Assembly: GCF_014199915.1 (NCBI RefSeq)
Contig: NZ_JACHOO010000005.1
Span: 1 to 64,000, forward strand
Length of the DNA stretch: 64,000 nt
Direction: 5' to 3'
From: Prosthecomicrobium pneumaticum
Lineage (GTDB): Bacteria > Pseudomonadota > Alphaproteobacteria > Rhizobiales > Kaistiaceae
This document shows positions 1-64,000 of this stretch, in pieces. Both the position numbers and the translations under genes were made by a program. The first letter of the stretch is position 1. Each line of letters begins with the position of its first letter. The notes below the pieces were generated by a model that worked only from the letters and a program-made list of their open reading frames with translations, made no database searches and was not told the DNA's origin.

Positions 1-94
1 CCTCGCCGACCGCCTCCACCCGGATCGTCGGCGTCCGCCGAACATAGGGCGCCAGCCGCGCGGCCGCCGCCTCGATCTCCGCGAGGCCGATCAT
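1..94 (-). CDS. Threonine/serine dehydratase-like PLP enzyme, N-terminus only
   Basis: Only the first 31 codons are inside the window; the gene continues beyond position 1. The start ATG overlaps the TGA of the upstream deacylase (ATGA), so the two are translationally coupled. The visible start, MIGLAEIEAAAARLAPYVRR followed by TPTIRVEAVGE, is the usual N-terminus of fold-type II PLP threonine/serine dehydratases. Pairing of such a dehydratase with a DoeB/EutE-type deacylase is known from ectoine/hydroxyectoine catabolism, where the dehydratase is called EutB. That assignment is inferred from context and not proved by 31 residues. Confidence 0.6.
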   Translation of the reverse strand, partial: MIGLAEIEAAAARLAPYVRRTPTIRVEAVGE

Positions 95-1179
95 GCGAAC
101 GCCCTCCGATAGGGCGCCGCGACGACGAGGCAGCAATTGCCCGGCTTCACCCGGCCCGGCTGGCGGCGGCCATAGAGGATGCCGTCATGGCCATAGGCGA
201 GTTCGACCGGCCGCTTCGCCGGATCGTTGAGGAAGTGGATGCGGCCCGCCGGCTGGCCGGCCGAGACCGGCGTGCCATTGGCATGGAAGGGCTCGAACAC
301 GCCGTCCTCGGTCGCGAGCACGAAGCCGTCCTGGCCGGGAATCTCGTAGAGCTTGGGCTCGTGGCGGAGCGGCGCGGCGTCTTCCGGCGGCAGCACGCCG
401 AGATGGGAGAGCACGTTGCGGGTGCCGCGCCGGCAGATGTCGAGCGCGTCGAGCGAGACCGTCCCGCCGCCCGCCATCTCGGTGCCGACGACGGTGAGGC
501 CCGCCCGCGCCGCCGAGGCCGTGGCGGTGCGCGGGTCGCCGCGATTGTCGATGACGACGATCATCGGCGCGTCGAAGGCGGTGACGGCGGCGACGTTCTG
601 CGCGTGCTTCGCCGGATCGGCGACCGGCTCGATCACCGAGGAGGGGATCAGATCGAGCGAGGAGCCGCCGGAATGGAGATCGAGGAAGGCATCGCCGAGC
701 GGGAACAGCGCGTCGTTGACGAAGGCCGAGATCTGCTGCGTCGCCGTGCCGTTCGCATCGCCGGGGAAGGTGCGGTTCATGTTGAGCCCGTCGATCGGCG
801 AAGTCCGGGTCGCGGCCATCACCGCCGGCAGGTTGATCGCCGGCACGAAGATCAGCCGGCCGGAGACGCGGCCGGGATCGAGATCGCGGATCATCTCGCC
901 GAGCGCGATCGGCCCCTCATATTCGTCGCCGTGATTGCCGCCCTCGAGGATGACGGTCGGCCCCTCGCCGTTCTTGATCACCGCGAGCGGAATGCGGATC
1001 ACGCCCCAGGCGTCGTCATGCGCCGAGAGCGGCAGGTGGAAGAAGCCGGTCTGCTTGCCGTCCTTCTCGAAATCCACCGTGCACTGCGTCGAGGCACTGG
1101 CCTTCCTCTTCGCCTGCGCTGCGGAGGAGAAGGAAGCGGGACGGTCCGGCGCCGCGGCGGGAGAGCGTTCTTCTATCAT
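91..1179 (-). CDS. Succinylglutamate desuccinylase/aspartoacylase (M14) family deacylase, DoeB/EutE-like
   Basis: A 362-residue zinc deacylase that probably removes an N-acyl group from an amino acid. Visible motifs are the zinc site GGNHGDE (His83, Glu86), NMNR (133-136) and the third ligand DLHSGG (His169). The segment NGEGPTVILEGGNHGDEYEG closely resembles N-acetyl-diaminobutyrate deacetylase DoeB/EutE of ectoine breakdown, but EctD/DoeA/EutC partners are not visible, so the substrate is unproven. It is divergent from the IclR gene and its stop overlaps the next start (ATGA). Oddity: the first ATG lies inside the 35-bp IclR-type element and has no Shine-Dalgarno, so the message may be leaderless or the true start lies further in. 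Confidence 0.75.
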   Translation of the reverse strand: MIEERSPAAAPDRPASFSSAAQAKRKASASTQCTVDFEKDGKQTGFFHLPLSAHDDAWGVIRIPLAVIKNGEGPTVILEGGNHGDEYEGPIALGEMIRDLDPGRVSGRLIFVPAINLPAVMAATRTSPIDGLNMNRTFPGDANGTATQQISAFVNDALFPLGDAFLDLHSGGSSLDLIPSSVIEPVADPAKHAQNVAAVTAFDAPMIVVIDNRGDPRTATASAARAGLTVVGTEMAGGGTVSLDALDICRRGTRNVLSHLGVLPPEDAAPLRHEPKLYEIPGQDGFVLATEDGVFEPFHANGTPVSAGQPAGRIHFLNDPAKRPVELAYGHDGILYGRRQPGRVKPGNCCLVVAAPYRRAFA

Positions 1180-1207
1180 TTATGATATCTGCCATTTATA
1201 TTTGATA
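1173..1207. promoter_or_regulatory. Putative IclR operator, copy 1
   Basis: A 35-bp AT-rich element beginning CTATCATTTATGATA and ending CATTTATATTTGATA. Its left part contains the palindrome TATCATTTATGATA, and the outer CTATCA/TGATAG ends are inverted. An element of the same length and spacing lies at 7293-7327. It sits between the deacylase and the IclR gene and covers the deacylase start codon, so the adjacent IclR protein is the likely ligand. Confidence 0.6.
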
Positions 1208-1282
1208 GGAATGCGCCGGTGGCGCGGCGGGCTTGCGCGGCCCGGTCCGCCCGGCGGAGAGTGGCGCAGCAGGAGGCGGCGG

Positions 1283-2164
1283 ATGGATTCGAAGCCGGCG
1301 AAGCCGAAGCGGTCGGCCGCGTCGCGGGGTGCGGCGGGCCATGGCGACGGGGCGAAGGGGGCGGCGAAGCCGGCGCCCGCGCCGAAGCCCGCCTACAGCG
1401 CGCCCGCGCTCGAGAAGGGGCTCGACGTGATCGAGCTGCTCGCCAGCCTCTCCGAGGGCGTGACGCCGAGCCAGATCGCCCAGCGCCTCGGCCGCTCGCT
1501 GCAGGAGGTCTACCGCGTCGTCGTTGCGCTCGAGCGGCGCGGCTATCTCGTCCGGCCGCCGGGCGAGGAGGCGCTGATCCTCTCGATGCGCCTGTTCGAC
1601 CTCGCCTCCCGCGTGCCGCCGCTCCGCCGGCTCGTCGACGTCGCCTGGCCGATCATGAACCGGCTGTCGATCGAGACCTACCAGGCGGTGCATCTCGCCG
1701 TGCTCGACGGCCTGTCGATCCGTGTCGTCAGCCAGGTCGACAGCCCGGCGCCGCTCGGCTTCCGGCTGCGCGTCGGCACGCAGAACCCGGCCGAGAAGAC
1801 CGCCTCCGGCCGCCTCCTGATGGCCTACCAGCAGCCGGCGGTCGAGGACTGGCTCTATGGCGCGATCGCGCAGAAGGACCCGAAGGCCGACATCGGCGCG
1901 CTGCAGGCCCGCGTCGCGGCGATCCGCGCCCGCGGCTGGGAGATGATCGAGGGCGAGCAGCTGAAGGGCATCGTCGATGTGAGCTTCCCGATCCTCTCCT
2001 CCTCGGGCTTCGCCTTCGCGGTGATCACCATGCCCTTCCTCTCCTCGGCGATGGAGCGGATGCCGGTCGATGCCGCGAGCCGCGTTCTGTTCGAGGCGGC
2101 CTCCGAGATCACGGCCCTCCTCGGCGGCACCCTCGAACGCCCGCGCTTCCCGCTCGGCAGCTGA
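1283..2164 (+). CDS. IclR family transcriptional regulator
   Basis: A 293-residue DNA-binding regulator. A charged, Lys/Pro/Ala-rich N-terminal tail (about 40 residues) precedes a winged helix-turn-helix (YSAPALEKGLDVIELLASL, then TPSQIAQRLGRSLQEVYRVV, about residues 38-75). The IclR effector-binding domain follows (ETYQAVHLAVLDG to the end), including the conserved KTASGRLLMA segment. The start was chosen because AGGAGG lies 6 nt upstream of this ATG; in-frame upstream ATGs lack it. The protein probably controls the divergent deacylase/dehydratase pair and, through a matching element at 7293-7327, the sugar uptake locus. Effector unknown. Confidence 0.9.
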   Translation: MDSKPAKPKRSAASRGAAGHGDGAKGAAKPAPAPKPAYSAPALEKGLDVIELLASLSEGVTPSQIAQRLGRSLQEVYRVVVALERRGYLVRPPGEEALILSMRLFDLASRVPPLRRLVDVAWPIMNRLSIETYQAVHLAVLDGLSIRVVSQVDSPAPLGFRLRVGTQNPAEKTASGRLLMAYQQPAVEDWLYGAIAQKDPKADIGALQARVAAIRARGWEMIEGEQLKGIVDVSFPILSSSGFAFAVITMPFLSSAMERMPVDAASRVLFEAASEITALLGGTLERPRFPLGS

Positions 2165-2262
2165 AGCGGCCGCCTCCCCTTCTCCCGCGGGCGGGAGAGG
2201 GGATGCCGGACCGGCGAGCGGAGATGGCTGCCCGCCATACGGAGACGACCGCTCGGCAGCTG

Positions 2263-2575
2263 AAGCGGCGGCCTTCCCCCTCTCCCGCTCGCGGGAGAGG
2301 GCCGGGGTGAGGGTGAAAGAGGCCGCAGCCGGACAGCCGGGTGTCGACGAAGGGAAGACCCTCACCCTGCCCTCTCCCGCGGGCGGGAGAGGGTGTCCCC
2401 GGCCTGTGCGCTGAGATGATCGGCCAGCACACAAAGCGGCGGCCCTCCCCCTCTCCCGCCCGCGGGAGAGGGCCGGGGTGAGGGTGAAAGAGGCCGCAGC
2501 CGGACCGTCGGGTGGGAGCGAAGGGAAGACCCTCACCCTGCCCTCTCCCGCGAGCGGGACGGCGGATCCCCGGCC
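2263..2575. repeat. Two 142-bp direct repeat units built from REP-like palindromes
   Basis: Units at 2263-2404 and 2434-2575 are near-identical copies offset by 171 bp. Each starts AAGCGGCGGCC, contains the hairpin CCCTCTCCCGC/GCGGGAGAGGG, then GGGTGAGGGTGAAAGAGGCC, then a second hairpin, and ends CCCCGGCC. A third, partial copy at about 2164-2200 begins right at the IclR stop, and its leading bases CGGCAGCTGAAGCGGC recur at 2254-2269, so the end of the IclR gene has been duplicated too. The same hairpin recurs at 18028-18051. This fills the whole gap between the IclR gene and the mutarotase; no gene is visible in it. Confidence 0.8.
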
Positions 2576-2589
2576 GGAACGCAACACCG

Positions 2590-2937
2590 TCACGATCCGG
2601 CTCCGGCGAAGCGGAACACCTCGTCGAGCCAGAGCGGCTCGCCGTCTTCCGTCTGATAGCGCTCGAACAGCGGGAGGAGCGAGGCCGTCCAGGCCTTCTG
2701 GATCGCCGTCGCCGCCATGAAGGCGTTCGCGGCGGCGACGCCGTGCCGGGTGCGCATCCGGCCGACGACGATCTCGCCGTGCCGCCAGATGCGATAGTCC
2801 TCGATGCCCGCCGCGCCGATCGCCTCGAGCAGTTCCGGCCAGACCGCAGCGTGGCGCCGGTCGTATTCCGGCCCGGCGCCCGGCTTCAGGTGGTAGACGA
2901 ACTGCACATAGTCGCCGGGGGCGCTGTCGCGGCTCAT
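2590..2937 (-). CDS. L-rhamnose mutarotase (RhaM) family protein
   Basis: A 115-residue dimeric alpha/beta-barrel-like protein of the RhaM family, which interconverts anomers of L-rhamnose-type sugars. Recognisable features are the N-terminal QFVYHLKPGAGPEYDRRHAAVWPEL pattern (His near residue 29, Tyr 25), IEDYRIWRHG in the middle, and the C-terminal WLDEVFRF. It is the last gene of the importer operon, its ATG overlapping the TGA of permease 2. Membership in this family suggests that the imported sugar is a rhamnose- or fucose-like deoxyhexose, but such proteins also accompany other sugars. Confidence 0.8.
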   Translation of the reverse strand: MSRDSAPGDYVQFVYHLKPGAGPEYDRRHAAVWPELLEAIGAAGIEDYRIWRHGEIVVGRMRTRHGVAAANAFMAATAIQKAWTASLLPLFERYQTEDGEPLWLDEVFRFAGAGS

Positions 2938-3821
2938 CGCACAGCCCCCGCGATCGCGCCGGAGAGGATCTGGCGCTGGAACACGAAATAGACGAGCACG
3001 ACCGGCGCGAGCGCGATGACGAGGCCGGCCGAGACGAGCGGGATCGAAACGTCGTACTGGCCCGACAGGAGCGAGACGCCGACCATCAGCGTCTTGTTGT
3101 CCGAGCCGCCCATGATGACGAGCGGCAAGAGCAGGTCGTTCCACATCCAGACGAAGTTGAGGATCGAGATCGCCGCGATCGCCGGAAGCGAGACCGGCAG
3201 CATGATCGAGAACAGGATGCGCAGTTCGCCCGCACCGTCGAGCCGCGCCGCCTCGATCAGATCGTCCGGCACCGCGCGGAAATAGGCGGCGAGCAGATAG
3301 GTGCCGAGCGGCAGGCCGAAGGCGGCATAGGTGAAGATCAGCCCCTGATAGGTGCCGCCCATGCCGAAGGTCAGGATCGTTTCGTAGAGCGGGTAGATGA
3401 TGACCTGGCTCGGGATGACGAGCATCGCGATGATGAAGAGGAAGATGAGATTGCCGCCCCTGATGCGCAGCTTGGTCACGGCATAGGCGAGGAAGAGCGC
3501 GGCGACGGTGGAGATCAGGAGACCGCCGGCCGTGGTGACGACGCTGTTGAGGAGCAGCCGCGGCACGTTCATCCGTTCGAAGGCGGCGACATAGTTGTCG
3601 AGCGTCAGGTCGGCGGTGAAGCCGAGCGGGTTCTGCGCGAAATCACTGCGGCTCTTCAGCGAGGTGAGCAGGGTGAAGAACAGCGGATAGAGCGTCGCCA
3701 CCGCGAGCACGGTGAGGAGAAGGGTGACGAGCCATCGGCCGAGCGCGGAGGCGCCGAAAAGGGCGGAGCGGGCCGGCATCGCCGGCGCGGCGGCCGCGAC
3801 GGGGGAGGTTCGAACGCTCAT
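2934..3821 (-). CDS. Carbohydrate ABC transporter permease (MalG/UgpE type)
   Basis: A 295-residue inner-membrane subunit of a CUT1 sugar importer, with about six transmembrane helices. The cytoplasmic EAA loop reads EAARLDGAGELRILFSIMLP, where the missing ATPase would dock. Start and stop overlap the neighbouring genes by ATGA junctions (upstream permease and downstream mutarotase), so the operon is tightly coupled. A MalG-like periplasmic segment (SDFAQNPLGFTADLTLDNYV) follows the first helix. No ATP-binding subunit is encoded in this cluster. Confidence 0.9.
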   Translation of the reverse strand: MSVRTSPVAAAAPAMPARSALFGASALGRWLVTLLLTVLAVATLYPLFFTLLTSLKSRSDFAQNPLGFTADLTLDNYVAAFERMNVPRLLLNSVVTTAGGLLISTVAALFLAYAVTKLRIRGGNLIFLFIIAMLVIPSQVIIYPLYETILTFGMGGTYQGLIFTYAAFGLPLGTYLLAAYFRAVPDDLIEAARLDGAGELRILFSIMLPVSLPAIAAISILNFVWMWNDLLLPLVIMGGSDNKTLMVGVSLLSGQYDVSIPLVSAGLVIALAPVVLVYFVFQRQILSGAIAGAVR

Positions 3822-4759
3822 CGCGCCTTCGCCTTTCCTTCGGCATACATCCGCTTCACCACCAGCGCCGAGACGAGCGCGACGAAGACGAACAGCGCCA
3901 TGCCGATCGCCGCGCCCGTGCCGCGGTCGAGGAACTGGAAGGTGGTGGTGAAAACGAGATATTCGGGCAGCACGGTCGCGCTGCCGGGCCCGCCGCGCGT
4001 CAGCGCGTAAATGAGGGGGAACATCCAGATCAGGATGCCCGAGGTGCACAGCACCGTCCAATAGCCGATCACCGGCTTCAGGAGCGGGATCACGATCGAA
4101 ACGAGCATGCGCCAGAAACCGGCACCGTCGAGCCTCGCTGCCTCGAGCACCTCCTCGGACAGCGTCGCGAGGCCCGAGAGATAGGTGAGCACGCCGAGGC
4201 CGAAGAAGCTCCACAGCGCCACCGCGGTCAGCGAGAGCAGCGCGCTCGTCGGGCCGTTCAGCCACTCGATCGCGAGCGGCGCCAGGCCGACCGCGGTGAG
4301 CAGCGCGTTGAGCGGACCCTCCGGCGCCAGGATCTGGCGGAACATGATGCCGACGACGATCGGGGCGATCATGTAGGGGAGAAAGAAGGCGGCCCGGAAG
4401 ATCGTCCAGCCCGGCGATCTCTGGAAGATCAGGAAGGCGAGCACGAGCGGCAGCACGATCCACACCGGCAGGGTCGCGAAGGCGACGAGCGCGTTGCGGA
4501 AGGAATCGGCGACCGCCGGGTCGGCGATCATGCGGCGGTAATTGGCGAGCCCCGCGAAGGTCGGATCCTCGAAGCCCCGTGTCTCGTAGAGGCTGAGGAC
4601 GAAGCCGCGGATGAGCGGCACGAGCTTGAAGAGGATGGCGAGCGCCAGCCCCGGCAGCACGAAGAGGATGCCGATCAGAAGCTCGCGGCGCATCAGCGGA
4701 CGCTTCCGCGACGTCTTGCGCACGCGCGGCGGCGCGGCGGCAGGGGAGGCTGCGACCAT
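3818..4759 (-). CDS. Carbohydrate ABC transporter permease (MalF/UgpA type)
   Basis: A 313-residue partner permease. A basic, Pro/Ala-rich cytoplasmic tail of about 25 residues precedes the first helix (LLIGILFVLPGLALAILF). The EAA loop EAARLDGAGFWRMLVSIVIP sits near residue 215. It overlaps permease 2 by 4 nt and lies 61 bp downstream of the binding-protein gene. GAGG lies about 9 nt upstream of the chosen ATG; a second in-frame Met (MRRELLIG) near residue 23 is a possible alternative start. Confidence 0.9.
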   Translation of the reverse strand: MVAASPAAAPPRVRKTSRKRPLMRRELLIGILFVLPGLALAILFKLVPLIRGFVLSLYETRGFEDPTFAGLANYRRMIADPAVADSFRNALVAFATLPVWIVLPLVLAFLIFQRSPGWTIFRAAFFLPYMIAPIVVGIMFRQILAPEGPLNALLTAVGLAPLAIEWLNGPTSALLSLTAVALWSFFGLGVLTYLSGLATLSEEVLEAARLDGAGFWRMLVSIVIPLLKPVIGYWTVLCTSGILIWMFPLIYALTRGGPGSATVLPEYLVFTTTFQFLDRGTGAAIGMALFVFVALVSALVVKRMYAEGKAKAR

Positions 4760-4820
4760 CGCGAAGGACCTCGTCGGAGAAGAGGGCGGGGAGGCGCGGC
4801 GACGCCTCCCCGGATCGGCG

Positions 4821-6122
4821 TCAGCGCTTCGATGGGCTCGCCTCGAGCGCCGCCTGCATGCGGGCGGTCCAGTCGTCGACCGTCAGCCGGCCGAGCGCGA
4901 CCTCCTGCCAGCCGCGGGCGAGCGCGTCCGCTTCCTGGCCGGAGAGGAGAACGCCGGAATGAAGCGTCGGCTTCTTGATGATCTCGAGGATCTGCGACAG
5001 CGCCTCCGACTTCGGCAGCGACGCGGGGTCGACGTTCTTGTTGAGCGAGATGCCGCCGGCGACCGTGCTCAGGAGCGTGGCGTTCTCGGTGCTCGCCATG
5101 AACTTCACGAACTTGAACGCCGCCTCCTTCTTGCTGCTCCAGGAGGTGACGCCGAACACCGAGCTCTCGATGCCGGAGAAGCTCTGCGCGAGCGGGGCGT
5201 CGGCGACGAGCGTCGGCCAGCGCATCGCGCCGACATTCTCGTCGCCGAGCGCCGCGCCGAAGGCCGACCAGTTGACCGCGTCCGAGATGATCGTGCCGGC
5301 AAAAGCCGCATTGCCGCTCTGGAAGATGTCGGCGCCGTCCGGCAGCATGGTGATCGACGGCGCCGAGGCGTTCGCCCAGCCCTTCTCGGTGATGCTGGCG
5401 AGGCCCTTCAGGACATTGACCATTTTCGGATCGGTCCAGGGCAGGCCGCCCGAGAGCATCGCCCGCATGTCCTCTTCGGTCAGATAGTTGCGGGCGATCT
5501 CGGGGAAGTCCCAATAGGCCGGGAAGATGCCCGACAGGCCGAGCGCCAGACAGGTCTTGCCGATCGCCTTCACCTTGGCGCAGGCGGCGTCCATCTCGTC
5601 CCAGGTCTTCGGCGGATTGGCGGGGTCGAGCCCGGCCTCCTTCAGCACCGCCTTGTTATAGTACATGACGTTGCCCTGATAGCCGAAGGGCAGGCCGTAG
5701 CAGGTCTTCGTGGTGTCGAAGCCGAGGCAGCCGCCGCTATAGGTGATCAGCTGTGCCTTCGCCTCGTCGAGCACGTCGGCGGGCAGCGGCTCATAGGCGA
5801 CGCGCCGGTCGAACAGTTCGAGACCGGCATTGTTCTCCATCACGTCGGGGCCGCTCTTCGTCGTGATGTAGGGACCCTGAACCTCCGGATAGCGGTCGAA
5901 GGGCACCGTCTCGAGCTCGACCTTGACGTCGGGATTGGCCTTCTCGAAGGCCGCGACGAGCTCGGTCCAGTATTTCGTGCCGCCGGGCTCCCAGTTGAGC
6001 ACGCGGATCGTCGTGACCTCCTCGGCCACGGCGCCCTGCAGCGTCGCCGCCAGGGCAAGCCCGGCACAGGCCAGCGAAAGGCCGCGCAGAAGACCGCGCA
6101 GGCGGCCGGTCGTCTCGATCAT
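4821..6122 (-). CDS. Extracellular sugar-binding protein of the ABC importer (family 1)
   Basis: A lipid-free periplasmic binding protein of about 433 residues. The N-terminus MIETTGRLRGLLRGLSLACA is a basic then hydrophobic signal peptide with a likely cut after AVA before EEVTTIRVLNW. The mature part shows the SBP-1 pattern (WTELVAAFEKANPDVKVELE, YGLPFGYQGNVMYYNKAVL, PKTWDEMDAAC). Three close ATGs exist (6137, 6128, 6122). The third was chosen because GAGGGA lies 7 nt before it. The adjacent permeases and glycoside-processing genes suggest an oligosaccharide or glycoside ligand. Confidence 0.88.
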   Translation of the reverse strand: MIETTGRLRGLLRGLSLACAGLALAATLQGAVAEEVTTIRVLNWEPGGTKYWTELVAAFEKANPDVKVELETVPFDRYPEVQGPYITTKSGPDVMENNAGLELFDRRVAYEPLPADVLDEAKAQLITYSGGCLGFDTTKTCYGLPFGYQGNVMYYNKAVLKEAGLDPANPPKTWDEMDAACAKVKAIGKTCLALGLSGIFPAYWDFPEIARNYLTEEDMRAMLSGGLPWTDPKMVNVLKGLASITEKGWANASAPSITMLPDGADIFQSGNAAFAGTIISDAVNWSAFGAALGDENVGAMRWPTLVADAPLAQSFSGIESSVFGVTSWSSKKEAAFKFVKFMASTENATLLSTVAGGISLNKNVDPASLPKSEALSQILEIIKKPTLHSGVLLSGQEADALARGWQEVALGRLTVDDWTARMQAALEASPSKR

Positions 6123-6193
6123 CGTCATTTCCCTCATCCCTCTCTCATTTCGCCGGCGGGGCTGTTCTTCTCGCGCCGGCGGTCGGCGGAAGT

Positions 6194-7264
6194 TCAGACC
6201 GGCTCCGGCACGACACCGCCTTGGCGGCTGGCGAGCAGGCAGGCATCGACGAGCGCCATCGTGCGCACCGAATCGTGCACGTCGGTGTCGAGCACGGCGT
6301 CCTCGCCGCCGACGAAGCGCTGCAGGTTCGACATCACGGCGCCGAAGGCGTCGGGCACCCGTTCTCCGACGAGCGGCACCGGCGTCCAGTCGCGGCCCTC
6401 CGTGATGATCTCGAGCTTTTCGGGGACCGGCTTCAGGTAGTCGATCAGATAGCCGAGCGTCAGATGCGCACAGCCCCTCGTGCCCTCGACGCGGATCGTC
6501 GCCTCGACGTGCTTCGGCCCGTAATTATAGGTGTGGTTGAGCGACAGGCAGCAGCGCGCCTTCGCGCCGAAATCGAGGATGATGCTGCTGCGCGCATCCT
6601 TGAGGTCGGGATAGCGCGGATGCGGCACCGCCTTCGCGTAGACGCTGTCCGGCTCGCCGAGGATCGAGCGGATCCAGTCGAGATAGTGGATCGAGTGGAG
6701 CGGGATCTCGACCGCGTGCATGCGCGGGATGAAGGCCCACATCTCCCAGGGCATATAGACGGCGAGCCGCACCTCGAGCTCGACCACGTCGCCGAGCAGG
6801 CCCTGCCGCACCGCATCGCGGATGGCGAGCATGGACGGCGTGAAGCGGAGCTGGAAATTGGTCGCCGCCGTGATCTTTCGCGCGTCGATCGCCGCGACGA
6901 TCGCCCGTGCGCCGGCGAGATCGGCGCCGAGCGGCTTCTGGATCAGCGCCGCCGCGCCCTCGGGCAGTCGCTCGACGGTGGCGAGGATCGCATCGGGCGG
7001 CAGGGCGAGGTCGAACACCGTGTCGGGCTCCCGCGCCGCGATCGCGGCCTCGAGGCTCGGATGGACGACCGGCACGCCGAAATCGGCGGCGAGCGCCTGC
7101 GCCTTCTGCGGATCGACATCGAACACGCCGGCGACCGGCAGGCCGATCTTGCGATAGGCCGGCAGATGCGCGTCCCGCACGATGCCGCCGGCACCGATGA
7201 TCGTGATCGGCCGCGGCTTCGAGGGAAGCGGCCAGGTTTGAGCGAGTTCGAGGCCGGCCTGCAT
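6194..7264 (-). CDS. Gfo/Idh/MocA family NAD(P)-dependent oxidoreductase
   Basis: A 356-residue sugar dehydrogenase. The Rossmann fold begins ITIIGAGGIVRDAHLPAYRKIG (about residues 20-40), followed by the family motif KPLGADLAGARAIV (here IQKPLG) and the C-terminal beta-sheet domain. Such enzymes typically oxidise C1 of a pyranose to a lactone or a ring hydroxyl to a ketone. The start was set at the ATG with GGGGAG 6 nt upstream; the longer reading would run into the regulatory element at 7293-7327. First gene of the minus-strand importer operon. Confidence 0.85.
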   Translation of the reverse strand: MQAGLELAQTWPLPSKPRPITIIGAGGIVRDAHLPAYRKIGLPVAGVFDVDPQKAQALAADFGVPVVHPSLEAAIAAREPDTVFDLALPPDAILATVERLPEGAAALIQKPLGADLAGARAIVAAIDARKITAATNFQLRFTPSMLAIRDAVRQGLLGDVVELEVRLAVYMPWEMWAFIPRMHAVEIPLHSIHYLDWIRSILGEPDSVYAKAVPHPRYPDLKDARSSIILDFGAKARCCLSLNHTYNYGPKHVEATIRVEGTRGCAHLTLGYLIDYLKPVPEKLEIITEGRDWTPVPLVGERVPDAFGAVMSNLQRFVGGEDAVLDTDVHDSVRTMALVDACLLASRQGGVVPEPV

Positions 7265-7292
7265 CGTCGTCTCCCCGGAAACGGCGTCGTCA

Positions 7293-7327
7293 CTATCACA
7301 TACGATAGACGACATTGATATTTGATA
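7293..7327. promoter_or_regulatory. Putative IclR operator, copy 2
   Basis: A 35-bp element starting CTATCACATACGATA and ending CATTGATATTTGATA. It aligns without gaps to the element at 1173-1207, most strongly in CTATCA, GATA and ATATTTGATA. It lies in the divergent promoter region between the Gfo/Idh gene (start 7264) and the glycosidase-like gene (start 7428), well placed to control both transcripts. Confidence 0.6.
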
Positions 7328-7427
7328 ATTGATGCGCGATCCTTGTCAAGGAAGTGCGAGGCAGGACCCGGAAGTGCGACACACGGCCCGGACGCGAAGC
7401 ACGGCGCATGGAGCGAGGGAGGGAAGG

Positions 7428-9080
7428 ATGACGGAGCGCGGGACGGTGACGATCGGTGGCAGGGTCGTGCTCGCCGGAGCGGCGCAGCATCCGCATGCGG
7501 CGCGGCGCCTGCGCGAGGCCCTGCCCCGGCTCGATCTGGTGCCGGAGGGCGACGGGCTGCCGCGCATCACCCTCGCCGAGGATGCTTCGCGCGCCGAGGG
7601 CGCCTTCGCCCTCTCCGTCGGGCCGGCGGAGATCGCCGTGTCGGGCGGACCGTTCTCCGGCGTCATCTACGGCGTCGAGGAACTGATCGCCGCCGCCCGG
7701 CCGCAGGACGGTGGTTATCGCCTGCCGGCCGGCGAGAGGCGCGCGGCACCCGGCCTCGCCCATCGCGCCTGGTGGACCTGGGACCACTCGACCAATTGGG
7801 AACTGTCCCAGATCGGCCATCAGGAGATCGGCGTCTTCAATCCCTATGGCAAGCCGCCGGAGGGCTTCCTCGCCGACTACAAGCGCGCCGTCGACTTCGC
7901 CAGCCGCAACCGCATCGCGGCGATCATCATCTATGGCTTCCTGCGCGATTCGCATGGCGGCATCGAAGCGGCGCAGGAGCTCTGCCGCTACGCCCGCGAG
8001 CGCGGCGTCCGCATCATGCCGGGCATCGCGATCGGCGCCTATGGCGGCGTCTACTGGGAGGGCGACCACCGCTTCAACCTCGCCAGCTGGCTGCACGCCA
8101 ATCCGGCCTTCGCCGCAACGCTCGAAAAGGGCATCGGCTTCCAGATCCAGGATCTCGACTTCCCCCTGAGCTTCCCGCGCAGCGACTACACGCTGTCGGC
8201 CTGCCCTTCGCGGCCGGAGACGATGGACTGGATGACCGATGCGGTCGCCTGGCTCGCCGAGACCTTCGCGATCGGCGGCATCAACATCGAGAGCGGCGAT
8301 TACGGCGTCTGCGGCTGCGCCCGTTGCAACGCCCGGCGCGCGGCGCGCGAGGACGGCAGCCGCCGCGCCGGCGACGCCGAATCCTGGTCGCACGCCGACA
8401 TGGCCGACAATTTCCCGCGCCTCTTCGAGGCCGCGTCCGCCAGGCGCGACGACCTTTGGCTCTATTGCGAGCTGCAATGGGACAATCTGCTCGATCCCGC
8501 CGCCCATGAGGCGCTCGCCGCGATGCCCTCGGGCGGGATCTACCAGCACACCGTCAACCGCTCCTATTGGGCGAAGCTGCGCGAGGGCCTGTCGCGGGCC
8601 GATGTCGAGCGCCTGCCGACCCAGCCCAACATCCTGCGCTGCCAGTTCGCGAGCCAGTGGAACGGCGACCGCCGCACCGAACGCTACGCCTTCAACGCCA
8701 AGGCCTTCGCCGACATGGCGACGACCGGCGCGGCGCTCGGCATGAAGGGGCTGACCGTCTGGGGCGAGGCCTCGCCCTATCACGCGACCGTCGAACTCGG
8801 CTATCGCGCCTTCGCCCGCTTCTCCTATGACCCGAGCCTGACCTGGGATGCCTTCATGGCGGAGGATGCCGCCCCGATGCTCGGCGGCACGGCCGAGGCC
8901 GAGCGCTTCGTCGCCGTCGCCGAGGAGCTCGATGCCAATGTGGAACTGCCGGCCGAGCGCCTGAAGACGCTTTCGGCCATGGCGCACGAGGCGGGCGCCG
9001 GGGCGCGGGAGGACGCGGTCGCGCGGCGCTGGCTGAGCCTCGAGGACCAGATCGCCCGCCGCCGCTTCATGGGCCGCTGA
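7428..9080 (+). CDS. Glycoside-hydrolase-like protein (GH67/GH20-type N-domain plus barrel), substrate unknown
   Basis: A 550-residue protein without a signal peptide, so it acts in the cytoplasm. Residues 1-105 resemble the small alpha/beta domain that precedes the catalytic barrel in GH67, GH20 and GH84 enzymes (FALSVGPAEIAVSGGPFSGVIYGVEELI, 60-87). The remainder looks like a TIM barrel. NIESGDYGVCGCARC (286-300) places Glu288 before a Cys-x-Cys-x2-Cys cluster, and WGEASPYHATVELGY is near residue 445. Glu288 is a candidate catalytic residue, which is inference. GGAGGGAAGG precedes the ATG. It is followed 1 nt later by the lactonase-type hydrolase. Exact family not recognised. Confidence 0.65.
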   Translation: MTERGTVTIGGRVVLAGAAQHPHAARRLREALPRLDLVPEGDGLPRITLAEDASRAEGAFALSVGPAEIAVSGGPFSGVIYGVEELIAAARPQDGGYRLPAGERRAAPGLAHRAWWTWDHSTNWELSQIGHQEIGVFNPYGKPPEGFLADYKRAVDFASRNRIAAIIIYGFLRDSHGGIEAAQELCRYARERGVRIMPGIAIGAYGGVYWEGDHRFNLASWLHANPAFAATLEKGIGFQIQDLDFPLSFPRSDYTLSACPSRPETMDWMTDAVAWLAETFAIGGINIESGDYGVCGCARCNARRAAREDGSRRAGDAESWSHADMADNFPRLFEAASARRDDLWLYCELQWDNLLDPAAHEALAAMPSGGIYQHTVNRSYWAKLREGLSRADVERLPTQPNILRCQFASQWNGDRRTERYAFNAKAFADMATTGAALGMKGLTVWGEASPYHATVELGYRAFARFSYDPSLTWDAFMAEDAAPMLGGTAEAERFVAVAEELDANVELPAERLKTLSAMAHEAGAGAREDAVARRWLSLEDQIARRRFMGR

Positions 9081-9081
9081 G

Positions 9082-9981
9082 ATGGCGCTGCGCGATGCCG
9101 AGGGGCTCTATGCCGGCCCGATCATCGACCCGCACCACCATCTCTGGGACCGCGCGCTCGGCCGGCACGCCTGGCTCGCCGCGGCGACCGAGCCGCCGCT
9201 CGCGCAAAACCAGCTGCCGGCCGACTATCGCGCCGCCGCGGCCGGACACGACGTCGTCGCCACCGTGCATGTCGAGGCCGCCTGGGACGCGGACGACCCC
9301 GATGGAGAGGTGCGCTGGCTCGACGCGCTCGACAAGCCGGACGGCATCGCCGCCCGCTACGTCGGCCATGCCGCCCTCGCGCACCCCGATGTCGAGGCGG
9401 TGCTCGCCCGTCACGGCGCGCACGAGCGGATCGTCGGCATCCGCGAGATCCTGAGCTGGCATCCCGATCCGGCCCGCGCCTTCGCGAAACGCCGCGACAT
9501 CATGAACGACGCCGCCTGGCGCCGCGGCCTCGCCCTGCTGCCGCGCTACGGCCTCTCCTTCGACCTGATGATCACGCCATGGCAGGCGGAGGATGCCGCC
9601 CGCCTCGCCGCCGATTTCCCCGACATCGCCTTCGTCCTCAATCATTGCGGCAGCCCGATCGACCGCGACGCGGACGGCATGGCCCGCTGGCGCGCCGGCC
9701 TCGCCCGGCTCGCCGAAGAGCCGAACGTCGCGATCAAGATCTCCGACCTCGTTGCCTATGATCCGCGGCCGACGCTGGAGAGCCTGCGCGCCGTCGTGCT
9801 CGCCTGCATCGACGCGTTCGGCACGGAGCGGGCGATGTTCGCGAGCGACTATCCGGTCGTCGCGCTCCACGCCGGCTTCGACGAGACCTACACCGCCTTC
9901 AAGCGGATCGTCGCCGGTTTCAGCGATGCGGAATGCACCGCCCTCTTCATCGAGAACGCCCGCCGGATCTATGTTCGCTGA
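9082..9981 (+). CDS. Amidohydrolase family protein, COG3618 (L-fuconolactonase/sugar lactonase type)
   Basis: A 299-residue metal-dependent hydrolase. The metal motif DPHHHLWD (16-23) is typical of the COG3618 group, whose known members open sugar lactones such as L-fucono- and L-rhamnono-1,5-lactone. Further signatures are VLNHCGSPID near 190, KISDL near 225 and the terminal ASDYPV with Asp. The ATG is 1 nt after the preceding stop, so it is co-transcribed with the glycosidase-like gene. Together with the Gfo/Idh dehydrogenase it suggests oxidation of a released sugar to a lactone followed by ring opening. Its 3' end overlaps the convergent MFS gene by 35 bp. Confidence 0.8.
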   Translation: MALRDAEGLYAGPIIDPHHHLWDRALGRHAWLAAATEPPLAQNQLPADYRAAAAGHDVVATVHVEAAWDADDPDGEVRWLDALDKPDGIAARYVGHAALAHPDVEAVLARHGAHERIVGIREILSWHPDPARAFAKRRDIMNDAAWRRGLALLPRYGLSFDLMITPWQAEDAARLAADFPDIAFVLNHCGSPIDRDADGMARWRAGLARLAEEPNVAIKISDLVAYDPRPTLESLRAVVLACIDAFGTERAMFASDYPVVALHAGFDETYTAFKRIVAGFSDAECTALFIENARRIYVR

Positions 9982-11149
9982 TGGCGCGGCGGTGGCGGAG
10001 GACGAGCGCGCCGAGCGCCGCGAGCGCGGCGAGCGACAGCCCGGTGGCGATCAGGAGCGCGGCATCGCTGCCGCCCTGCGAGAGGATCGCAGCGAACAGC
10101 GGCGGCGCGCAGGCGAAGGAGAGGTTGAGCGGCAGCGCGAGCATCGAGGAGGCGCGCGCATAAGCCTCGGCCGGGAACAGATCGAGCGGCATGGTCGACC
10201 GGGCGACGGCGAGCACGCCGCTCGTCAGGCCGTAGAGGGTGACGAAGCCGATCGCGGCGGGCGTGCCGCTGCCGAAGATGAGCATCGAGAAGGAAAGCGG
10301 CAGGCAGGCCGCGGCGGCGAGGCCGGTGGTGAGGCTGTTCCAGCGCCGGCCGGCGGCGAAGTCGACGAGCCGCGCCGAAAGGGCCGCGAGCCCCGTGAAG
10401 GAGGCGACGCCGACCGCCGTTGCGTGGTCGAGGCCGCGCTCCTCGAAGAGCCGGATGAGGGTGAGCGAGAACCCCCAGGTGACGACGCCGTTCGCCGCCA
10501 TGGCGAAGGCGAGCAGCGCGAGGGCTGCCCGGTCGATCGCTGCCGCCGCGGGCGCTTCGGCCCTCGGGCCGCCGGCGGCGCGGCGCGGCAGCAGCAATCC
10601 GTAGATCGGCCCCGCCACCGCGAGCAGCGCGAACGCGCCGGCGAGTGTCGCCGAACGCCAGCCGAACGCCGCCTGCAGCGCCCCGAGCACCGGCCAGCAG
10701 AGCGTGGTTCCGAGCCCGCCGAACACCATCAGGGCGCCGACCGCGCGGCGCGCCGTCGTGCCGGCGAGTGCCGCAAGGCCGATCTGGATCGCGGTCGTGA
10801 GCATCGCGGCACCGCCGGCGCCGACCAGGAGCCAGCCCGCGAAATACGCCGGGGCCGCGGTCGCGGCCGCGATCACGGCGAGGCCGAGGGCCCCGACGAC
10901 GACCCCGGCGGTCATCACGCGGCGAATCCCCCACCGCTCGAAGAGCCTCAGCACCGGCACCGCGGCGAGCGCCATGACGACGAGCATGACGGTCGGCCCC
11001 GCCATCACCGCCGCGTAGGAAAGCCCGAGAGCCTCGGCCATCGCGGCGCCGGCGACAGCCGGCAGATTGAACGTCGTGCCCCAGCAGACCGCCTGCGCCA
11101 GCGCGAAGGCGGCGACGATGAGCGGAAGGCGAAGCCGCGATTCGGACAT
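9947..11149 (-). CDS. MFS transporter
   Basis: About 400 residues with twelve hydrophobic segments. The family loop between helices 2 and 3 reads RLFEWGIRR-like (LRLFERWGIRRVMTAG). The central cytoplasmic loop (PRRAAGGPRAEAPAAAAIDRA) is near residue 200 and a basic tail follows the last helix. No substrate is evident. The start was placed at MSESRL; two in-frame upstream ATGs exist and none has a clear ribosome site. It converges on, and slightly overlaps, the lactonase-type gene, and faces away from the decayed region to its right. Confidence 0.8.
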   Translation of the reverse strand: MSESRLRLPLIVAAFALAQAVCWGTTFNLPAVAGAAMAEALGLSYAAVMAGPTVMLVVMALAAVPVLRLFERWGIRRVMTAGVVVGALGLAVIAAATAAPAYFAGWLLVGAGGAAMLTTAIQIGLAALAGTTARRAVGALMVFGGLGTTLCWPVLGALQAAFGWRSATLAGAFALLAVAGPIYGLLLPRRAAGGPRAEAPAAAAIDRAALALLAFAMAANGVVTWGFSLTLIRLFEERGLDHATAVGVASFTGLAALSARLVDFAAGRRWNSLTTGLAAAACLPLSFSMLIFGSGTPAAIGFVTLYGLTSGVLAVARSTMPLDLFPAEAYARASSMLALPLNLSFACAPPLFAAILSQGGSDAALLIATGLSLAALAALGALVLRHRRAISEHRSGGRSR

Positions 11150-11479
11150 CGGAACACGGGGCATGACGCTGCGATCGACCACACCCGCATTTCAACCGCG
11201 TGACGGTGCGTGCCTCGCGGGAAGCGGAGGCGGCCACCCGCCGGGACGCTCCCGGGACATGATCCGCCCAGAGCGGCTCGATCGGGAGGGTGTCGGCGGC
11301 GCGCTGGACCGGCACCGCGATCGCCCCGCCGCCATGCGGCAGGGGACGCGTTTCGCGAACGGACTGGATTGGGCGCCACGCCTTGGGTCGCACCGCTCCC
11401 TGCGCATGAGCGAAAGGCGCGTGCGATAAAGGTGCTCGTTCAGCAGGGCCGCGGGATCAGCGCCCTCTACCGTCGGCGA
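11150..11479. other. No convincing gene
   Basis: About 330 bp between the MFS start and the first recognisable coding remnant. I see no RNA gene, palindrome or conserved coding pattern. Base composition still matches the chromosome. Confidence 0.5.
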
Positions 11480-12380
11480 TCGCCTTCCGGCTTGGGGCGA
11501 CACCATTCGCGTTCATACGCTGCCTTCGCTCAACCGGTTTCTCTTGGAACCGGCGGATCGCGTGACGTATATCGTTCCGCAACGGAAGGGCGGCGGGCGT
11601 TTTCGCCTCCCCGATGCGGTGCGGCGCGCACGATCCGCTCAGGCACCGCCGGTCACAGGGAGTTCGACACTTGGTGCCCGGTCAGAGCTCGCTCGTTCCC
11701 TTCCTCGGATTGGAACGGAGCCCCCCTCTCTGGGCACCGGCCCGAACCGGCGCGATGAGCGCCTGGTGGGGGCACGTCCCCTTTGCCCATTGGTTCGTGG
11801 CGCTGCTCAAGCCCCGCTCCATCGTCGAGCTCGGGACACACACCGGCGTCTCGTTCACCGCCTTCTGCGAGGCCGTCCAGCGCTCAACCCGAGACGGCGG
11901 CACTATGCGGCCGATATCGAACGACGGGCGAGAAAGCGGCAGCTCTTCAGCGGCCTCGCCGATCTTCCGGACGAAGCCGTCCAGCGCGTGAAGGCGGCGT
12001 TCGGTCTCGAATGTTATCATGCCCATTATTCGCATGCGCGATCCCCGGGACTGGACCTCTTCGAGCGTTACATGGTGTATGGCTGCAACATTCAGGCCCT
12101 GCAGACCGGCTGTCCGGTGATCGGAACGCGCGTCGGCGAGATCGCGTACATGCTCGCGCCGGACGAGCGAAGCCCCGGGGGCCTTGTGATCTCTCCCGAT
12201 TCCGACGACGGCCCCTTCACCGAAAGCCTTCTTGGGGCGATGGAGCGTTTTCTCGATGAAGATTTCCGGAAGAGATATGCGAGAGGCGCCGCCGAACTCG
12301 GCAGGTATTATGATATCGATGACCTCTCGAAGAGATATGAAGACCTCTATCGTCGGCTCATCGAAATGAACGTGCGATGA
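11480..12380 (+). pseudogene. Decayed methyltransferase/glycosyltransferase remnants
   Basis: Recognisable protein pieces are scattered over two reading frames. One frame (about 11484-11610) reads LPAWGDTIRVHTLPSLNRF. A second frame (about 11700-11880) holds a class I SAM-methyltransferase start, GHVPFAHWFVALLKPRSIVE then LGTHTGVSFTAFCEAVQR. The first frame resumes at about 12090-12380 with a GT4-like glycosyltransferase C-terminus (GCPVIGTRVGEIAYML, MERFLDEDFRKRYARGAAEL). No single frame joins them and the middle of each protein is missing, so this is a deletion/frameshift mosaic of surface-polysaccharide genes. Sequencing error could explain a frameshift, but not the missing cores. Confidence 0.65.
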
Positions 12381-12676
12381 GTGGCGGCGTGAAGCCGTGA
12401 CGATTTCGCGCTTCGTCTCGGCCGTGAAGGGTGAGCCGGTCGGGCGGAGCGGTTATCACCTGGACGGCCTGGTAGACGTCCGCCGCGAGGAACGGACGAT
12501 GCGCGATCACGCAAGCGGGCGGGGTCTCGCCGATCGGATCAACGAAGGATCCTGCGCATCTCCAGACGCACCCCTAAAGCTCGAGGGCGCGCGGATCGGG
12601 GCGCAGTCTCGACAATCCCGTCGGCGCGGCACTATGACACCCGCCAAGCCTATCGCGCCGCTTTCCGAGGCTTGAG
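12381..12676. other. No convincing gene
   Basis: A gap of about 300 bp between the glycosyltransferase remnant and the membrane-protein gene. A 92-codon open frame here shows no recognisable pattern. It probably belongs to the same eroded segment. Confidence 0.45.
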
Positions 12677-14005
12677 ATGAGCGAGACCAAAAGGCCGGAT
12701 GAAGTCAATAACAAGGCTGGATTTTTTCTACTATCGTCGATCTTGATATTACTATTCTTATGGCCTCTCTTGTTATATTTCGGTCATATATTCAATAACA
12801 CTCCCTACTATGACGAGTGGCAAACGGTGCCGGATGCCATTCGAATTGCCCGCGGCGAATGGTCTTTTGCTTATCTTCTCGCTGAAGAGCAGGGCCACCC
12901 GGTAATATTTTATAGGATTTTTACGCTCATTGATGCTATCAATGTTCTCATATACTTTGTATTCAACTGTATTTTTGGTATATTTTTCTTAGTACCGTCA
13001 GCTATGGTTGCATTTTACATTGCGACGTCGAGGCGCGAGGCCGGGTGGGGAGCCTATCTTGCTGCATGTCTCGGCATTTTGTCTTTGGTTTTTAGTCTTC
13101 ATAATTGGAAAAATATCCTTGCGCCATGGCTAATAAATTCAACATCTCTGCTATTTTTCTTTATTGTTGCAACACACCTCGCTCCCCGAGCCGGTCTCTT
13201 GTCTCCGATCTTTTCCCCCTCTTCCTCGGCACTGGCCCCCCTCTCTTTCGGAAATGGTTTCTTGGTCTGGCCTTGCTGCATCTTTATATTATGCTTGCAT
13301 CGCATGTTCGTGCGAGCAGCCGTCTTCTTTGTGCCGGGCGTATTGTTCTTCCTCTATACGATGACGCACAGGGGGTCGCTCGGCGAGACCGTTGACCTCG
13401 AAAATTCCGTCCTGCGCATGCTCGCCGCAGTGGGAAATGCGCTTTCTTTCTCTCCCGCAGTCATTTCCGCCACTGGCCCTGTCTCCGCTGCGGACGTGCG
13501 TCTCTTGATGCTCACGGGCTCGATCTTGACGGTCCTGGCATGCTTGGTGGCGTTTCTCGCGCGACGCGATGTGGCTCGCTCGTTCTTTGCACTTTCCCTG
13601 ATGTTGTTCGGGTTCGGCAGTTGCGCTCTTGTCGCCGTCGGACGCTCTACCTTGCCCGTGGAACAGGCCGCATCTTCGCGGTACTATTTCTCTGCTTCCC
13701 CCCTGCTGATTGGGATCATCCTGATCTTACTCGATCTGAGCCGCAAGCGGAGATGGGCGACCTTTGCGCTGTCGGGATGTGTGGCGGTCATCTTCGTCTC
13801 CTACATCACGGCGTTGCGCTCGGAGCTGGCGACCGCGCCCGATCGAAAGCTGGTCTTCGACCGGTGGGCCAAAGCGGTCGCGAACTATGATTCGGCCACG
13901 GATGCGGAGCTGGCCAATCCTCATTGGCCACCGGCTCTTGTCCGGTCCCTGGCTCAAAGCCTGTCCGATGCCAAGCTCGGCCCGTTCAGCGAGACAAAGC
14001 CATGA
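12677..14005 (+). CDS. Polytopic membrane protein of atypical base composition, unknown function
   Basis: 442 residues with about ten hydrophobic helices (for example FFLLSSILILLFLWPLLLYF at 16-35). An early YYDEWQTV motif follows helix 1, where GT-C glycosyltransferases and related polymer-export proteins carry acidic residues. This is only a loose resemblance and no family is claimed. The first ~650 bp are strikingly AT-rich (runs such as ATTTTTTCTACTATC) in a ~70% GC window, becoming more GC-rich toward the 3' end. It lies next to decayed glycosyltransferase genes and ends 71 bp from tRNA-Ser. All this points to horizontal acquisition of a surface-polysaccharide segment. Confidence 0.7.
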   Translation: MSETKRPDEVNNKAGFFLLSSILILLFLWPLLLYFGHIFNNTPYYDEWQTVPDAIRIARGEWSFAYLLAEEQGHPVIFYRIFTLIDAINVLIYFVFNCIFGIFFLVPSAMVAFYIATSRREAGWGAYLAACLGILSLVFSLHNWKNILAPWLINSTSLLFFFIVATHLAPRAGLLSPIFSPSSSALAPLSFGNGFLVWPCCIFILCLHRMFVRAAVFFVPGVLFFLYTMTHRGSLGETVDLENSVLRMLAAVGNALSFSPAVISATGPVSAADVRLLMLTGSILTVLACLVAFLARRDVARSFFALSLMLFGFGSCALVAVGRSTLPVEQAASSRYYFSASPLLIGIILILLDLSRKRRWATFALSGCVAVIFVSYITALRSELATAPDRKLVFDRWAKAVANYDSATDAELANPHWPPALVRSLAQSLSDAKLGPFSETKP

Positions 14006-14076
14006 AGACCCAAGATGCGCAGTTTGCCATTCGGCCGACCCGGAGGCGGCCACGCGGCGCCCAGTCAGGGCCGAAC

Positions 14077-14166
14077 TGGCGGAGAGGGAGGGATTCGAAC
14101 CCCCGATAGAGTTGCCCCTATGCCGCATTTCGAGTGCGGTGCATTCAACCGCTCTGCCACCTCTCC
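14077..14166 (-). tRNA. tRNA-Ser(CGA)
   Basis: Reading the minus strand, the acceptor GGAGAGG pairs with CCTCTCC. The anticodon stem CCGCA/TGCGG closes loop CTCGAAA with anticodon CGA. A long class II variable arm (ATAG...CTAT) and T-arm GGGGG-TTCGAAT-CCCTC follow. Discriminator G and an encoded CCA are present. Its 3' end faces the anomalous segment on the left, the usual geometry of an integration target. Confidence 0.95.
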
Positions 14167-14415
14167 GCAGGTGGCGCTTCGGATAGCGCGGGGCGTAGAT
14201 AGCGAAGCCGGCGCGGCTTGGCAAGCGATGCGCGCGGCTTTTCACCGGCGTCGTGCCGGCCGGGTCGGCCCCGCCGATCCGGGAAGGACAGGGCGCCGGG
14301 CCGGCGTCACCCGAACGTGACTCGCAAGTGAGGCGCGGCCGATCCTATCTTCGCGACGGTTGCGCGGCGGCGGTCTCAGGCGGGGCGGGCGAGAAGGGCG
14401 AGGGACGTTCGGGCG

Positions 14416-15165
14416 ATGATCGCGAAACGAACATGGGCTGTCGCACTCGGCCTCTGCGCCGCCCTCGTGCCGCCACAGGTCTTCGCCGAAGAGCCGGTGC
14501 GGGCGGTGGTCGAACTCTTCACCAGCCAGGGCTGCTCGTCTTGCCCGCCCGCCGATGCCCTGCTCGGCGAATATGCCGCGCGCGACGACATCGTCGCCCT
14601 GTCATTGCCGATCGACTATTGGGACTATCTCGGCTGGCCGGACACGCTGTCCGAACCGGAGTTCACCGAGCGGCAGCGCGCCTATTCCGAGGCGCGCGGC
14701 GACCGCCAGGTGTTCACGCCGCAAATGGTGGTGAATGGCGGCGCCCCGGTGGTGGGCGGCCGGCGCGCCGCGGTCGATGCGGCGATCGCGCGGAGCGGAC
14801 CGCTGCCCGTGCCGATCACCGTGACGATGGCGGGCGACGCCATCCGCGTCGCGATCGGCGCCGCGCCGCCGGGCGATCCGGCCCGCGGCACGCTGTGGCT
14901 CGCGCTCTACGACCGCCGCATCGAGGTGACCGTCGGCCGCGGCGAGAACAGCGGCCGGACGCTCCCCTATTACAACGTCGTGCGCAAGCTGCGGCCGATC
15001 GCCATGTGGGACGGCCGGCCGATGACGGTCGACCTGCCGATCAGCGAATACAGGAAGGCGAAGGCGGATGGCTGCGCCGTGCTCCTGCAGACCGAGACGG
15101 CGGCCGGGCAGCCCGGCCGGATGCTCGGCGCGGCGCATATCGAGCACCATCCGCAGGCGCTCTGA
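14416..15165 (+). CDS. DUF1223 domain secreted thioredoxin-fold protein
   Basis: 249 residues. The signal peptide MIAKRTWAVALGLCAALVPP ends near VFA-EEPV. The mature protein begins VVELFTSQGCSSCPPADALL, the DUF1223 hallmark with a CSSCPP redox-like motif, followed by LPIDYWDYLGWPD and VFTPQMVVNGG. A C-terminal beta-rich half follows. The family is common in alphaproteobacteria and its function is unknown; a periplasmic thiol-related role is inferred from the fold only. Convergent with htpG. Confidence 0.88.
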   Translation: MIAKRTWAVALGLCAALVPPQVFAEEPVRAVVELFTSQGCSSCPPADALLGEYAARDDIVALSLPIDYWDYLGWPDTLSEPEFTERQRAYSEARGDRQVFTPQMVVNGGAPVVGGRRAAVDAAIARSGPLPVPITVTMAGDAIRVAIGAAPPGDPARGTLWLALYDRRIEVTVGRGENSGRTLPYYNVVRKLRPIAMWDGRPMTVDLPISEYRKAKADGCAVLLQTETAAGQPGRMLGAAHIEHHPQAL

Positions 15166-15183
15166 CGGCCGCCGCGCCCGTCT

Positions 15184-17076
15184 TCAGGCGAGCGCATCGG
15201 CGATCAGCCGGGAGAGCGCCTTGCCGAAACCGGCGGGATCCTGCGGCAGGTCGCCTTCGAGCACGTGGGCGAGGCCGAGCAGCACCGGCGCCGTCTCGTC
15301 GACCTTCGCCGCCGCCTCTCCCCCTTGCGCGGCCCGCGCGGCGAGCGCGGCGACGATCGGGTGGCCGGGGTTGAGTTCGAGCACCGGCGCGGCCTTGCGC
15401 GCCTCCGGCCCCTCGCGGCCGGCGAGCAGACGCTCGAGATGCCGGTCGGGTCCGAATTCCGGTGCGACGAGGCAGACCGGGCTATCGACGAGCCGCGTCG
15501 ACGGCCGGACCTCCGAGACCGCATCGCCGAGCACCTGCTTCAGCCGCGCACCGAGCGTCGCCACCGCGGCGTCCGAGGCGGCTTCGGTCGAGGCCGCCTC
15601 CTCGGCGCGCGGGATCGCATCGAGCGCGGCGGAGCCCTGCGTCACCGAGCGGAACGGCTTGCCGTCATAGCCGAGCGCGGTGCGCACCCAGAAGGCATCG
15701 ACCGGATCGGCGAGCAGGAGCACCTCGACGCCGCGGGCGCGGCACCCCTCGAGCTGCGGGCTCGCGAGGATCGTCTTCTCGTCGGCGCCGAGCGCGTAAT
15801 AGATCTCGGTCTGGTTCGGCCGCAGATCGGCGACATAGTCCTTGAGGCTGCGCATCGTGCCCTTGGTGGTGCGGAAGCGCACGATCTCGAACAGCGCGTC
15901 GCGCCGCTCCGGATCCTCGTAGAGCCCCTCCTTCAGGACCGGGCCGAAGGCGGTCCAGATCTTCTCGAAGGCCGGCTTGTCGCTCTCGGCGAGCTTGGCG
16001 AGCTCGGAAAGCAGGCGGTTCGTCACGCCCTTGCCGATCAGGTCGAGCACGGCGTTCTTCTGCAGCATCTCGCGCGAGATGTTGAGCGGCAGATCCTCGG
16101 AATCGATCACCCCGCGCACGAAGCGCAGGAAGGGCGGCAGGATCGCGGCGTCCTCGGTGACGAAGACGCGGCGGACATAGAGCTTGATCCGGTTGCGGCG
16201 CTCCGGGTCGAAGAGGTCGAAAGGCTTTTCCGACGGCACGAAGAGGAGCACGGAATATTCCGTCCGGCCCTCGGCGCGATAGTGCAGGGTGAGCGCCGGC
16301 TCGTCGAATGCATGGCCGACATGGCCGTAGAAGGCGCGGTATTCCTCCGGCGTGACGGCGCTCTTCGCCTTGCGCCACAGCGCGCCGCCATCGGTCAGCG
16401 TCTTCTCGGCGAGGCCCCCTTCGAGCACGAGCGCGATCGGCACCGGGACATGCGCGGAATGCGCCGTGACGATCCGCTCGATCGTCGCCTCGGTCGCGTA
16501 ATCCTCGGCATCGTCGAGGAGATCGAGCACGACGCGCGTGCCGCGCTCGGGCGCGGCGGCGGGATCGGCGGGCTCGACGGCGAAGCTGCCCTTGCCGTCG
16601 GAGGTCCAGCGCCAGGCCTCCGCCGCGCCGGCTTTGCGGGAGACGACCTCGACCCGGCCGGCGACCATGAAGGCGGAATAGAAGCCGACGCCGAAACGGC
16701 CGATGAGGTTCGAATCGGCGCCTTCCTCGAGACTCTCGACGAACGCGCGCGTTCCCGAACGGGCGATCGTGCCGAGATTGTCGACCAGCTCGTCATGGTC
16801 CATGCCGATGCCGTTATCGGCGATGGTGAGGCGGCGGGCGGCGGGGTCGGCGGTGATGGTGATTGCGAGACTGCCGCTCTCGACCGCCAGCGCGGGATCG
16901 GACAGCGCCTTCTGGCGCAGCTTCTCGCAGGCGTCCGCAGCGTTCGACACCAGTTCGCGCAGGAAGACGTCCCGGTTCGAATAGACCGAGTGGACCATCA
17001 TGGCGAGAAGCCGCGAGACCTCGGCCTCGAAGGGGCGGGTCTCACGCTTCGTTTCGGATGCGGCGGTTTCGCTCAT
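15184..17076 (-). CDS. htpG: Molecular chaperone HtpG (Hsp90)
   Basis: A 630-residue ATP-dependent cytosolic chaperone of normal length for the family. The GHKL ATP-binding domain shows ELVSNAADAC (Asn45, Asp48), DNGIGM (87-92) and GRFGVGFYSAFMV (126-138). The middle domain carries VRRVFVTED and LPLNISREMLQ with the catalytic Arg, and the C-terminal dimerisation domain includes ELNPGHPI. The start was set at MSETAAS, preceded by AGAGAGGAT; the longer frame has no family support. Single-gene unit, convergent with the DUF1223 gene. Confidence 0.97.
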   Translation of the reverse strand: MSETAASETKRETRPFEAEVSRLLAMMVHSVYSNRDVFLRELVSNAADACEKLRQKALSDPALAVESGSLAITITADPAARRLTIADNGIGMDHDELVDNLGTIARSGTRAFVESLEEGADSNLIGRFGVGFYSAFMVAGRVEVVSRKAGAAEAWRWTSDGKGSFAVEPADPAAAPERGTRVVLDLLDDAEDYATEATIERIVTAHSAHVPVPIALVLEGGLAEKTLTDGGALWRKAKSAVTPEEYRAFYGHVGHAFDEPALTLHYRAEGRTEYSVLLFVPSEKPFDLFDPERRNRIKLYVRRVFVTEDAAILPPFLRFVRGVIDSEDLPLNISREMLQKNAVLDLIGKGVTNRLLSELAKLAESDKPAFEKIWTAFGPVLKEGLYEDPERRDALFEIVRFRTTKGTMRSLKDYVADLRPNQTEIYYALGADEKTILASPQLEGCRARGVEVLLLADPVDAFWVRTALGYDGKPFRSVTQGSAALDAIPRAEEAASTEAASDAAVATLGARLKQVLGDAVSEVRPSTRLVDSPVCLVAPEFGPDRHLERLLAGREGPEARKAAPVLELNPGHPIVAALAARAAQGGEAAAKVDETAPVLLGLAHVLEGDLPQDPAGFGKALSRLIADALA

Positions 17077-17540
17077 CTTCGATCCTCTCTCGACGCAAGG
17101 GCGGCGGTGATATCGCGGCTCAGGCCGGCGCTTGCAAGAGGCGCCTTGCAGGAGGGACGCGGCAAGAGGTGCGCTCAAAAGAGAGGAGGAAAAAGAAGAA
17201 GGCCGGCAGGGCCGGCCTCAAAGGCGTGTCTCGGGGGGATCGAACCGATGCATTTCGAAGGTGGTCCGGCTCGGCGAAGCGACCCCGGGGGGCTGGGGGG
17301 CTGAGAATGTCCGAAGCCACCGCCAAGCCGGACCGTCTGAGATGACGAGGACGAATGTCGCCGCCCAATGGGGCCGGGCTTCGTCCGAATCGCGGCAAAA
17401 ACAAGGAATTTATTTCGAGATTTCCGATACTTGAGGAATCACGTCGACGGCGCCACCTGGCGCGGAGGAGCGCTTGCGTCGGAGCGCGGGCAAGGCGATC
17501 ATGACGGAACGACGACATCCCGGTCGATGAGGAGGCTGCG
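17077..17540. other. 464-bp intergenic region upstream of htpG and the DUF2794 gene
   Basis: Between the divergent htpG and DUF2794 genes. It contains a minus-strand intrinsic terminator (17188-17218) with no gene obviously ending at it. An AT-rich patch lies at 17395-17435, and GGTTCGATCCCCCC (minus strand, about 17233-17246) looks like a T-loop but has no matching tRNA body. A small RNA is possible; no protein gene is convincing. Confidence 0.4.
17188..17218 (-). terminator. Intrinsic terminator with no obvious gene upstream
   Basis: On the minus strand, an 8-bp GC stem AGGCCGGC/GCCGGCCT with a 3-nt loop is followed by TCTTCTTTTTCC. The U-tract lies only on the minus strand, so it stops transcription coming from about 17220-17440. 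It lies upstream of htpG, not after a protein gene. Confidence 0.55.
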
Positions 17541-17957
17541 ATGAGCGAGGGCGGCGAGGAAGAGCGGGCGGGCGGCGGCGCGGAGATCCTCGCGTTCGCC
17601 GCCGAGGCGAGAACTCGCCCGGAACCTGCTCCGCCGACCGCCGCTCCCCCGCATCGCCGGGACGTCGCTTTCGACCGCCGCGAACTCTCCGAGATTCTGC
17701 GCGTCTATGGCCGCATGGTCGCCGCCGGCGAATGGCGCGACTATGCGATCGACCACATGAAGGACAAGGCGGTGTTCTCCGTCTTCCGGCGTACTGCCGA
17801 AGTGCCGCTCTACCGGATCGAGAAGGAGCCGGCGCTCGCCCGCCGCCAGGGCGCCTACAGCATCGTCGCGCCGGGCGGCTATGTGATGAAGCGCGGCCAC
17901 GATCTGGCGCAGGTGCTGCGGGTGGTCGACCGCAAGCCGAAGCTCGTCGACGCCTGA
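17541..17957 (+). CDS. DUF2794 domain protein
   Basis: 138 residues. After a Glu/Ala/Pro-rich N-terminal 40 residues, the conserved domain runs VAFDRRELSEILRVYGRMVA, GEWRDYAIDHMKDKAVFSVF, PLYRIEKEPALARRQGAYSI and ends KRGHDLAQVLRVV. The domain is nearly restricted to alphaproteobacteria and no function is known. GGAGGCTGCG precedes the ATG. It stands alone. Confidence 0.92.
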   Translation: MSEGGEEERAGGGAEILAFAAEARTRPEPAPPTAAPPHRRDVAFDRRELSEILRVYGRMVAAGEWRDYAIDHMKDKAVFSVFRRTAEVPLYRIEKEPALARRQGAYSIVAPGGYVMKRGHDLAQVLRVVDRKPKLVDA

Positions 17958-18027
17958 GCGGCCGACACACGGCCCTCTTCCGTCGCGGGCGGGCGGAACC
18001 CTCACCCCGGCAGGACCCTCCCCCCGG

Positions 18028-18051
18028 CCCTCTCCCGCGAGCGGGAGAGGG
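18028..18051. repeat. REP-like palindrome
   Basis: Perfect 11-bp arms CCCTCTCCCGC and GCGGGAGAGGG around GA. The same hairpin core occurs in the 142-bp repeat units at 2263-2575, so it is a dispersed intergenic element. It lies between convergent genes and could serve as a terminator-like structure, though no U-tract follows. Confidence 0.75.
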
Positions 18052-18141
18052 AGGCTCTCTTCCTTGCAGCGCGGCATCAGACGGCACGCGGTGTTCCTCC
18101 CTTGGGGAGGGTGAGGTCGGCTGAGGACCCCCGACCGCTGT

Positions 18142-18678
18142 TCAGCGCGCCGGCGGCGCGTCGGCGGCCGGGCCGAGGCCGCGCTGCATCAGCACGCTGT
18201 CGAGCCAGCGGCCGTGCTTCCAGCCGACATTCTCGAGCGTGCCGACGAGGCGGAAGCCGAGCCGCTCGTGCAGGCGGATCGACGCACGATGGCCGCTGTC
18301 GCCGATCACCGCCACCATCTGGCGGAAGCCCGCCGCCTCCGCCGCTCCGACGAGGTGCTTCAGAAGCGCGAGGCCGACGCCCTGTCCCTGCGCCGACGGG
18401 CTCAGATAGATCGAATCCTCGACCGTCGCCCGATAGGCCGGCCGCGGCCGGTAGGGTCCGGCATAGGCATAGCCGACGAGACGGTCGGCCCGCAGCGCCG
18501 CGAGATAAGGATGGCCGGAGGCGGAAAGCGCGTCGAAACGGCGGCGCATCTCGGTCTCGTCGGGCGGATCGAGCTCGAAGCTCGCGGTGCCGGTGGCGAC
18601 GGCATGGCCGTAGATGGCGGTGATCGCGCCGAGATCTTCGGGGCGGGCGGGGCGGATGAGGAGGGTGTCGTCGGCCAT
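18142..18678 (-). CDS. GNAT N-acetyltransferase, phosphinothricin/methionine-sulfone acetyltransferase type
   Basis: 178 residues covering the whole GNAT fold. The start LLIRPARPEDLGAITAIYGH, FELDPPDETEMRRRF and DSIYLSPSAQGQGVGLALLK (acetyl-CoA loop Q-G-x-G) match the PAT/MnaT (YncA) group, which acetylates amino-acid-like toxic analogues such as phosphinothricin or methionine sulfone. The end GFRLVGTLENVGWKHGRWLD is also typical. The start was placed at MADDT, where the family homology begins. Confidence 0.88.
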   Translation of the reverse strand: MADDTLLIRPARPEDLGAITAIYGHAVATGTASFELDPPDETEMRRRFDALSASGHPYLAALRADRLVGYAYAGPYRPRPAYRATVEDSIYLSPSAQGQGVGLALLKHLVGAAEAAGFRQMVAVIGDSGHRASIRLHERLGFRLVGTLENVGWKHGRWLDSVLMQRGLGPAADAPPAR

Positions 18679-18741
18679 GGTCCATACAGCGAAAGGGCGC
18701 GGCTCGCGCCGCGCCCTCGATAGCATGGAACCTTCGCCCGT

Positions 18742-19515
18742 CTACTCGCGGTTCGAGCCGAACAGCCGCAGCAGCATCAGGAACAGGTTGATGAAGTCGA
18801 GATAGAGCGTCAGTGCGCCCATGATCGCCTTGCGGCCGGCCACCGCGCCGTCGTCGCCGACGTAATACATCTCCTTGATCTTCTGCGTGTCGTATGCGGT
18901 GAGGCCGGTGAAGACCAGCACGCCGATAATCGACACCGCGAACTGCAGCGCCGAGGAGGCGAGGAAGATGTTGACGATCGAGGCGATGATGATGCCGATC
19001 AGGCCCATGAACAGGAACGAGCCCATCCCGGTCAGATCGCGCTTCGTCGTATAGCCCCACAGGCTCATCGCGCCGAAGGTGGCGGCGGTGATGAAGAACA
19101 CGCGGGTGATGCTCTCCGCCGTATAGATCATGAAGATCGAGGCGAGCGAGACGCCGACCAGCGCGGCATACGCCCAGAACACCGCCTGCGCCGTCGCGAC
19201 CGACATGCGGTGGACGCCGAAGGAGAGCACCAGCACGAGGGCGAGCGGGGCGAGGAAGACCACCCACATCAGCGGGCCGCCGAACAGGGTGGCGCCGAAG
19301 CTCGACAGCATCAGGCCGCCGACCTGCCCGGCCGCCTGGGCCGGATCGTTGGTGATCGACAGCCTGAAGACGCCGATCGCGGCGGCGCCCGTGATCAGGA
19401 GGCCGATCGTCATGTAGTTGTAGACCTGCAGCATGTAGCTGCGCAGGCCCTGGTCGACGCCGACTTCGGCACGCGCCGTGCCGTATTGCGTCATCCGGTT
19501 GTCGTAATTGGCCAT
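18742..19515 (-). CDS. Bax inhibitor-1/YccA family membrane protein
   Basis: 257 residues with seven transmembrane segments. The N-terminal tail MANYDNRMTQYGTARAEVGV precedes LRSYMLQVYNYMTIGLLITG. Family signatures include TYGTKRDL-like YTTKRDLTGMGSFLFMG and the C-terminal VFTGLTAYDTQKIKEMY with its paired acids. The start has GGAGAGGA upstream. In bacteria this family is linked to calcium/proton leak or to FtsH-associated quality control; the precise role here is unknown. Confidence 0.93.
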   Translation of the reverse strand: MANYDNRMTQYGTARAEVGVDQGLRSYMLQVYNYMTIGLLITGAAAIGVFRLSITNDPAQAAGQVGGLMLSSFGATLFGGPLMWVVFLAPLALVLVLSFGVHRMSVATAQAVFWAYAALVGVSLASIFMIYTAESITRVFFITAATFGAMSLWGYTTKRDLTGMGSFLFMGLIGIIIASIVNIFLASSALQFAVSIIGVLVFTGLTAYDTQKIKEMYYVGDDGAVAGRKAIMGALTLYLDFINLFLMLLRLFGSNRE

Positions 19516-19721
19516 CGAGGTCCTCTCCGAAACGGGCACCCGCGTCGCCGACCGCCTGCGGGCATCATGCCTCTGCGGCGCGCCACGGGATTCCGTAAAC
19601 GATATGGGGAAGCGCGACCCACCCCGCAAGTTCGACGCTCACGGAACCTCTCGGATGGTAACCGAGACGGAGCACGCTTCCTAGTGCCGCCCGACGGCGT
19701 TCATCACGGCGATCCGGCCGG

Positions 19722-22261
19722 TCAGAGATCGCGCAGCACCGGCGCCGCCTTCCGTCCGAGCAGGCGCCAGGTGCCGACGAGGCCGAGCACCACCGTGCTC
19801 GCCACCGCGCCGACGGCGGCGAGCGTCGCCGTGCCGAACAGCACCCTATAAGGCTGGTCCATGATGCCCGAGACCACCCCCCAGGCGGCGAGCACGCCGG
19901 CGCCGACGCCGAAGATCGCCGTGGCGAGGCCGATCAGCGCATATTCGAGCGCGAAGGCGCCGACGAGCCGCGCCCGCGTCGCACCGAGCGTCTTCAGGAT
20001 CACCGCGTCGTAGAGCCGCTGGCTGTGCCCCGCGGCGAGCGCACCGGCGAGCACGAGTACCGAGGCGGCGAGGGCGATCGCCGAGGCAGCCCGGATCGCC
20101 GCCATCAGCTGGCCGAGAATATCGGCGATGCGGCCGAGCGCCTCGCGCACGCGGACCACCGTGACGGTCGGATAGGCCGTCGCGAGATCGCGCATCAGCG
20201 CATATTCCGTCTCGGCCGGCGGCGGGGTCGGCCAGGCGAGCGTGGCGAGCACGGTGTGCGGCGCGCCAGCGAAGGTGTTGGGCGAGAACACCATCAGGAA
20301 ATTGATGGCGAGGCTCTCCCATTGCACCGCCCGGAAATTCGCGACCCGCACATCGACCTCGCGGCCGAGCACATTCACCCGCACCGTATCGCCGATCGAA
20401 AGGCCGAGGCCGCGGCCGACCTCCGCCTCGAAGGAGACGAGCGGCGGGCCGGAATAATCGGCGGGCCACCATTCGCCTTCGACGAGGCGGGAATTCTCCG
20501 GCACGGTGGCGGAATAGGTGATGCCCCGGTCGCCCGAAAGCGCCCAGCGCGCCTCGGCGGCCGGCTCGACCTTGTCGACCGGCTCGCCCTTCAGCGCGAC
20601 GATGCGGCCGCGCAGCATCGGCACGGTCTCGAGCCGGGCGCCGGGCGCCCGCTCGGCGACGAGCTCGCCGAAACCGGCCATCTCGTCGCGCCGCAGGTCG
20701 AGGAAGAAGAAGCTCGGCGCCTGTTCCGGCAGCGCCTCGACGAGCTGGCGGCGCAGATTGCCGTCGATCGAGGCGATGGTGACGAGGAGGGTGAGGCCGA
20801 GGCCGAGCGACAGCACCACCGAGCCGGTGAGCGCGCCGGGCCGGTGAATGTTGCCGATCGCCAGCCGCCATTCCGCCGAGGGGAGCCGCGGCGCGCGCCG
20901 GGCGAGCGCGGTGACGGCGAGACCGACAAGGCGGAGCGCCAGGAAGGCGCCGGCCGCCGCGACGACGAAATAGAGCGCGATGCGGCGATCGTAGGCGAGG
21001 AGCACGGCGAGACCCGCGAGGCCGGCGGCCATGCCGAGCGCACCGACGAGATAGCGCCGCGGCGCCGACCGCCGGTTGGGATCGACGCCGCCGCGGAAGA
21101 GTGCGGTCGGCGGCACGCTGCGGGCGCGGCCGAGCGGGGCGAGTGCGAAGACGAGCGCGGTGGCGAGGCCATAGGCCGCCGCCGTGCCGAGCGCCCCGGG
21201 ATGGAAGGCGCCGCCCGAGGCGGGCAGCGACAGCGCCGCGGCGAGCAGATCGGCGGCGAAGAAGGCGATCGCAGCCCCCACGGCGAGGCCGGCGAGGATG
21301 CCGATCGCCGCGAGCAGCGCGATCTGGACGAGATAGAGCCGCACGACGAAGCCGCCCGGCGCGCCGAGCGAGCGCAGCGTCGCGATCACCCGCCGCTTGC
21401 CGTCCAGATAGGCGCCGACCGCGTTCGCGACGCCGACGCCGCCGACGAGCAGTGCCGAGAGGCCGACGAGCGTCAGATATTGCGCGAACTGATCGATGTT
21501 GCGCCGCAGGCCCGGCGAGGCGTCGTCGCGGCCGCGGATCTGCCAGCCGGCCTCGGGAAAGCGCGCGTTCGCCGCATCGGATACGGCCTTCACCGCCGCA
21601 TCGTCCGCCGCGCCGGGAAGCCGCACGCGATAGAGATAGCGCACCAGGCTGCCCGGCTCGACGAGGCCGGTCGCGGCGAGATCGTCGGCGCGGATCATCA
21701 GCCGCGGACCGAAGCCGAGGCCGGTCGCGAGTTCGTCGGGCTCGCGGGCGATCACCCCGGCGACCCGGAAGCGCGCCCGCCCGACCTCGACCGCGTCGCC
21801 GGCCGCGAGGCGGAGCCGCGCCGCCAGCTCGCCGGCAATGAGCGCGGCGCCGGGTTCGAGCGAGGCCGGCACCGGGCCGGACGGGCTCTCGACCGTCAGC
21901 GTGCCGGTCAGCGGATAGGCCGCGTCGACGGCCTTCAGCTCGACGAGCGTCTCGTCGGCGCCGTCGCTGCGGCGCGCCATGGCGCGCAACGCCGCCACCT
22001 CCGACACCGCACCGGTCTCGGCGAGGAAGGCGCGCTCGGCATCGGTCGCCTGCCGCTGGATCAGGCTGAAGGCGACGTCGCCGCCGAGAATGGTGCGGCC
22101 CTCCGCAGCGAGGCCGTCGGTCATCGAGCGCGACACCGAGCCGACCGCGGCGATCGCCGCGACGCCGAGCGCGATGGCGAGCAGGAAGACGCGGAAGCCG
22201 GCGAGGCCGCCGCGCATCTCGCGCAGCGCGAACCGGAAGGCGAGACCGAGATCGGACGCCA

Positions 22262-22262
<1 letters not shown>
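19722..22262 (-). CDS. ybbP: FtsX-like ABC transporter permease, YbbP family
   Basis: 846 residues. An N-terminal helix (GFRVFLLAIALGVAAIAAVG) precedes a long MacB-like periplasmic domain (DVAFSLIQRQATDAERAF), a first FtsX domain (about residues 260-400), a second periplasmic region and a second FtsX domain near the C-terminus (ending VVLGLVGTWRLLGRKAAPVL). This is the YbbP layout. The start overlaps the stop of the ATPase gene (ATGA). With the ATPase and the divergent tesA it forms the widely conserved YbbA-YbbP-TesA set, thought to act in lipid or lysophospholipid export or repair in the envelope. Confidence 0.92.
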
Positions 22263-22984
<722 letters not shown>

Positions 22985-23050
22985 CCGTCCGCCACCTCCA
23001 TCCGCCCCGGCCACGCCGGCCGGTTCGCGCGCTCCAGATATGGGTGATCG

Positions 23051-23698
23051 ATGAACAGAAGAAAGCCTCTCCTCGCCGCGGCGGCGTCCCTTGTCGCGAT
23101 CGTGATCGCGGCGGTCGGCGCCGCCCTCCCCGCTCGCGCCGAGACGCTGACCCTCGTCGTGCTCGGCGACAGCCTCGTCGCGGGCTATCAGCTCGCCCCT
23201 TCCGACGCCTTTCCGGCCCGGCTCGAGGCGGCGCTGAAGGCGCGCGGACACGATGTCGCGGTGGTCAATGCCGGCGTCTCGGGGGATACCGCGACCGCCG
23301 GTCTCGAACGGCTCGACTGGTCGGTCGGCCCGGAGGCGGATGCGGTGATCGTCGAGCTCGGCGCCAACGACATGCTGCGGGGCCTCGATCCGGCCGTGCC
23401 GCGCGCCGCGCTCGACAAGATCATGGCGCGGCTCGAGGAGCGCGGACTGCCGGTCCTCCTCGCCGGCATGCGCGCCGCGCCCAATCTCGGGCCGGACTAT
23501 GCGCAGCGCTTCGACGCCATCTATCCCGATCTGGCGGCCCGCTACGATGCTCTGCTATATCCGTTCTTCCTCGACGGGGTGGCGACGGTTTCCGGCCTCA
23601 ATCTCGCGGATGGGATGCATCCCAATCCGGACGGCGTCGGCGTCATCGTCGAGCGAATCCTGCCTCTCGTCGAGCGGCTGATCGAGCGGGCGCGCTAG
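23051..23698 (+). CDS. tesA: Arylesterase / lysophospholipase L1 (GDSL family), TesA
   Basis: 215 residues. A signal peptide (MNRRKPLLAAAASLVAIVIA, cut near ARA-ETL) exports it to the periplasm. The catalytic block I is VVLGDSLVAGY with Ser41, block III is ELGANDMLRG, and block V is DGMHPNPDG with the Asp/His pair. Length and motifs match TesA, a thioesterase/lysophospholipase. The divergent ybbAP pair supports the assignment. Confidence 0.95.
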   Translation: MNRRKPLLAAAASLVAIVIAAVGAALPARAETLTLVVLGDSLVAGYQLAPSDAFPARLEAALKARGHDVAVVNAGVSGDTATAGLERLDWSVGPEADAVIVELGANDMLRGLDPAVPRAALDKIMARLEERGLPVLLAGMRAAPNLGPDYAQRFDAIYPDLAARYDALLYPFFLDGVATVSGLNLADGMHPNPDGVGVIVERILPLVERLIERAR

Positions 23699-23733
23699 CC
23701 CCTCTCCGCCCTCGACCATCTCGGAGCTCGACG

Positions 23734-24780
23734 ATGGAATACCGGAAGCTCGGCCGGACGGACCTTTCCGTCTCCGCGGTCTGCCTCGGCACGATGACCT
23801 GGGGCCAGCAGAACAGCGAGGCCGAAGGCCACGCGCAGATGGACTATGCGCTCGACAAGGGGATCAACTTCCTCGACACCGCCGAGCTCTATTCGATCCC
23901 GCCCAAGGCCGAGACGCACGGCTCGACCGAGCGGATCATCGGCACGTGGATGAAGGCGCGCGGCAATCGCGACAAGATCATCCTCGCCTCGAAGGTGGTC
24001 GGCCGCACCGACATGGCCTGGTTCCGGAACGGCCCCGCCCGGCTCACCCGCGCGCATATCCGCGAGGCGATCGAGCGCAGCCTCGCCCGGCTCCAGACGG
24101 ACTATATCGACCTCTACCAGCTGCACTGGCCGGACCGGCCGGTCACCCAGTTCGGCGCCAATCCCTCCATTTTCCGCCAGCCCGACGCGGTCGCCGACGA
24201 GGTGCCGATCGGCGAGACGCTCGAAGCGCTCGACGAACTGGTGAAGGAGGGCAAGATCCGCCACATCGGCCTGTCGAACGAGAGCGCCTGGGGCACGATG
24301 CGCTTCCTCGCCGAGGCCGATGCCGGCCGCGGCCCGCGCGTCGTCTCGATCCAGAACGCCTACAACCTCCTCAACCGGACCTTCGAGGTCGGGCTCGCCG
24401 AGGTGGCGCTGCGCGAGGATGTCGGCCTGCTCGCCTATTCCCCGCTCGCGCAGGGCTATCTGACCGGCAAGTATCAGGGCGGCGCCCGGCCGGAGGGTGC
24501 CCGCACGACGCTCTTCAAGCGCGGCCAGCGCTACGAGACGCCGGGCGCCGCGGACGCGATCGACCGCTATCTCGAGGTCGCCGCCGAGCACGGCGTCGAC
24601 CCCGCCGCGCTCGCCATCCGCTTCTGCCTCGCCAAGCCCTTCGTCACCTCGGTGATCATCGGCGCGACGACGATGGCGCAGCTGACGACCGACATCGCCG
24701 CGGCCGAGATCGCCTGGACGCCGGAACTCGACGCCGCCGTCGACGCGGTTCACCAGTGGCGCGGCAACCCCTGCCCCTGA
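23734..24780 (+). CDS. NADP(H)-dependent aldo/keto reductase, Tas family
   Basis: 348 residues forming one TIM barrel. The start MEYRKLGRTDLSVSAVCLGT MTWGQQN, catalytic Asp48 and Tyr53 (FLDTAELYSIPPKAETHGST), Lys in ILASKVVG and His in YQLHWPDRP are all present. The long loop after the catalytic Tyr and the HWPDRPVTQFG motif are typical of Tas rather than other AKRs. It lies 35 bp after tesA, in the same direction. The substrate is unknown. Confidence 0.9.
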   Translation: MEYRKLGRTDLSVSAVCLGTMTWGQQNSEAEGHAQMDYALDKGINFLDTAELYSIPPKAETHGSTERIIGTWMKARGNRDKIILASKVVGRTDMAWFRNGPARLTRAHIREAIERSLARLQTDYIDLYQLHWPDRPVTQFGANPSIFRQPDAVADEVPIGETLEALDELVKEGKIRHIGLSNESAWGTMRFLAEADAGRGPRVVSIQNAYNLLNRTFEVGLAEVALREDVGLLAYSPLAQGYLTGKYQGGARPEGARTTLFKRGQRYETPGAADAIDRYLEVAAEHGVDPAALAIRFCLAKPFVTSVIIGATTMAQLTTDIAAAEIAWTPELDAAVDAVHQWRGNPCP

Positions 24781-24909
24781 GCGCGCACCGCCCCATCTGA
24801 AAGAGAGCGCGGCCGCCGCGGCGAGAGCGACGGCCGCAGCGTGCTTTACACGGAAGACGCGACTGGCGATCCTTTCGCCGGTGCGCAAGCCAGCCAGGGA
24901 GGATCCGCG

Positions 24910-25452
24910 ATGCCCCGTCTCTTCACCGGCATCGAAATCCCCGCCGAGATCGCCGACCGGCTCGCGCTGCTGCGCGGCGGTCTCCAGGGCGCCCGCTGGA
25001 TCGACGCGGAGAATTATCACGTCACCCTGCGCTTCGTCGGCGACATCGACGAGCGCACCGCCGACGAGATCGCCGACGCGCTCGACCGGGTGCGGCGCAC
25101 CGAATTCATGCTTCAGCTCGACGGGCTCGACGTGTTCGGGTCATCGAAGCCGCACGCGCTCGTGGCGCGGGTCGCGGGCTCCCGTGCCCTCGCCGAACTG
25201 CAGGCCGAGCACGAGCGGATCATGCAGCGGATCGGCCTGCCGCCCGAAGGGCGCCGGTTCACGCCGCATGTGACGCTGGCGCGTCTCAGAGGGGTGGGAC
25301 CGCGCGAGGCGGCGCACTATCTCGGTACGCGGGGGCACTTTCTCACCCAGCCCTTCCCGGTCACCCGCTTCGTCCTGTTCTCGTCCAAGGCGTCGACGGG
25401 GGGCGGACCCTATCTGGTCGAACAGAGTTATCCGCTCGACGAGGCGGCCTGA
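24910..25452 (+). CDS. thpR: RNA 2',3'-cyclic phosphodiesterase
   Basis: 180 residues of the 2H phosphoesterase superfamily. The two catalytic His-x-Thr motifs are YHVTLRF (His37) and PHVTLARL (His120). The start [17 protein letters not shown] and the end [20 protein letters not shown] also match ThpR/LigT, which opens 2',3'-cyclic phosphates on RNA ends. The ATG was chosen for its GGGAGG site; a longer frame upstream lacks homology. Confidence 0.93.
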
Positions 25453-25474
25453 CCGCACTGGAAAAGGAGGAGGC

Positions 25475-25771
25475 ATGGCTGCGACGCTTCTGAGCGAAAT
25501 CGAACGGGCGGCGGCGCTCGCGAAGCTGCCGGGCTGGGTGCCGGCGGCGAACCGGGACGCGATCACCAAGACCTTCATCTTCGATGATTTCAACGCCGCC
25601 TTCGGCTTCATGACGCGGGTTGCGCTCGTCGCCGAGGCGATGAACCACCATCCGGAGTGGCTGAACGTCTACCGTACCGTAGCGGTGACGCTTTCGACGC
25701 ACGATGCCGGCGGGGTCACGACGAAGGACATCCAGCTCGCCGAAGCGATGGAGCGGCTCGCCCTCGGCTGA
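25475..25771 (+). CDS. 4a-hydroxytetrahydrobiopterin dehydratase (pterin-4a-carbinolamine dehydratase)
   Basis: 98 residues, the normal size. It carries [20 protein letters not shown] and the active-site motif [11 protein letters not shown] (His58, His59), then [20 protein letters not shown]. It recycles pterin cofactor after aromatic amino acid hydroxylation; no hydroxylase is in the window. AAGGAGGAGG precedes the ATG, 22 bp after thpR. Confidence 0.93.
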
Positions 25772-25841
25772 CGCTTGCGCGGCCCGGCACCGCCCCCCAT
25801 CTGCCGAGAACGCGCCGGGGATCGCCGTGTCGGAGGAGCGC

Positions 25842-26210
25842 ATGGACGAGATCAGATATGGCGAGATCCTGCCGCCCGAGCCCGAGGCGGCCCGCGAAGA
25901 GCGGGTGAAGCGGAAGTTCTGGAAGACGCTCGCCCGCGCGGCGAGCGCCATCCCGTTCGCGGAGGATGTCGTCGCCGCCTATTACTGCGCCTTCGACCCG
26001 CAGACGCCGACCCGGGTGCGCGCCACCCTGATCGGCGCCCTCGCCTATTTCGTGCTGCCCTTCGACGTGGTGCCGGACTTTCTCGCCGTGGTCGGCTTCA
26101 CCGACGACGCCACCGTACTGATGGCGACGCTCGCCATGCTGCGCGGCCACATCAAGCCGGTGCACCAGGAAGCGGCCAGGGTGGCGCTCGCCCGTCTCCG
26201 CACGGAATGA
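25842..26210 (+). CDS. YkvA family (DUF1232) membrane protein
   Basis: 122 residues. The DUF1232 core is near residues 60-95: RVRATLIGALAYFVLPFDVVPDFLAVVGFTDDATVL, with the characteristic Y-F-x-x-P-x-D-x-x-P-D pattern and one or two membrane helices. The start MDEIRYGEIL has CGGAGGAG just upstream. Function of the family is unknown. Possibly the last gene of the thpR-pterin dehydratase run. Confidence 0.88.
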   Translation: MDEIRYGEILPPEPEAAREERVKRKFWKTLARAASAIPFAEDVVAAYYCAFDPQTPTRVRATLIGALAYFVLPFDVVPDFLAVVGFTDDATVLMATLAMLRGHIKPVHQEAARVALARLRTE

Positions 26211-26510
26211 CGCCGATCGCAACCGATTGCGCGGCTCCCGCCACGTAAAGTCACACTGTCGCCCCATTTCGCCGGCTCCCCTGCCGCGGGCATTTGCGGC
26301 GCCGCGCGCGGCGCCGCAGACGATTCGGGTCTGTCTCGGAGGCGAAGAAGCGGCGTTTCGGTCGTCCGCTCCGTTCGGTGTGATGACGGCCGGCCGATCA
26401 TGGTTTACGGAATCGTAACCGGACCGGTGCAGCCTTTCGCGACGTCTCGCATCGGGCCCGTTCGCGCCCCCCAAAAGGCTGTCGAAGGCGTTTCACGAGG
26501 GTAAGACGAC
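26211..26510. other. 300-bp intergenic region, no gene seen
   Basis: The only structure noticed is an imperfect inverted repeat GGTTTACG-GAAT-CGTAACC near 26402-26420, about 90 bp upstream of the IalB-like gene. It may be part of that gene's promoter region; no clear -35/-10 pair is seen. Confidence 0.4.
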
Positions 26511-27017
26511 ATGAACGGACTGAGGATCGGTATCGGCGCGCTCGTTCTGGCAGCCTCCGCAGGGTTCGCCTTCGCCCAGGCGCCGAACCGGATCGGGAGT
26601 TTCCGCGACTGGAGCGCCTATGCGTTTTCCGACCAGCGCGGCAAGGTCTGCTATGCCGCCTCGCAGCCGAAGACCCAGCTGCCGGCCGGCGCCAACCGCG
26701 ATCCGGCCTATTTCATGGTCACCAACCGGCCCGGCGAAAACGTTCGCAACGAGGTGTCGATCATCATCGGCTACCCCTTCCGCGAGGGCTCGAAGGTGAC
26801 GGCGGATGTCGACGGCCGCACCTTCTCGATGTTCACCAAGGATGACGGCGCCTGGGTCGAGAACGCCGCCGAGGAGACCGCCCTGATCGCCGCCATGCGC
26901 GGCGGCCGCAGCCTGACGATCAAGGGCACGTCGCGCCGCGGCACGGAGACGACCGACAGCTATTCGCTCGCCGGCGTCAGCGCCGCACTCGACGCGATCG
27001 GCAAGGAATGCCCCTGA
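26511..27017 (+). CDS. Invasion-associated locus B (IalB) family secreted protein
   Basis: 168 residues with a signal peptide (MNGLRIGIGALVLAASAGFA, cut after FAFA-QAP). The mature domain reads IGSFRDWSAYAFSDQRGKVC YAAS, then RNEVSIIIGYPFREGSKVTA and the C-terminal SLAGVSAALDAIGKECP. Two cysteines (VCY and ECP) may form the family disulphide. Named after a Bartonella invasion factor, these are general periplasmic proteins in Hyphomicrobiales with no defined biochemical role. Confidence 0.9.
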   Translation: MNGLRIGIGALVLAASAGFAFAQAPNRIGSFRDWSAYAFSDQRGKVCYAASQPKTQLPAGANRDPAYFMVTNRPGENVRNEVSIIIGYPFREGSKVTADVDGRTFSMFTKDDGAWVENAAEETALIAAMRGGRSLTIKGTSRRGTETTDSYSLAGVSAALDAIGKECP

Positions 27018-27146
27018 TCGGCTGAGCGCCCGGCGCCGGCCTCCGAGGCCGCCCGACAGAAATCGGTCGACGCGCCGGTCCGGAATGCCCATGCTCGGGG
27101 CAAGGACCGGCGATGCGGTGGACCGGTCCGCCCGGGAGGTCCTGCC

Positions 27147-27497
27147 ATGGCCTTGTTCGAGCGGTTCCGATCGCGGGAGCGCGACGCACAGACCGACAGC
27201 GAGCGCGCGGCGGCGCTGCGCGCCACCATCGAGACGGCGATCCAGTCCGCGCGGCGTGAGTTCGAAGGCCTGACGCGGCGGGTCGAAGAGGCGCGCCGCC
27301 GCGCCGCCTTCATCGAGACCGATTATCGTGACGAGACCGGCGGGCTGGAGCCATCCGACGAGCGGCTGCTCGACGAGATGGAGGCGTCGCTGATGACGGG
27401 AGAGCGCCGCCTCGTCGCCCTCGAGCGGCAGATCGACGGGCTCGAGGGGCTGCTCGGCGCCGTCGATCGGGTTTTCGCCGGCGGCGACATCGACTGA
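27147..27497 (+). CDS. Conserved hypothetical coiled-coil protein
   Basis: 116 residues, almost wholly alpha-helical and highly charged. Heptad-like stretches occur at about 20-55 (RAAALRATIETAIQSARREF) and 75-105 (LMTGERRLVALERQIDGLEG). There is no signal peptide, no membrane helix and no cysteine. GGGAGG lies 9 nt upstream of the ATG. I do not recognise a family. Confidence 0.7.
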   Translation: MALFERFRSRERDAQTDSERAAALRATIETAIQSARREFEGLTRRVEEARRRAAFIETDYRDETGGLEPSDERLLDEMEASLMTGERRLVALERQIDGLEGLLGAVDRVFAGGDID

Positions 27498-27554
27498 GGC
27501 GCCCCGCATCCGCAGCCGGTTCGGCGGGCAAGCCGTCTATCCTGCGCGGCTTGA

Positions 27555-27583
27555 TTGACTCCGCGCGCCGTTCCACGTAAGAG
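27555..27583 (+). promoter_or_regulatory. Putative sigma-70 promoter for ffh
   Basis: TTGACT (27555-27560), 17-bp spacer, TAAGAG (27578-27583). About 140 nt of leader would precede the ffh start. The nearest other open frame upstream ends at 27497. Confidence 0.45.
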
Positions 27584-27722
27584 CCCGCGGATTATCTCGC
27601 GAGAGGCCTGTCCTCGAGCCACCGACCGGGACGATGATCCCGGAGGTCACCGTCCGCCGGCGCGTCGCGCTCGCGGGCGCGATCGTCGTTTGGTTCGAGC
27701 CGGCACGCGAAGAGGAAGATCG

Positions 27723-29276
27723 ATGTTCGAAACCCTGTCGGAACGCCTCGGCGGCATCCTCGACAAGCTGACGCGGCGCGGTGCGCTCACCGAAGCCGAT
27801 GTCGGCGAGGCGATGCGCGAGGTGCGCCGGGCGCTGCTCGAGGCCGACGTCGCGCTCGACGTGGTGCGCTCCTTCACCGACCGGGTGCGCAGCCGCGCCG
27901 TCGGCGCCGACGTTGTGCGCTCGGTCACACCGGGCCAGATGGTCGTCAAGATCGTCCATGACGAGCTCGTCGAGATGCTGGGCGCCGAGGCGCAGCCGAT
28001 CGATCTCAACGCGCCGGCGCCGGTACCGATCATGATGGTCGGCCTGCAGGGCTCGGGCAAGACGACGACGACGGCGAAGATCGCGCGGCGGCTGAAGGAG
28101 CGGGACAAGAAGAAGGTCCTGATGGCCTCGCTCGACGTCCGCCGCCCGGCGGCGCAGGAACAGCTCCGTATTCTGGGCCAGCAGAACGGCGTCGACACCC
28201 TGCCGATCGTCGCCGGCGAGAGCCCGACCGAGATCGCGAAGCGCGCCCTTCAGGCGGCCCGGCTCGGCGGCTTCGACGTCGTCATCCTCGACACCGCCGG
28301 CCGCATCCATCTCGACGAGCCGCTGATGGTCGAGATGGCCGAGGTGAAGCGGATCGCCGCGCCGCACGAGATCCTGCTCGTCGCCGACGCGCTGACCGGC
28401 CAGGACGCGGTGACGCTCGCCCGCGCCTTCGACGAGCGGGTCGGCATCACCGGCATCGTGCTCACCCGCATGGACGGCGACGGCCGCGGCGGCGCCGCGC
28501 TGTCGATGCGCGCCGTCACCGGCAAGCCGATCAAGCTCGTCGGCACGGGCGAGAAGGCGGATGCGCTCGAGGACTTCCACCCCGGCCGGATCGCCAACCG
28601 CATCCTCGGCATGGGCGACATCGTCTCGCTCGTCGAGAAGGCGGCCGCCAATATCGACGCCGAGAAGGCGGCGAAGATGGCCGAGAAGATGCGCAAGGGC
28701 GCATTCGATCTCGACGATCTCGCCGACCAGCTGAAGCAGATGACGAAGCTCGGCGGCATGTCCGGCATGCTCTCGATGATGCCGGGCGTCGCCAAGATGA
28801 AGAAGCAGCTCGACGGGCTCGATCTCGACGACAGGCTGCTGAAGCGGCAGATCGCCATCATCTCCTCGATGACGCGCGACGAGCGGCGCAATCCGGACGT
28901 CTTGAAGGCGAGCCGCAAGAAGCGCATCGCCGCCGGCTCCGGCACGCGCGTCGAGGACGTCAACCGCCTGCTCAAGATGCACCGCCAGATGGCGGACATG
29001 ATGAAGGCGATGGGCAAGGGCAAGGGCGGCCTGTTCGGCGGCATGATGGGCAAGCTCGGCGCCGCGATGGGCGGCGGCATGGGCGGCCCCGGCGGCATGC
29101 CGAACGTCGATCCGGCCCAGCTCGAAAAGCTCGCCCGCCAGATGGGCGGCCCCGGCGGTCTGCCGGGCGGCATGCCCAAGGGTCTGACCGGCGGGCTTCC
29201 CGGCGGTCTCCCCGGCCTCGGACCGAAGCTTCCCGGGCCCGGCGGCCTGCCGGGCCTGCCCGGCAAGAAGAAATGA
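27723..29276 (+). CDS. ffh: Signal recognition particle protein Ffh
   Basis: 517 residues. The GTPase that, with 4.5S RNA, brings nascent membrane proteins to FtsY. The N-domain is 1-90. G-domain motifs are GLQGSGKTT (107-115), DVRRPAA near 138, DTAGR (190-194) and TRMDGDGRGG. The Met-rich M domain (about 330-440) includes GGMSGMLSMMPG and the RNA-binding SRKKRIAAGSG. The last 75 residues are an unusually long Gly/Met/Pro tail of GGLPGG-type repeats, so the protein is longer than the usual ~450-500. First gene of the ffh-rpsP-rimM-trmD group. Confidence 0.98.
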   Translation: MFETLSERLGGILDKLTRRGALTEADVGEAMREVRRALLEADVALDVVRSFTDRVRSRAVGADVVRSVTPGQMVVKIVHDELVEMLGAEAQPIDLNAPAPVPIMMVGLQGSGKTTTTAKIARRLKERDKKKVLMASLDVRRPAAQEQLRILGQQNGVDTLPIVAGESPTEIAKRALQAARLGGFDVVILDTAGRIHLDEPLMVEMAEVKRIAAPHEILLVADALTGQDAVTLARAFDERVGITGIVLTRMDGDGRGGAALSMRAVTGKPIKLVGTGEKADALEDFHPGRIANRILGMGDIVSLVEKAAANIDAEKAAKMAEKMRKGAFDLDDLADQLKQMTKLGGMSGMLSMMPGVAKMKKQLDGLDLDDRLLKRQIAIISSMTRDERRNPDVLKASRKKRIAAGSGTRVEDVNRLLKMHRQMADMMKAMGKGKGGLFGGMMGKLGAAMGGGMGGPGGMPNVDPAQLEKLARQMGGPGGLPGGMPKGLTGGLPGGLPGLGPKLPGPGGLPGLPGKKK

Positions 29277-29321
29277 CGGCCTCCCGGCCGCACCAGTCAG
29301 TGCTCTGAAAGGAAAGAAGAA

Positions 29322-29675
29322 ATGTCCCTCAAGATCCGTCTCGCCCGGCTCGGCGCCAAGAAGCGGCCGTTCTACCGCATCGTGATCGCCGACGCCCGCT
29401 CCCCGCGCGACGGCCGCTTCATCGAGAAGATCGGCAGCTTCGACCCGATGCTCGCCAAGGACGCGCCGAACCGCGTCGTGCTCGACCAGGAGCGCGCCAG
29501 GCACTGGCTGTCCGTCGGCGCCCAGGCGACCGACCGCGTCGCCCGCTTCCTCGCCGATGCCGGCCTCGTCGAACGCGCCGCCAAGAACAACCCGCAGAAG
29601 GCCGAGCCCGGCAAGAAGGCGCAGGAACGCGCCGCCGAGCGCGCCAAGAAGGCCGCTGCCGCCGCCGAGGCGTGA
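29322..29675 (+). CDS. rpsP: 30S ribosomal protein S16
   Basis: 117 residues. The start [20 protein letters not shown] and [19 protein letters not shown] are diagnostic. The S16 core ends near residue 80 and is followed by a Lys/Ala-rich extension ([20 protein letters not shown]) of the kind usual in alphaproteobacteria. AAAGGAAAGAAGAA precedes the ATG. Confidence 0.98.
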
Positions 29676-29695
29676 GCGGACATCCGGGCCGCATC

Positions 29696-30262
29696 ATGGG
29701 CGAGCGGATTCTCGTCGGCCGGATCGGCGCCGCGCACGGGGTGCGCGGCGAGGTGAAGGTCAAGCCCTTCACCGAGGATCCGGCGACGCTCGCCCGGCTC
29801 GGCCCGCTCGAGACGGGCGATGGCCGCAAGCTCGCCATCGCCGGGATCCGGCCGCAGGGCGACGGCTTCGTCGCCCGCATCACCGGCGTCGCGGACCGCA
29901 ATGCGGCCGAGGCGCTGCGCAATCTCGATCTCTTCGTCGACCGCGCGGCCCTGCCGGCGATCGAGGCGGAGGACGAGTTCTATTACGCCGACCTCGTCGG
30001 GCTCGCCGCGGTGACGGTGGACGGCACCGCCCTCGGCCGGGTGGTGGCGATCCAGGATTTCGGCGCAGGCGATCTCGTCGAGATCGAGCCGCCGGGCGGC
30101 GGCACGACGCGCTTCCTCCCCTTCACCCGGGCGATCGTGCCCGTCGTCGACATCGCCGGCGGCCGGATCGTCGTCGCACCGCCCGAGGAGAGCGAGGCGC
30201 GGCCGGAGGACGAAGACGAGGGCGAGGACCCCGGAGCGACGGACGAAGGCCCCGCGCCGTGA
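29696..30262 (+). CDS. rimM: Ribosome maturation factor RimM
   Basis: 188 residues. The N-terminal domain starts [20 protein letters not shown] and the PRC-barrel domain contains [12 protein letters not shown] and [15 protein letters not shown], ending [11 protein letters not shown]. RimM helps assemble the 30S head and binds S19. The last ~25 residues are strongly acidic ([16 protein letters not shown]). The ATG fits the family start; a GTG overlapping the rpsP stop at 29672 is an alternative. Confidence 0.96.
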
Positions 30263-30948
30263 CGGCACCCTTCCGCGCCACCGTGCTCACCCTCTATCCG
30301 GAGATGTTTCCCGGCCCGCTCGGCCTCAGCCTCGCCGGCCGCGCGCTCGAGACCGGCGCCTGGTCGCTCGAGGCCCGCAACATCCGCGACCACGCCACGG
30401 ACCGGCACCGCACCGTCGACGACACGCCGGCCGGCGGCGGGCCGGGCATGGTGATGCGCGCCGACATCGTCGCCGCGGCGCTCGACGCCGCGACGCCGGA
30501 AGGCGACGCCCGGCCGCGCCTTCTGATGTCGCCGCGCGGCGCGCCGCTCACCCAGGCGCGCGTCCGCACCCTCGCCGCGGGGCCCGGCGCCGTCATCCTG
30601 TGCGGCCGCTTCGAGGGCGTCGACGAGCGCGTGATCGAGGCGCGCGGCCTCGAGGAGGTATCGATCGGCGACTATGTGCTGTCGGGCGGGGAGATCGCCG
30701 CGCTGGTGCTCCTCGATGCCGCGGTGCGGCTGCTGCCCGGCGTCATGGGCGGCGCGGAATCGGGAACCGAGGAGAGTTTCGAGAACGGTCTCCTCGAATA
30801 CCCGCACTATACGCGGCCGCGCGAATGGGAGGGGCGGGCGATCCCGCCCGTGCTCCTCTCCGGGGACCACGGCGCGATCGCCCGCTGGCGCCGCGCCGAA
30901 GCCGAGCGGATCACCCGCGCCCGCCGGCCGGACATGCTCGGCGGCTGA
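30259..30948 (+). CDS. trmD: tRNA (guanine-N1)-methyltransferase TrmD
   Basis: 229 residues. It makes m1G37 in tRNAs to prevent frameshifting. The SPOUT-fold knot motifs are visible: [44 protein letters not shown] and [14 protein letters not shown]. The GTG start overlaps the rimM stop (GTGA), so translation is coupled. rplS, which usually follows directly, is displaced about 32 kb downstream. Confidence 0.97.
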
Positions 30949-30951
30949 TCC

Positions 30952-31695
30952 CTACCCGAGCAGCCGTCCGCCTTCGACCGGGATCACCGTGCCGGTCGTG
31001 AAGGTGAGCGTCGCCGCCACCGCCACCACGGCATCGGCGATCTCCTGCGGCCGGGCGAGCCGGCCGAGCGGGGTCAGCGCCGCCTGCCGGTCGCGCCACG
31101 CCTGGTCGAGCCCCTTGACGAACTCGGTGTCGACGAGACCGGGCGCCACCGAGACGACGCGGATCGCCGGGGCGAGCGCGCGGGCGAGCGACTTGGTCAG
31201 ATTGTCCAGCGCCGCCTTCGAGGCGCAATAGGCGATGTTGCTGCCCATCGCGCTCTGCGCCGCGACCGACGAGATGTTGACGACGAGACCGTCGCCGGTC
31301 GCCGCGAGGAGCGGCCGGAAGGCCCGTGTCGCGGCGATCGGCCCGCGCACATTGACCGCGAGGATGGTGTCGATGAGGGCATCGTCGAGCGCGTCGAGAT
31401 CGCCGTGCGGCACGAAGCGGGTGGTGCCGGCGCAGTTGACGAGGATGTCGAGCCGGCCGAACTCCGCCTCCACCGTCGCGGCGAGCGCGGCGAGCGCGGC
31501 ACTGTCGGTGACCGGCGCGGCGACCGCGCGGTGGCCGGCGCCCGGCAGATCGGCGACGAGCGCCTCGGCGGCGGCGGCCGAGCTGTTGTAGCCGGCGAGC
31601 ACGACGGCGCCCGCGGCGGCGAGGGTCCGCACCGTCGCCGCGCCGATGCCGCCCGCGCCGCCGGTGACGAGCGCGACCTTGCCGTCGAGCCTCAT
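30952..31695 (-). CDS. SDR family oxidoreductase
   Basis: 247 residues, classical SDR. The cofactor motif is TGGAGGIG (11-18), followed by LVNCAGTT near 88, catalytic Ser in NISSVAAQ and YCASKAALDN with Tyr and Lys intact. The end GTVIPVEGGRLLG is typical. Last gene of the ten-gene minus-strand operon, with its ATG overlapping the dehydrogenase stop (ATGA). Probably a sugar or polyol dehydrogenase of the same pathway. Its 3' end lies 3 bp from the convergent trmD stop. Confidence 0.9.
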   Translation of the reverse strand: MRLDGKVALVTGGAGGIGAATVRTLAAAGAVVLAGYNSSAAAAEALVADLPGAGHRAVAAPVTDSAALAALAATVEAEFGRLDILVNCAGTTRFVPHGDLDALDDALIDTILAVNVRGPIAATRAFRPLLAATGDGLVVNISSVAAQSAMGSNIAYCASKAALDNLTKSLARALAPAIRVVSVAPGLVDTEFVKGLDQAWRDRQAALTPLGRLARPQEIADAVVAVAATLTFTTGTVIPVEGGRLLG

Positions 31696-32642
31696 GGGCC
31701 GGCCTCCTTCGCCGTCTGCCGCTTGTGCGCGACGAGGCGCATCAGGCGCGCGTCGCGCCAGGCGCGCCGGGCGGCGAGATCCGCCTGCGGCAGCAGCGCC
31801 CGACGCTCCGTCTCGACGCGGGCGACGAGATCGTCCGACCAGGGCCGCGGCGCGGTACGGTCGAGCGCCACCGAATGATAGAGCGGCCCGAGCCGGCGGG
31901 CATAGTCGGCAACGCCGCCCGGCGCATTGAGATCGATCGTCTCGAACGGCCCCATGAACGACCAGCGCAGGCCGAGCCCGTGCGCCACTGTGGCGTCGAT
32001 ATCGGCGGCGCTCGCATAGCCGGACTCGTAGAGCGCCCAAGCCTCGTTGAGCAGCGCGCCCTGCAGCCGGTTGAGGATGAAGCCCTCGATCTCGCGGTTG
32101 ACGACGATCGCCACCTGGCCGGCCGCCTCCATCTCGGCACGCAGCACCGGCACGATGGCGGGATCGGTCCACGGTGCCGGCACCAGTTCGACGAGCGGCA
32201 CGAGATGCGGCGGGTTGACCGGATGGGCGATCAGGAAGCGCGCGCGGTTGCGGCAGCCCTCGGTGAAGGCGGAGGCCGGAATGCCCGAGCTCGAACTGCC
32301 GACGACGGCATCGGGCCGCATCGAAGCGTCGATCTCGAGCGAAATCGCCGTCTTCACGTCGGTCCGCTCGAACACCGATTCCTGCACGTAATCGGCATCG
32401 CGCACCGCATCGGCGAGCGTGTCGGCGACCGTGATGCGGGCAAGGACCGGCGCGACCGCCTCGACGAGGCCGACCGCGCGCATCTCCTCGAGGCTCGCTT
32501 CGATCCGGTCGAGGACCGAGCCGCGGATCGCCGCATCGGCGTCATAGACCGACACCGACGCGCCCGAGCGGGCGAAGACGATCGCCCATCCGGAGCCGAC
32601 GAGGCCCGCCCCGACAATGGCAATTGAGCGGAAGGCGCCCAT
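31692..32642 (-). CDS. 3-hydroxyacyl-CoA dehydrogenase NAD-binding protein, lambda-crystallin/L-gulonate 3-dehydrogenase type
   Basis: 316 residues. The Rossmann motif IAIVGAGLVGSGWAIVFARS lies near the N-terminus, SSSSGIPASAF and IAHPVNPPHLVPLVELVP carry the catalytic His region, and a C-terminal helical domain contains NREIEGFILNRLQGALLNEA. Length and the missing C-terminal repeat fit the lambda-crystallin group, which oxidises the 3-hydroxyl of acids such as L-gulonate or carnitine. That fits a sugar-acid pathway better than fatty acid oxidation. The ATG overlaps the preceding stop (TGATG); a GTG lies directly upstream. Confidence 0.85.
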   Translation of the reverse strand: MGAFRSIAIVGAGLVGSGWAIVFARSGASVSVYDADAAIRGSVLDRIEASLEEMRAVGLVEAVAPVLARITVADTLADAVRDADYVQESVFERTDVKTAISLEIDASMRPDAVVGSSSSGIPASAFTEGCRNRARFLIAHPVNPPHLVPLVELVPAPWTDPAIVPVLRAEMEAAGQVAIVVNREIEGFILNRLQGALLNEAWALYESGYASAADIDATVAHGLGLRWSFMGPFETIDLNAPGGVADYARRLGPLYHSVALDRTAPRPWSDDLVARVETERRALLPQADLAARRAWRDARLMRLVAHKRQTAKEAGP

Positions 32643-33532
32643 CACGACACGCGCGAGGGTTCGCCGTCGGCGAGGCAGATCTCGGTGATCCTGAGGCCGT
32701 CGGCGGTGATGCGGGAGGGGAAGCGGTCGCGCAGCCGCTCCTCATGGATCGGAATGACGCGGCGGGCCTCATAGCCGACCTGCTTCATCATCTCCTCGGT
32801 GGCGAGCACCAGATTGGTCTGGCTGCCGACCGCGAGGCCGACCGGAACATAGATCGGATCGGCGACGTCGACCGCGCCGCCCGGCCCCTCGATGTTGTCG
32901 AAGACATAGACGAGGTCGCCGGCGAGCACCCAGCTGTCGGAGGACTGTGCCTGCCGGTCGTTGCGCACCGTCACCCACATCGAGCCATAGGTATGGCTGT
33001 CGAAGGCGGCGTGGAGGTCGATGCCCGGCAGCACCTCGGCGCGCGCGCCGTCCACCGTGACGAGCCGGCGCTGGCGGGCGAGATCGAGGCCGCGCACGAT
33101 GTCGCCCGGATCGACGGCCGTCATCATCCAGCGCATCCGGTCGGGCAGCGACATCGCCCAGGCCCATTTCGCGATCTCGCGTTCCTGGATGTAGAAGGTG
33201 GCGTTGGGGAAATCCTCGACATTGCCGAAATGGTCGAAATGGGCGTGCGTCACGAACACCGTGTCGACATCGGCCGGCTTCAGGCCGATCCCGCCCAGAA
33301 CGACCTCCGGCGAGCGCCAGTTCTCGACGCCGAACCGGTCGCCGAGCACCTTGCCGTAATCCTTGTCGTTATAGCCGACATCGACCATCGCGACGCGCCC
33401 GTTGCCCTTGATCAGCGCATAGCAATAGGGAAGCTTGACGTAGCCCTGATTGTGGGCGCCGTAGAGCACGCCGCTCTTGTGGTAATTGGTGACGAAGCTG
33501 TATTCGAGAACCCAGATCGAATAGTCGGCCAT
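32642..33532 (-). CDS. Metallo-beta-lactamase fold hydrolase (lactonase-like)
   Basis: 296 residues. The zinc motif THAHFDHFG is at His96, His98, Asp100, His101, and further metal ligands are likely in FDSHTYGSMW and VIPIHEERL. The N-terminal YALIKGNGRVAMVDVGYNDK is typical of N-acyl homoserine lactonase (AhlD/AttM)-related proteins. In this operon of sugar dehydrogenases a sugar-lactone hydrolase is at least as likely as quorum quenching. The start was chosen at MADYS, with GGGAG 8 nt upstream. Confidence 0.82.
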   Translation of the reverse strand: MADYSIWVLEYSFVTNYHKSGVLYGAHNQGYVKLPYCYALIKGNGRVAMVDVGYNDKDYGKVLGDRFGVENWRSPEVVLGGIGLKPADVDTVFVTHAHFDHFGNVEDFPNATFYIQEREIAKWAWAMSLPDRMRWMMTAVDPGDIVRGLDLARQRRLVTVDGARAEVLPGIDLHAAFDSHTYGSMWVTVRNDRQAQSSDSWVLAGDLVYVFDNIEGPGGAVDVADPIYVPVGLAVGSQTNLVLATEEMMKQVGYEARRVIPIHEERLRDRFPSRITADGLRITEICLADGEPSRVS

Positions 33533-33537
33533 TTCTC

Positions 33538-34131
33538 TCACTCCCTTCTCGTTGTTTCGCGCGCCCCGGCCGGCTGCACCATGCAGGCGCAGCAGGCCTG
33601 GCGGAGATCGACCATGGCGAGGCCGGCCTCCGCATCGCTCGCCGTCTTCAGCGCCCGGTAGGCGGCTGCGATCTCGTCGGCGGCGCGGTCGATCGCCGCC
33701 TCGCCCCCCGCCCGCTCGCCGAAGCGGCGGATGCTCGCGAGCCCCTCCCCGATCAGCCGCCAGGCGGCCTCGAGCCGCGCCCTGTGGGCGGCGAGCCCGC
33801 CCGGCGCGGCGAGGCCGGCGAGCCGCTCGCCGGCCGCCCTCCAGCGCTCCTCGGCGATCGGCAGGTCCGGCAGGTCGAGCACCTCGCGCCGGCCGCTCGC
33901 CCGCACGAGGATGAGGAGCCCGGCGAGCTGGCCGATCAGCCGGCGGCAGGCGTCGAACACCGGCTCGGCGGCGGCCGCATAGGCGGAGAGCCGTGCCTCC
34001 GCAGCCATCCGCTCGGCCGGGCCGAAGCCGTCCGCGGCGAAGCGCGGCGCGGCATCGAGCGCCGCGCAGTCGGCACGATGAAGCGTCACGGCGCGCTCGA
34101 AGAACGCCAGCCCGGCGCGCCGCTCAGTCAT
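33538..34131 (-). CDS. Uncharacterised alpha-helical protein in sugar operon
   Basis: 197 residues, Ala/Arg-rich and predicted mainly helical, without signal peptide. A hydrophobic stretch RLIGQLAGLLILVRA is near the middle. The C-terminus carries a cysteine cluster, RQACCACMVQPAG. I do not recognise a family. It overlaps the LacI stop by 8 nt and ends 5 bp before the lactonase-like start, so it belongs firmly to the operon. Overlapping coding on both sides makes it a real gene despite no known homologue. Confidence 0.65.
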   Translation of the reverse strand: MTERRAGLAFFERAVTLHRADCAALDAAPRFAADGFGPAERMAAEARLSAYAAAAEPVFDACRRLIGQLAGLLILVRASGRREVLDLPDLPIAEERWRAAGERLAGLAAPGGLAAHRARLEAAWRLIGEGLASIRRFGERAGGEAAIDRAADEIAAAYRALKTASDAEAGLAMVDLRQACCACMVQPAGARETTRRE

Positions 34132-35161
34132 GGCGCGTCCTCGCCGATTGCCGCTCGACCAGGCCGGCGGGCGGGATGCGGTTGACGAAGGGGGCGGTGG
34201 AAGCGTGCGCGGCGAGCTTGCGGGCGAGTTCGACCGTGCTCGCGAGCATCGCTTCGACCGGCTGGCGCACGGTGGTCAGCCCGTGCGAGGGCCAGGCGGC
34301 CATGGCGACATCGTCGAAGCCGACGACCGAGAGATCGTCGGGGATCGACAGGCCGAGTTCGCGGCGCACGCCGTCCATGAAGCCGATGGCGAGGATGTCG
34401 TTGGCGCAGAACACGCCGTCCGGCCGCGGCGAGAGCGCGGCGAAACCCGGCGCGGCGTGATAGCCCGCCTCGTAGGAGAAGAGCCCGGCCTCGATCACCG
34501 CCGGGGAGGCGAGGCCGCGCTCGACCGCCCGGCGCACGAAACCCTCGCGCCGCTCGATATTGGTCGAGGCGTCGGGGCGCGCTGCGACATAGGCGAGCCG
34601 GCGGTGGCCGCGGTCGATCAGATAGTCGGCGACCAGCGCGCCGCCGGCGGCGTTGTCGCAGGTGACGCCGAAGGCGTCGTCGTCGTTCGACAGCCGGTTG
34701 AAGAAGATCACCGGCGTGCCCGCCTCGTCGCATTCGCGCCGCGCCGCGGTCGACAGTGTCGAGGCGAGGATCACGGCGAGATCGGGCTGGTAGGTGAGGA
34801 GGAGGCGCACCGCATCGTCGATCTCGCCCGATGCGGAGGCGGCGACCAGCATGACGTTCATGTCGATCGCCCTGAGGTCCTCGGTCAGCCGCGTGACGAC
34901 CTCGGGATAGAACGGGTTGGTGATGTCCGACACCACCAGCCCGACGATGCTGGTGCGCTTGGTGATCAGGCTGCGGGCGAAGGGGTTCGGCCGATAGCCG
35001 ATCTCCGCCGCCCGCTGCAGAACGAGATCGCGCGTCTGCGGCGCGATCACGGCGTGCGGGTGGAAGGCTCGCGAGACGGTCGAGACCGACATGCCGAGGT
35101 CGCGCGCGAGGTCCTTGACGGTCACCCGCGGCTTCCGGTCCCTGTTCCTCGCGCCCGACAT
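34124..35161 (-). CDS. LacI family transcriptional regulator
   Basis: 345 residues. The LacI headpiece is VTVKDLARDLGMSVSTVSRA (13-32) with the hinge IGYRPNPFARSL. The periplasmic-binding-protein-like effector domain follows (SIVGLVVSDITNPFYPEVVT, PDGVFCANDILAIGFMDGVR, LSVVGFDDVAMAAWPSHGLT). It is embedded in the operon between the HisD-like and unknown-protein genes. The LacI-type palindromes GAGAACGTTCTC upstream of the operon (41453-41477) and before the binding-protein gene (37807-37824) are its probable operators, giving autoregulation. Effector unknown; a sugar or sugar acid is likely. Confidence 0.92.
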   Translation of the reverse strand: MSGARNRDRKPRVTVKDLARDLGMSVSTVSRAFHPHAVIAPQTRDLVLQRAAEIGYRPNPFARSLITKRTSIVGLVVSDITNPFYPEVVTRLTEDLRAIDMNVMLVAASASGEIDDAVRLLLTYQPDLAVILASTLSTAARRECDEAGTPVIFFNRLSNDDDAFGVTCDNAAGGALVADYLIDRGHRRLAYVAARPDASTNIERREGFVRRAVERGLASPAVIEAGLFSYEAGYHAAPGFAALSPRPDGVFCANDILAIGFMDGVRRELGLSIPDDLSVVGFDDVAMAAWPSHGLTTVRQPVEAMLASTVELARKLAAHASTAPFVNRIPPAGLVERQSARTRHD

Positions 35162-35191
35162 GCTCCCCCTCCGCCCGATCGGCTCCGGCGC

Positions 35192-36481
35192 TCAGGCGGC
35201 GTTCTTGCCGCCGAATCGCCGGACGCGGATGTTCGCCTGCTCCGCGTGCCCGTGGAATCCTTCCAGCATGCAGAGGCGCGAGCAATATTCCCCGACGAGC
35301 GCGCTCGCCTCGTCGGTCAGGACACGCTGATAGGTGCAGGTCTTGAGGAACTTGCCGACCCACAGGCCGCCGGTGTAGCGCGCCGCCTTCTTGGTCGGCA
35401 GGGTGTGGTTGGTGCCGATCACCTTGTCGCCATAGGCGACATTGGTGCGGGCGCCGAGGAAGAGCGCGCCATAGTTCGTCATGTTGGCGAGGAAGTAGTC
35501 CGGGTCCTTCGTCATCACCTGGACGTGCTCGGAGGCGATCCGGTCGGCCTCCTTCACCATCTCCTCATAGCTGTCGCAGACGATCACCTCGCCATAGTCC
35601 GCCCAGGACTGGCGGGCGATCTCCGCGGTCGGCAGCACACCGAGCTGGCGCTCGATCTCGGCCATCGTGTCGCGGGCGAGCTTCTCGGAATTGGTGAGCA
35701 GCACCGCCGGCGAGGTCGGGCCGTGCTCGGCCTGGCCGAGCAGGTCGGTCGCGCAGATCTCGCCGTCGACCGTCTCGTCGGCAATGACGAGCGTCTCGGT
35801 CGGGCCGGCGAAGAGGTCGATGCCGATGCGGCCGTAGAGCTGGCGCTTCGCCTCGGCGACGAAGGCGTTGCCGGGGCCGACCAGCATGTCGACAGGGGCG
35901 ATCGTCTCGGTGCCGAGCGCCATGGCGCCGACCGCCTGGATGCCGCCGAGCACATAGATCTCGTCCGCACCGGCGAGGTGCATCGCCGCGACGATCGCCG
36001 GATGCGGGCCGCCCTGGAAGGGCGGGGCGCAGGCGATGACGCGCTCGACACCGGCCACCTTGGCGGTGACGACGCTCATATGGGCGGAGGCGACCATCGG
36101 ATATTTGCCGCCCGGCACATAGCAGCCGACGGCATTGACCGGGATGTTCTTGTGGCCGAGCACGACGCCCGGCAGCGTCTCGACCTCGAGGTCCTTGATG
36201 CACTCGCGCTGCTTCTGCGCGAAATTGCGGACCTGGGCCTGCGCGAAGCGGATGTCGTCGAGGTCCTGCGGCGAGACCTTCGCGATCGCCGCCTCGATCT
36301 CCTCCGGGCTCAGCCGGAAGGAGGCGGGCGACCATTTGTCGAAGCGCTCGGACAGCTCGCGCACGGCCGCATCGCCGCGGCTCTCGATCTCGGCGAGCAG
36401 GCCTTCCACCGTGGCGCGGACCTTCGCGTCATTCGCCGCCACCGTGCTCGAATCCTGACCGCGCTTCAGATATCTCGCCAT
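35192..36481 (-). CDS. Histidinol dehydrogenase-family protein (catabolic paralogue)
   Basis: 429 residues with the full HisD fold. Metal and catalytic positions are recognisable: [11 protein letters not shown] (Gln and His ligands), [13 protein letters not shown] (catalytic Glu-His) and the C-terminal EGFHGHAEQ. The family also includes HpsN, which oxidises sulfopropanediol to sulfolactate. Such paralogues in sugar operons probably oxidise a terminal hydroxyl to a carboxylate in two NAD-dependent steps. No other his genes are nearby, and the gene lies between an ABC binding protein and a LacI regulator, so histidine synthesis is unlikely. The substrate cannot be read from sequence. Confidence 0.85.
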
Positions 36482-36544
36482 TTTGTTCCTCGTCTCGACG
36501 GATGCGGGAAGCGGGCGGCGGCCTCCGCCGCCCGCGATGTCGTG

Positions 36545-37765
36545 TCAGGGAGAGACGGTCGGCTCGACCGTCGTCAGCTTGTAGAGATCGGCCGGCGGCT
36601 CGCAGCCCTGGCAGTTGATGCCGGGCTCGTTCGGCGCCTTGACGACATCGGCCGGCAGCGGCTGGATGGTCGCGCCCGGCGTCGGCTTGCCCTCGAGCGC
36701 CGAGGCGAGCGACAGCTCCGGCAGCAGCTCGGGGTTGAACACTTCGGTGACGAAGGAGGACGGCACCTTGCCTTCGGGGAAGACGTTGCAGCCGTTCTCG
36801 AAGCGGTCGCCCTCGCAGACCTTCACCTTGTCGGCCGGCACCCAGGGCAGCGCATACTGGATGTTGGTCGGCTCGAGCGTGCGCTTGCCGGTCAGGATCT
36901 CCATCATCAGCTTGAAGGCATAGCCCGACTGCGCCGGCGGCGAGCCGGCCGAGACGCCCTTGAGGCCCTTCGCCTGCATGTCCGGATTGGCGAGCGCGAG
37001 GCGCAGGCCGTTCGAGTTCTCACCCGTGATCGGCACGAGGGCATGGCCGGCGTCGATCAGCGCCTGGATGGCACCGTATTCGCCCGCCTGCGCCCAGATG
37101 CCGTTGACGTCCGGATGGGCGGCGAGCGCCTTCGCGGTCTCCTGCTGCGTCGTGCGGTCGTCCCAGTAGGAATAGTATTCGGCGACCACTTCGATGCCGG
37201 GATACTGCTTGAAGATGTGCATGGCGCCGTCGGTGTGGCGCTTGTCGACCGAATTGCCCGGCACGCCGCGGCTGAGGAAGATCTTGCCCTTGCCGCCGAG
37301 CTCGTTGACGAGCGCCTGCGCGGTGTTCTCGCCGAAGCCCGAGGTGATGTAGCTGACGTTATAGGCGCAGGGCTCGGTCACCGTGGCGTCATAGGTGAAG
37401 AACAGCACGCCTTCCTTGCAGCCGCGCTTGATGACGCGGTTGAGCGCGGTCGAGGAGATCGGGAAGGTGATGATGCCGTCGGCGCCGGCGTCGATCATGC
37501 TCTCATAGGCGGAGATCTGCGCCTGCGGATCGGTGCCGGAGATGACCTCCGTCAGCTCGACCGTCTGGTCGTAGGGCGGCGTCGCGGCGAGCGCCTTGAC
37601 GATGTTGGCCGCCTCGGACTGCCAGGCGTTGCCGCTGTAGCTGAGGCTCAGATAGATCTTGAATTTCTTGTCCTGCGCGTCGGCGGCGCCGACGAGCGTG
37701 GCGAGCGTCAGCATCGCCGCGGTGCACAGCGCCGCGGCTTTCGCGACCGGCTTCCAGCTCTTCAT
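36545..37765 (-). CDS. Sugar ABC transporter substrate-binding protein (RbsB/YtfQ type)
   Basis: 406 residues, family 4 periplasmic binding protein. The signal peptide MKSWKPVAKAAALCTAAMLT is cut near ADA-QDKK. The core runs FKIYLSLSYSGNAWQSEAAN, DAGADGIITFPISSTALNRV and GIWAQAGEYGAIQALIDAGH. It is longer than RbsB (about 300) because of a C-terminal extension that ends with a CxxC (INCQGCEPP). The ATG was chosen, a GTG directly before it being the alternative; GGAGGAGACC is upstream. A LacI-type operator 42 bp upstream suggests it also has its own promoter. Confidence 0.9.
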   Translation of the reverse strand: MKSWKPVAKAAALCTAAMLTLATLVGAADAQDKKFKIYLSLSYSGNAWQSEAANIVKALAATPPYDQTVELTEVISGTDPQAQISAYESMIDAGADGIITFPISSTALNRVIKRGCKEGVLFFTYDATVTEPCAYNVSYITSGFGENTAQALVNELGGKGKIFLSRGVPGNSVDKRHTDGAMHIFKQYPGIEVVAEYYSYWDDRTTQQETAKALAAHPDVNGIWAQAGEYGAIQALIDAGHALVPITGENSNGLRLALANPDMQAKGLKGVSAGSPPAQSGYAFKLMMEILTGKRTLEPTNIQYALPWVPADKVKVCEGDRFENGCNVFPEGKVPSSFVTEVFNPELLPELSLASALEGKPTPGATIQPLPADVVKAPNEPGINCQGCEPPADLYKLTTVEPTVSP

Positions 37766-37806
37766 CACTTGGTCTCCTCCATCACGACCCCTTGGGGCCT
37801 CGGTTT

Positions 37807-37824
37807 GGTGAGAACGTTCTCACC
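37807..37824. promoter_or_regulatory. LacI-type operator inside the operon
   Basis: Perfect 18-bp palindrome GGTGAGAACGTTCTCACC, between the second permease and the binding-protein gene. Its 12-bp core is identical to the two sites upstream of the operon's first gene. Confidence 0.75.
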
Positions 37825-37856
37825 CACGGCCGCGAGCCCTCCGCTCTCGACCGGCA

Positions 37857-38876
37857 TCACGAACGTCCGGGCCGTCTCAGCCGGGCGAAGAGTTCCTCGC
37901 GCAGGAAGAAGAGCGCGGCGACGATGATCCCGCCCTCGATGACGGTGCGCCAGCCCTGCTCGAGGCCGATGGCGGCGATCACCGTGCCGAGCGTCGTCAA
38001 GAGGATGGCGCCGCCGACCGTGCCGACGAAGCTGCCGCTGCCGCCGAGGATCGACGAGCCGCCGATCACCACCGCGGCGATGCTCGGCAGCATGTAGCTG
38101 TCGCCCATCCGCAGCGTCGCGCCGTTCGCGTAGCCGACCAGCATCATGCCGACGAAGCCGGCGCAGACCGCGCTCGCGACATAGGCGAGGGTCGAGGCGG
38201 CACCGACCGAGACGCCGGCGACGCGGGCGGCATCCGGATTGGCGCCGACGGCATAGAGCCGGCGGCCGAACACGGTGCGGCTCTGCAGCGCCCAGCCGGC
38301 GAGAACGAAGAGGACGACGAAGAACACCACCGCCGGCACGCCGAGCCAGCTCGTCTTCATCAGAACCGTCAGGGCCTCCGGCGAGGCGCCGCGCGGCGTG
38401 CCGCTCGTATAGCCGAGCGCAGCCGAGGCGAGGATGATCGAGGTCGCCATCGTCATGATGAAGGGCGGGATCCTGAGCACCGTCACGCCGAAGCCGTTGA
38501 ACGCGCCGACGAGGCCGCAAAGGGCGAGGATGGCCGGGAGAAGATACCAGGCGCCGGCATTGCCGGCGCCGACCCAGCCGGCGGTCAGCACGCCGCCGAG
38601 CGTGATCACCGCCGGGATCGACAGATCGAGCCCGCCGATCATCACGACGAGGCCCTGACCGAAGGAGACGACGATCAGGAAGGAGGCGAGCGTCAGCACG
38701 GTGAGCACCTGGCTCCAGGAGCCGAGCGCCGGACTGACGAAGCGCGAGCCGAGGATCAGCACGATGCTGAGCGCGAAGACGACGATCGCATTGATCGTCT
38801 CCTTCGAGACGCCGCCGGAGCGGCGGTTGTCGGCGGCGCCGTCGAAACGCACCGCCCCGTTTCCTTGCGCGCTCAT
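37857..38876 (-). CDS. Sugar ABC transporter permease (RbsC family), second subunit
   Basis: 339 residues with about ten membrane helices. The CUT2 permease signatures are VMIGGLDLSIPAVITLGGVL near 75, GRRLYAVGANPDAARVAGVS and IAAVVIGGSSILGGSGSFVG. The ATG overlaps the TGA of the first permease. Two different RbsC-type subunits suggest a heterodimeric channel, as in the YtfT-YjfF galactofuranose importer. Confidence 0.92.
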   Translation of the reverse strand: MSAQGNGAVRFDGAADNRRSGGVSKETINAIVVFALSIVLILGSRFVSPALGSWSQVLTVLTLASFLIVVSFGQGLVVMIGGLDLSIPAVITLGGVLTAGWVGAGNAGAWYLLPAILALCGLVGAFNGFGVTVLRIPPFIMTMATSIILASAALGYTSGTPRGASPEALTVLMKTSWLGVPAVVFFVVLFVLAGWALQSRTVFGRRLYAVGANPDAARVAGVSVGAASTLAYVASAVCAGFVGMMLVGYANGATLRMGDSYMLPSIAAVVIGGSSILGGSGSFVGTVGGAILLTTLGTVIAAIGLEQGWRTVIEGGIIVAALFFLREELFARLRRPGRS

Positions 38877-39874
38877 CTCTGCGCTCCGTTTCCGAACAGG
38901 CGCGGCACCGCGCGGCCGAACAGGATCGCGGCGATCAGCACGAAGCCCTGGAAGATGCCGGTGTAGAAGGACGATACGCCGCCGGAGAACAGCACTTTCT
39001 GCAGGAGCATCAGCGTGCCGGCGCCGACGATCGAGCCGATCATCCCGCCGCGTCCTCCGGACAGCGACGTGCCGCCGAGCGCCACCGCGGCGAAGACGAG
39101 CATCAGCAGCGGGGCGCCGGCGTTCGGATTGCCGGTCGCCGTCTGCGCCGACAGCATGAAGCCGGCGACGCCGTAGAGAATGCCGGCACCCATGAAGGCG
39201 ACGAAGCGGATGCGCCGGACGGAGACGCCGGAGAGCATCGCGGCCTGCTCGTCGGCACCCACCGCATAAAGGCCGACGCCGGTATTGGTGCGCAGCAGCA
39301 CGAGCCAGACGAGCGCGACGGCGAGCACGACGAGGCCGGCGATCGGCACGATGCCGAACAGGCTGTCCGTCAGCTCGTAGCTCACCCAGTCGGCCACCGT
39401 GCCGCCCGGCGCGTCGAGCACGACGAGGGCGAGGCCCTGGCAGACGATCATCGTGCCGAGCGTCGCGGCGATGGTCTGCAGCCTGAGCACCGCGACGAGC
39501 CAGCCATTGACCGCCCCCACCACCGCGCCGATGGCGCAGCAGCCGAGAAGGCTCAACAGCGCGCCGCCCGGCCCTTCGAGCGGCCAGACGGCCATGAAGA
39601 CATTGGTGAGCGAGATCACCCCGGCGACCGAGAGATCGAAGCCGCGCGACAGCACGACGAGCGTCTCGCCGGCCGCGGCGATGGCGAGCGGGGCGGAATT
39701 GTTGACGAGGCTCGTAAACGTATAGGCGGAGAGCGCCCGCGGCTCCCACAGCGCATAGAGCAGATAGAGGACGAGATAGAGGAGGGTGACGATCGCCGCG
39801 CCGCCCGTCAGCGCGCGACCGATGCCGCCGCGCCGGCTGCCCGCCCCCTCGTGAACCGTGCCGACCGCGCTCAC
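38873..39874 (-). CDS. Sugar ABC transporter permease (RbsC family), first subunit
   Basis: 333 residues. It shows VVLSRGFDLSVAGVISLTNV, LYAVGADEQAAMLSGVSVRR and AVALGGTSLSGGRGGMIGSI, as expected for CUT2 permeases. The start is a GTG overlapping the ATPase stop (GTGA). It is the partner of the following permease, which has a similar layout but is clearly diverged. Confidence 0.92.
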   Translation of the reverse strand: MSAVGTVHEGAGSRRGGIGRALTGGAAIVTLLYLVLYLLYALWEPRALSAYTFTSLVNNSAPLAIAAAGETLVVLSRGFDLSVAGVISLTNVFMAVWPLEGPGGALLSLLGCCAIGAVVGAVNGWLVAVLRLQTIAATLGTMIVCQGLALVVLDAPGGTVADWVSYELTDSLFGIVPIAGLVVLAVALVWLVLLRTNTGVGLYAVGADEQAAMLSGVSVRRIRFVAFMGAGILYGVAGFMLSAQTATGNPNAGAPLLMLVFAAVALGGTSLSGGRGGMIGSIVGAGTLMLLQKVLFSGGVSSFYTGIFQGFVLIAAILFGRAVPRLFGNGAQR

Positions 39875-41424
39875 CGTGCCGCCCCCCGGGCCGCATCGGC
39901 CCCTTCCTTGCCGGGGCCGGCGGCGTGGCCGACCAGCGCGCCGACGAGACGATGTTCCTCCAGCTCGTCGCCGGCGAACTCCGCGAAGACCCGGCCGCCA
40001 TAGAGCACCAGGCAGCGGTCGGCGAGGTCGATCACCTCGGGAAGCTCGGACGAATAGAAGAGAACGGACCCGCCATCATCCGCGAAGCGGCGGATGGCGG
40101 CATAGATCGACTGCTTGGTGCCGACATCGACGCCCCGGGTGGGATCGAAGAGTAGGAGCGTGCGGGCGCCGGTGAGCAGCGTGCGGGCGAGCAGCGCCTT
40201 CTGCTGATTGCCGCCGGAGAGATCGCCGACGGGGAAGCCGAGATAGCGCTCGGCGAGATCGACATGGCCGGACACGCGGCGGGCGGCGCCCTGCTCGAGC
40301 CCCTTCCAGATCAGGCCGCCGCGGGCGATCCGCCCGGCGACCGGGAGAGTGATGTTGCCGGCCGCGGTCAGACTCGACAGGATCCCCTCGGTCTTCCGCT
40401 CTTCCGGCACATAGGCGAGCCCGCCGCCCGCCTTCAGCGCGGCGCGCGGATTGCGCAGGCTCGTCGCCGCGCCGTCGATGCGGATCGTGCCGCCGCTCGG
40501 CCGGGCGAGGCCGGCGAGGATGCGGAAGAGGTCGCGCTGGCCCTGGCCCTCGAGCGCGGCGATGCCGAGCACCTCGCCCTTGCCGAGCGTCAGGCTGACT
40601 TCCCTGAGGCTGCCGCCGGAGAGCCGGTCGAGGGCGATCACGGCCGGCGCGTCGGCCGCCGGCCGGGCGCGCACCGCCCGCTCACCGCGGACGCGGCGAC
40701 CGACCATCATCTCGAAGATGTCGGCATCGGAGGCGCCGGAGAGATCGACGGTCGCGATGCTGCGGCCGTTCCGCAGCACCGTGGCGCGGGCACAGAGCGC
40801 GCGCACCTCGGCGAGACGGTGCGAGATGTAGAGCACGGCGACGCCGCGGGCGGTGACCCGGCGGACGAGGCCGAACAGCCATTCGACCTCGGCGAGCGCG
40901 GCGGTCGGCTCGTCGAGCACCAGCACCTTCGAGGCGTGCTCCATCGCCCGCACGATCTCGAGCCGCTGCCGTTCGGCGAGGGCGAGCGCGCCGACCTTCT
41001 CGGCGGCGTCGATGCGGGAGAGGCCGTAGCGGGCGAGGATGTCGCGCGCCGCGGCCCGGGTGGCGCGCGCCGAGGCGAGACCGAGGGCGCCGCGCGGCAT
41101 GCGCGGCATCATCAGGTTTTCGGCGACCGTGAGATTGGGCAGGAGGCTCAGCTCCTGGAAGGCGGTGGCGACACCGGCAGCGCGGGAATCGAGAAGGGCG
41201 TGCGGCGCGAAAGCCGCACCGGCGAGCGTCATCCGCCCGGCATCGGGCCGCACCACGCCGCTCAGGATCTTGACGAGCGTCGACTTGCCGGCGCCGTTCT
41301 CCCCCAAGAGCGCGTGCACTTCGCCGGCCCTGAGCGACAGGTCGACGCGCTCGAGCGCCACCGTCGCGCCATAGGCCTTGGCGATGCCCTCGACGACGAG
41401 GGCGTCCGCCAACTCTCCCACCAT
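39871..41424 (-). CDS. Sugar ABC transporter ATP-binding protein (RbsA type, two nucleotide-binding domains)
   Basis: 517 residues. Domain 1 has Walker A GENGAGKST (41-49), Q-loop AFQELSLLPNLTVAENL, Walker B VLVLDEPTAAL and ISHRLAEV. Domain 2 has the family's degenerate Walker A (ALEGQGQRD), signature DLSGGNQQKALLARTL and Walker B LLLFDPTRGVD, where the usual Asp-Glu pair of LDEPTRG is shifted to Phe-Asp. Such second domains are normally weak or inactive ATPases in this family. First gene of the ten-gene operon; GGGAGGA precedes the ATG, and two LacI-type sites lie just upstream. Confidence 0.93.
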   Translation of the reverse strand: MVGELADALVVEGIAKAYGATVALERVDLSLRAGEVHALLGENGAGKSTLVKILSGVVRPDAGRMTLAGAAFAPHALLDSRAAGVATAFQELSLLPNLTVAENLMMPRMPRGALGLASARATRAAARDILARYGLSRIDAAEKVGALALAERQRLEIVRAMEHASKVLVLDEPTAALAEVEWLFGLVRRVTARGVAVLYISHRLAEVRALCARATVLRNGRSIATVDLSGASDADIFEMMVGRRVRGERAVRARPAADAPAVIALDRLSGGSLREVSLTLGKGEVLGIAALEGQGQRDLFRILAGLARPSGGTIRIDGAATSLRNPRAALKAGGGLAYVPEERKTEGILSSLTAAGNITLPVAGRIARGGLIWKGLEQGAARRVSGHVDLAERYLGFPVGDLSGGNQQKALLARTLLTGARTLLLFDPTRGVDVGTKQSIYAAIRRFADDGGSVLFYSSELPEVIDLADRCLVLYGGRVFAEFAGDELEEHRLVGALVGHAAGPGKEGADAARGAAR

Positions 41425-41452
41425 GACGTTCCTCCCGTGCCCGGATGTTCGT

Positions 41453-41477
41453 GAGAACGTTCTCCGAGAACGTTCTC
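41453..41477. promoter_or_regulatory. Tandem LacI-type operators
   Basis: Two copies of the perfect 12-bp palindrome GAGAACGTTCTC at 41453-41464 and 41466-41477, one base apart, about 30 bp upstream of the ATPase start. The same core is found at 37807-37824. The CG-centred symmetry is typical of LacI-family sites, and a LacI regulator is encoded within the operon. Confidence 0.8.
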
Positions 41478-41568
41478 AGCGATACTACCTCGCCGGCCGC
41501 CGGTCAAGCGGGCACCGGGGGCGCAGCGACGGGAGTGCGGACGGGCGGGAGGCGGACGGGGCGCTGGT

Positions 41569-41832
41569 TCAGGGTCGGGTGTCGGGGCCGCGCCGTTCGT
41601 CCCGATGGCGCCGCCGCGGCAGCGCGCCTGCCAGACCGAGCAGGCCGAGGAGACCGAGCCAGCCCATGTCGACGGCGGTATCCTCGGTGGTGACCGGATT
41701 GTCGTCGGGCGGCGCCGGCTGGGCGGCCACCGGCGTCGCCGTCGCGGCAAGCGCGATCACCGCCGCCGCCATCCATCCCTTCGCTCCGGCCATCAAGCTC
41801 GTCGGGCGGGCGGTCTTCAGTTCGTCGGTCAT
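41569..41832 (-). CDS. WGxxGxxG-CTERM-like small secreted protein
   Basis: 87 residues. An N-terminal segment with a hydrophobic stretch (WMAAAVIALAATATPVAAQP) looks like a signal peptide, followed by an acidic Pro/Asp linker. The C-terminal sorting-type tail is DMGWLGLLGLLGLAGALPRR RHRDE, a Trp-Gly then Leu/Gly helix with a basic end as in WGxxGxxG-CTERM proteins. CAGGAG lies upstream of the ATG. It stands alone between two divergent sugar operons. Function unknown. Confidence 0.65.
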   Translation of the reverse strand: MTDELKTARPTSLMAGAKGWMAAAVIALAATATPVAAQPAPPDDNPVTTEDTAVDMGWLGLLGLLGLAGALPRRRHRDERRGPDTRP

Positions 41833-41958
41833 CTCATGCGCTCCTGTTGGAGCGCCTCGAAGCGCCGGGGCACCCCGGATGTTCCCGCCCCGCCGGACAC
41901 GACACCGGAGAGGTCGAGCCGGCCCTGTGTCGCGCCGCGCCACCCGCGCGCCGGTTGC

Positions 41959-41987
41959 TTGACAGGGAGCCCGACCGGCGGCTAGGT
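41959..41987 (+). promoter_or_regulatory. Putative sigma-70 promoter of the GntR gene
   Basis: TTGACA (41959-41964), 17-bp spacer, CTAGGT (41982-41987). The expected transcription start is just ahead of the palindrome at 41999-42011. Confidence 0.5.
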
Positions 41988-41998
41988 GATCTGGTTGT

Positions 41999-42011
41999 CT
42001 GGTCCGACCAG
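41999..42011. promoter_or_regulatory. FadR-type GntR operator
   Basis: Perfect palindrome CTGGTC-C-GACCAG, which fits the FadR-subfamily pattern TNGTNNNACNA. It lies at or just downstream of the predicted start of transcription of the GntR gene, ideal for autoregulation by roadblock. Confidence 0.6.
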
Positions 42012-42021
42012 TCAGGTGCTA

Positions 42022-42828
42022 ATGCCCTTTCAGCGCAACCCCCGCGATCCCGGCTCTCCGGCTTCCGGCGCACGCGACCCCGGTCCGCGCGATCCGATGA
42101 GTCTGACCGAGCTGCCGATCCTGCGCGAAGCGATCGTCAAGCGGCCGATCACCAATGTGATCGCCGACAAGATCGCCGGGCTGATCGCATCGGGCATATT
42201 GCAGGTCGGCGACCCGCTGCCGAGCGAGCGGGAACTGGCGAGCGCGCTCAATGTCAGCCGCGACGCGGTGCGCGGCGGGGTGCAGATCCTCGCCGCCCGG
42301 GGCATTCTCGAAATCTCGCATGGTGCCCGCACAAGGGTGCGCTCGGCCGATGTCGGCCCGGTGACCGTCGGTCTCGCCACTGCCCGCGCGGTCGATGCCT
42401 ACGACCTCGATTCCGTCCACGCCGCGCGGCTGCTGATCGAGCGACAGGTGGTCGCCGACGCCGCCCGCAATATCGGTCCGCGTGAGCTCGCGCTTCTCGA
42501 CGGCCATCTCGCGACGCAGAAGAGCGCGCTCGACGATCCCGTCCGCTTCCTGATCAGCGACCGCGCCTTCCACATCGCCGTCTATCGCGCCGCGGCGAAC
42601 CCGCTGCTCGCCGATTTCAGCACCGACCTCTACGGCTACATGATGGAATATCGCCGCCGGGCCGTCGCCCGGCCGGACGCGATCGCCACGAGCTATGCCG
42701 ATCACGTCGCCATCGTCGCCGCCCTGAGGGCGCACGATCCGGAGGCGGCGGCCGCCGCCTTCGCCGTCCACACCGGCCGCATCTACACGACGACGCAGCT
42801 CCTCATCGAGGAGGGCGACGGGGCCTGA
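42022..42828 (+). CDS. GntR family transcriptional regulator, FadR subfamily
   Basis: 268 residues. The winged helix contains SERELASALNVSRDAVRGGV with the GntR PSERELA core. A helical FCD effector domain with metal-binding-type His residues follows (SDRAFHIAVYRAA, YADHVAIVAALRAHDPEAAA, VHTGRIY). ATG at 42022 is used, with AGGTG upstream; an internal ATG (MSLTEL, 42097) is an alternative and nearer the domain start. First gene of the ABC-lactonase-erythronate operon, which it presumably represses until a sugar acid is present. Confidence 0.9.
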   Translation: MPFQRNPRDPGSPASGARDPGPRDPMSLTELPILREAIVKRPITNVIADKIAGLIASGILQVGDPLPSERELASALNVSRDAVRGGVQILAARGILEISHGARTRVRSADVGPVTVGLATARAVDAYDLDSVHAARLLIERQVVADAARNIGPRELALLDGHLATQKSALDDPVRFLISDRAFHIAVYRAAANPLLADFSTDLYGYMMEYRRRAVARPDAIATSYADHVAIVAALRAHDPEAAAAAFAVHTGRIYTTTQLLIEEGDGA

Positions 42829-42904
42829 AGGGGCCGCCGGCCATCCGAACACCACGCTTGATCCGGCGCGGCCGATTCCGGCCCCGCCGCATGGGAGGAA
42901 GACT

Positions 42905-43888
42905 ATGGAACGCAGGACTTTTCTGAAGCTCTCGGCAACCGCCGCGCTCGCCGCCGGCACGGGCCTCGCCGGCCTTCGCGCCGCCGCCGCGCAGGGCAAG
43001 GACATCGTCTATCTGACGCCCGGCCTCGATCTGCCGTTCTGGCGCTATCTGTCGAAGGGTGTCGAGGCGGCCGCGACGGCGAAGGGCTTCGGCTACCAGG
43101 CGCTCGATTCCCGCAACAGCCCGGAGACGCAGCTGCGCAACGCGCAGGACTCGATCGCCCGCGGCGTCGCCGGCATCGTCATCTCGCCGACCGATTCGTC
43201 GACCGCGCCGAGCGTGCTGCAGCTCGCCGAGCGGGCCGGCATCCCGGTGGTGGTCGCCGACATCGGCACCAATTCGGGCACCTACGCCTCCTTCATCATC
43301 TCCGACAACTATCGCGGCGCGCACGACGTCGGTGTCGCCCTCGCCGCGGCGCTGAAGGCGAAGGGCTGGGAAGGCGGCTCGGTCGGCATCGTCGCCATCT
43401 CGCAGGCGCGCAAGAACGGCCAGGCCCGGACGAAGGGCTTCCTCGACGGCCTCAAGGAAGGCGGCTTCACCGGCAAGGAAGCCGGCCTGCAGCAGATGCA
43501 GAGCTACACCGCCGACGAGACCTTCAAGTTCACGCAGGACATGCTGACCGCCAATCCGGACATGCGCGGCCTGTTCGTGCAGACCGACCAGCCGGCGATC
43601 GGCGCGCTGCGCGCCATCAAGGCGGCGCGCCGCGACGGCGAAGTGCTGGTCGCCGCCTTCGACGGCATCCCGGATTTCGTCGATCTCCTGAAGTCGGGCG
43701 AGCTCGTCGTGTCGGGCATGCAGCAGCCCTATCTGATGGGCGTGCGCTCCGGCGAGGCGATGCTCGAGGCGATCGACGGCAAGACGCCGGAGAAGGAGAT
43801 CACCGTGCCGATCCTCGCCGTGACGAGCTCGAACATCGAGCAGGAACTGCCGACGGTGAAGCAGACCGTCTTCGCCAACGAGGTCTGA
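42905..43888 (+). CDS. Sugar ABC transporter substrate-binding protein, Tat-type leader
   Basis: 327 residues, RbsB-like. The leader MERRTFLKLSATAALAAGTG has a twin-arginine motif (RRTFLK), so it may be exported folded through Tat. The core includes DIVYLTPGLDLPFWRYLSKG, GVAGIVISPTDSSTAPSVL and VLVAAFDGIPDFVDLLKSGE. GGGAGGAAGACT precedes the ATG. It delivers an unknown sugar or sugar acid to the permease encoded two genes on. Confidence 0.92.
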   Translation: MERRTFLKLSATAALAAGTGLAGLRAAAAQGKDIVYLTPGLDLPFWRYLSKGVEAAATAKGFGYQALDSRNSPETQLRNAQDSIARGVAGIVISPTDSSTAPSVLQLAERAGIPVVVADIGTNSGTYASFIISDNYRGAHDVGVALAAALKAKGWEGGSVGIVAISQARKNGQARTKGFLDGLKEGGFTGKEAGLQQMQSYTADETFKFTQDMLTANPDMRGLFVQTDQPAIGALRAIKAARRDGEVLVAAFDGIPDFVDLLKSGELVVSGMQQPYLMGVRSGEAMLEAIDGKTPEKEITVPILAVTSSNIEQELPTVKQTVFANEV

Positions 43889-43988
43889 CGAGAGGCGCGG
43901 CGCCGTCGCGAGAGGGCGCCGCAACCTCCGTCATGAGACGATGGCGGCGGGCCGGAGGCCCGCCGCCCTTCCCCCGCAGGAGCCCCGA

Positions 43989-45887
43989 ATGGTCGCAGAG
44001 AGCCAGGCCGCGCCGGATGCTTCCCCGCTCCTCGTGATGCGGGGGATCACCAAGACCTTCGACCGGACGCGTGCGCTCGGCGGCGCCGATTTCGAGCTGC
44101 GCGAAGGCGAGATCCACGGCCTGCTCGGCGCCAATGGTGCGGGCAAGTCGACGCTCTCCAAGGTGATCGCCGGCCATCACGCCTTCGAGGACGGCACGAT
44201 GCGCTATCGCGGCCACGACATCCGGTTGCGCGGCACGCGCGATGCCCTGCGCATCGGCATCGGCATCGTCATGCAGGAGACGAGCCTCGTCCCCGATCTC
44301 TCGGTGCTCGAGAACATCTTCCTGCCCGAACTCGGCCGCTCCGGCCGGCTCGACCGCCGCGCCATGCGCCGCTCGGGCGAGGAGATCCTCGCCTCGCTCG
44401 GCCAGGCCGACAGCCTGCCCTTCGACTGGGAGGTGCGCCGCCTCTCCTCGGCGCAGAAGCAGCTCGTCGAGATCGCCAAGGCGCTCGGCGTGCGGGCGAA
44501 ACTCCTGATCTTCGACGAGCCGACCGCGTCGCTGAGCCCCGGCGAGGTCGAGCGCCTGTTCGACGTGATGAGCCGGCTGCGCGCTTCCGGCCGGGGTCTC
44601 GTCTTCGTTTCCCACCGCCTCGAGGAGGTGTTCGCGATCACCGACCGCGTCACCGTGCTGCGCGAGGGCCGCACCGTGATGGCGGCGAAGCCGACCGCCG
44701 AGCTCACCCAGGCCGAGCTGATCCGCGCCATGGTCGGCGCCGAGCTCGGCGGCATCTATGATCGCGCCGAGACGAAGCCCGCCGTCGCCGCTCCGGTGGC
44801 GCTCGAGGTCGAGCATCTCGCCTCCGCGCCGGCCGTCCGCGACGTCTCGTTCAGCGTCCGCAAGGGCGAGATCCTCGGCCTCGGCGGCCTCGTCGGCGCC
44901 GGCCGGTCGGAGACCGTCGAGGCGGTGTTCGGACTGAGGCCGCGGACCGGCGGCACGGTCCGCCTCAACGGCAGGCCGCTCAAGGCGGAGAGCCCCAAGA
45001 CGGCGATCCGCGCCGGGCTCGGCTTCGTCGCCGAGGACCGCCGGACGCAGAACATCGTGCCCGACCTCTCGGTCAAGGAGAACCTCCTGCTCGCCCATCT
45101 CGGGGCGCGGCGCGGCTTCCTCTGCGGCTATGGCGCACGGGAGAAGAAGGTCGAGGAACTCCTCGCCGGCCTCGGCCTGCCGCAGGAGCGTCTGCTCGAT
45201 TCGTCCATGCTGAACTTCTCCGGCGGCATGCAGCAGAAGATCATCATCGCCCGCTGGCTGCTGCTCGATCCCTCCGTCCTCATCCTCGACGAGCCGACCA
45301 AGGGCGTCGACATCGGCACCCGCGCCGGCATCTACCAGATGCTGCGCGACATCGCGGCACGCGGCGTCGCCGTCGTCGTCGTGTCGTCGGATTTCGAGGA
45401 ACTGCTCGGCCTCTCCGACCGGATCGTGGTGATGAGCGACGGCCGCTCGATCGCCGATCTGCCGAGCGCCATGCTCGACGAGGAGAAGCTGACGCTGCTC
45501 GCCGCGCCGCGCACCTCGATGGCGCGCAACACCGAGCTCCTCAACGCGCTCGCGCGCGAACATCGCGGCGCCGGCTTCTGGGCGCTGATCGAGGACGACC
45601 GGCTGATCTGCCTCAACGCCGTCGTCGCCGACCCCGCCGCCGATCCCGGCTTCAAGGCCGGCGAGGCGCGGGCGATCGGCGAGACCCGCATTCCGGCCGC
45701 GCTCGCGCAGCGCGCCCCGATCTTCGTACCCGAACCGTCGGGCGGCCGCACCACGCTCGTCGTGCCGATCACCAGCCCGCGCGGCCACGATCTCGGCTGG
45801 GTCGGCCTGTCGCTCTCCTCCGGCGAGGCGTTGCCGTCGCCGGAAGCGATCCGCGCCCGCATCGACACCATGGCCGCAACGCTTTGA
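43989..45887 (+). CDS. Sugar ABC transporter ATP-binding protein with extra C-terminal domain
   Basis: 632 residues, against about 500 for RbsA-type ATPases. Domain 1: Walker A GANGAGKST (47-55), QETSLVPDLSVLENIF, LLIFDEPTASLS. Domain 2: GLVGAGRSE, signature NFSGGMQQKIIIARWL, Walker B ILDEPTKGVD. After about residue 507 a 125-residue extension follows (ARNTELLNALAREHRGAGFW, LVVPITSPRGHDLGWVGLSL). It is alpha/beta in character and not part of the usual fold, and may be a regulatory or ligand-sensing add-on. The frame is open without a break through the extension. Confidence 0.92.
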   Translation: MVAESQAAPDASPLLVMRGITKTFDRTRALGGADFELREGEIHGLLGANGAGKSTLSKVIAGHHAFEDGTMRYRGHDIRLRGTRDALRIGIGIVMQETSLVPDLSVLENIFLPELGRSGRLDRRAMRRSGEEILASLGQADSLPFDWEVRRLSSAQKQLVEIAKALGVRAKLLIFDEPTASLSPGEVERLFDVMSRLRASGRGLVFVSHRLEEVFAITDRVTVLREGRTVMAAKPTAELTQAELIRAMVGAELGGIYDRAETKPAVAAPVALEVEHLASAPAVRDVSFSVRKGEILGLGGLVGAGRSETVEAVFGLRPRTGGTVRLNGRPLKAESPKTAIRAGLGFVAEDRRTQNIVPDLSVKENLLLAHLGARRGFLCGYGAREKKVEELLAGLGLPQERLLDSSMLNFSGGMQQKIIIARWLLLDPSVLILDEPTKGVDIGTRAGIYQMLRDIAARGVAVVVVSSDFEELLGLSDRIVVMSDGRSIADLPSAMLDEEKLTLLAAPRTSMARNTELLNALAREHRGAGFWALIEDDRLICLNAVVADPAADPGFKAGEARAIGETRIPAALAQRAPIFVPEPSGGRTTLVVPITSPRGHDLGWVGLSLSSGEALPSPEAIRARIDTMAATL

Positions 45888-45904
45888 CCAAGGATCCCAA
45901 GCCC

Positions 45905-46882
45905 ATGGCCTCCGTCCCCCTCGAAAATCGGCCGTCCGGCTTCCGGCTGAAATCGCTCGGCCGGCGGCTCGAGGTCCGCATGCTGCTGCTCGCGCTCGTC
46001 ATCGCCGTGGCGCTGTCGCTGCTGTCGCCCTATTTCCTCACCCGGGCGAACGTCTTCAACATGCTCGACCAGTCGGTGGTGATCGGCATCGTCGCGGTCG
46101 GCATGACCTTCGTCATCCTGACCGGCGGCATCGATCTCTCCGTCGGCTCGGTCGCCGGCCTGACCGGCATCATCCTCGGCCTCGCCGTCCAGCAGATGCC
46201 GATCCCGGCGGCGATCGCCGTCGCGGTCGCGGCGGGCGGCGGGATCGGCCTCGTCTCCGGCGTGCTGATCGCCTTCTTCGGCCTCGCGCCCTTCGTCGTG
46301 ACGCTCGGCGTGATGGCGATCGGCCGCAGCCTCGCCTACATCCTGTCCGGCCAGACGGCGATCTCCAACATCCCGATGGGCATGCAGGACATCGTCTACA
46401 CGAACGTCTTCGGCGTGCCGTCGAACGTCCTCTTCCTCGTCGTGCTCTACGCCCTCGCCTGGGCGTACCTCACCTATACGAAGGGCGGCCGGACGATCTA
46501 TGCGGTCGGCTCGAACAAGGAGGCGGCGCGCGCCGCCGGCCTCAACACGCTCTTCTATTCGATCCTGCCCTATGTGCTGTCCGGCGCGCTGTCGGCGGTG
46601 GCGATCACCTTCTCGATCAGCCAGCTGCTCTCCGCCGACCCCTTGATGGGCAATGCGATGGAGCTCGACGCGATCGCCGCCGTGGTGATCGGCGGGGCGA
46701 GCCTCTATGGCGGCCGCGGCTCGATGATCGGCACGCTGATCGGCGTCTTCATCATGGTGATGATCCGCAACGGCCTCAACCTGATGGGCGTCTCGCCCTT
46801 CTGGCAGGGCTCGGCGATCGGCACGATCATCATCCTCGCCCTTCTCGTCGAACGCCTCCTGTCCGCGAGGGCCGCCCGATGA
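45905..46882 (+). CDS. Sugar ABC transporter permease (RbsC family)
   Basis: 325 residues with about ten helices. Signatures: FVILTGGIDLSVGSVAGLTG, GRTIYAVGSNKEAARAAGLN and IAAVVIGGASLYGGRGSMIG. The only permease of this importer, so it probably forms a homodimer. An ATG was chosen 18 bp after the ATPase stop, with AAGGA upstream; a TTG overlapping the stop is an alternative. Its last codons overlap the lactonase start (ATGA). Confidence 0.92.
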   Translation: MASVPLENRPSGFRLKSLGRRLEVRMLLLALVIAVALSLLSPYFLTRANVFNMLDQSVVIGIVAVGMTFVILTGGIDLSVGSVAGLTGIILGLAVQQMPIPAAIAVAVAAGGGIGLVSGVLIAFFGLAPFVVTLGVMAIGRSLAYILSGQTAISNIPMGMQDIVYTNVFGVPSNVLFLVVLYALAWAYLTYTKGGRTIYAVGSNKEAARAAGLNTLFYSILPYVLSGALSAVAITFSISQLLSADPLMGNAMELDAIAAVVIGGASLYGGRGSMIGTLIGVFIMVMIRNGLNLMGVSPFWQGSAIGTIIILALLVERLLSARAAR

Positions 46883-48816
46883 ACGCCGGACCCTCCCTCT
46901 CCGCCCGCCTGTTCGGCACCGAGGAGCCGGTCACCCCGCCGCGCCTCCTCGCTGCGGGTCCGCTGACCGCCGAACTCGACACCGGCAATCTGCGCCACAT
47001 CCGCTATCGCGGGGTGGAGCTGATCCGCGCCGTCTCCTTCATCGTGCGCGACCGCAACTGGGGCACCTACAATCCGGAAATCCGCGATCTCGCGGTCGAG
47101 GAGCGGGCCGACGGCTTCACGGTCACCTATTCGGCGCTCGCCCGCGATGCCGGCCAGTCCTTCCGCTATGCCGCGCGCATCGAAGGCTCGGCCGACGGGT
47201 CGCTCGCCTTCTCCGCCGAAGGCATCGCCGAGACCGACTTCCTGACCAACCGCACCGGCTTTGTCGTGCTCCATCCGATCGTCGGCGTTTCGGGCCGCCC
47301 GGTCACGGTGGAGCATGTCGACGGTACCATCGAACCCTCGCGCTTTCCCGAGATCATCGATCCCGTCCAGCCGATGATGAATCTTCGGGCGCTCACCCAC
47401 GAGGCGGCGCCCGGCCTCTCCGTCACCTGCCGGATGGAGGGCGACACCTACGAGATGGAGGACCAGCGCAACTGGACCGACGCCTCCTACAAGACCTATG
47501 TCCGGCCGCTCGCCCTGCCCTGGCCCTACACGCTCGCCGAAGGCAGCCGGATCGAACAGGCGGTGCGGGTGACGGTGTCGGGCGCGCTCGCCGCGGGCGT
47601 CACCGCGGACGGGCCGACGGCCGTCACGCTCGCGCCGACGGGCCGCACCGTGCCCCCGCTCGGCCTCGGTCTCGATCCGGACGAGATTGCCGATACGCTC
47701 GCCGCGGCCGATGTGCTGCGGCGCGTCGGCGCCCGCGTCCTGATCGGCCTCCACGATCCCGCCCGCGGCCATGACGGGGCGACCCTCGAGGGCATCGTCG
47801 CGGCGGCGCGGGCGATCGGCGCCGAGCCGTGGCTCGAGGCGGTGATCCAGTCGGTCGACGGCTACGCGGAGGAGATTGCCGCGCTCGGTCGGACGGTCGC
47901 CGCACTCGGCGCGCCGTTTCCGACCGTGCTCGTCTCGCCCGCCCCCGACCTCAAATGCACGCTCCCCGGCAGCGTCTGGCCGCCGGCGCCGCCGCCCCGC
48001 GCCTTCTTCGCGGCGGCGCGGGCCGCCTTTCCCGGTGCCCGGCTCGGCGGCGGCATGTTCAGCCTTTTCACCGAGATGAACCGCAAGCGGCCGCCGGTCG
48101 ATCTGATCGACCTCGTGAGCTTCACCACCACCGCGACGCTGCACGCCGGCGACGACCACTCGATCACAGAAGGGCTCGAAGCCCTGCCGGCGATCGCGCT
48201 GTCGGCGGCGGCGATCGCCGGGGACACGCCCTATGCCGTCGGCCCGAGCGCCATCGGCATGCGGATGAACCCCTATGGCGAGGCGCCGCTCGCCAATCCC
48301 GGCAATATCCGCCAGGCGATGAACTTCAACGACCCGCGCCATCGCGGCCTGCTCGGTGCCGCCTGGGTGCTCGGCTTCTTCGCCCGCTTCGCGACCGGCG
48401 GAGCGGAGACGATCACGCTCGGCGGCACGACCGGCGCCTTCGGTCTCGTCTCCCGGCCGCATCCCTGGCCGCAGCCCTATTTCGACGAAGCGGGCGGCGT
48501 CTATCCGATGTTCCACGTGCTCGCCGGGCTTGCCCGGCTCGCCGGCCGGCCGCTCCTCGCCGTCGAGGCGGGCCGCGCGATCGAAGGGCTCGCGGCGGAG
48601 GGCGCGGACGGTACCGAACTCTGGCTTGCCAACCGCACCGGCACGGTGCAGACCGTGACGCTGCCGGGGGTTGCGCGCGATCTCTTCCTGCTCGACGCCG
48701 ACCGCTTCGTCGCCGCCGCGCAGGACGCCGACGCCCTCGACCGCTCGACGCAGCCTTACGGCCGCGCCGAGATCACCCTTTCGCCCTACGCCGTCGCCCG
48801 CCTGCGGCTCGCCTGA
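46879..48816 (+). CDS. D-apionate lactonase-like protein
   Basis: 645 residues, the size and layout of ApnL. An N-terminal beta-sandwich (ELDTGNLRHIRYRGVELIRA, RDRNWGTYNPEI) is followed by a TIM-barrel-like middle (RVGARVLIGLHDPARGHDGA, PVDLIDLVSFTTTATLHAGD, HRGLLGAAWVLGFFARFAT) and a small C-terminal beta domain ending SPYAVARLRLA. ApnL hydrolyses D-apionolactone in apiose breakdown. The other known apionate enzymes (ApnO, OiaC, OiaK, OiaX) are not recognised here, so the real lactone may differ. Coupled to the permease gene by a 4-nt overlap. Confidence 0.72.
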   Translation: MNAGPSLSARLFGTEEPVTPPRLLAAGPLTAELDTGNLRHIRYRGVELIRAVSFIVRDRNWGTYNPEIRDLAVEERADGFTVTYSALARDAGQSFRYAARIEGSADGSLAFSAEGIAETDFLTNRTGFVVLHPIVGVSGRPVTVEHVDGTIEPSRFPEIIDPVQPMMNLRALTHEAAPGLSVTCRMEGDTYEMEDQRNWTDASYKTYVRPLALPWPYTLAEGSRIEQAVRVTVSGALAAGVTADGPTAVTLAPTGRTVPPLGLGLDPDEIADTLAAADVLRRVGARVLIGLHDPARGHDGATLEGIVAAARAIGAEPWLEAVIQSVDGYAEEIAALGRTVAALGAPFPTVLVSPAPDLKCTLPGSVWPPAPPPRAFFAAARAAFPGARLGGGMFSLFTEMNRKRPPVDLIDLVSFTTTATLHAGDDHSITEGLEALPAIALSAAAIAGDTPYAVGPSAIGMRMNPYGEAPLANPGNIRQAMNFNDPRHRGLLGAAWVLGFFARFATGGAETITLGGTTGAFGLVSRPHPWPQPYFDEAGGVYPMFHVLAGLARLAGRPLLAVEAGRAIEGLAAEGADGTELWLANRTGTVQTVTLPGVARDLFLLDADRFVAAAQDADALDRSTQPYGRAEITLSPYAVARLRLA

Positions 48817-48840
48817 TCGGTCAGACACGGACATCTCGTC

Positions 48841-49827
48841 ATGCACATTCTCATCATCGGCGCCGCCGGCATGGTCGGCCGCAAGCTCACCGACCGGCTC
48901 ACCGCGGACGGCCGCCTCGGCGATCGCGAGATCGAACGGCTGACCCTCGTCGACGTCGTCGCGCCGCAGGCGCCGGCCGGCTTCGCGGGCGCGGTCGAGA
49001 CGCTCACCGTCGACCTTTCCGTGCCCGAGGCGGCGCCGGCGCTGGTCGCGAGGCGGCCGGACGTGATCTTCCACCTCGCCGCGATCGTGTCCGGCGAGGC
49101 CGAAGCCGATTTCGACAAAGGCTACCGGATCAATCTCGACGGCACGCGCTATCTCTTCGAGGCGATCCGGCAGGAGGGGCTGAAGGGCCCCTACAAGCCG
49201 CGTGTCGTCTTCACCTCGTCGATCGCCGTGTTCGGCGCGCCTTTCCCCGAGAAGATCGGCGACGAGTTCTTCACCACGCCGCTGACGAGCTACGGCACCC
49301 AGAAGGCGATCGGCGAACTCCTCCTCGCCGACTATTCGCGCCGTGGCTTCTTCGATGGCATCGGCATTCGCCTGCCGACGATCTGCATCCGCCCCGGCAA
49401 GCCGAACAAGGCGGCCTCGGGCTTCTTCTCCAACATCCTGCGCGAGCCGCTCGCCGGCCAGGAGGCCGTGCTGCCGGTATCGACCGACGTGCGGCACTGG
49501 TTTGCGAGCCCGCGCGCCGCGGTCGGCTTCCTCGTCCATGCCGGCACGCTCGACCTGTCGCGCATGGGCTGGCGGCGCAACATCAGCCTGCCCGGCCTCT
49601 CCGCCACCGTCGGCGAGGAGATCGAGGCGCTGCGCCGGGTCGCCGGCGAGGCGGCGGTGAAGCGCATCCGGCACGAGCCGGACGAGACGATCATCAAGAT
49701 CGTCGACGGCTGGGCGCGCGACTTCGACGCGAGCCGCGCGGAATCGCTCGGCTTCGTCGCGGAGACGTCGTTCGACGACATCATCCGCGCCCATGTCGAG
49801 GACGAGCTCGGCGGCACGATCGGCTGA
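48841..49827 (+). CDS. denD: D-erythronate dehydrogenase (DenD)
   Basis: 328 residues, extended SDR/epimerase-like. The Rossmann motif is ILIIGAAGMVG, followed by FHLAAIVSGEAEADFDKGY, TSSIAVFG (Ser126/127) and YGTQKAIGE (Tyr141, Lys145). PTICIRPGKPNKAASGFFSN is a DenD-type signature. DenD oxidises D-erythronate to 2-oxo-erythronate. otnI, otnK and otnC, which complete that pathway, are all within 7 kb, which strongly supports the call. Confidence 0.85.
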   Translation: MHILIIGAAGMVGRKLTDRLTADGRLGDREIERLTLVDVVAPQAPAGFAGAVETLTVDLSVPEAAPALVARRPDVIFHLAAIVSGEAEADFDKGYRINLDGTRYLFEAIRQEGLKGPYKPRVVFTSSIAVFGAPFPEKIGDEFFTTPLTSYGTQKAIGELLLADYSRRGFFDGIGIRLPTICIRPGKPNKAASGFFSNILREPLAGQEAVLPVSTDVRHWFASPRAAVGFLVHAGTLDLSRMGWRRNISLPGLSATVGEEIEALRRVAGEAAVKRIRHEPDETIIKIVDGWARDFDASRAESLGFVAETSFDDIIRAHVEDELGGTIG

Positions 49828-49852
49828 TCCGGGCGGCGCGGCGGAGGCAGGG

Positions 49853-50614
49853 ATGGCCGATCATCCGTTCTCGCTCGACGGGCGGGTCGCCGTCGTGACC
49901 GGCGGGGCGAGCGGCATCGGCCTCGCGAGCGCGACCGCGCTCGCCCGCGCCGGCGCGCGTGTCGCCGTGCTCGACCGTGGCGAAACAGCGGCCGAGACGC
50001 TCGCGGCGATCGGCGGCGAGGCGTTCGCCGTCCGCGCCGACGTCGCCGACGAGGCGGCGCTCGAAGCCGCCTTCGCCGCGGTGATGGAGCGCGCCGGCCG
50101 GCTCGACGTGCTCGTCAACAGCGCCGGCATCGCGATCCGCCGGTCGGCGGTCGAACTGTCGCTCGCCGACTGGGAAAAGGTGGTCGCGGTCAACATGACG
50201 GGCAGCTTCCTCGCCGCCCGCATCGCCGCGCGCCACATGATCGCCACCGGCTCCGGCGGGGCGATCGTCAACGTCTCCTCGATCATGGGCTTTTCGGGCG
50301 GCGGCCTCTATCCGAACATTTCCTACCAGACGACCAAGGGCGCGATCGTCAACATGACCCGGGCGCTCGCGGTGGAATGGGCGGAGGCCGGCATCCGGGT
50401 CAATGCGGTCGCCCCGACCTATGTCGAGACCCCCTTCATCGCGCCGCTCGTCGCCGATCCGGCGCTCGTCGCGCGGATCCACGCGATGACGCCGCTCCGC
50501 CGGCTCGCCAGACCCGAGGAGGTCGCCGCGGCGATCCTCTTCCTCGCCGGGCCGGGCGCATCGATGATCACGGGCCATACGCTGCCGGTCGACGGCGGCT
50601 TCCTGGCGCAATGA
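49853..50614 (+). CDS. SDR family oxidoreductase
   Basis: 253 residues. Cofactor motif TGGASGIG (16-23), [10 protein letters not shown], catalytic Ser in [10 protein letters not shown] and [10 protein letters not shown] with Tyr and Lys, end [19 protein letters not shown] sits 5 nt upstream of the ATG. Probably NAD-dependent oxidation of a sugar or polyol in the same pathway as denD and the lactonase; one attractive role is making the lactone that the preceding lactonase opens. Confidence 0.9.
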
Positions 50615-50657
50615 GAGCCGCCGCCGAAGCGCGGCGAACAGAACGGGGAGGACGCCG

Positions 50658-51407
50658 ATGGCGGACCATGGAAAGATCGCGCTCGTCACGGGCGCCGGAA
50701 CGGGCATTGGCCGGGCGGTCGCGCTCGCCCTCTCGGCCGCGGGCTACCGCCTCGCGGTGACCGGCCGGCGCGCCGAGCCGCTCGAAGAGGTGGCGAACGA
50801 AGCGGCCGGCGAGGTGCTCGTCCACACGGCCGACCTGCGCGATCCGGACTCGGTGCGCGCCCTCTTCGACGCGGTGACGGCCCGCTTCGGCCGGCTCGAC
50901 GTGCTCTTCAACAATGCCGGCGCCAACGCCCCCAACGTCAACATCGAGGACCTGCCCTTCGAGCAATGGAAGGCGGTCATCGATACCAATGTCACCGGCG
51001 TCTTCCTGTGCACGAAGGAAGCCTTCCGGATCATGAAGGACCAGGATCCGCGCGGCGGCCGGATCATCAACAACGGCTCGATCTCGGCCTCGATGCCGCG
51101 GCCGAACTCGGCGCCCTACACCGCCTCGAAGCACGCCGTGCTGGGGCTGACCCGGTCGACGGCGCTCGACGGGCGCAAATACGACATCGCCTGCGGCCAG
51201 ATCGACATCGGCAACACCGAGACACCGATGGCGGCGAAGATGAAGCACGGCGTGCTGCAGGCCGATCTTTCGGTGAAGGTCGAGCCGACCTTCGACGTCG
51301 CCCATGTCGCGGACGCGGTGGTCCACATGGCCAATCTGCCGCTCGACACCAACATTCTGCAGATGACGATCATGGCGACCAAGATGCCGCTCGTCGGCCG
51401 CGGCTGA
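50658..51407 (+). CDS. SDR family oxidoreductase
   Basis: 249 residues. Cofactor motif VTGAGTGIG (10-18), [30 protein letters not shown] with Ser, Tyr and Lys in place. The C-terminus is unusual for a classical [22 protein letters not shown] and [20 protein letters not shown], a form seen in many alphaproteobacterial SDRs. AACGGGGAGGACGCC precedes the ATG. Last gene of the GntR-headed operon, convergent with otnC. Confidence 0.9.
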
Positions 51408-51456
51408 TCGATCCATCCGAGGCGGCGCCCCCGGCGCCGCTTCGAACCCTTGCGCC

Positions 51457-52101
51457 TCAGCGCTTCGTCTTGAGCGCTTCGACCTGCGCAGGGGTGAGCG
51501 GCCGGATCGCCCGGCCGTCGAGGAGGAGATGGAGCTTCGCCGTCTCCTCCAGTTCCTCCGTCGCATACTGCGCCTCGGCGAGGGTCGCGCCCGACACGAC
51601 CGGCCCGTGATTGGCGAGCAGCACCGCGCCGTGGTGCTTCGCCTTCTCGCCGACCGCGCGGGCGAGGCTCTCGTCGCCCGGCGGATAATAGGGGATGAGC
51701 GGCAGCGTGCCGACCCGCATCACGTAATAGGCGGTGAGCGGCGGCAGGACATCGTCCGGATCGACATCGGCGAGGATGCTGACCGCCACCGAATAGGTCG
51801 AGTGGAGGTGGACGACGGCGCCGGCGCCCGGCCGCTCGCAATACATGCAGCGGTGCAGGAACGCCTCCTTGGTCGGCTTGTCGCCGTCGACATGGACGCC
51901 CTCCGCCGTGAAGCGCGACAGCCGTGCCGCATCGAGATCGCCGAGCGAGGCGTTGGTCGGCGTCATCAGGAGTTCGCCGTTCGACAGCCGGGCGCTGATA
52001 TTGCCGGTCGAGCCGAAGGTCAGCGCCCGGTCGAAGATCGAGGCGCCGACCCGGACGATCGCGTCGCGCAGCCGGGTCTCCTCGGAGATCGTCGCCGTCA
52101 T
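51457..52101 (-). CDS. otnC: 3-oxo-tetronate 4-phosphate decarboxylase (class II aldolase family)
   Basis: 214 residues. Class II aldolase/adducin fold: FGSTGNISARLSNGELLMTP near 28-48, EAFLHRCMYCERPGAGAVVH LHS with the metal His residues, and ANHGPVVSG. OtnC converts 3-oxo-tetronate 4-phosphate to dihydroxyacetone phosphate and CO2. Its ATG overlaps the otnK stop, the expected pairing of kinase and decarboxylase. Confidence 0.9.
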   Translation of the reverse strand: MTATISEETRLRDAIVRVGASIFDRALTFGSTGNISARLSNGELLMTPTNASLGDLDAARLSRFTAEGVHVDGDKPTKEAFLHRCMYCERPGAGAVVHLHSTYSVAVSILADVDPDDVLPPLTAYYVMRVGTLPLIPYYPPGDESLARAVGEKAKHHGAVLLANHGPVVSGATLAEAQYATEELEETAKLHLLLDGRAIRPLTPAQVEALKTKR

Positions 52102-53363
52102 ACGAGGAGCCCCCACGCCTTGAGGAAGAAATCGTCGGTGCCGAAATTGCCCGATTTGAGGGCGAGCGCCACCGGCCGGTCGTCGCCGAGGCTCAGCGTC
52201 CACGGCACGCCGGGATCGATCTCCGGGCCGATCGCGAGCGCCGGCACGCCGAGCGCCTGGACGACCGCGCCCGAGGTCTCGCCACCGGCGACGAGGAAAC
52301 GGGTGTAGCCCTTCTCCCGGAGCCGGGTCGCGACCTCGGCGAAGAGGTGCTCGACGAGCGCGCCGGCGCGCTCGACGCCGAGCGCGGCCTGCGCCTTCGC
52401 GACCGCCTCCGGCGTATCGCTCGCATAGGCGAGCGCCGGCCCATCGCCCGCCGCCGCGATGAAGGCGAGCACGGTCTCGGCCGTCTCGCGGCCCTCGGCG
52501 ATGGCGAGCGGCTCGATCTTCAGGGCCGGCAGGCCGGCGGCGATCGCCGCCGCCACCTGGCGCCGTGTCGCGGCCGAGCAGGACCCGGCGAGGATCACCG
52601 GGCGGCCGGCCGGTGCCTCGAGCTTCGCGGGGCCGGTTCGGCCCTCGATCAGGCCGGCGCGGCGGAAGTTCTCCGGCAGGCCGATCGCGATGCCCGACCC
52701 GCCGGTGACGAGCGCCATCTCCGCGGCTGCGGCACCGATCGCCCGCAGATCGTCGTCCTCGATGGCGTCGACGATCATCAGGCGCGGACCTTCCGCGACG
52801 GCGGCCGCGAAGGCGGCGCGGATCCCCTCGGCGCCCTTCGCCACCACCTCGCGCGGCACGAGACCAACGGGCAGCCGCGTCTGCGCCTGCAGCACGCGCA
52901 CCAGATTGGCGTCGCGCATCGGCGTCAGCGGGTGGTCCTTCATCGGGCTGTCGGAGAGCAGCTGGTCGCCGACGAAGAGATGGCCGCGATAGACGGTGCG
53001 CTTGTTGGCCGGGAAGGCGGGACAGGCGATCGACAGCGGCACGCCGAGGAAATCCATCAGCGCCTCGGCGACCGGACCGATATTGCCCTTCTCGGTCGAA
53101 TCGAAGGTCGAGCAATATTTGAAGATCAGCTGGCGGGCACCGGCCTCGCGCAGCGCCCGCGCCGCCTCGAGCGACAGCGCGACCGCCTCGGCGGCCGGAA
53201 TGGTGCGCGATTTGAGGGCGACCACCACCGCCTCGGCGTCGCCGAGATCGAAGCCGGGCGGCGGCGTGCCGACCACCTGCACGGTCTTCATGCCTTCGCG
53301 CGCGAGCATCAAGGCGAGGTCGGTGGCGCCGGTCAGATCGTCGGCGATCGCGCCCAAGAGCAT
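52098..53363 (-). CDS. otnK: 3-oxo-tetronate kinase (DUF1537 four-carbon acid sugar kinase)
   Basis: 421 residues. N-terminal sugar-binding domain: MLLGAIADDLTGATDLALML, FKYCSTFDSTEKGNIGPVAE and PAFPANKRTVYRGHLFVG. C-terminal nucleotide-binding domain: ILAGSCSAATRRQVAAAIA, FLVAGGETSGAVVQALGV and LALKSGNFGTDDFFLKA. All are hallmarks of the OtnK group of DUF1537 kinases, which phosphorylate 3-oxo-tetronate at O4. GGAGGACAGA precedes the ATG. Divergent from ltnD across a region with two LacI-type sites. Confidence 0.93.
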   Translation of the reverse strand: MLLGAIADDLTGATDLALMLAREGMKTVQVVGTPPPGFDLGDAEAVVVALKSRTIPAAEAVALSLEAARALREAGARQLIFKYCSTFDSTEKGNIGPVAEALMDFLGVPLSIACPAFPANKRTVYRGHLFVGDQLLSDSPMKDHPLTPMRDANLVRVLQAQTRLPVGLVPREVVAKGAEGIRAAFAAAVAEGPRLMIVDAIEDDDLRAIGAAAAEMALVTGGSGIAIGLPENFRRAGLIEGRTGPAKLEAPAGRPVILAGSCSAATRRQVAAAIAAGLPALKIEPLAIAEGRETAETVLAFIAAAGDGPALAYASDTPEAVAKAQAALGVERAGALVEHLFAEVATRLREKGYTRFLVAGGETSGAVVQALGVPALAIGPEIDPGVPWTLSLGDDRPVALALKSGNFGTDDFFLKAWGLLV

Positions 53364-53505
53364 TCTGTCCTCCTTCGCGGAAGGGAGCCGGACCCGCGGC
53401 CCACCCGCCGGAATTTCCGCGGTCTCGCACGGCTCGCATGGCGTTCGGCCCGCCGCAGCGGCGCCGGACGCCTGCGCGGGTTCGCGGTCGCCTCGCAATC
53501 CGGGT

Positions 53506-53520
53506 ATGACAGCGCTAACA
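53506..53520. promoter_or_regulatory. LacI-type half-conserved operator
   Basis: ATGACAGCGCTAACA, the left half of which (ATGACAGCGCT) is identical to the perfect site at 53561-53576. It lies in the otnK-ltnD divergent promoter region. Centre-to-centre spacing to the other site is about 55 bp, close to five helical turns. Confidence 0.5.
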
Positions 53521-53560
53521 CATTGCCGTTGCGGAGCGCCAGAGGGCATGCGAGAAAAGC

Positions 53561-53576
53561 ATGACAGCGCTGTCAT
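53561..53576. promoter_or_regulatory. LacI-type operator, perfect palindrome
   Basis: ATGACAGCGCTGTCAT, a perfect 16-bp palindrome with central CG-containing GCGC, fitting the LacI-family pattern. It ends 19 bp upstream of the ltnD start. It differs from the GAGAACGTTCTC sites of the upstream operon, so another regulator, not seen in this window, should bind here. Confidence 0.65.
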
Positions 53577-53595
53577 TCACAAAGGATCGTCCGTC

Positions 53596-54522
53596 ATGGC
53601 CTCCCCACTCGATGTCGCGGTGATCGGATTGGGCTCGATGGGCCTCGGCATGGCGCTGTCGCTCGTCCGCGCCGGCCACCGCGTCGCCGGCTGCGACATC
53701 GCCGAACCGGGTCGCGCCGCGCTCGCCGCCGCCGGCGGCCACGCCGCCGCGACGCCCGCCGAGGCCGCGCGCGGGGCGAGCGCCGCGCTCGTCGTCGTCG
53801 TCAATGCCGCGCAGACCGAGGCGGTGCTGTTCGGCCCCGAAGGGGCGGCCGCGACGCTCGCGCCCGGCGCGCTGATCGTCTCCTCGGCGACCATGGCGCC
53901 TGCCGATGCCCGCCGCTTCGCCGCGCGGGCGGAGGAGGCGGGCTTCCACTATCTCGACGCGCCGATCAGCGGCGGCGCCGCGAAGGCGGAAGCCGGCGCC
54001 CTCACCGTGATGGCCTCGGGCAGTCCCGCGGCCTTCGAGGCGGCCCGGCCGCTCCTCTCCGCGATCGCCGCCACCGTCCACGAGCTCGGCGGCGAGGCCG
54101 GCATCGGCGCCTCGTTCAAGATCGTCAACCAGCTGCTCGCCGGCGTCCACATCGCCGCCGCCTGCGAGGCGATGGTGTTCGCGAAGAGCCTCGGCCTCGA
54201 TCTCGACCGGGTGTTCGAGGTGATCTCGCAATCCGCCGGCACGAGCTGGATGTTCGAGAACCGCGTGCCGCACATCCTCGAAGGCGACTACCGGCCGAAG
54301 AGCGCGGTCTCGATCTTCACCAAGGATCTCGGCATCGTCTCCGATATCGGCCGCAGCGGCAGCTTCCCGCTGCCGATCGCCGCCTCGGCGCTGCAGCTCT
54401 TCGTCGCCACCGCCGCCGCCGGCATGGCGCGCGACGACGACGCCTCGGTCGCCCGGCTCTATGCTCGCATTGCCGGGCTCGACCTGCCCGGCGAAACGCC
54501 CCCCGGAACGGAGACCCGCTGA
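53596..54522 (+). CDS. ltnD: L-threonate dehydrogenase (LtnD), beta-hydroxyacid dehydrogenase family
   Basis: 308 residues. Rossmann motif IGLGSMGLGMA (10-20), substrate motif DAPISGGAAKAEAGALTVMA near 118-137 and catalytic Lys in GASFKIVNQLLAGVHIAAA. The C-terminal helix contains KDLGIVSD. The family acts on 3-hydroxy acids; the LtnD subgroup oxidises L-threonate to 2-oxo-threonate. The direct overlap with otnI (TGATG) and the nearby otnK/otnC fix the pathway. Confidence 0.88.
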   Translation: MASPLDVAVIGLGSMGLGMALSLVRAGHRVAGCDIAEPGRAALAAAGGHAAATPAEAARGASAALVVVVNAAQTEAVLFGPEGAAATLAPGALIVSSATMAPADARRFAARAEEAGFHYLDAPISGGAAKAEAGALTVMASGSPAAFEAARPLLSAIAATVHELGGEAGIGASFKIVNQLLAGVHIAAACEAMVFAKSLGLDLDRVFEVISQSAGTSWMFENRVPHILEGDYRPKSAVSIFTKDLGIVSDIGRSGSFPLPIAASALQLFVATAAAGMARDDDASVARLYARIAGLDLPGETPPGTETR

Positions 54523-55301
54523 TGCCGCGCTTCGCCGCGAACCTCTCGATGATGTTCAACGAGCACGCCTTCCTCGACCGCTTCGCGGCGGCCGCGGCGG
54601 CGGGCTTCCCGGCCGTCGAATTCCTCTTCCCCTATGATTTCCCGGCCGAGACGGTCGCCGAGCGGGCCGCCGCCGCCGGCATCGAGATCGCGCTCTTCAA
54701 CCTGCCGCCGGGCGACTGGGCGAAGGGGGAACGCGGTCTCGCCGCGCTCGAGGGGCGGAGCGAGGAGTTTCGCGCCGGCGTCGCCACGGCACTGCGCTAT
54801 GCCGAGGCGCTCGGCGTGCCGCGGCTGCACATGATGGCGGGCAATGCCGACCGGCGCGACGCCGCCGCCGCGACGCGCTATCGCGATGCGCTCGCCCATG
54901 CCGCGGACGCCGCCGGAGCGGCCGGGCGCGACCTCGTCATCGAGCCGATCAATCCGCGCGACATGCCGGGCTATTTCCTCAACGATTTCGATTATGCGGC
55001 AGAGCTGATCGGCGAACTCGGCCGCCCCAATCTCAAGCTGCAGTTCGACGTCTACCACCGCCAGGTGATGCGCGGCGATGTGCTGAAGGGGCTCGAGGCG
55101 ATGATGCCGATCATCGGCCACGTCCAGATCGCCTCGGTGCCGAAGCGGAACGAGCCGGGCACCGGCGAACTCGACGATTTTCGCATCTTCGGGACGCTCG
55201 ATGCGCTCGGCTATGCCGGCCATGTCGGCTGCGAATACCGGCCGGCCGGCGAGACCGTCGCCGGGCTCGGCTGGCTCGCCCGCGCCGGGCGGCGCGACTG
55301 A
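54522..55301 (+). CDS. otnI: 2-oxo-tetronate isomerase (hydroxypyruvate isomerase family)
   Basis: 259 residues, xylose-isomerase-like TIM barrel. Start MPRFAANLSMMFNEHAFLDR, then VEFLFPYDF, FNLPPGDWAKGERGLAAL, the metal-site Glu in LVIEPINPRDMPGYFLNDF and HVQIASVPKRNEPGTGELD, with a final Glu in HVGCEYRP. OtnI converts 2-oxo-tetronate (from LtnD or DenD) to 3-oxo-tetronate for the kinase. The ATG shares one base with the ltnD stop. Confidence 0.9.
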   Translation: MPRFAANLSMMFNEHAFLDRFAAAAAAGFPAVEFLFPYDFPAETVAERAAAAGIEIALFNLPPGDWAKGERGLAALEGRSEEFRAGVATALRYAEALGVPRLHMMAGNADRRDAAAATRYRDALAHAADAAGAAGRDLVIEPINPRDMPGYFLNDFDYAAELIGELGRPNLKLQFDVYHRQVMRGDVLKGLEAMMPIIGHVQIASVPKRNEPGTGELDDFRIFGTLDALGYAGHVGCEYRPAGETVAGLGWLARAGRRD

Positions 55302-55375
55302 CCGACGGACGGGCCGGTCTCGCAGCCGGCCCGACCACCGCGTCTCGCGTTGCATTGACGTGCGGTATGTCACTG

Positions 55376-55387
55376 GTGTACCGATCG
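55376..55387. promoter_or_regulatory. Possible GntR site, copy upstream of the GntR gene
   Basis: GTGTACCGATCG, 20 bp upstream of the GntR start. A related sequence GTATACCATCGAT precedes the xanthine-dehydrogenase-type genes (58945-58957). Weak evidence, from similarity of two short sequences only. Confidence 0.3.
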
Positions 55388-55406
55388 GGCGGAGGTGCGC
55401 TTCGCC

Positions 55407-56105
55407 ATGACGCTCGTACGATCGATGGACGGCCCGACGGTCGCGGGCCTCGACGCCGCGCCGCCCGAGGCGAGCCTCGCCGAGTTCGCCTATAACCGCC
55501 TCGTCGAGATGATGCTCGGCGGCGTGCTCGCCGCCGGCGAGGTGCTGCAGGAACGCAAGCTCAGCGAAGCGCTCTCGGTGTCGCGCACTCCTGTGCGCGA
55601 GGCGCTGACCCGGCTCGAAGCGGAATCGCTCGTCGCCCGCCGGCACGGCCGCGTACTCGTCGTCAGCGACATGAGCATCGAGACCTGCGTCAACACGCTC
55701 GACATGCGCCGCACGCTCGAGATGGAAGCGGCGGCGCGGGCGACCGGCCGGATCAGCCGCGGCGAGGCGGCCCGGATCGCCGCCGCGATCGACGCGCTGC
55801 TCGAGACGGCCGAGATCACGCCGACCCATCACTGGGCGGTCGACGAGATGGTGCACGGCAGCATCGCCGAGGCGGCCGGCAATCCGATGGCGACCGCGGC
55901 GATCCGGGATCTGCGCCGGCGCACCCACATCTTCAACACCGCCCGTATCCCGCACCGCCTGCTGCCCGGCGCGTCGGAACATCTCGAACTGCTCGACGCC
56001 GTCTCGGGCGAGGATGCCGAGCGCTCGCGCCGGCTGATGGGCCGCCACATCGACAATGTGAAGAGCGCGATCATCGACTATATTCTCGGCGCGCGCCGCC
56101 CGTGA
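55407..56105 (+). CDS. GntR family transcriptional regulator (FCD domain)
   Basis: 232 residues. The winged helix is AEFAYNRLVEMMLGG, then ERKLSEALSVSRTPVREALT (RTPVREAL is the GntR recognition-helix core). The FCD domain follows: DMRRTLEMEAAARATGR, HHWAVDEMVHGSIAEAAGN and DAERSRRLMGRHIDNV. The ATG has GGAGG 10 nt upstream; a GTG 12 bp earlier sits directly on that site and is less likely. It precedes the MFS/SDR/molybdoenzyme genes and may control them. Confidence 0.9.
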   Translation: MTLVRSMDGPTVAGLDAAPPEASLAEFAYNRLVEMMLGGVLAAGEVLQERKLSEALSVSRTPVREALTRLEAESLVARRHGRVLVVSDMSIETCVNTLDMRRTLEMEAAARATGRISRGEAARIAAAIDALLETAEITPTHHWAVDEMVHGSIAEAAGNPMATAAIRDLRRRTHIFNTARIPHRLLPGASEHLELLDAVSGEDAERSRRLMGRHIDNVKSAIIDYILGARRP

Positions 56106-56193
56106 CGCCGTCGTCGATCCTTCGAGCGGCCGCGCTCCGGCGCGCCTGTGGGAGGCGGCCGCTCGTCCGGCCGGGCGGCGGAGACATGCGATC

Positions 56194-57648
56194 GTGACGG
56201 CCGGTCCTTTTTCGGAACCCGCGGGGGATGTCGTCCGGCGCGAGCGGCTGGTGCTGCTCGCCGCCCTGATGACGCTCTTCCTCGCCGCGCTCGAACAGAC
56301 CATCGTCGCGCCGGCCATGGCCGATATCGGCGCCGATCTCGGCGATGCGCACCTGCTCCCCTGGGTGGCGACCGGCTATCTCCTCGCCGTCACGGCGGTG
56401 TCGCCGATCCTCGGCGCGCTCGCCGACATCGTCGGCCGCCGGCCGACCCTCTTCCTCAGCCTCGGTCTGTTCCTCGCCGGCTCGGTGCTCGCCGCGCTCT
56501 CCTTCGACATGATGATGCTGATCGGCGCCCGGATCGTCCAGGGCGCCGGCGCCGGCGGCCTGATCAGCCTTCCCTTCGTCGTCATCGCCGACAAGGTGCC
56601 GGTGACCCGCCGGGCCGCCTACAGCGCCTATGTCTCGACCATGTTCGCGATCGCCACCCTGCTCGGCCCCCCGGGGGGCGGCGTGCTCGCGCAGTATTTC
56701 CACTGGAGCGCGGTGTTCTGGATCAACCTGCCGCTCGGCGGCGCCGCCTTCGTCGCGCTCGCCCTCCATCTCGAGGAAGACCCGACGACCCGGCGGGCGC
56801 GGAAGATCGACTTCACGGGCGCGCTTCTTCTCGTCGTCGCGGCCGGCGCGAGCGTGCTCGCGCTCGACGTCCATGCCGGCCTGATCGCCTTTCCGGTGTC
56901 CGGAACGGGGCTCACCGTCCTCGCCCTTCTCGCCTGGCTCGGCTTCGCGCTCCGCATGGCGACGGCGCGCGCGCCGCTCGTGCCGCTGCAGGTGATGACG
57001 GACCGCACCATCCTGCTCTCCTCGATCGGCCTGATGGCCTGCCAGGGCTCCAACATCGGCCTGTCGCTCTATTTGCCGCTCTATTTCCAGTCGCGCCTCG
57101 GCCTTTCGGCGAGCGAGGCGGGCTTCGCCACGCTCGGCATGCTCGGCGGCATCACGATCGGCGCCTATCTGCCGGCCCGCATGCTCGCCCGCAGCCGCCG
57201 CTATCGCACCCTCACCGTGATCGCCTCCTTCGCCACCCTCCTCGCGAGCCTCCTGCTCGCGCTCGTCTTCGCGCTCGTGCCGACGCTCGGCGCGGTGATC
57301 GTCGCGACGGCGGCGATGGGCTTCGGCATCGGCGTGCTCTATCCGGTGTTCCAGGTCGCGACGCAGAACGCCGCCGGACGCGACAAGGTCGGCGCCGCGG
57401 TCGGCCTCCTGAGCTTCATGCGCGCCGCCGGCGGCAGCATCGGCGTCGCCACCACCGGCACGATCGCGGTGGCGATCGGGCTCACCGGCGAGGCGGCGGG
57501 CCTTGCCGGGCCGCAGGCGAGCGCCTGGCCGCTCGCCCTCGTGCCGGCGGCGATGATGCTCGCCTGCTTCATCGCCATGCTCGCCCTGCCCGACCGCGAA
57601 CTGGGCGACCGCCCGCCCGCGAGCGCCGGACCCGAAGGAGCCGTATGA
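56194..57648 (+). CDS. MFS transporter, DHA2 (EmrB/QacA) family
   Basis: 484 residues with about fourteen helices. Signatures: FLAALEQTIVAPAMADIGAD (motif D1), GALADIVGRRPTLFLSLGLF (motif A) and IVQGAGAGGLISL, ATLLGPPGGGVLAQYFHWSA VFWINLPLG (motif C region). The start is GTG; the nearest upstream ATG runs into a stop. DHA2 members export drugs or metabolites using the proton gradient. Coupled to the following SDR by ATGA. Confidence 0.92.
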   Translation: MTAGPFSEPAGDVVRRERLVLLAALMTLFLAALEQTIVAPAMADIGADLGDAHLLPWVATGYLLAVTAVSPILGALADIVGRRPTLFLSLGLFLAGSVLAALSFDMMMLIGARIVQGAGAGGLISLPFVVIADKVPVTRRAAYSAYVSTMFAIATLLGPPGGGVLAQYFHWSAVFWINLPLGGAAFVALALHLEEDPTTRRARKIDFTGALLLVVAAGASVLALDVHAGLIAFPVSGTGLTVLALLAWLGFALRMATARAPLVPLQVMTDRTILLSSIGLMACQGSNIGLSLYLPLYFQSRLGLSASEAGFATLGMLGGITIGAYLPARMLARSRRYRTLTVIASFATLLASLLLALVFALVPTLGAVIVATAAMGFGIGVLYPVFQVATQNAAGRDKVGAAVGLLSFMRAAGGSIGVATTGTIAVAIGLTGEAAGLAGPQASAWPLALVPAAMMLACFIAMLALPDRELGDRPPASAGPEGAV

Positions 57649-58319
57649 GCACCATCCTGATCGCCGGCGCGAGCCGTGGCATCGGCCGCGAATTCGTCCG
57701 CCAGTTCGTTGCCGCCGGCTGGACCGTGCACGCCACGGCCCGCGACGGCACCGGAGCGGCGGTCCTCGCCGCCGAGGGCGCCCTGCCGCACCGGCTCGAC
57801 ATCACGGACGACGCCTCGATCGCCGCGCTGGCGCAGGAACTCGCCGGCCGGCCGCTCGACGCGGTGATCGCCAATGCCGGCATCAGCGGCGATCTCTCTC
57901 TGCCCCTCGGGGCGGTGAGCGGCGCGGAACTCGCACGGGTGTTCGACACCAATCTCTTCGGCGTGCTCCGCCTCGTCGCCGCGCTGAAGCCGAACCTCCG
58001 CGCCGGCGAGCGCAAGCTCGCGCTCGCCATGTCGAGCCTGATGAGCTCGATCTCGTCGAACGACTGGAGCACGCAATACGCCTATCGCGCCTCGAAGACG
58101 GCGCTCAACGCGGCCTGGCGATCGCTCGCCACCGAATGGCGGCCGGAGGGCATCGCCTGCGTGCTGCTGCGGCCCGGCTTCGTCAAGACCGACATGACCG
58201 GCCATCAGGGCATGGAGGTGGCGGACAGCGTCGCGGGCATGCGCGCCGTGGTCGAGGGGCTCGACCTCTCCGACAGCGGCCGCGTGATCGGCTATGACGG
58301 GCTCGACGTGCCATGGTGA
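57645..58319 (+). CDS. SDR family oxidoreductase
   Basis: 224 residues. Short-type SDR of the C-factor-like group: MSTILIAGASRGIGREFVRQ, VIANAGISGD, active site SSLMSSISSNDWSTQYAYRASK TALN with Ser, Tyr and Lys present. The end DSGRVIGYDGLDVPW replaces the usual C-terminal helix. Coupled to the MFS gene by a 4-nt overlap and followed closely by a degenerate paralogue. Substrate unknown. Confidence 0.88.
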   Translation: MSTILIAGASRGIGREFVRQFVAAGWTVHATARDGTGAAVLAAEGALPHRLDITDDASIAALAQELAGRPLDAVIANAGISGDLSLPLGAVSGAELARVFDTNLFGVLRLVAALKPNLRAGERKLALAMSSLMSSISSNDWSTQYAYRASKTALNAAWRSLATEWRPEGIACVLLRPGFVKTDMTGHQGMEVADSVAGMRAVVEGLDLSDSGRVIGYDGLDVPW

Positions 58320-58330
58320 GGACGGATGCG

Positions 58331-58897
58331 ATGCGGGTGACGATCATCGGCACCGAGAGCGCCCTCGGCGCGGCGCTCGCCGCCGAATACGCCGCGGCCG
58401 GCCATGACGTTCGATCCGTCGCCTGGAGTGACGATGCGACGCCGGAGGCGGTGGCGGCGGCGCTCGGCAACGTGCCGATCGACCGGCTGGTCTTCTGCGA
58501 CGCGATCGATCCGCCCGACCGGACGGCGGAGGCCGTCGGCCGGGCAGAGCTCGGCGCCGCGCTCGCCCGGTTGACCGCCCTGCCCTTCCGTCTCGCGGCG
58601 CTCCTGCGCGGCCAGCTCGCGGCAGGGACAGAACCGCGGCTCGTTCTCGTCAGCCGGCGCTCGGCGACCATGGAGACCGAGGACGGCAGCGGCCGTTATC
58701 TGGAGCGGCCCTTCCGTGCCGCGGCGCACGCGCTCTGGCGCTGTCTGTCCGTCGAATGGGGGCCGGCCGGCATCGCCTGCCGGATCGTCGCGCTCGACGA
58801 CCCGGACGATCGGGCGGCGGTCGCCGCGCTTCCGACGGTGATCGAGGCGGCGTCGGTCGACCTCGTCGACGGAACGGGCGCGCCGCTCGGCTGGTGA
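58331..58897 (+). CDS. Degenerate SDR-like protein lacking catalytic residues
   Basis: 188 residues, Rossmann-like. It aligns with the preceding SDR over its length: IIGTESALGAALAAEYAAAG replaces the glycine-rich loop, and ERPFRAAAHALWRCLSVEWG replaces YRASKTALNAAWRSLATEWR, so the Tyr and Lys become Glu and Arg. The cofactor loop also lacks the full TGxxxGxG. It is probably a catalytically inactive partner, perhaps a heterodimer subunit. Start taken at MRVTII with GAGGA upstream; an ATG at 58313 overlapping the preceding gene is possible. Confidence 0.72.
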   Translation: MRVTIIGTESALGAALAAEYAAAGHDVRSVAWSDDATPEAVAAALGNVPIDRLVFCDAIDPPDRTAEAVGRAELGAALARLTALPFRLAALLRGQLAAGTEPRLVLVSRRSATMETEDGSGRYLERPFRAAAHALWRCLSVEWGPAGIACRIVALDDPDDRAAVAALPTVIEAASVDLVDGTGAPLGW

Positions 58898-58944
58898 ACG
58901 GGGAGAGCGGCGGCGATCCGCCGTTGCGATACGGCGCCTCTTAT

Positions 58945-58957
58945 GTATACCATCGAT
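58945..58957. promoter_or_regulatory. Possible GntR site upstream of molybdoenzyme genes
   Basis: GTATACCATCGAT, resembling the element at 55376-55387 upstream of the GntR gene. It overlaps the first of two possible xdhA starts (58943), which favours the downstream start. Confidence 0.3.
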
Positions 58958-59005
58958 ATTCCAGTGGCGCGCCAAGTCGCGCAGTCTCTCCTTCCGGGCC
59001 GCACG

Positions 59006-60502
59006 ATGGATGTCCGCTCCGCCATCCGCTTCTATCTGAACGGTGATCTCGTCACGCTCGCCGGCTTCCCGCCGCACCGGACCGTGCTCGATTTCCTGCG
59101 GCTCGACCGCCGCCTGACCGGTACCAAGGAGGGCTGCGCGGAAGGCGATTGCGGCGCCTGCACCGTGCTCGTCGGCCGGCTCGACGCCGGCGGCACGCTC
59201 CGCTACCGGCCGATCAATGCCTGCATCGGCCTGCTCGCCGCACTCGACGGCGCCCATCTCGTCACGATCGAACATCTCGCCGGCGCCTCCGGCGGCCTCA
59301 ACCCCGTGCAGCGCGCCATGGTCGCCGAGCACGGCTCGCAATGCGGCTTCTGCACGCCCGGCATCGTCATGGCGCTCGAGGCGCACTGGCTCGGGGACGG
59401 CCCGACCGACGACGGCGCGGTCGATCGCGCGCTGCAGGGCAATCTCTGCCGCTGCACCGGCTATGCCTCGATCGTGCGGGCGGCGCGGGCGGTCGAGAGC
59501 CATGGCGCGCGGCAGGCCGATCCCGTCGAGGCGGGCACCGCGGCCATGGCGGAGAAACTCGCCGCGCTCGCCGATCATGCCCGCGTCGTGATCGCGGCGG
59601 ACGGCGCCCGCGCCGTGATCCCGGCGGACGCCGACGACCTCGCCGCCCTGCTCCTCGAATCGCCCGATGCGATGCTCGTCGCCGGGGCGACGGATGTCGG
59701 CCTCTCGCTCACCAAGGCGCTCGCCACCCTGCCCGACCTTCTGCTGGTCGGCGGGCTGCCCGGCCTGTGTGACGCCACGGTCGACGATGGCGCTGTGAGG
59801 CTCGGCGCGGGGATGACCTATGAGGCGGCGCGGCCGGTGCTCGCCGCGCATTTCCCCACGCTCGGCGCCCTGCTCGACCGGATCGGCGGGCCGCAGGTGC
59901 GCCATGCCGGCACGATCGGCGGCAATATCGGCAATGGCTCGCCGATCGGTGACATGCCACCGACGCTGATCGCCCTCGGCACGACGATCGTGCTGAGACG
60001 GGGCGACGCGCGCCGCACCCTGCCGCTCGACGCGTTCTTCCTCGACTATCGCCGCCAGGACCGCCGTCCGGGCGAGTTCATCGAATCGATCGCCATTCCA
60101 CATCTGGAGCCCGACGCGCGCTTCGCCGCCTACAAGGTGACGAAGCGGCGCGACGAGGACATCTCCGCCGTCATGGCGGCCTTCCGCCTGCGCCTCGACG
60201 GCGAGCGGATCGTCGCGGCGAGGATCGCCTATGGCGGCATGGCGGCGATCCCGAAGCGGGCGCGCGCCGTCGAGGCGGCGCTGATCGGCCGGCCTTTTGT
60301 GCGCGACACGATCGAGGCGGCGATGGCGCGTTATGACGAGGACTTCCGGCCGCTCGACGATTGGCGCGCCTCGGCCGGCTACCGCATGACCGTCGCTCGC
60401 AACCTCCTCCTGCGCTTCTGGCTGGAATCGACCGGCGCACCGGCCCGTCTCTCCGATGCCCACCACGGCCGGGTGCCGATGGCCGAGGTGACCGATGGCT
60501 GA
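59006..60502 (+). CDS. xdhA: Xanthine dehydrogenase-type small subunit (2Fe-2S plus FAD)
   Basis: 498 residues. The plant-type 2Fe-2S domain has Cys44, 49, 52 and 73 (GCAEGDCGACTV). The second 2Fe-2S domain has Cys113, 116, 148 and 150 (QCGFCTPG, NLCRCTGY). The FAD domain (about 190-490) shows AGATDVGLSL and IGGNIGNGSPIGDMPP. This fused layout is that of bacterial XdhA. Start at MDVRSAIRFYLNG fits the family; an ATG at 58943 would add 21 residues. Electrons from the XdhB molybdenum site pass through it to NAD. Confidence 0.92.
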   Translation: MDVRSAIRFYLNGDLVTLAGFPPHRTVLDFLRLDRRLTGTKEGCAEGDCGACTVLVGRLDAGGTLRYRPINACIGLLAALDGAHLVTIEHLAGASGGLNPVQRAMVAEHGSQCGFCTPGIVMALEAHWLGDGPTDDGAVDRALQGNLCRCTGYASIVRAARAVESHGARQADPVEAGTAAMAEKLAALADHARVVIAADGARAVIPADADDLAALLLESPDAMLVAGATDVGLSLTKALATLPDLLLVGGLPGLCDATVDDGAVRLGAGMTYEAARPVLAAHFPTLGALLDRIGGPQVRHAGTIGGNIGNGSPIGDMPPTLIALGTTIVLRRGDARRTLPLDAFFLDYRRQDRRPGEFIESIAIPHLEPDARFAAYKVTKRRDEDISAVMAAFRLRLDGERIVAARIAYGGMAAIPKRARAVEAALIGRPFVRDTIEAAMARYDEDFRPLDDWRASAGYRMTVARNLLLRFWLESTGAPARLSDAHHGRVPMAEVTDG

Positions 60503-62837
60503 CGGCTCGACCAACCCGCTCGCGGCGGAGGCGCGCGCCGTTGCGCACGAATCGGCGCACAAGCACGTCGCCGGCACGGCGGAGTTCATCGACGACATGC
60601 CCGAGCCGGCGGGCACGCTGCACGCCGCCTTCGGGTTGTCGGCCATCGCCTCCGGCACGATCACCGCGCTCGATCTGTCGGCGGTCGCCGCGGCGCCGGG
60701 CGTCGTGGGCATCGTGACCGCCGCCGACATTCCCGGCCGGAACGACATGAGCGCCAGCGGTTCGGGCGACGATCCGCTGCTCTCGACCGGCGAGATCCGC
60801 TATTGCGGCCAGCCGGTCTTCGCGGTGCTCGCGACCGATCGCGATGCCGCCCGCCGGGCGGCGCGGTGCGCCCGAATCACCTATGACGAGACGCTGCCGG
60901 TGGTCGACGTGGCGGCCGCCCGCGCCGCCGGCCGCGGGCCGAGCTTCCCGCCGCTCACGCTTGCCCGCGGCAGTGTCGAGGACGGTCTCGCCGCCGCGCC
61001 GCTGACGATCGCCGGCCGGATCGCGATCGGCGGGCAGGAGCATTTCTATCTCGAGGGCCAGGTGGCGCTCGCCGTGCCGGGCGAGGATGGCGAGGTGTTG
61101 CTCTACTCCGCCACCCAGCATCCGAGCGAGGTGCAGGAGGCGGTGGCGCATATTCTCGGCGTCGCCGCCCATGCCGTGCGCGTCCATGTCCGGCGCATGG
61201 GCGGCGGCTTCGGCGGCAAGGAGACCCAGCCGACCATCTTCGCCGCGCTCGCCGCCGTCGCGGCGCGGAAATTCCGCCGGCCGGTGAAGATCCGGCCCGA
61301 CCGCGACGACGACATGACGATCACCGGCAAGCGGCACGATTTCGTCGTCGATTACGCGCTCGGCTTCCATGAGGACGGCCGGATCGAGGCGGTGGACGCC
61401 GTCTTTGCGGCACGCTGCGGTCATTCCGAGGATCTGTCGCGTGGCGTCACCGACCGGGCGCTGATGCATGCCGACAACGCCTATTTCTATCCGCATGTGC
61501 GTCTGCGCACCGAGCCGCTGCGCACCGACACGGTGTCGAACACCGCGTTTCGTGGCTATGGCGGACCGCAGGGCGTCGTCGCCGCGGAGCGCATGATCGA
61601 GGAGATCGCCTATGCGCTCGGCCGCGATCCGCTCGATATCCGGAAAGCGAATTTCTATGCCGCGCCCGACCGCAATGAGACGCCCTACCACCAGGACGTG
61701 CACGACAACATCATGCTGCGGATCGTCGAGGAGCTGGAGGCCTCCTCGCACTATCGCGCCCGCCGCGCGGCGATCCTCGCGGAGAACGCCCGCTCGCCGG
61801 TGGTGAAGCGCGGCATCGGCCTCGTCCCCGTCAAATACGGCATCAGCTTCTCGAAGAAGGCGATGAACCAGGGCGGCGCCCTCCTCGCCGTCTATCGCGA
61901 CGGCTCGGTCCATCTGAACCATGGCGGTACCGAGATGGGCCAGGGTCTCAACACCAAGGTGGCGCAGGTGGTGGCCGACGAGCTCGGCATCGCGCTCGCC
62001 CGCATCCGCCTGACGGCGACCGCCACCGACAAGGTGCCGAACGCCTCGCCGACCGCCGGATCGGTCGGCGCCGACCTCAACGCCATGGCCGCGCAGGACG
62101 CCGCGCGCACGCTGAAGGCCCGGCTGGCCGCCTTCGCCGCGGAGCGGGCCGGCGTCGCCGAAGACGCCGTCGTCTTCGAGCACGAGGCGGTCCGCATCGG
62201 CGCAGAGCGGATCGGCTGGGCCGAGCTGGTGGGCGAGGCCTATATGGCGCGCGTGCCGCTCTCGGCGACCGGCTTCTACCGCACACCCGGCCTCTCCTGG
62301 GACCGCAAGGCGGGGCGCGGCAGCCCCTATTTCTACTTCACCTATGGCGCGGCCTGCGCCGAAGTGGCGGTCGACACCCTCACGGGGGAATATGCCGTCG
62401 AGCGGGTCGACGTGCTGCAGGATGTCGGCCGCTCGCTCAATCCGGCGATCGACCGCGGCCAGATCGAGGGCGGCTTCATCCAGGGCATGGGCTGGCTCAC
62501 CACCGAGGAGCTGTGGTGGGACGGCAAGGGACGGCTGCGCACCCACGCGCCGTCGACCTACAAGATCCCGCTCGCCTCCGACCGCCCCCGCGTCTTCGAG
62601 GTCCGGCTCGCCGCATGGTCTGAGAACATGGCCCCCACCGTGGGACGTTCGAAGGCGGTCGGCGAGCCGCCGGTCATGCTGGCGGTATCGGTGCTCGAGG
62701 CGCTCGGCATGGCGGTGGCGAGCACCGCCGACTACCGCCTCCCGCCCCGCCTCGACCCGCCGGCGACGCCCGAGCGCGTGCTCGCCGCGATCGAACGGCT
62801 GCGGCGGGATGTGGACTTTGCCGGCGTTCTCCTGTAA
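60495..62837 (+). CDS. xdhB: Xanthine dehydrogenase-type large subunit (molybdopterin-binding)
   Basis: 780 residues. Domains: aldehyde oxidase a/b hammerhead (about 20-130), then the molybdopterin-binding region with RRMGGGFGGKETQP, TAFRGYGGPQGVVAAERMIE, LNHGGTEMGQGLNTKVAQVV and the catalytic Glu in KAVGEPPVMLA. These match XdhB of xanthine dehydrogenases. It overlaps xdhA by 8 nt with GAGG upstream. The usual third gene, xdhC for cofactor sulfuration, does not follow; rplS does. The substrate could be xanthine or another heterocycle or aldehyde. Confidence 0.93.
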   Translation: MADGSTNPLAAEARAVAHESAHKHVAGTAEFIDDMPEPAGTLHAAFGLSAIASGTITALDLSAVAAAPGVVGIVTAADIPGRNDMSASGSGDDPLLSTGEIRYCGQPVFAVLATDRDAARRAARCARITYDETLPVVDVAAARAAGRGPSFPPLTLARGSVEDGLAAAPLTIAGRIAIGGQEHFYLEGQVALAVPGEDGEVLLYSATQHPSEVQEAVAHILGVAAHAVRVHVRRMGGGFGGKETQPTIFAALAAVAARKFRRPVKIRPDRDDDMTITGKRHDFVVDYALGFHEDGRIEAVDAVFAARCGHSEDLSRGVTDRALMHADNAYFYPHVRLRTEPLRTDTVSNTAFRGYGGPQGVVAAERMIEEIAYALGRDPLDIRKANFYAAPDRNETPYHQDVHDNIMLRIVEELEASSHYRARRAAILAENARSPVVKRGIGLVPVKYGISFSKKAMNQGGALLAVYRDGSVHLNHGGTEMGQGLNTKVAQVVADELGIALARIRLTATATDKVPNASPTAGSVGADLNAMAAQDAARTLKARLAAFAAERAGVAEDAVVFEHEAVRIGAERIGWAELVGEAYMARVPLSATGFYRTPGLSWDRKAGRGSPYFYFTYGAACAEVAVDTLTGEYAVERVDVLQDVGRSLNPAIDRGQIEGGFIQGMGWLTTEELWWDGKGRLRTHAPSTYKIPLASDRPRVFEVRLAAWSENMAPTVGRSKAVGEPPVMLAVSVLEALGMAVASTADYRLPPRLDPPATPERVLAAIERLRRDVDFAGVLL

Positions 62838-62941
62838 AGGGCCGCATCCCGCGGCACAGGCCGACGGGCCTCAACTGAAAACAGCGCGCCGAAACGCTTG
62901 TGCCGTCCTCGAAGGCGGCATGCCGGCAGGAGTGGATCACG

Positions 62942-63313
62942 ATGAACATCATTCAAGAGCTCGAGAAGGAGCAGGCCGAAGCGATCGCCGCGCTCCGCGC
63001 CGTCCCCGCATTCGCCCCCGGCGACACGCTGCGCGTCAACGTGAAGGTCGTCGAAGGCACCCGCAGCCGCGTCCAGGCCTATGAGGGCGTCTGCATCGCC
63101 CGCTCCGGCGGCGGCCTCTCCGAGAGCTTCACCGTCCGCAAGATCTCCTATGGCGAGGGTGTCGAGCGCGTCTTCCCGGTCTATTCGCCGCTGATCGACT
63201 CGATCGAGGTGGTGCGCCGCGGCAAGGTGCGCCGCGCCAAGCTCTATTATCTGCGCGACCGCCGCGGCAAGTCGGCCCGCATCGCCGAGAAGCAGGACAA
63301 GCGCCCGAACTGA
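62942..63313 (+). CDS. rplS: 50S ribosomal protein L19
   Basis: 123 residues. Start [11 protein letters not shown], then [33 protein letters not shown], the conserved [17 protein letters not shown] and [34 protein letters not shown]. The ATG at 62942 has CAGGAG upstream; a longer frame adds 14 unsupported residues. It is normally adjacent to trmD; here a 32-kb catabolic block separates them. Confidence 0.98.
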
Positions 63314-63335
63314 GCGGGCTCCGCTTCTTCTTCCG

Positions 63336-63367
63336 AAGGCGCGGCCCGGCCGCGCCTTTTTCTTTTT
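63336..63367 (+). terminator. Intrinsic terminator after rplS
   Basis: Stem AAGGCGCGG/CCGCGCCTT with loop CCCGG, followed by TTTCTTTTT. It starts 23 bp after the rplS stop and would end the ribosomal transcript before leuC. Confidence 0.85.
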
Positions 63368-63432
63368 CGCTGCTGCGGCGCAATATGGCGCGCCGTTGTT
63401 TCGCCCGTCCGGCGCTGCTATTTAGAGCCGTT

Positions 63433-63570
63433 ATGAACGAGGCCTTCGCCCCCGCCGGAACCGATCAGCCCGCCGCGCACCGCGCGGTACTGGACGATCA
63501 CGCCCGGCTGCCCTGGCGCTTCTTCGCCCGGCTGATGGCCACCGAGGACCGGGGTCCGGATCGACTTTGA
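63433..63570 (+). CDS. Possible small protein upstream of leuC
   Basis: 45 codons starting [20 protein letters not shown], then a segment with [20 protein letters not shown]. No family recognised and no strong ribosome site. It lies between the rplS terminator and leuC. It may be a real small protein, a leader peptide or chance. Confidence 0.3.
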
Positions 63571-63635
63571 CGGGGCCGCAGCGCCCCGGCCGATCTCCAC
63601 CCATCCGCCTTCATCCGATCCGAGGAACCGACGCC

Positions 63636-64000
63636 ATGTCCGCGTCCGCCCAGCCGAAAACCCTCTACGACAAGATCTTCGACGACCACATCGTCGAGCG
63701 CACGCCGGACGGCAACGTCCTGCTCTATATCGACCGCCATCTGGTGCACGAGGTGACGAGCCCGCAGGCCTTCGAGGGCCTGCGCGTTGCCGGCCGCAAG
63801 GTGCGCGCGCCGCAGAAGACGCTCGCCGTCGTCGACCACAACGTGCCGACCACCGACCGTTCGCACGGCATCGCCAATCCGGAGAGCGCGCTGCAGGTCG
63901 CGACGCTCGCCGAGAACGCCGCCGAGTTCGGCGTCGAATACTACTCCGAACTGGACCACCGCCAGGGCATCGTCCACATCGTCGGGCCGGAGCAGGGCTT
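63636..64000 (+). CDS. leuC: 3-isopropylmalate dehydratase large subunit LeuC, N-terminus
   Basis: 121 codons are visible and the gene runs off the window. The start [40 protein letters not shown] and [10 protein letters not shown] are diagnostic of LeuC, which with LeuD isomerises isopropylmalate in leucine synthesis through a 4Fe-4S cluster. The rplS-leuC order is usual in Hyphomicrobiales. CGAGGAACC lies upstream of the ATG. Confidence 0.96.

Follow-up and report, generated by a model that had tools for sequence, protein, structure and literature searches.

A putative regulon for oxidative catabolism of a 2-acetamido sugar glycoside, built around a distinct glycosidase-like family in Prosthecomicrobium pneumaticum

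Gene content and organization of the locus

At one end of a contig of Prosthecomicrobium pneumaticum, a sugar importer is encoded beside a cytoplasmic glycosidase-like protein, an oxidoreductase, a lactonase-type hydrolase and a mutarotase, which raises the question of what compound such a gene set takes up and degrades. We analyzed the first 64,000 nucleotides of the contig (NZ_JACHOO010000005.1; here, the window), whose left edge is the contig start. Pfam and NCBIfam profiles placed all seven genes of a first-pass annotation where it had put them and in the families that it had named (Table 1). The divergent arrangement that it described was also borne out: the mutarotase, permease, solute-binding protein (SBP) and Gfo/Idh genes run leftward, with gene ends overlapping or close, and the glycosidase and COG3618 hydrolase genes, one base apart, form a rightward operon. 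For the Gfo/Idh gene, a start at 7264 is more likely than one at 7315. The unit is larger than the region considered then (2590-9981), since the deacylase gene, the IclR gene and the 5' end of the lyase gene, all on the left, had been missed.

Table 1. Features of the putative regulon in the window
Feature	Position	Strand	Remarks
PLP ammonia-lyase, threonine-dehydratase-like	2..94	-	First 31 codons (MIGLAEIEAAAARLAPYVRRTPTIRVEAVGE...), truncated at contig start
AstE/AspA-family deacylase	91..1179	-	PF24827, 128 bits; nearest model DoeB (N-acetyl-diaminobutanoate deacetylase)
Operator A, 34 nt	1174..1207	+	Deacylase/IclR intergenic region; one of two matches in the genome
IclR-family regulator	1283..2164	+	PF01614 and PF09339; position kept in Kaistia, Devosia and Rhizobium
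RhaM-family sugar mutarotase	2590..2937	-	PF05336
CUT1-type ABC permease 2	2934..3821	-	PF00528
CUT1-type ABC permease 1	3818..4759	-	PF00528
Sugar-type SBP	4821..6137	-	PF01547/PF13416
Gfo/Idh/MocA oxidoreductase, proposed aldose 1-dehydrogenase	6194..7264	-	PF01408/PF02894/PF22725
Operator B, 34 nt	7294..7327	+	Intergenic region of the divergently oriented Gfo/Idh and glycosidase genes; shared by 11 genomes
Cytoplasmic glycosidase-like protein, unnamed family	7428..9080	+	GH20b-like N-domain, TIM barrel, helical C-domain
Amidohydro_2/COG3618 hydrolase, proposed lactonase	9082..9981	+	PF04909; relative of L-fucono-1,5-lactonase

The mutarotase passed the PF05336 cut-off (66.8 bits, cut-off of 23.4) and fell short of that of the TIGR02625 equivalog (32.5 bits, cut-off of 99.6). 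For the COG3618 hydrolase, the nearest NCBIfam model was L-fucono-1,5-lactonase (NF052480), at 116.1 bits against a cut-off of 400. Import without an ATPase had been singled out before, and the cluster indeed has no ATPase gene, but this is ordinary rather than odd, because the genome holds suitable shared ATPases elsewhere (at least eight of the MalK type, 50 to 65% identity). A MalK-type ATPase is present within the homologous clusters of Devosia and Rhizobium. Past the right end, a convergent gene for an ArsK-like MFS transporter (9947-11182) shares 35 bases with the lactonase-type gene at the latter's 3' end; the relatives' clusters contained no match to it.

At the left edge, the lyase start overlaps the deacylase stop (ATGA), and full lyase orthologues adjoin the deacylase gene in Kaistia, Devosia and Rhizobium. 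The deacylase, for which 1077 is possibly an alternative start, scored 297.8 bits with TIGR02994 (DoeB/EutE), below the cut-off of 402.7. A full-length lyase orthologue in locus L028 matched the fold-type II PALP domain (PF00291) with 250.7 bits and stayed below the curated cut-offs of the EutB, BhcB and IlvA equivalogs (for EutB, 222 against 413), while general serine/threonine dehydratase models scored higher than EutB (278.6). The deacylase and the lyase both belong to families of L-amino-acid enzymes. Contig C11 terminates in the 3' end of the lyase gene, and contig C14 opens with a near-identical one; the two (L061 12324-12629 and L062 1-207) share ca. 98% DNA identity over 200 bases and have different downstream genes. 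They probably stem from a recent duplication, which would have interrupted the assembly at the left edge of the window.

Operators and the IclR-family regulator

The intergenic regions between the Gfo/Idh and glycosidase genes of 11 genomes have in common a roughly palindromic 34-nt sequence. A pattern built from both window sites had only these 2 matches in the 4.65-Mb genome at up to 3 mismatches; that the two sites themselves show zero mismatches is so by construction, which is not the case for the absence of others. With a matrix derived from the 10 other genomes, leaving the window out, the same two sites ranked at the top of the 64 kb (43.0 and 24.2 bits), and the next nonoverlapping site scored -4.1 bits. 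Operator A was equally clear in L042, L048 and L049, three close relatives, moderate in Devosia, and weak in L035 and L043; the weak sites count against the interpretation given below. Given that this second site adjoins the IclR gene, the IclR protein is likely the regulator of the operons, with predicted binding at both 34-nt sites. A sigma-70 scan of the divergent promoter gave no match.

The gap between the IclR and RhaM genes (2178-2589) holds two 170-nt direct copies, 85% identical, composed of GC-rich palindromes (CCCTCTCCCGCGGGCGGGAGAGGG). They resemble an intergenic repeat element, and inspection of L061 by eye showed a comparable sequence near 6000-6330.

A distinct family of glycosidase-like proteins

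The glycosidase-like protein had been described as being of unclear family, and it did lack a match to any Pfam catalytic family. Neither PF07555 (NAGidase, at E ≤ 1) nor the GH20 catalytic domain PF00728 matched it. PF00728 was not found in the rest of the genome either; the same held for PF07555, a weak absence since the positive control gave no match. The N terminus scored 25.3 bits with the GH20b domain PF02838, just under the cut-off of 26.1 (15 of the 27 family members match at E ≤ 1), and the profile matches to hexosaminidases were weak (E values of 0.0014 to 0.035).

For the AlphaFold2 model (pLDDT of 86.7, pTM of 0.89), Foldseek ranked GH20, GH138 and GH84 enzymes, and the best match from a second structure aligner, spanning the whole length, was to GH84 O-GlcNAcases (Z of 22.5, rmsd of 4.1, 420 aligned residues, model range of 3 to 550). 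The model shares the three-domain fold of GH84, with a GH20b-like N-domain, a TIM barrel and the helical C-domain of GH84, but identity to GH84 and GH20 enzymes is only ca. 15%. GH138, described in the Foldseek list as targeting pectin rhamnogalacturonan II, also has this architecture, a point against the amino-sugar reading proposed below. Strand 4 of the barrel ends in the invariant E288, followed by S, A or G at position 289, and the invariant E348 and E447 lie on strands 5 and 8; D119, D291 and C295/C297/C300 are invariant as well. The strand 4 motif of GH84 homologues is FDD, and the adjacent carboxylate pair (DD/DE) of GH84 and GH20 is absent from the glycosidase-like protein, in a register set by strand order rather than by superposition, as the profile-profile alignment came in short pieces. 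Since this pair is missing, there is no support for substrate-assisted N-acetylhexosaminidase chemistry. Together with the unmatched catalytic domains, the replacement of the pair sets the protein apart as a distinct family.

The N terminus contains nothing signal-like by eye. Across Alphaproteobacteria, Actinobacteria and Chloroflexi, identity within the family is 55 to 72%. The protein is rare: it was found in 1 of 385 genomes sampled across the class, namely, that of the window itself, and in 16 of the 61 genomes in a search of close relatives that included its own. Among plasmid records, no homologues were found.

Conservation and replacement of the cluster genes

The block of lyase-deacylase, IclR, (RhaM)-permeases-SBP-Gfo/Idh and glycosidase genes keeps the same order in Kaistia, Devosia and Rhizobium (L042 to L049 were counted as Kaistia by kinship and because L046 and L035 are the same region). 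Within 9 kb of the glycosidase gene, a deacylase was encoded in 27, a PLP enzyme in 26 and a sugar dehydrogenase in 28 of 41 loci, which are phylogenetically nonindependent. The cluster of Devosia subaequoris (L024) has in addition an SDR, a MalK-type ATPase and RidA; RidA also occurs in L013 and L014.

In five actinobacterial loci (L020, L021, L027, L031 and L041), the same glycosidase is accompanied by a ribose-type ABC transporter and RhaM, together with a different Gfo/Idh protein, a different Amidohydro_2 protein, an M20 ArgE/DapE-type deacylase (230 bits, above the cut-off of 217.6) and a class-V PLP enzyme. Judged by their families, these nonhomologous or distant replacements appear to fill the same roles. 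Along similar lines, the deacylase of L030 and L039 is an M20D protein, and in L034 (Chloroflexi) a class-I aminotransferase and an Azf-like NAD-dependent dehydrogenase are encoded beside the glycosidase. Such role-for-role replacement (C1 oxidation, lactone opening, deacylation and removal of an amino group) makes the strongest case for the proposed pathway.

Other loci fit less well with an amino sugar. L025 and L030 have a galactonate-dehydratase-like gene beside the glycosidase, superfluous for a 2-acetamido sugar, and in several loci the glycosidase is found without the other cluster genes, although some of these are short contigs; both findings count against this reading. In one locus only (L021), the glycosidase gene is followed by a 2,4-didehydro-3-deoxy-L-rhamnonate hydrolase-like (FAH) gene and an SDR gene, and genes similar to these two occur elsewhere in the genome of the window.

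Further neighbors were noted. In close relatives, the region just past the glycosidase gene holds a gene of the tryptophan halogenase family or a GH4 gene accompanied by ABC ATPases (L045 6794-8338, L042 11445-12815). The cluster of an actinobacterial MAG (L039) encodes, between the lactonase-type and SDR genes, a 438-amino-acid protein (9084-10400) that matched nothing in Pfam or NCBIfam. In L015, L016, L052 and L053, where no RhaM was found, genes for a FucU-type L-fucose mutarotase and a ribokinase adjoin the glycosidase or lie close to it; we considered this pair as a replacement of RhaM, and it may be a separate operon.

Proposed pathway and alternatives

Oxidized at C1, a 2-acetamido sugar is an N-acetyl-alpha-amino acid, and after deacylation it is a 2-amino-3-hydroxy acid. 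Serine/threonine dehydratases handle 2-amino-3-hydroxy acids; here the product would be a 2-keto-3-deoxy acid, and RidA hydrolyzes imine/enamine intermediates. From the coregulated deacylase and ammonia-lyase we infer that the pathway handles an N-acyl amino acid as well, and we favor glycoside import, intracellular cleavage and oxidative catabolism of a 2-acetamido sugar, a reading of gene families to which we give a probability of roughly 0.6. The whole-length structural likeness of the glycosidase to GH84 O-GlcNAcases, the Foldseek ranking and the weak hexosaminidase profile matches also speak for it. The SBP and two permeases, with a shared ATPase, would import the glycoside, which is probably a di- or small oligosaccharide and from which the cytoplasmic glycosidase would free a 2-acetamido-2-deoxy sugar. 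The RhaM-type mutarotase could provide the right anomer for C1 oxidation to a lactone by the Gfo/Idh protein, and the COG3618 hydrolase would open the ring to give an N-acetylhexosaminate. The DoeB-like deacylase would then take off acetate, and the PLP ammonia-lyase (with RidA in some relatives) would convert the resulting alpha-amino-beta-hydroxy acid (hexosaminate) into a 2-keto-3-deoxy sugar acid that enters a general route. IclR would govern every operon by way of the two 34-nt operators. The sequences establish the gene families, their clustering across genomes, the common operators and the glycosidase architecture; the reactions, their order and the substrate are predictions.

The earlier proposal of a plain rhamnose- or fucose-like glycoside that is imported, cleaved inside the cell, oxidized at C1 and ring opened keeps its sequence of steps, which is still the simplest one. 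As to its substrate, the RhaM family, the fuconolactonase relative and the FAH/SDR pair of L021 speak for a deoxyhexose, but the deacylase and ammonia-lyase, like the actinobacterial M20 and PLP enzymes, would be left idle and their coregulation unexplained, and the regulon has no deoxyaldonate dehydratase; we consider this substrate improbable. The absence of a kinase and an aldolase, pointed out before, holds for the window cluster, which lacks an aldonate dehydratase as well, and all three absences would be explained if the acid of the released 2-acetamido sugar is itself an alpha-amino acid.

The same enzymes and their coregulation would also be accounted for by a glycoside of an N-acyl beta-hydroxy amino acid, the sugar going to the Gfo/Idh protein and lactonase and the aglycone to the deacylase and lyase, whose family takes in serine/threonine dehydratases; the aldonate-dehydratase-like gene of two loci agrees with this. 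However, in most loci, the window cluster included, aldonate dehydratase, kinase and aldolase are missing, so that the sugar half would reach a dead end, and we know of no widespread natural product of this type. We regard it as rather unlikely. The 2-acetamido sugar ranks above both of these substrates because it puts all the enzymes to linear use without an aldonate dehydratase. Another sugar-plus-amide compound, such as an N-glycoside or an ectoine-like molecule, seems very improbable: DoeB/EutE is the nearest named model of the deacylase, the lyase matches EutB models, and the two families stand side by side as in ectoine/hydroxyectoine degradation, yet both proteins score far under the cut-offs given above, general dehydratase models fit the lyase better, and sugar genes take the place of ectoine-specific enzymes, with neither ectoine hydrolase nor EutC in the cluster.

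Within the 2-acetamido sugar reading, the L-amino-acid-type families of deacylase and lyase would fit the other C2 configuration, as in L-FucNAc, L-QuiNAc or ManNAc, an analogy that is suggestive only. These families, the fuconolactonase and RhaM relatives and the FAH and SDR genes of L021 lead us to guess, weakly, at a 6-deoxy L-sugar such as L-FucNAc; sugars of this type are found in bacterial surface polysaccharides. It is doubtful, if conceivable, that the locus represents an undescribed complete intracellular oxidative route for glycosides of a 2-acetamido-2,6-dideoxy-L-hexose (L-FucNAc type), initiated by a glycosidase that founds a new glycoside hydrolase family and put together from unrelated enzymes across phyla.

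Comparison with known systems

In the Ong route of Pseudoalteromonas, the sugar acid GlcNAc1A arises by extracellular LPMO oxidation of chitin and is freed by the periplasmic GH20 enzyme OngA; OngB, a D-aminoacylase relative, deacetylates it, OngC, a putative D-amino-acid deaminase, deaminates it, the RidA protein OngD is essential, and an SSS transporter and KdgK take part (PMC9537276). The likeness, predicted from genes on the window side, lies in the deacetylation of an N-acetylated sugar acid, PLP-dependent deamination to a 2-keto-3-deoxy acid, RidA, a dedicated repressor and an upstream glycosidase. In contrast, the window has a CUT1 transporter, a cytoplasmic glycosidase of a new family and an intracellular dehydrogenase and lactonase; its deacylase is of the AstE/AspA family, not that of OngB, and the lyase family differs too. 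A literature search, with subscription papers outside its scope, found no such pathway described beyond Ong.

Nonphosphorylated oxidation of L-fucose and L-rhamnose likewise proceeds through a mutarotase, C1 oxidation with NAD and a COG3618 hydrolase of the fuconolactonase type, whereas the window cluster has a deacylase, an ammonia-lyase and a glycosidase and no aldonate dehydratase.

Implications

Although its families look ordinary, the locus is a well-supported regulon, and it plausibly encodes a new form of oxidative amino-sugar breakdown. An uncharacterized glycosidase family, so far from Alphaproteobacteria, Actinobacteria and Chloroflexi, is now tied to a defined enzyme set and an operator, and its substrate and chemistry are therefore directly testable. 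If true, the proposal would add a nonphosphorylated amino-sugar route without NagA and NagB, and the DoeB-like and EutB-like genes of these bacteria could be reannotated.
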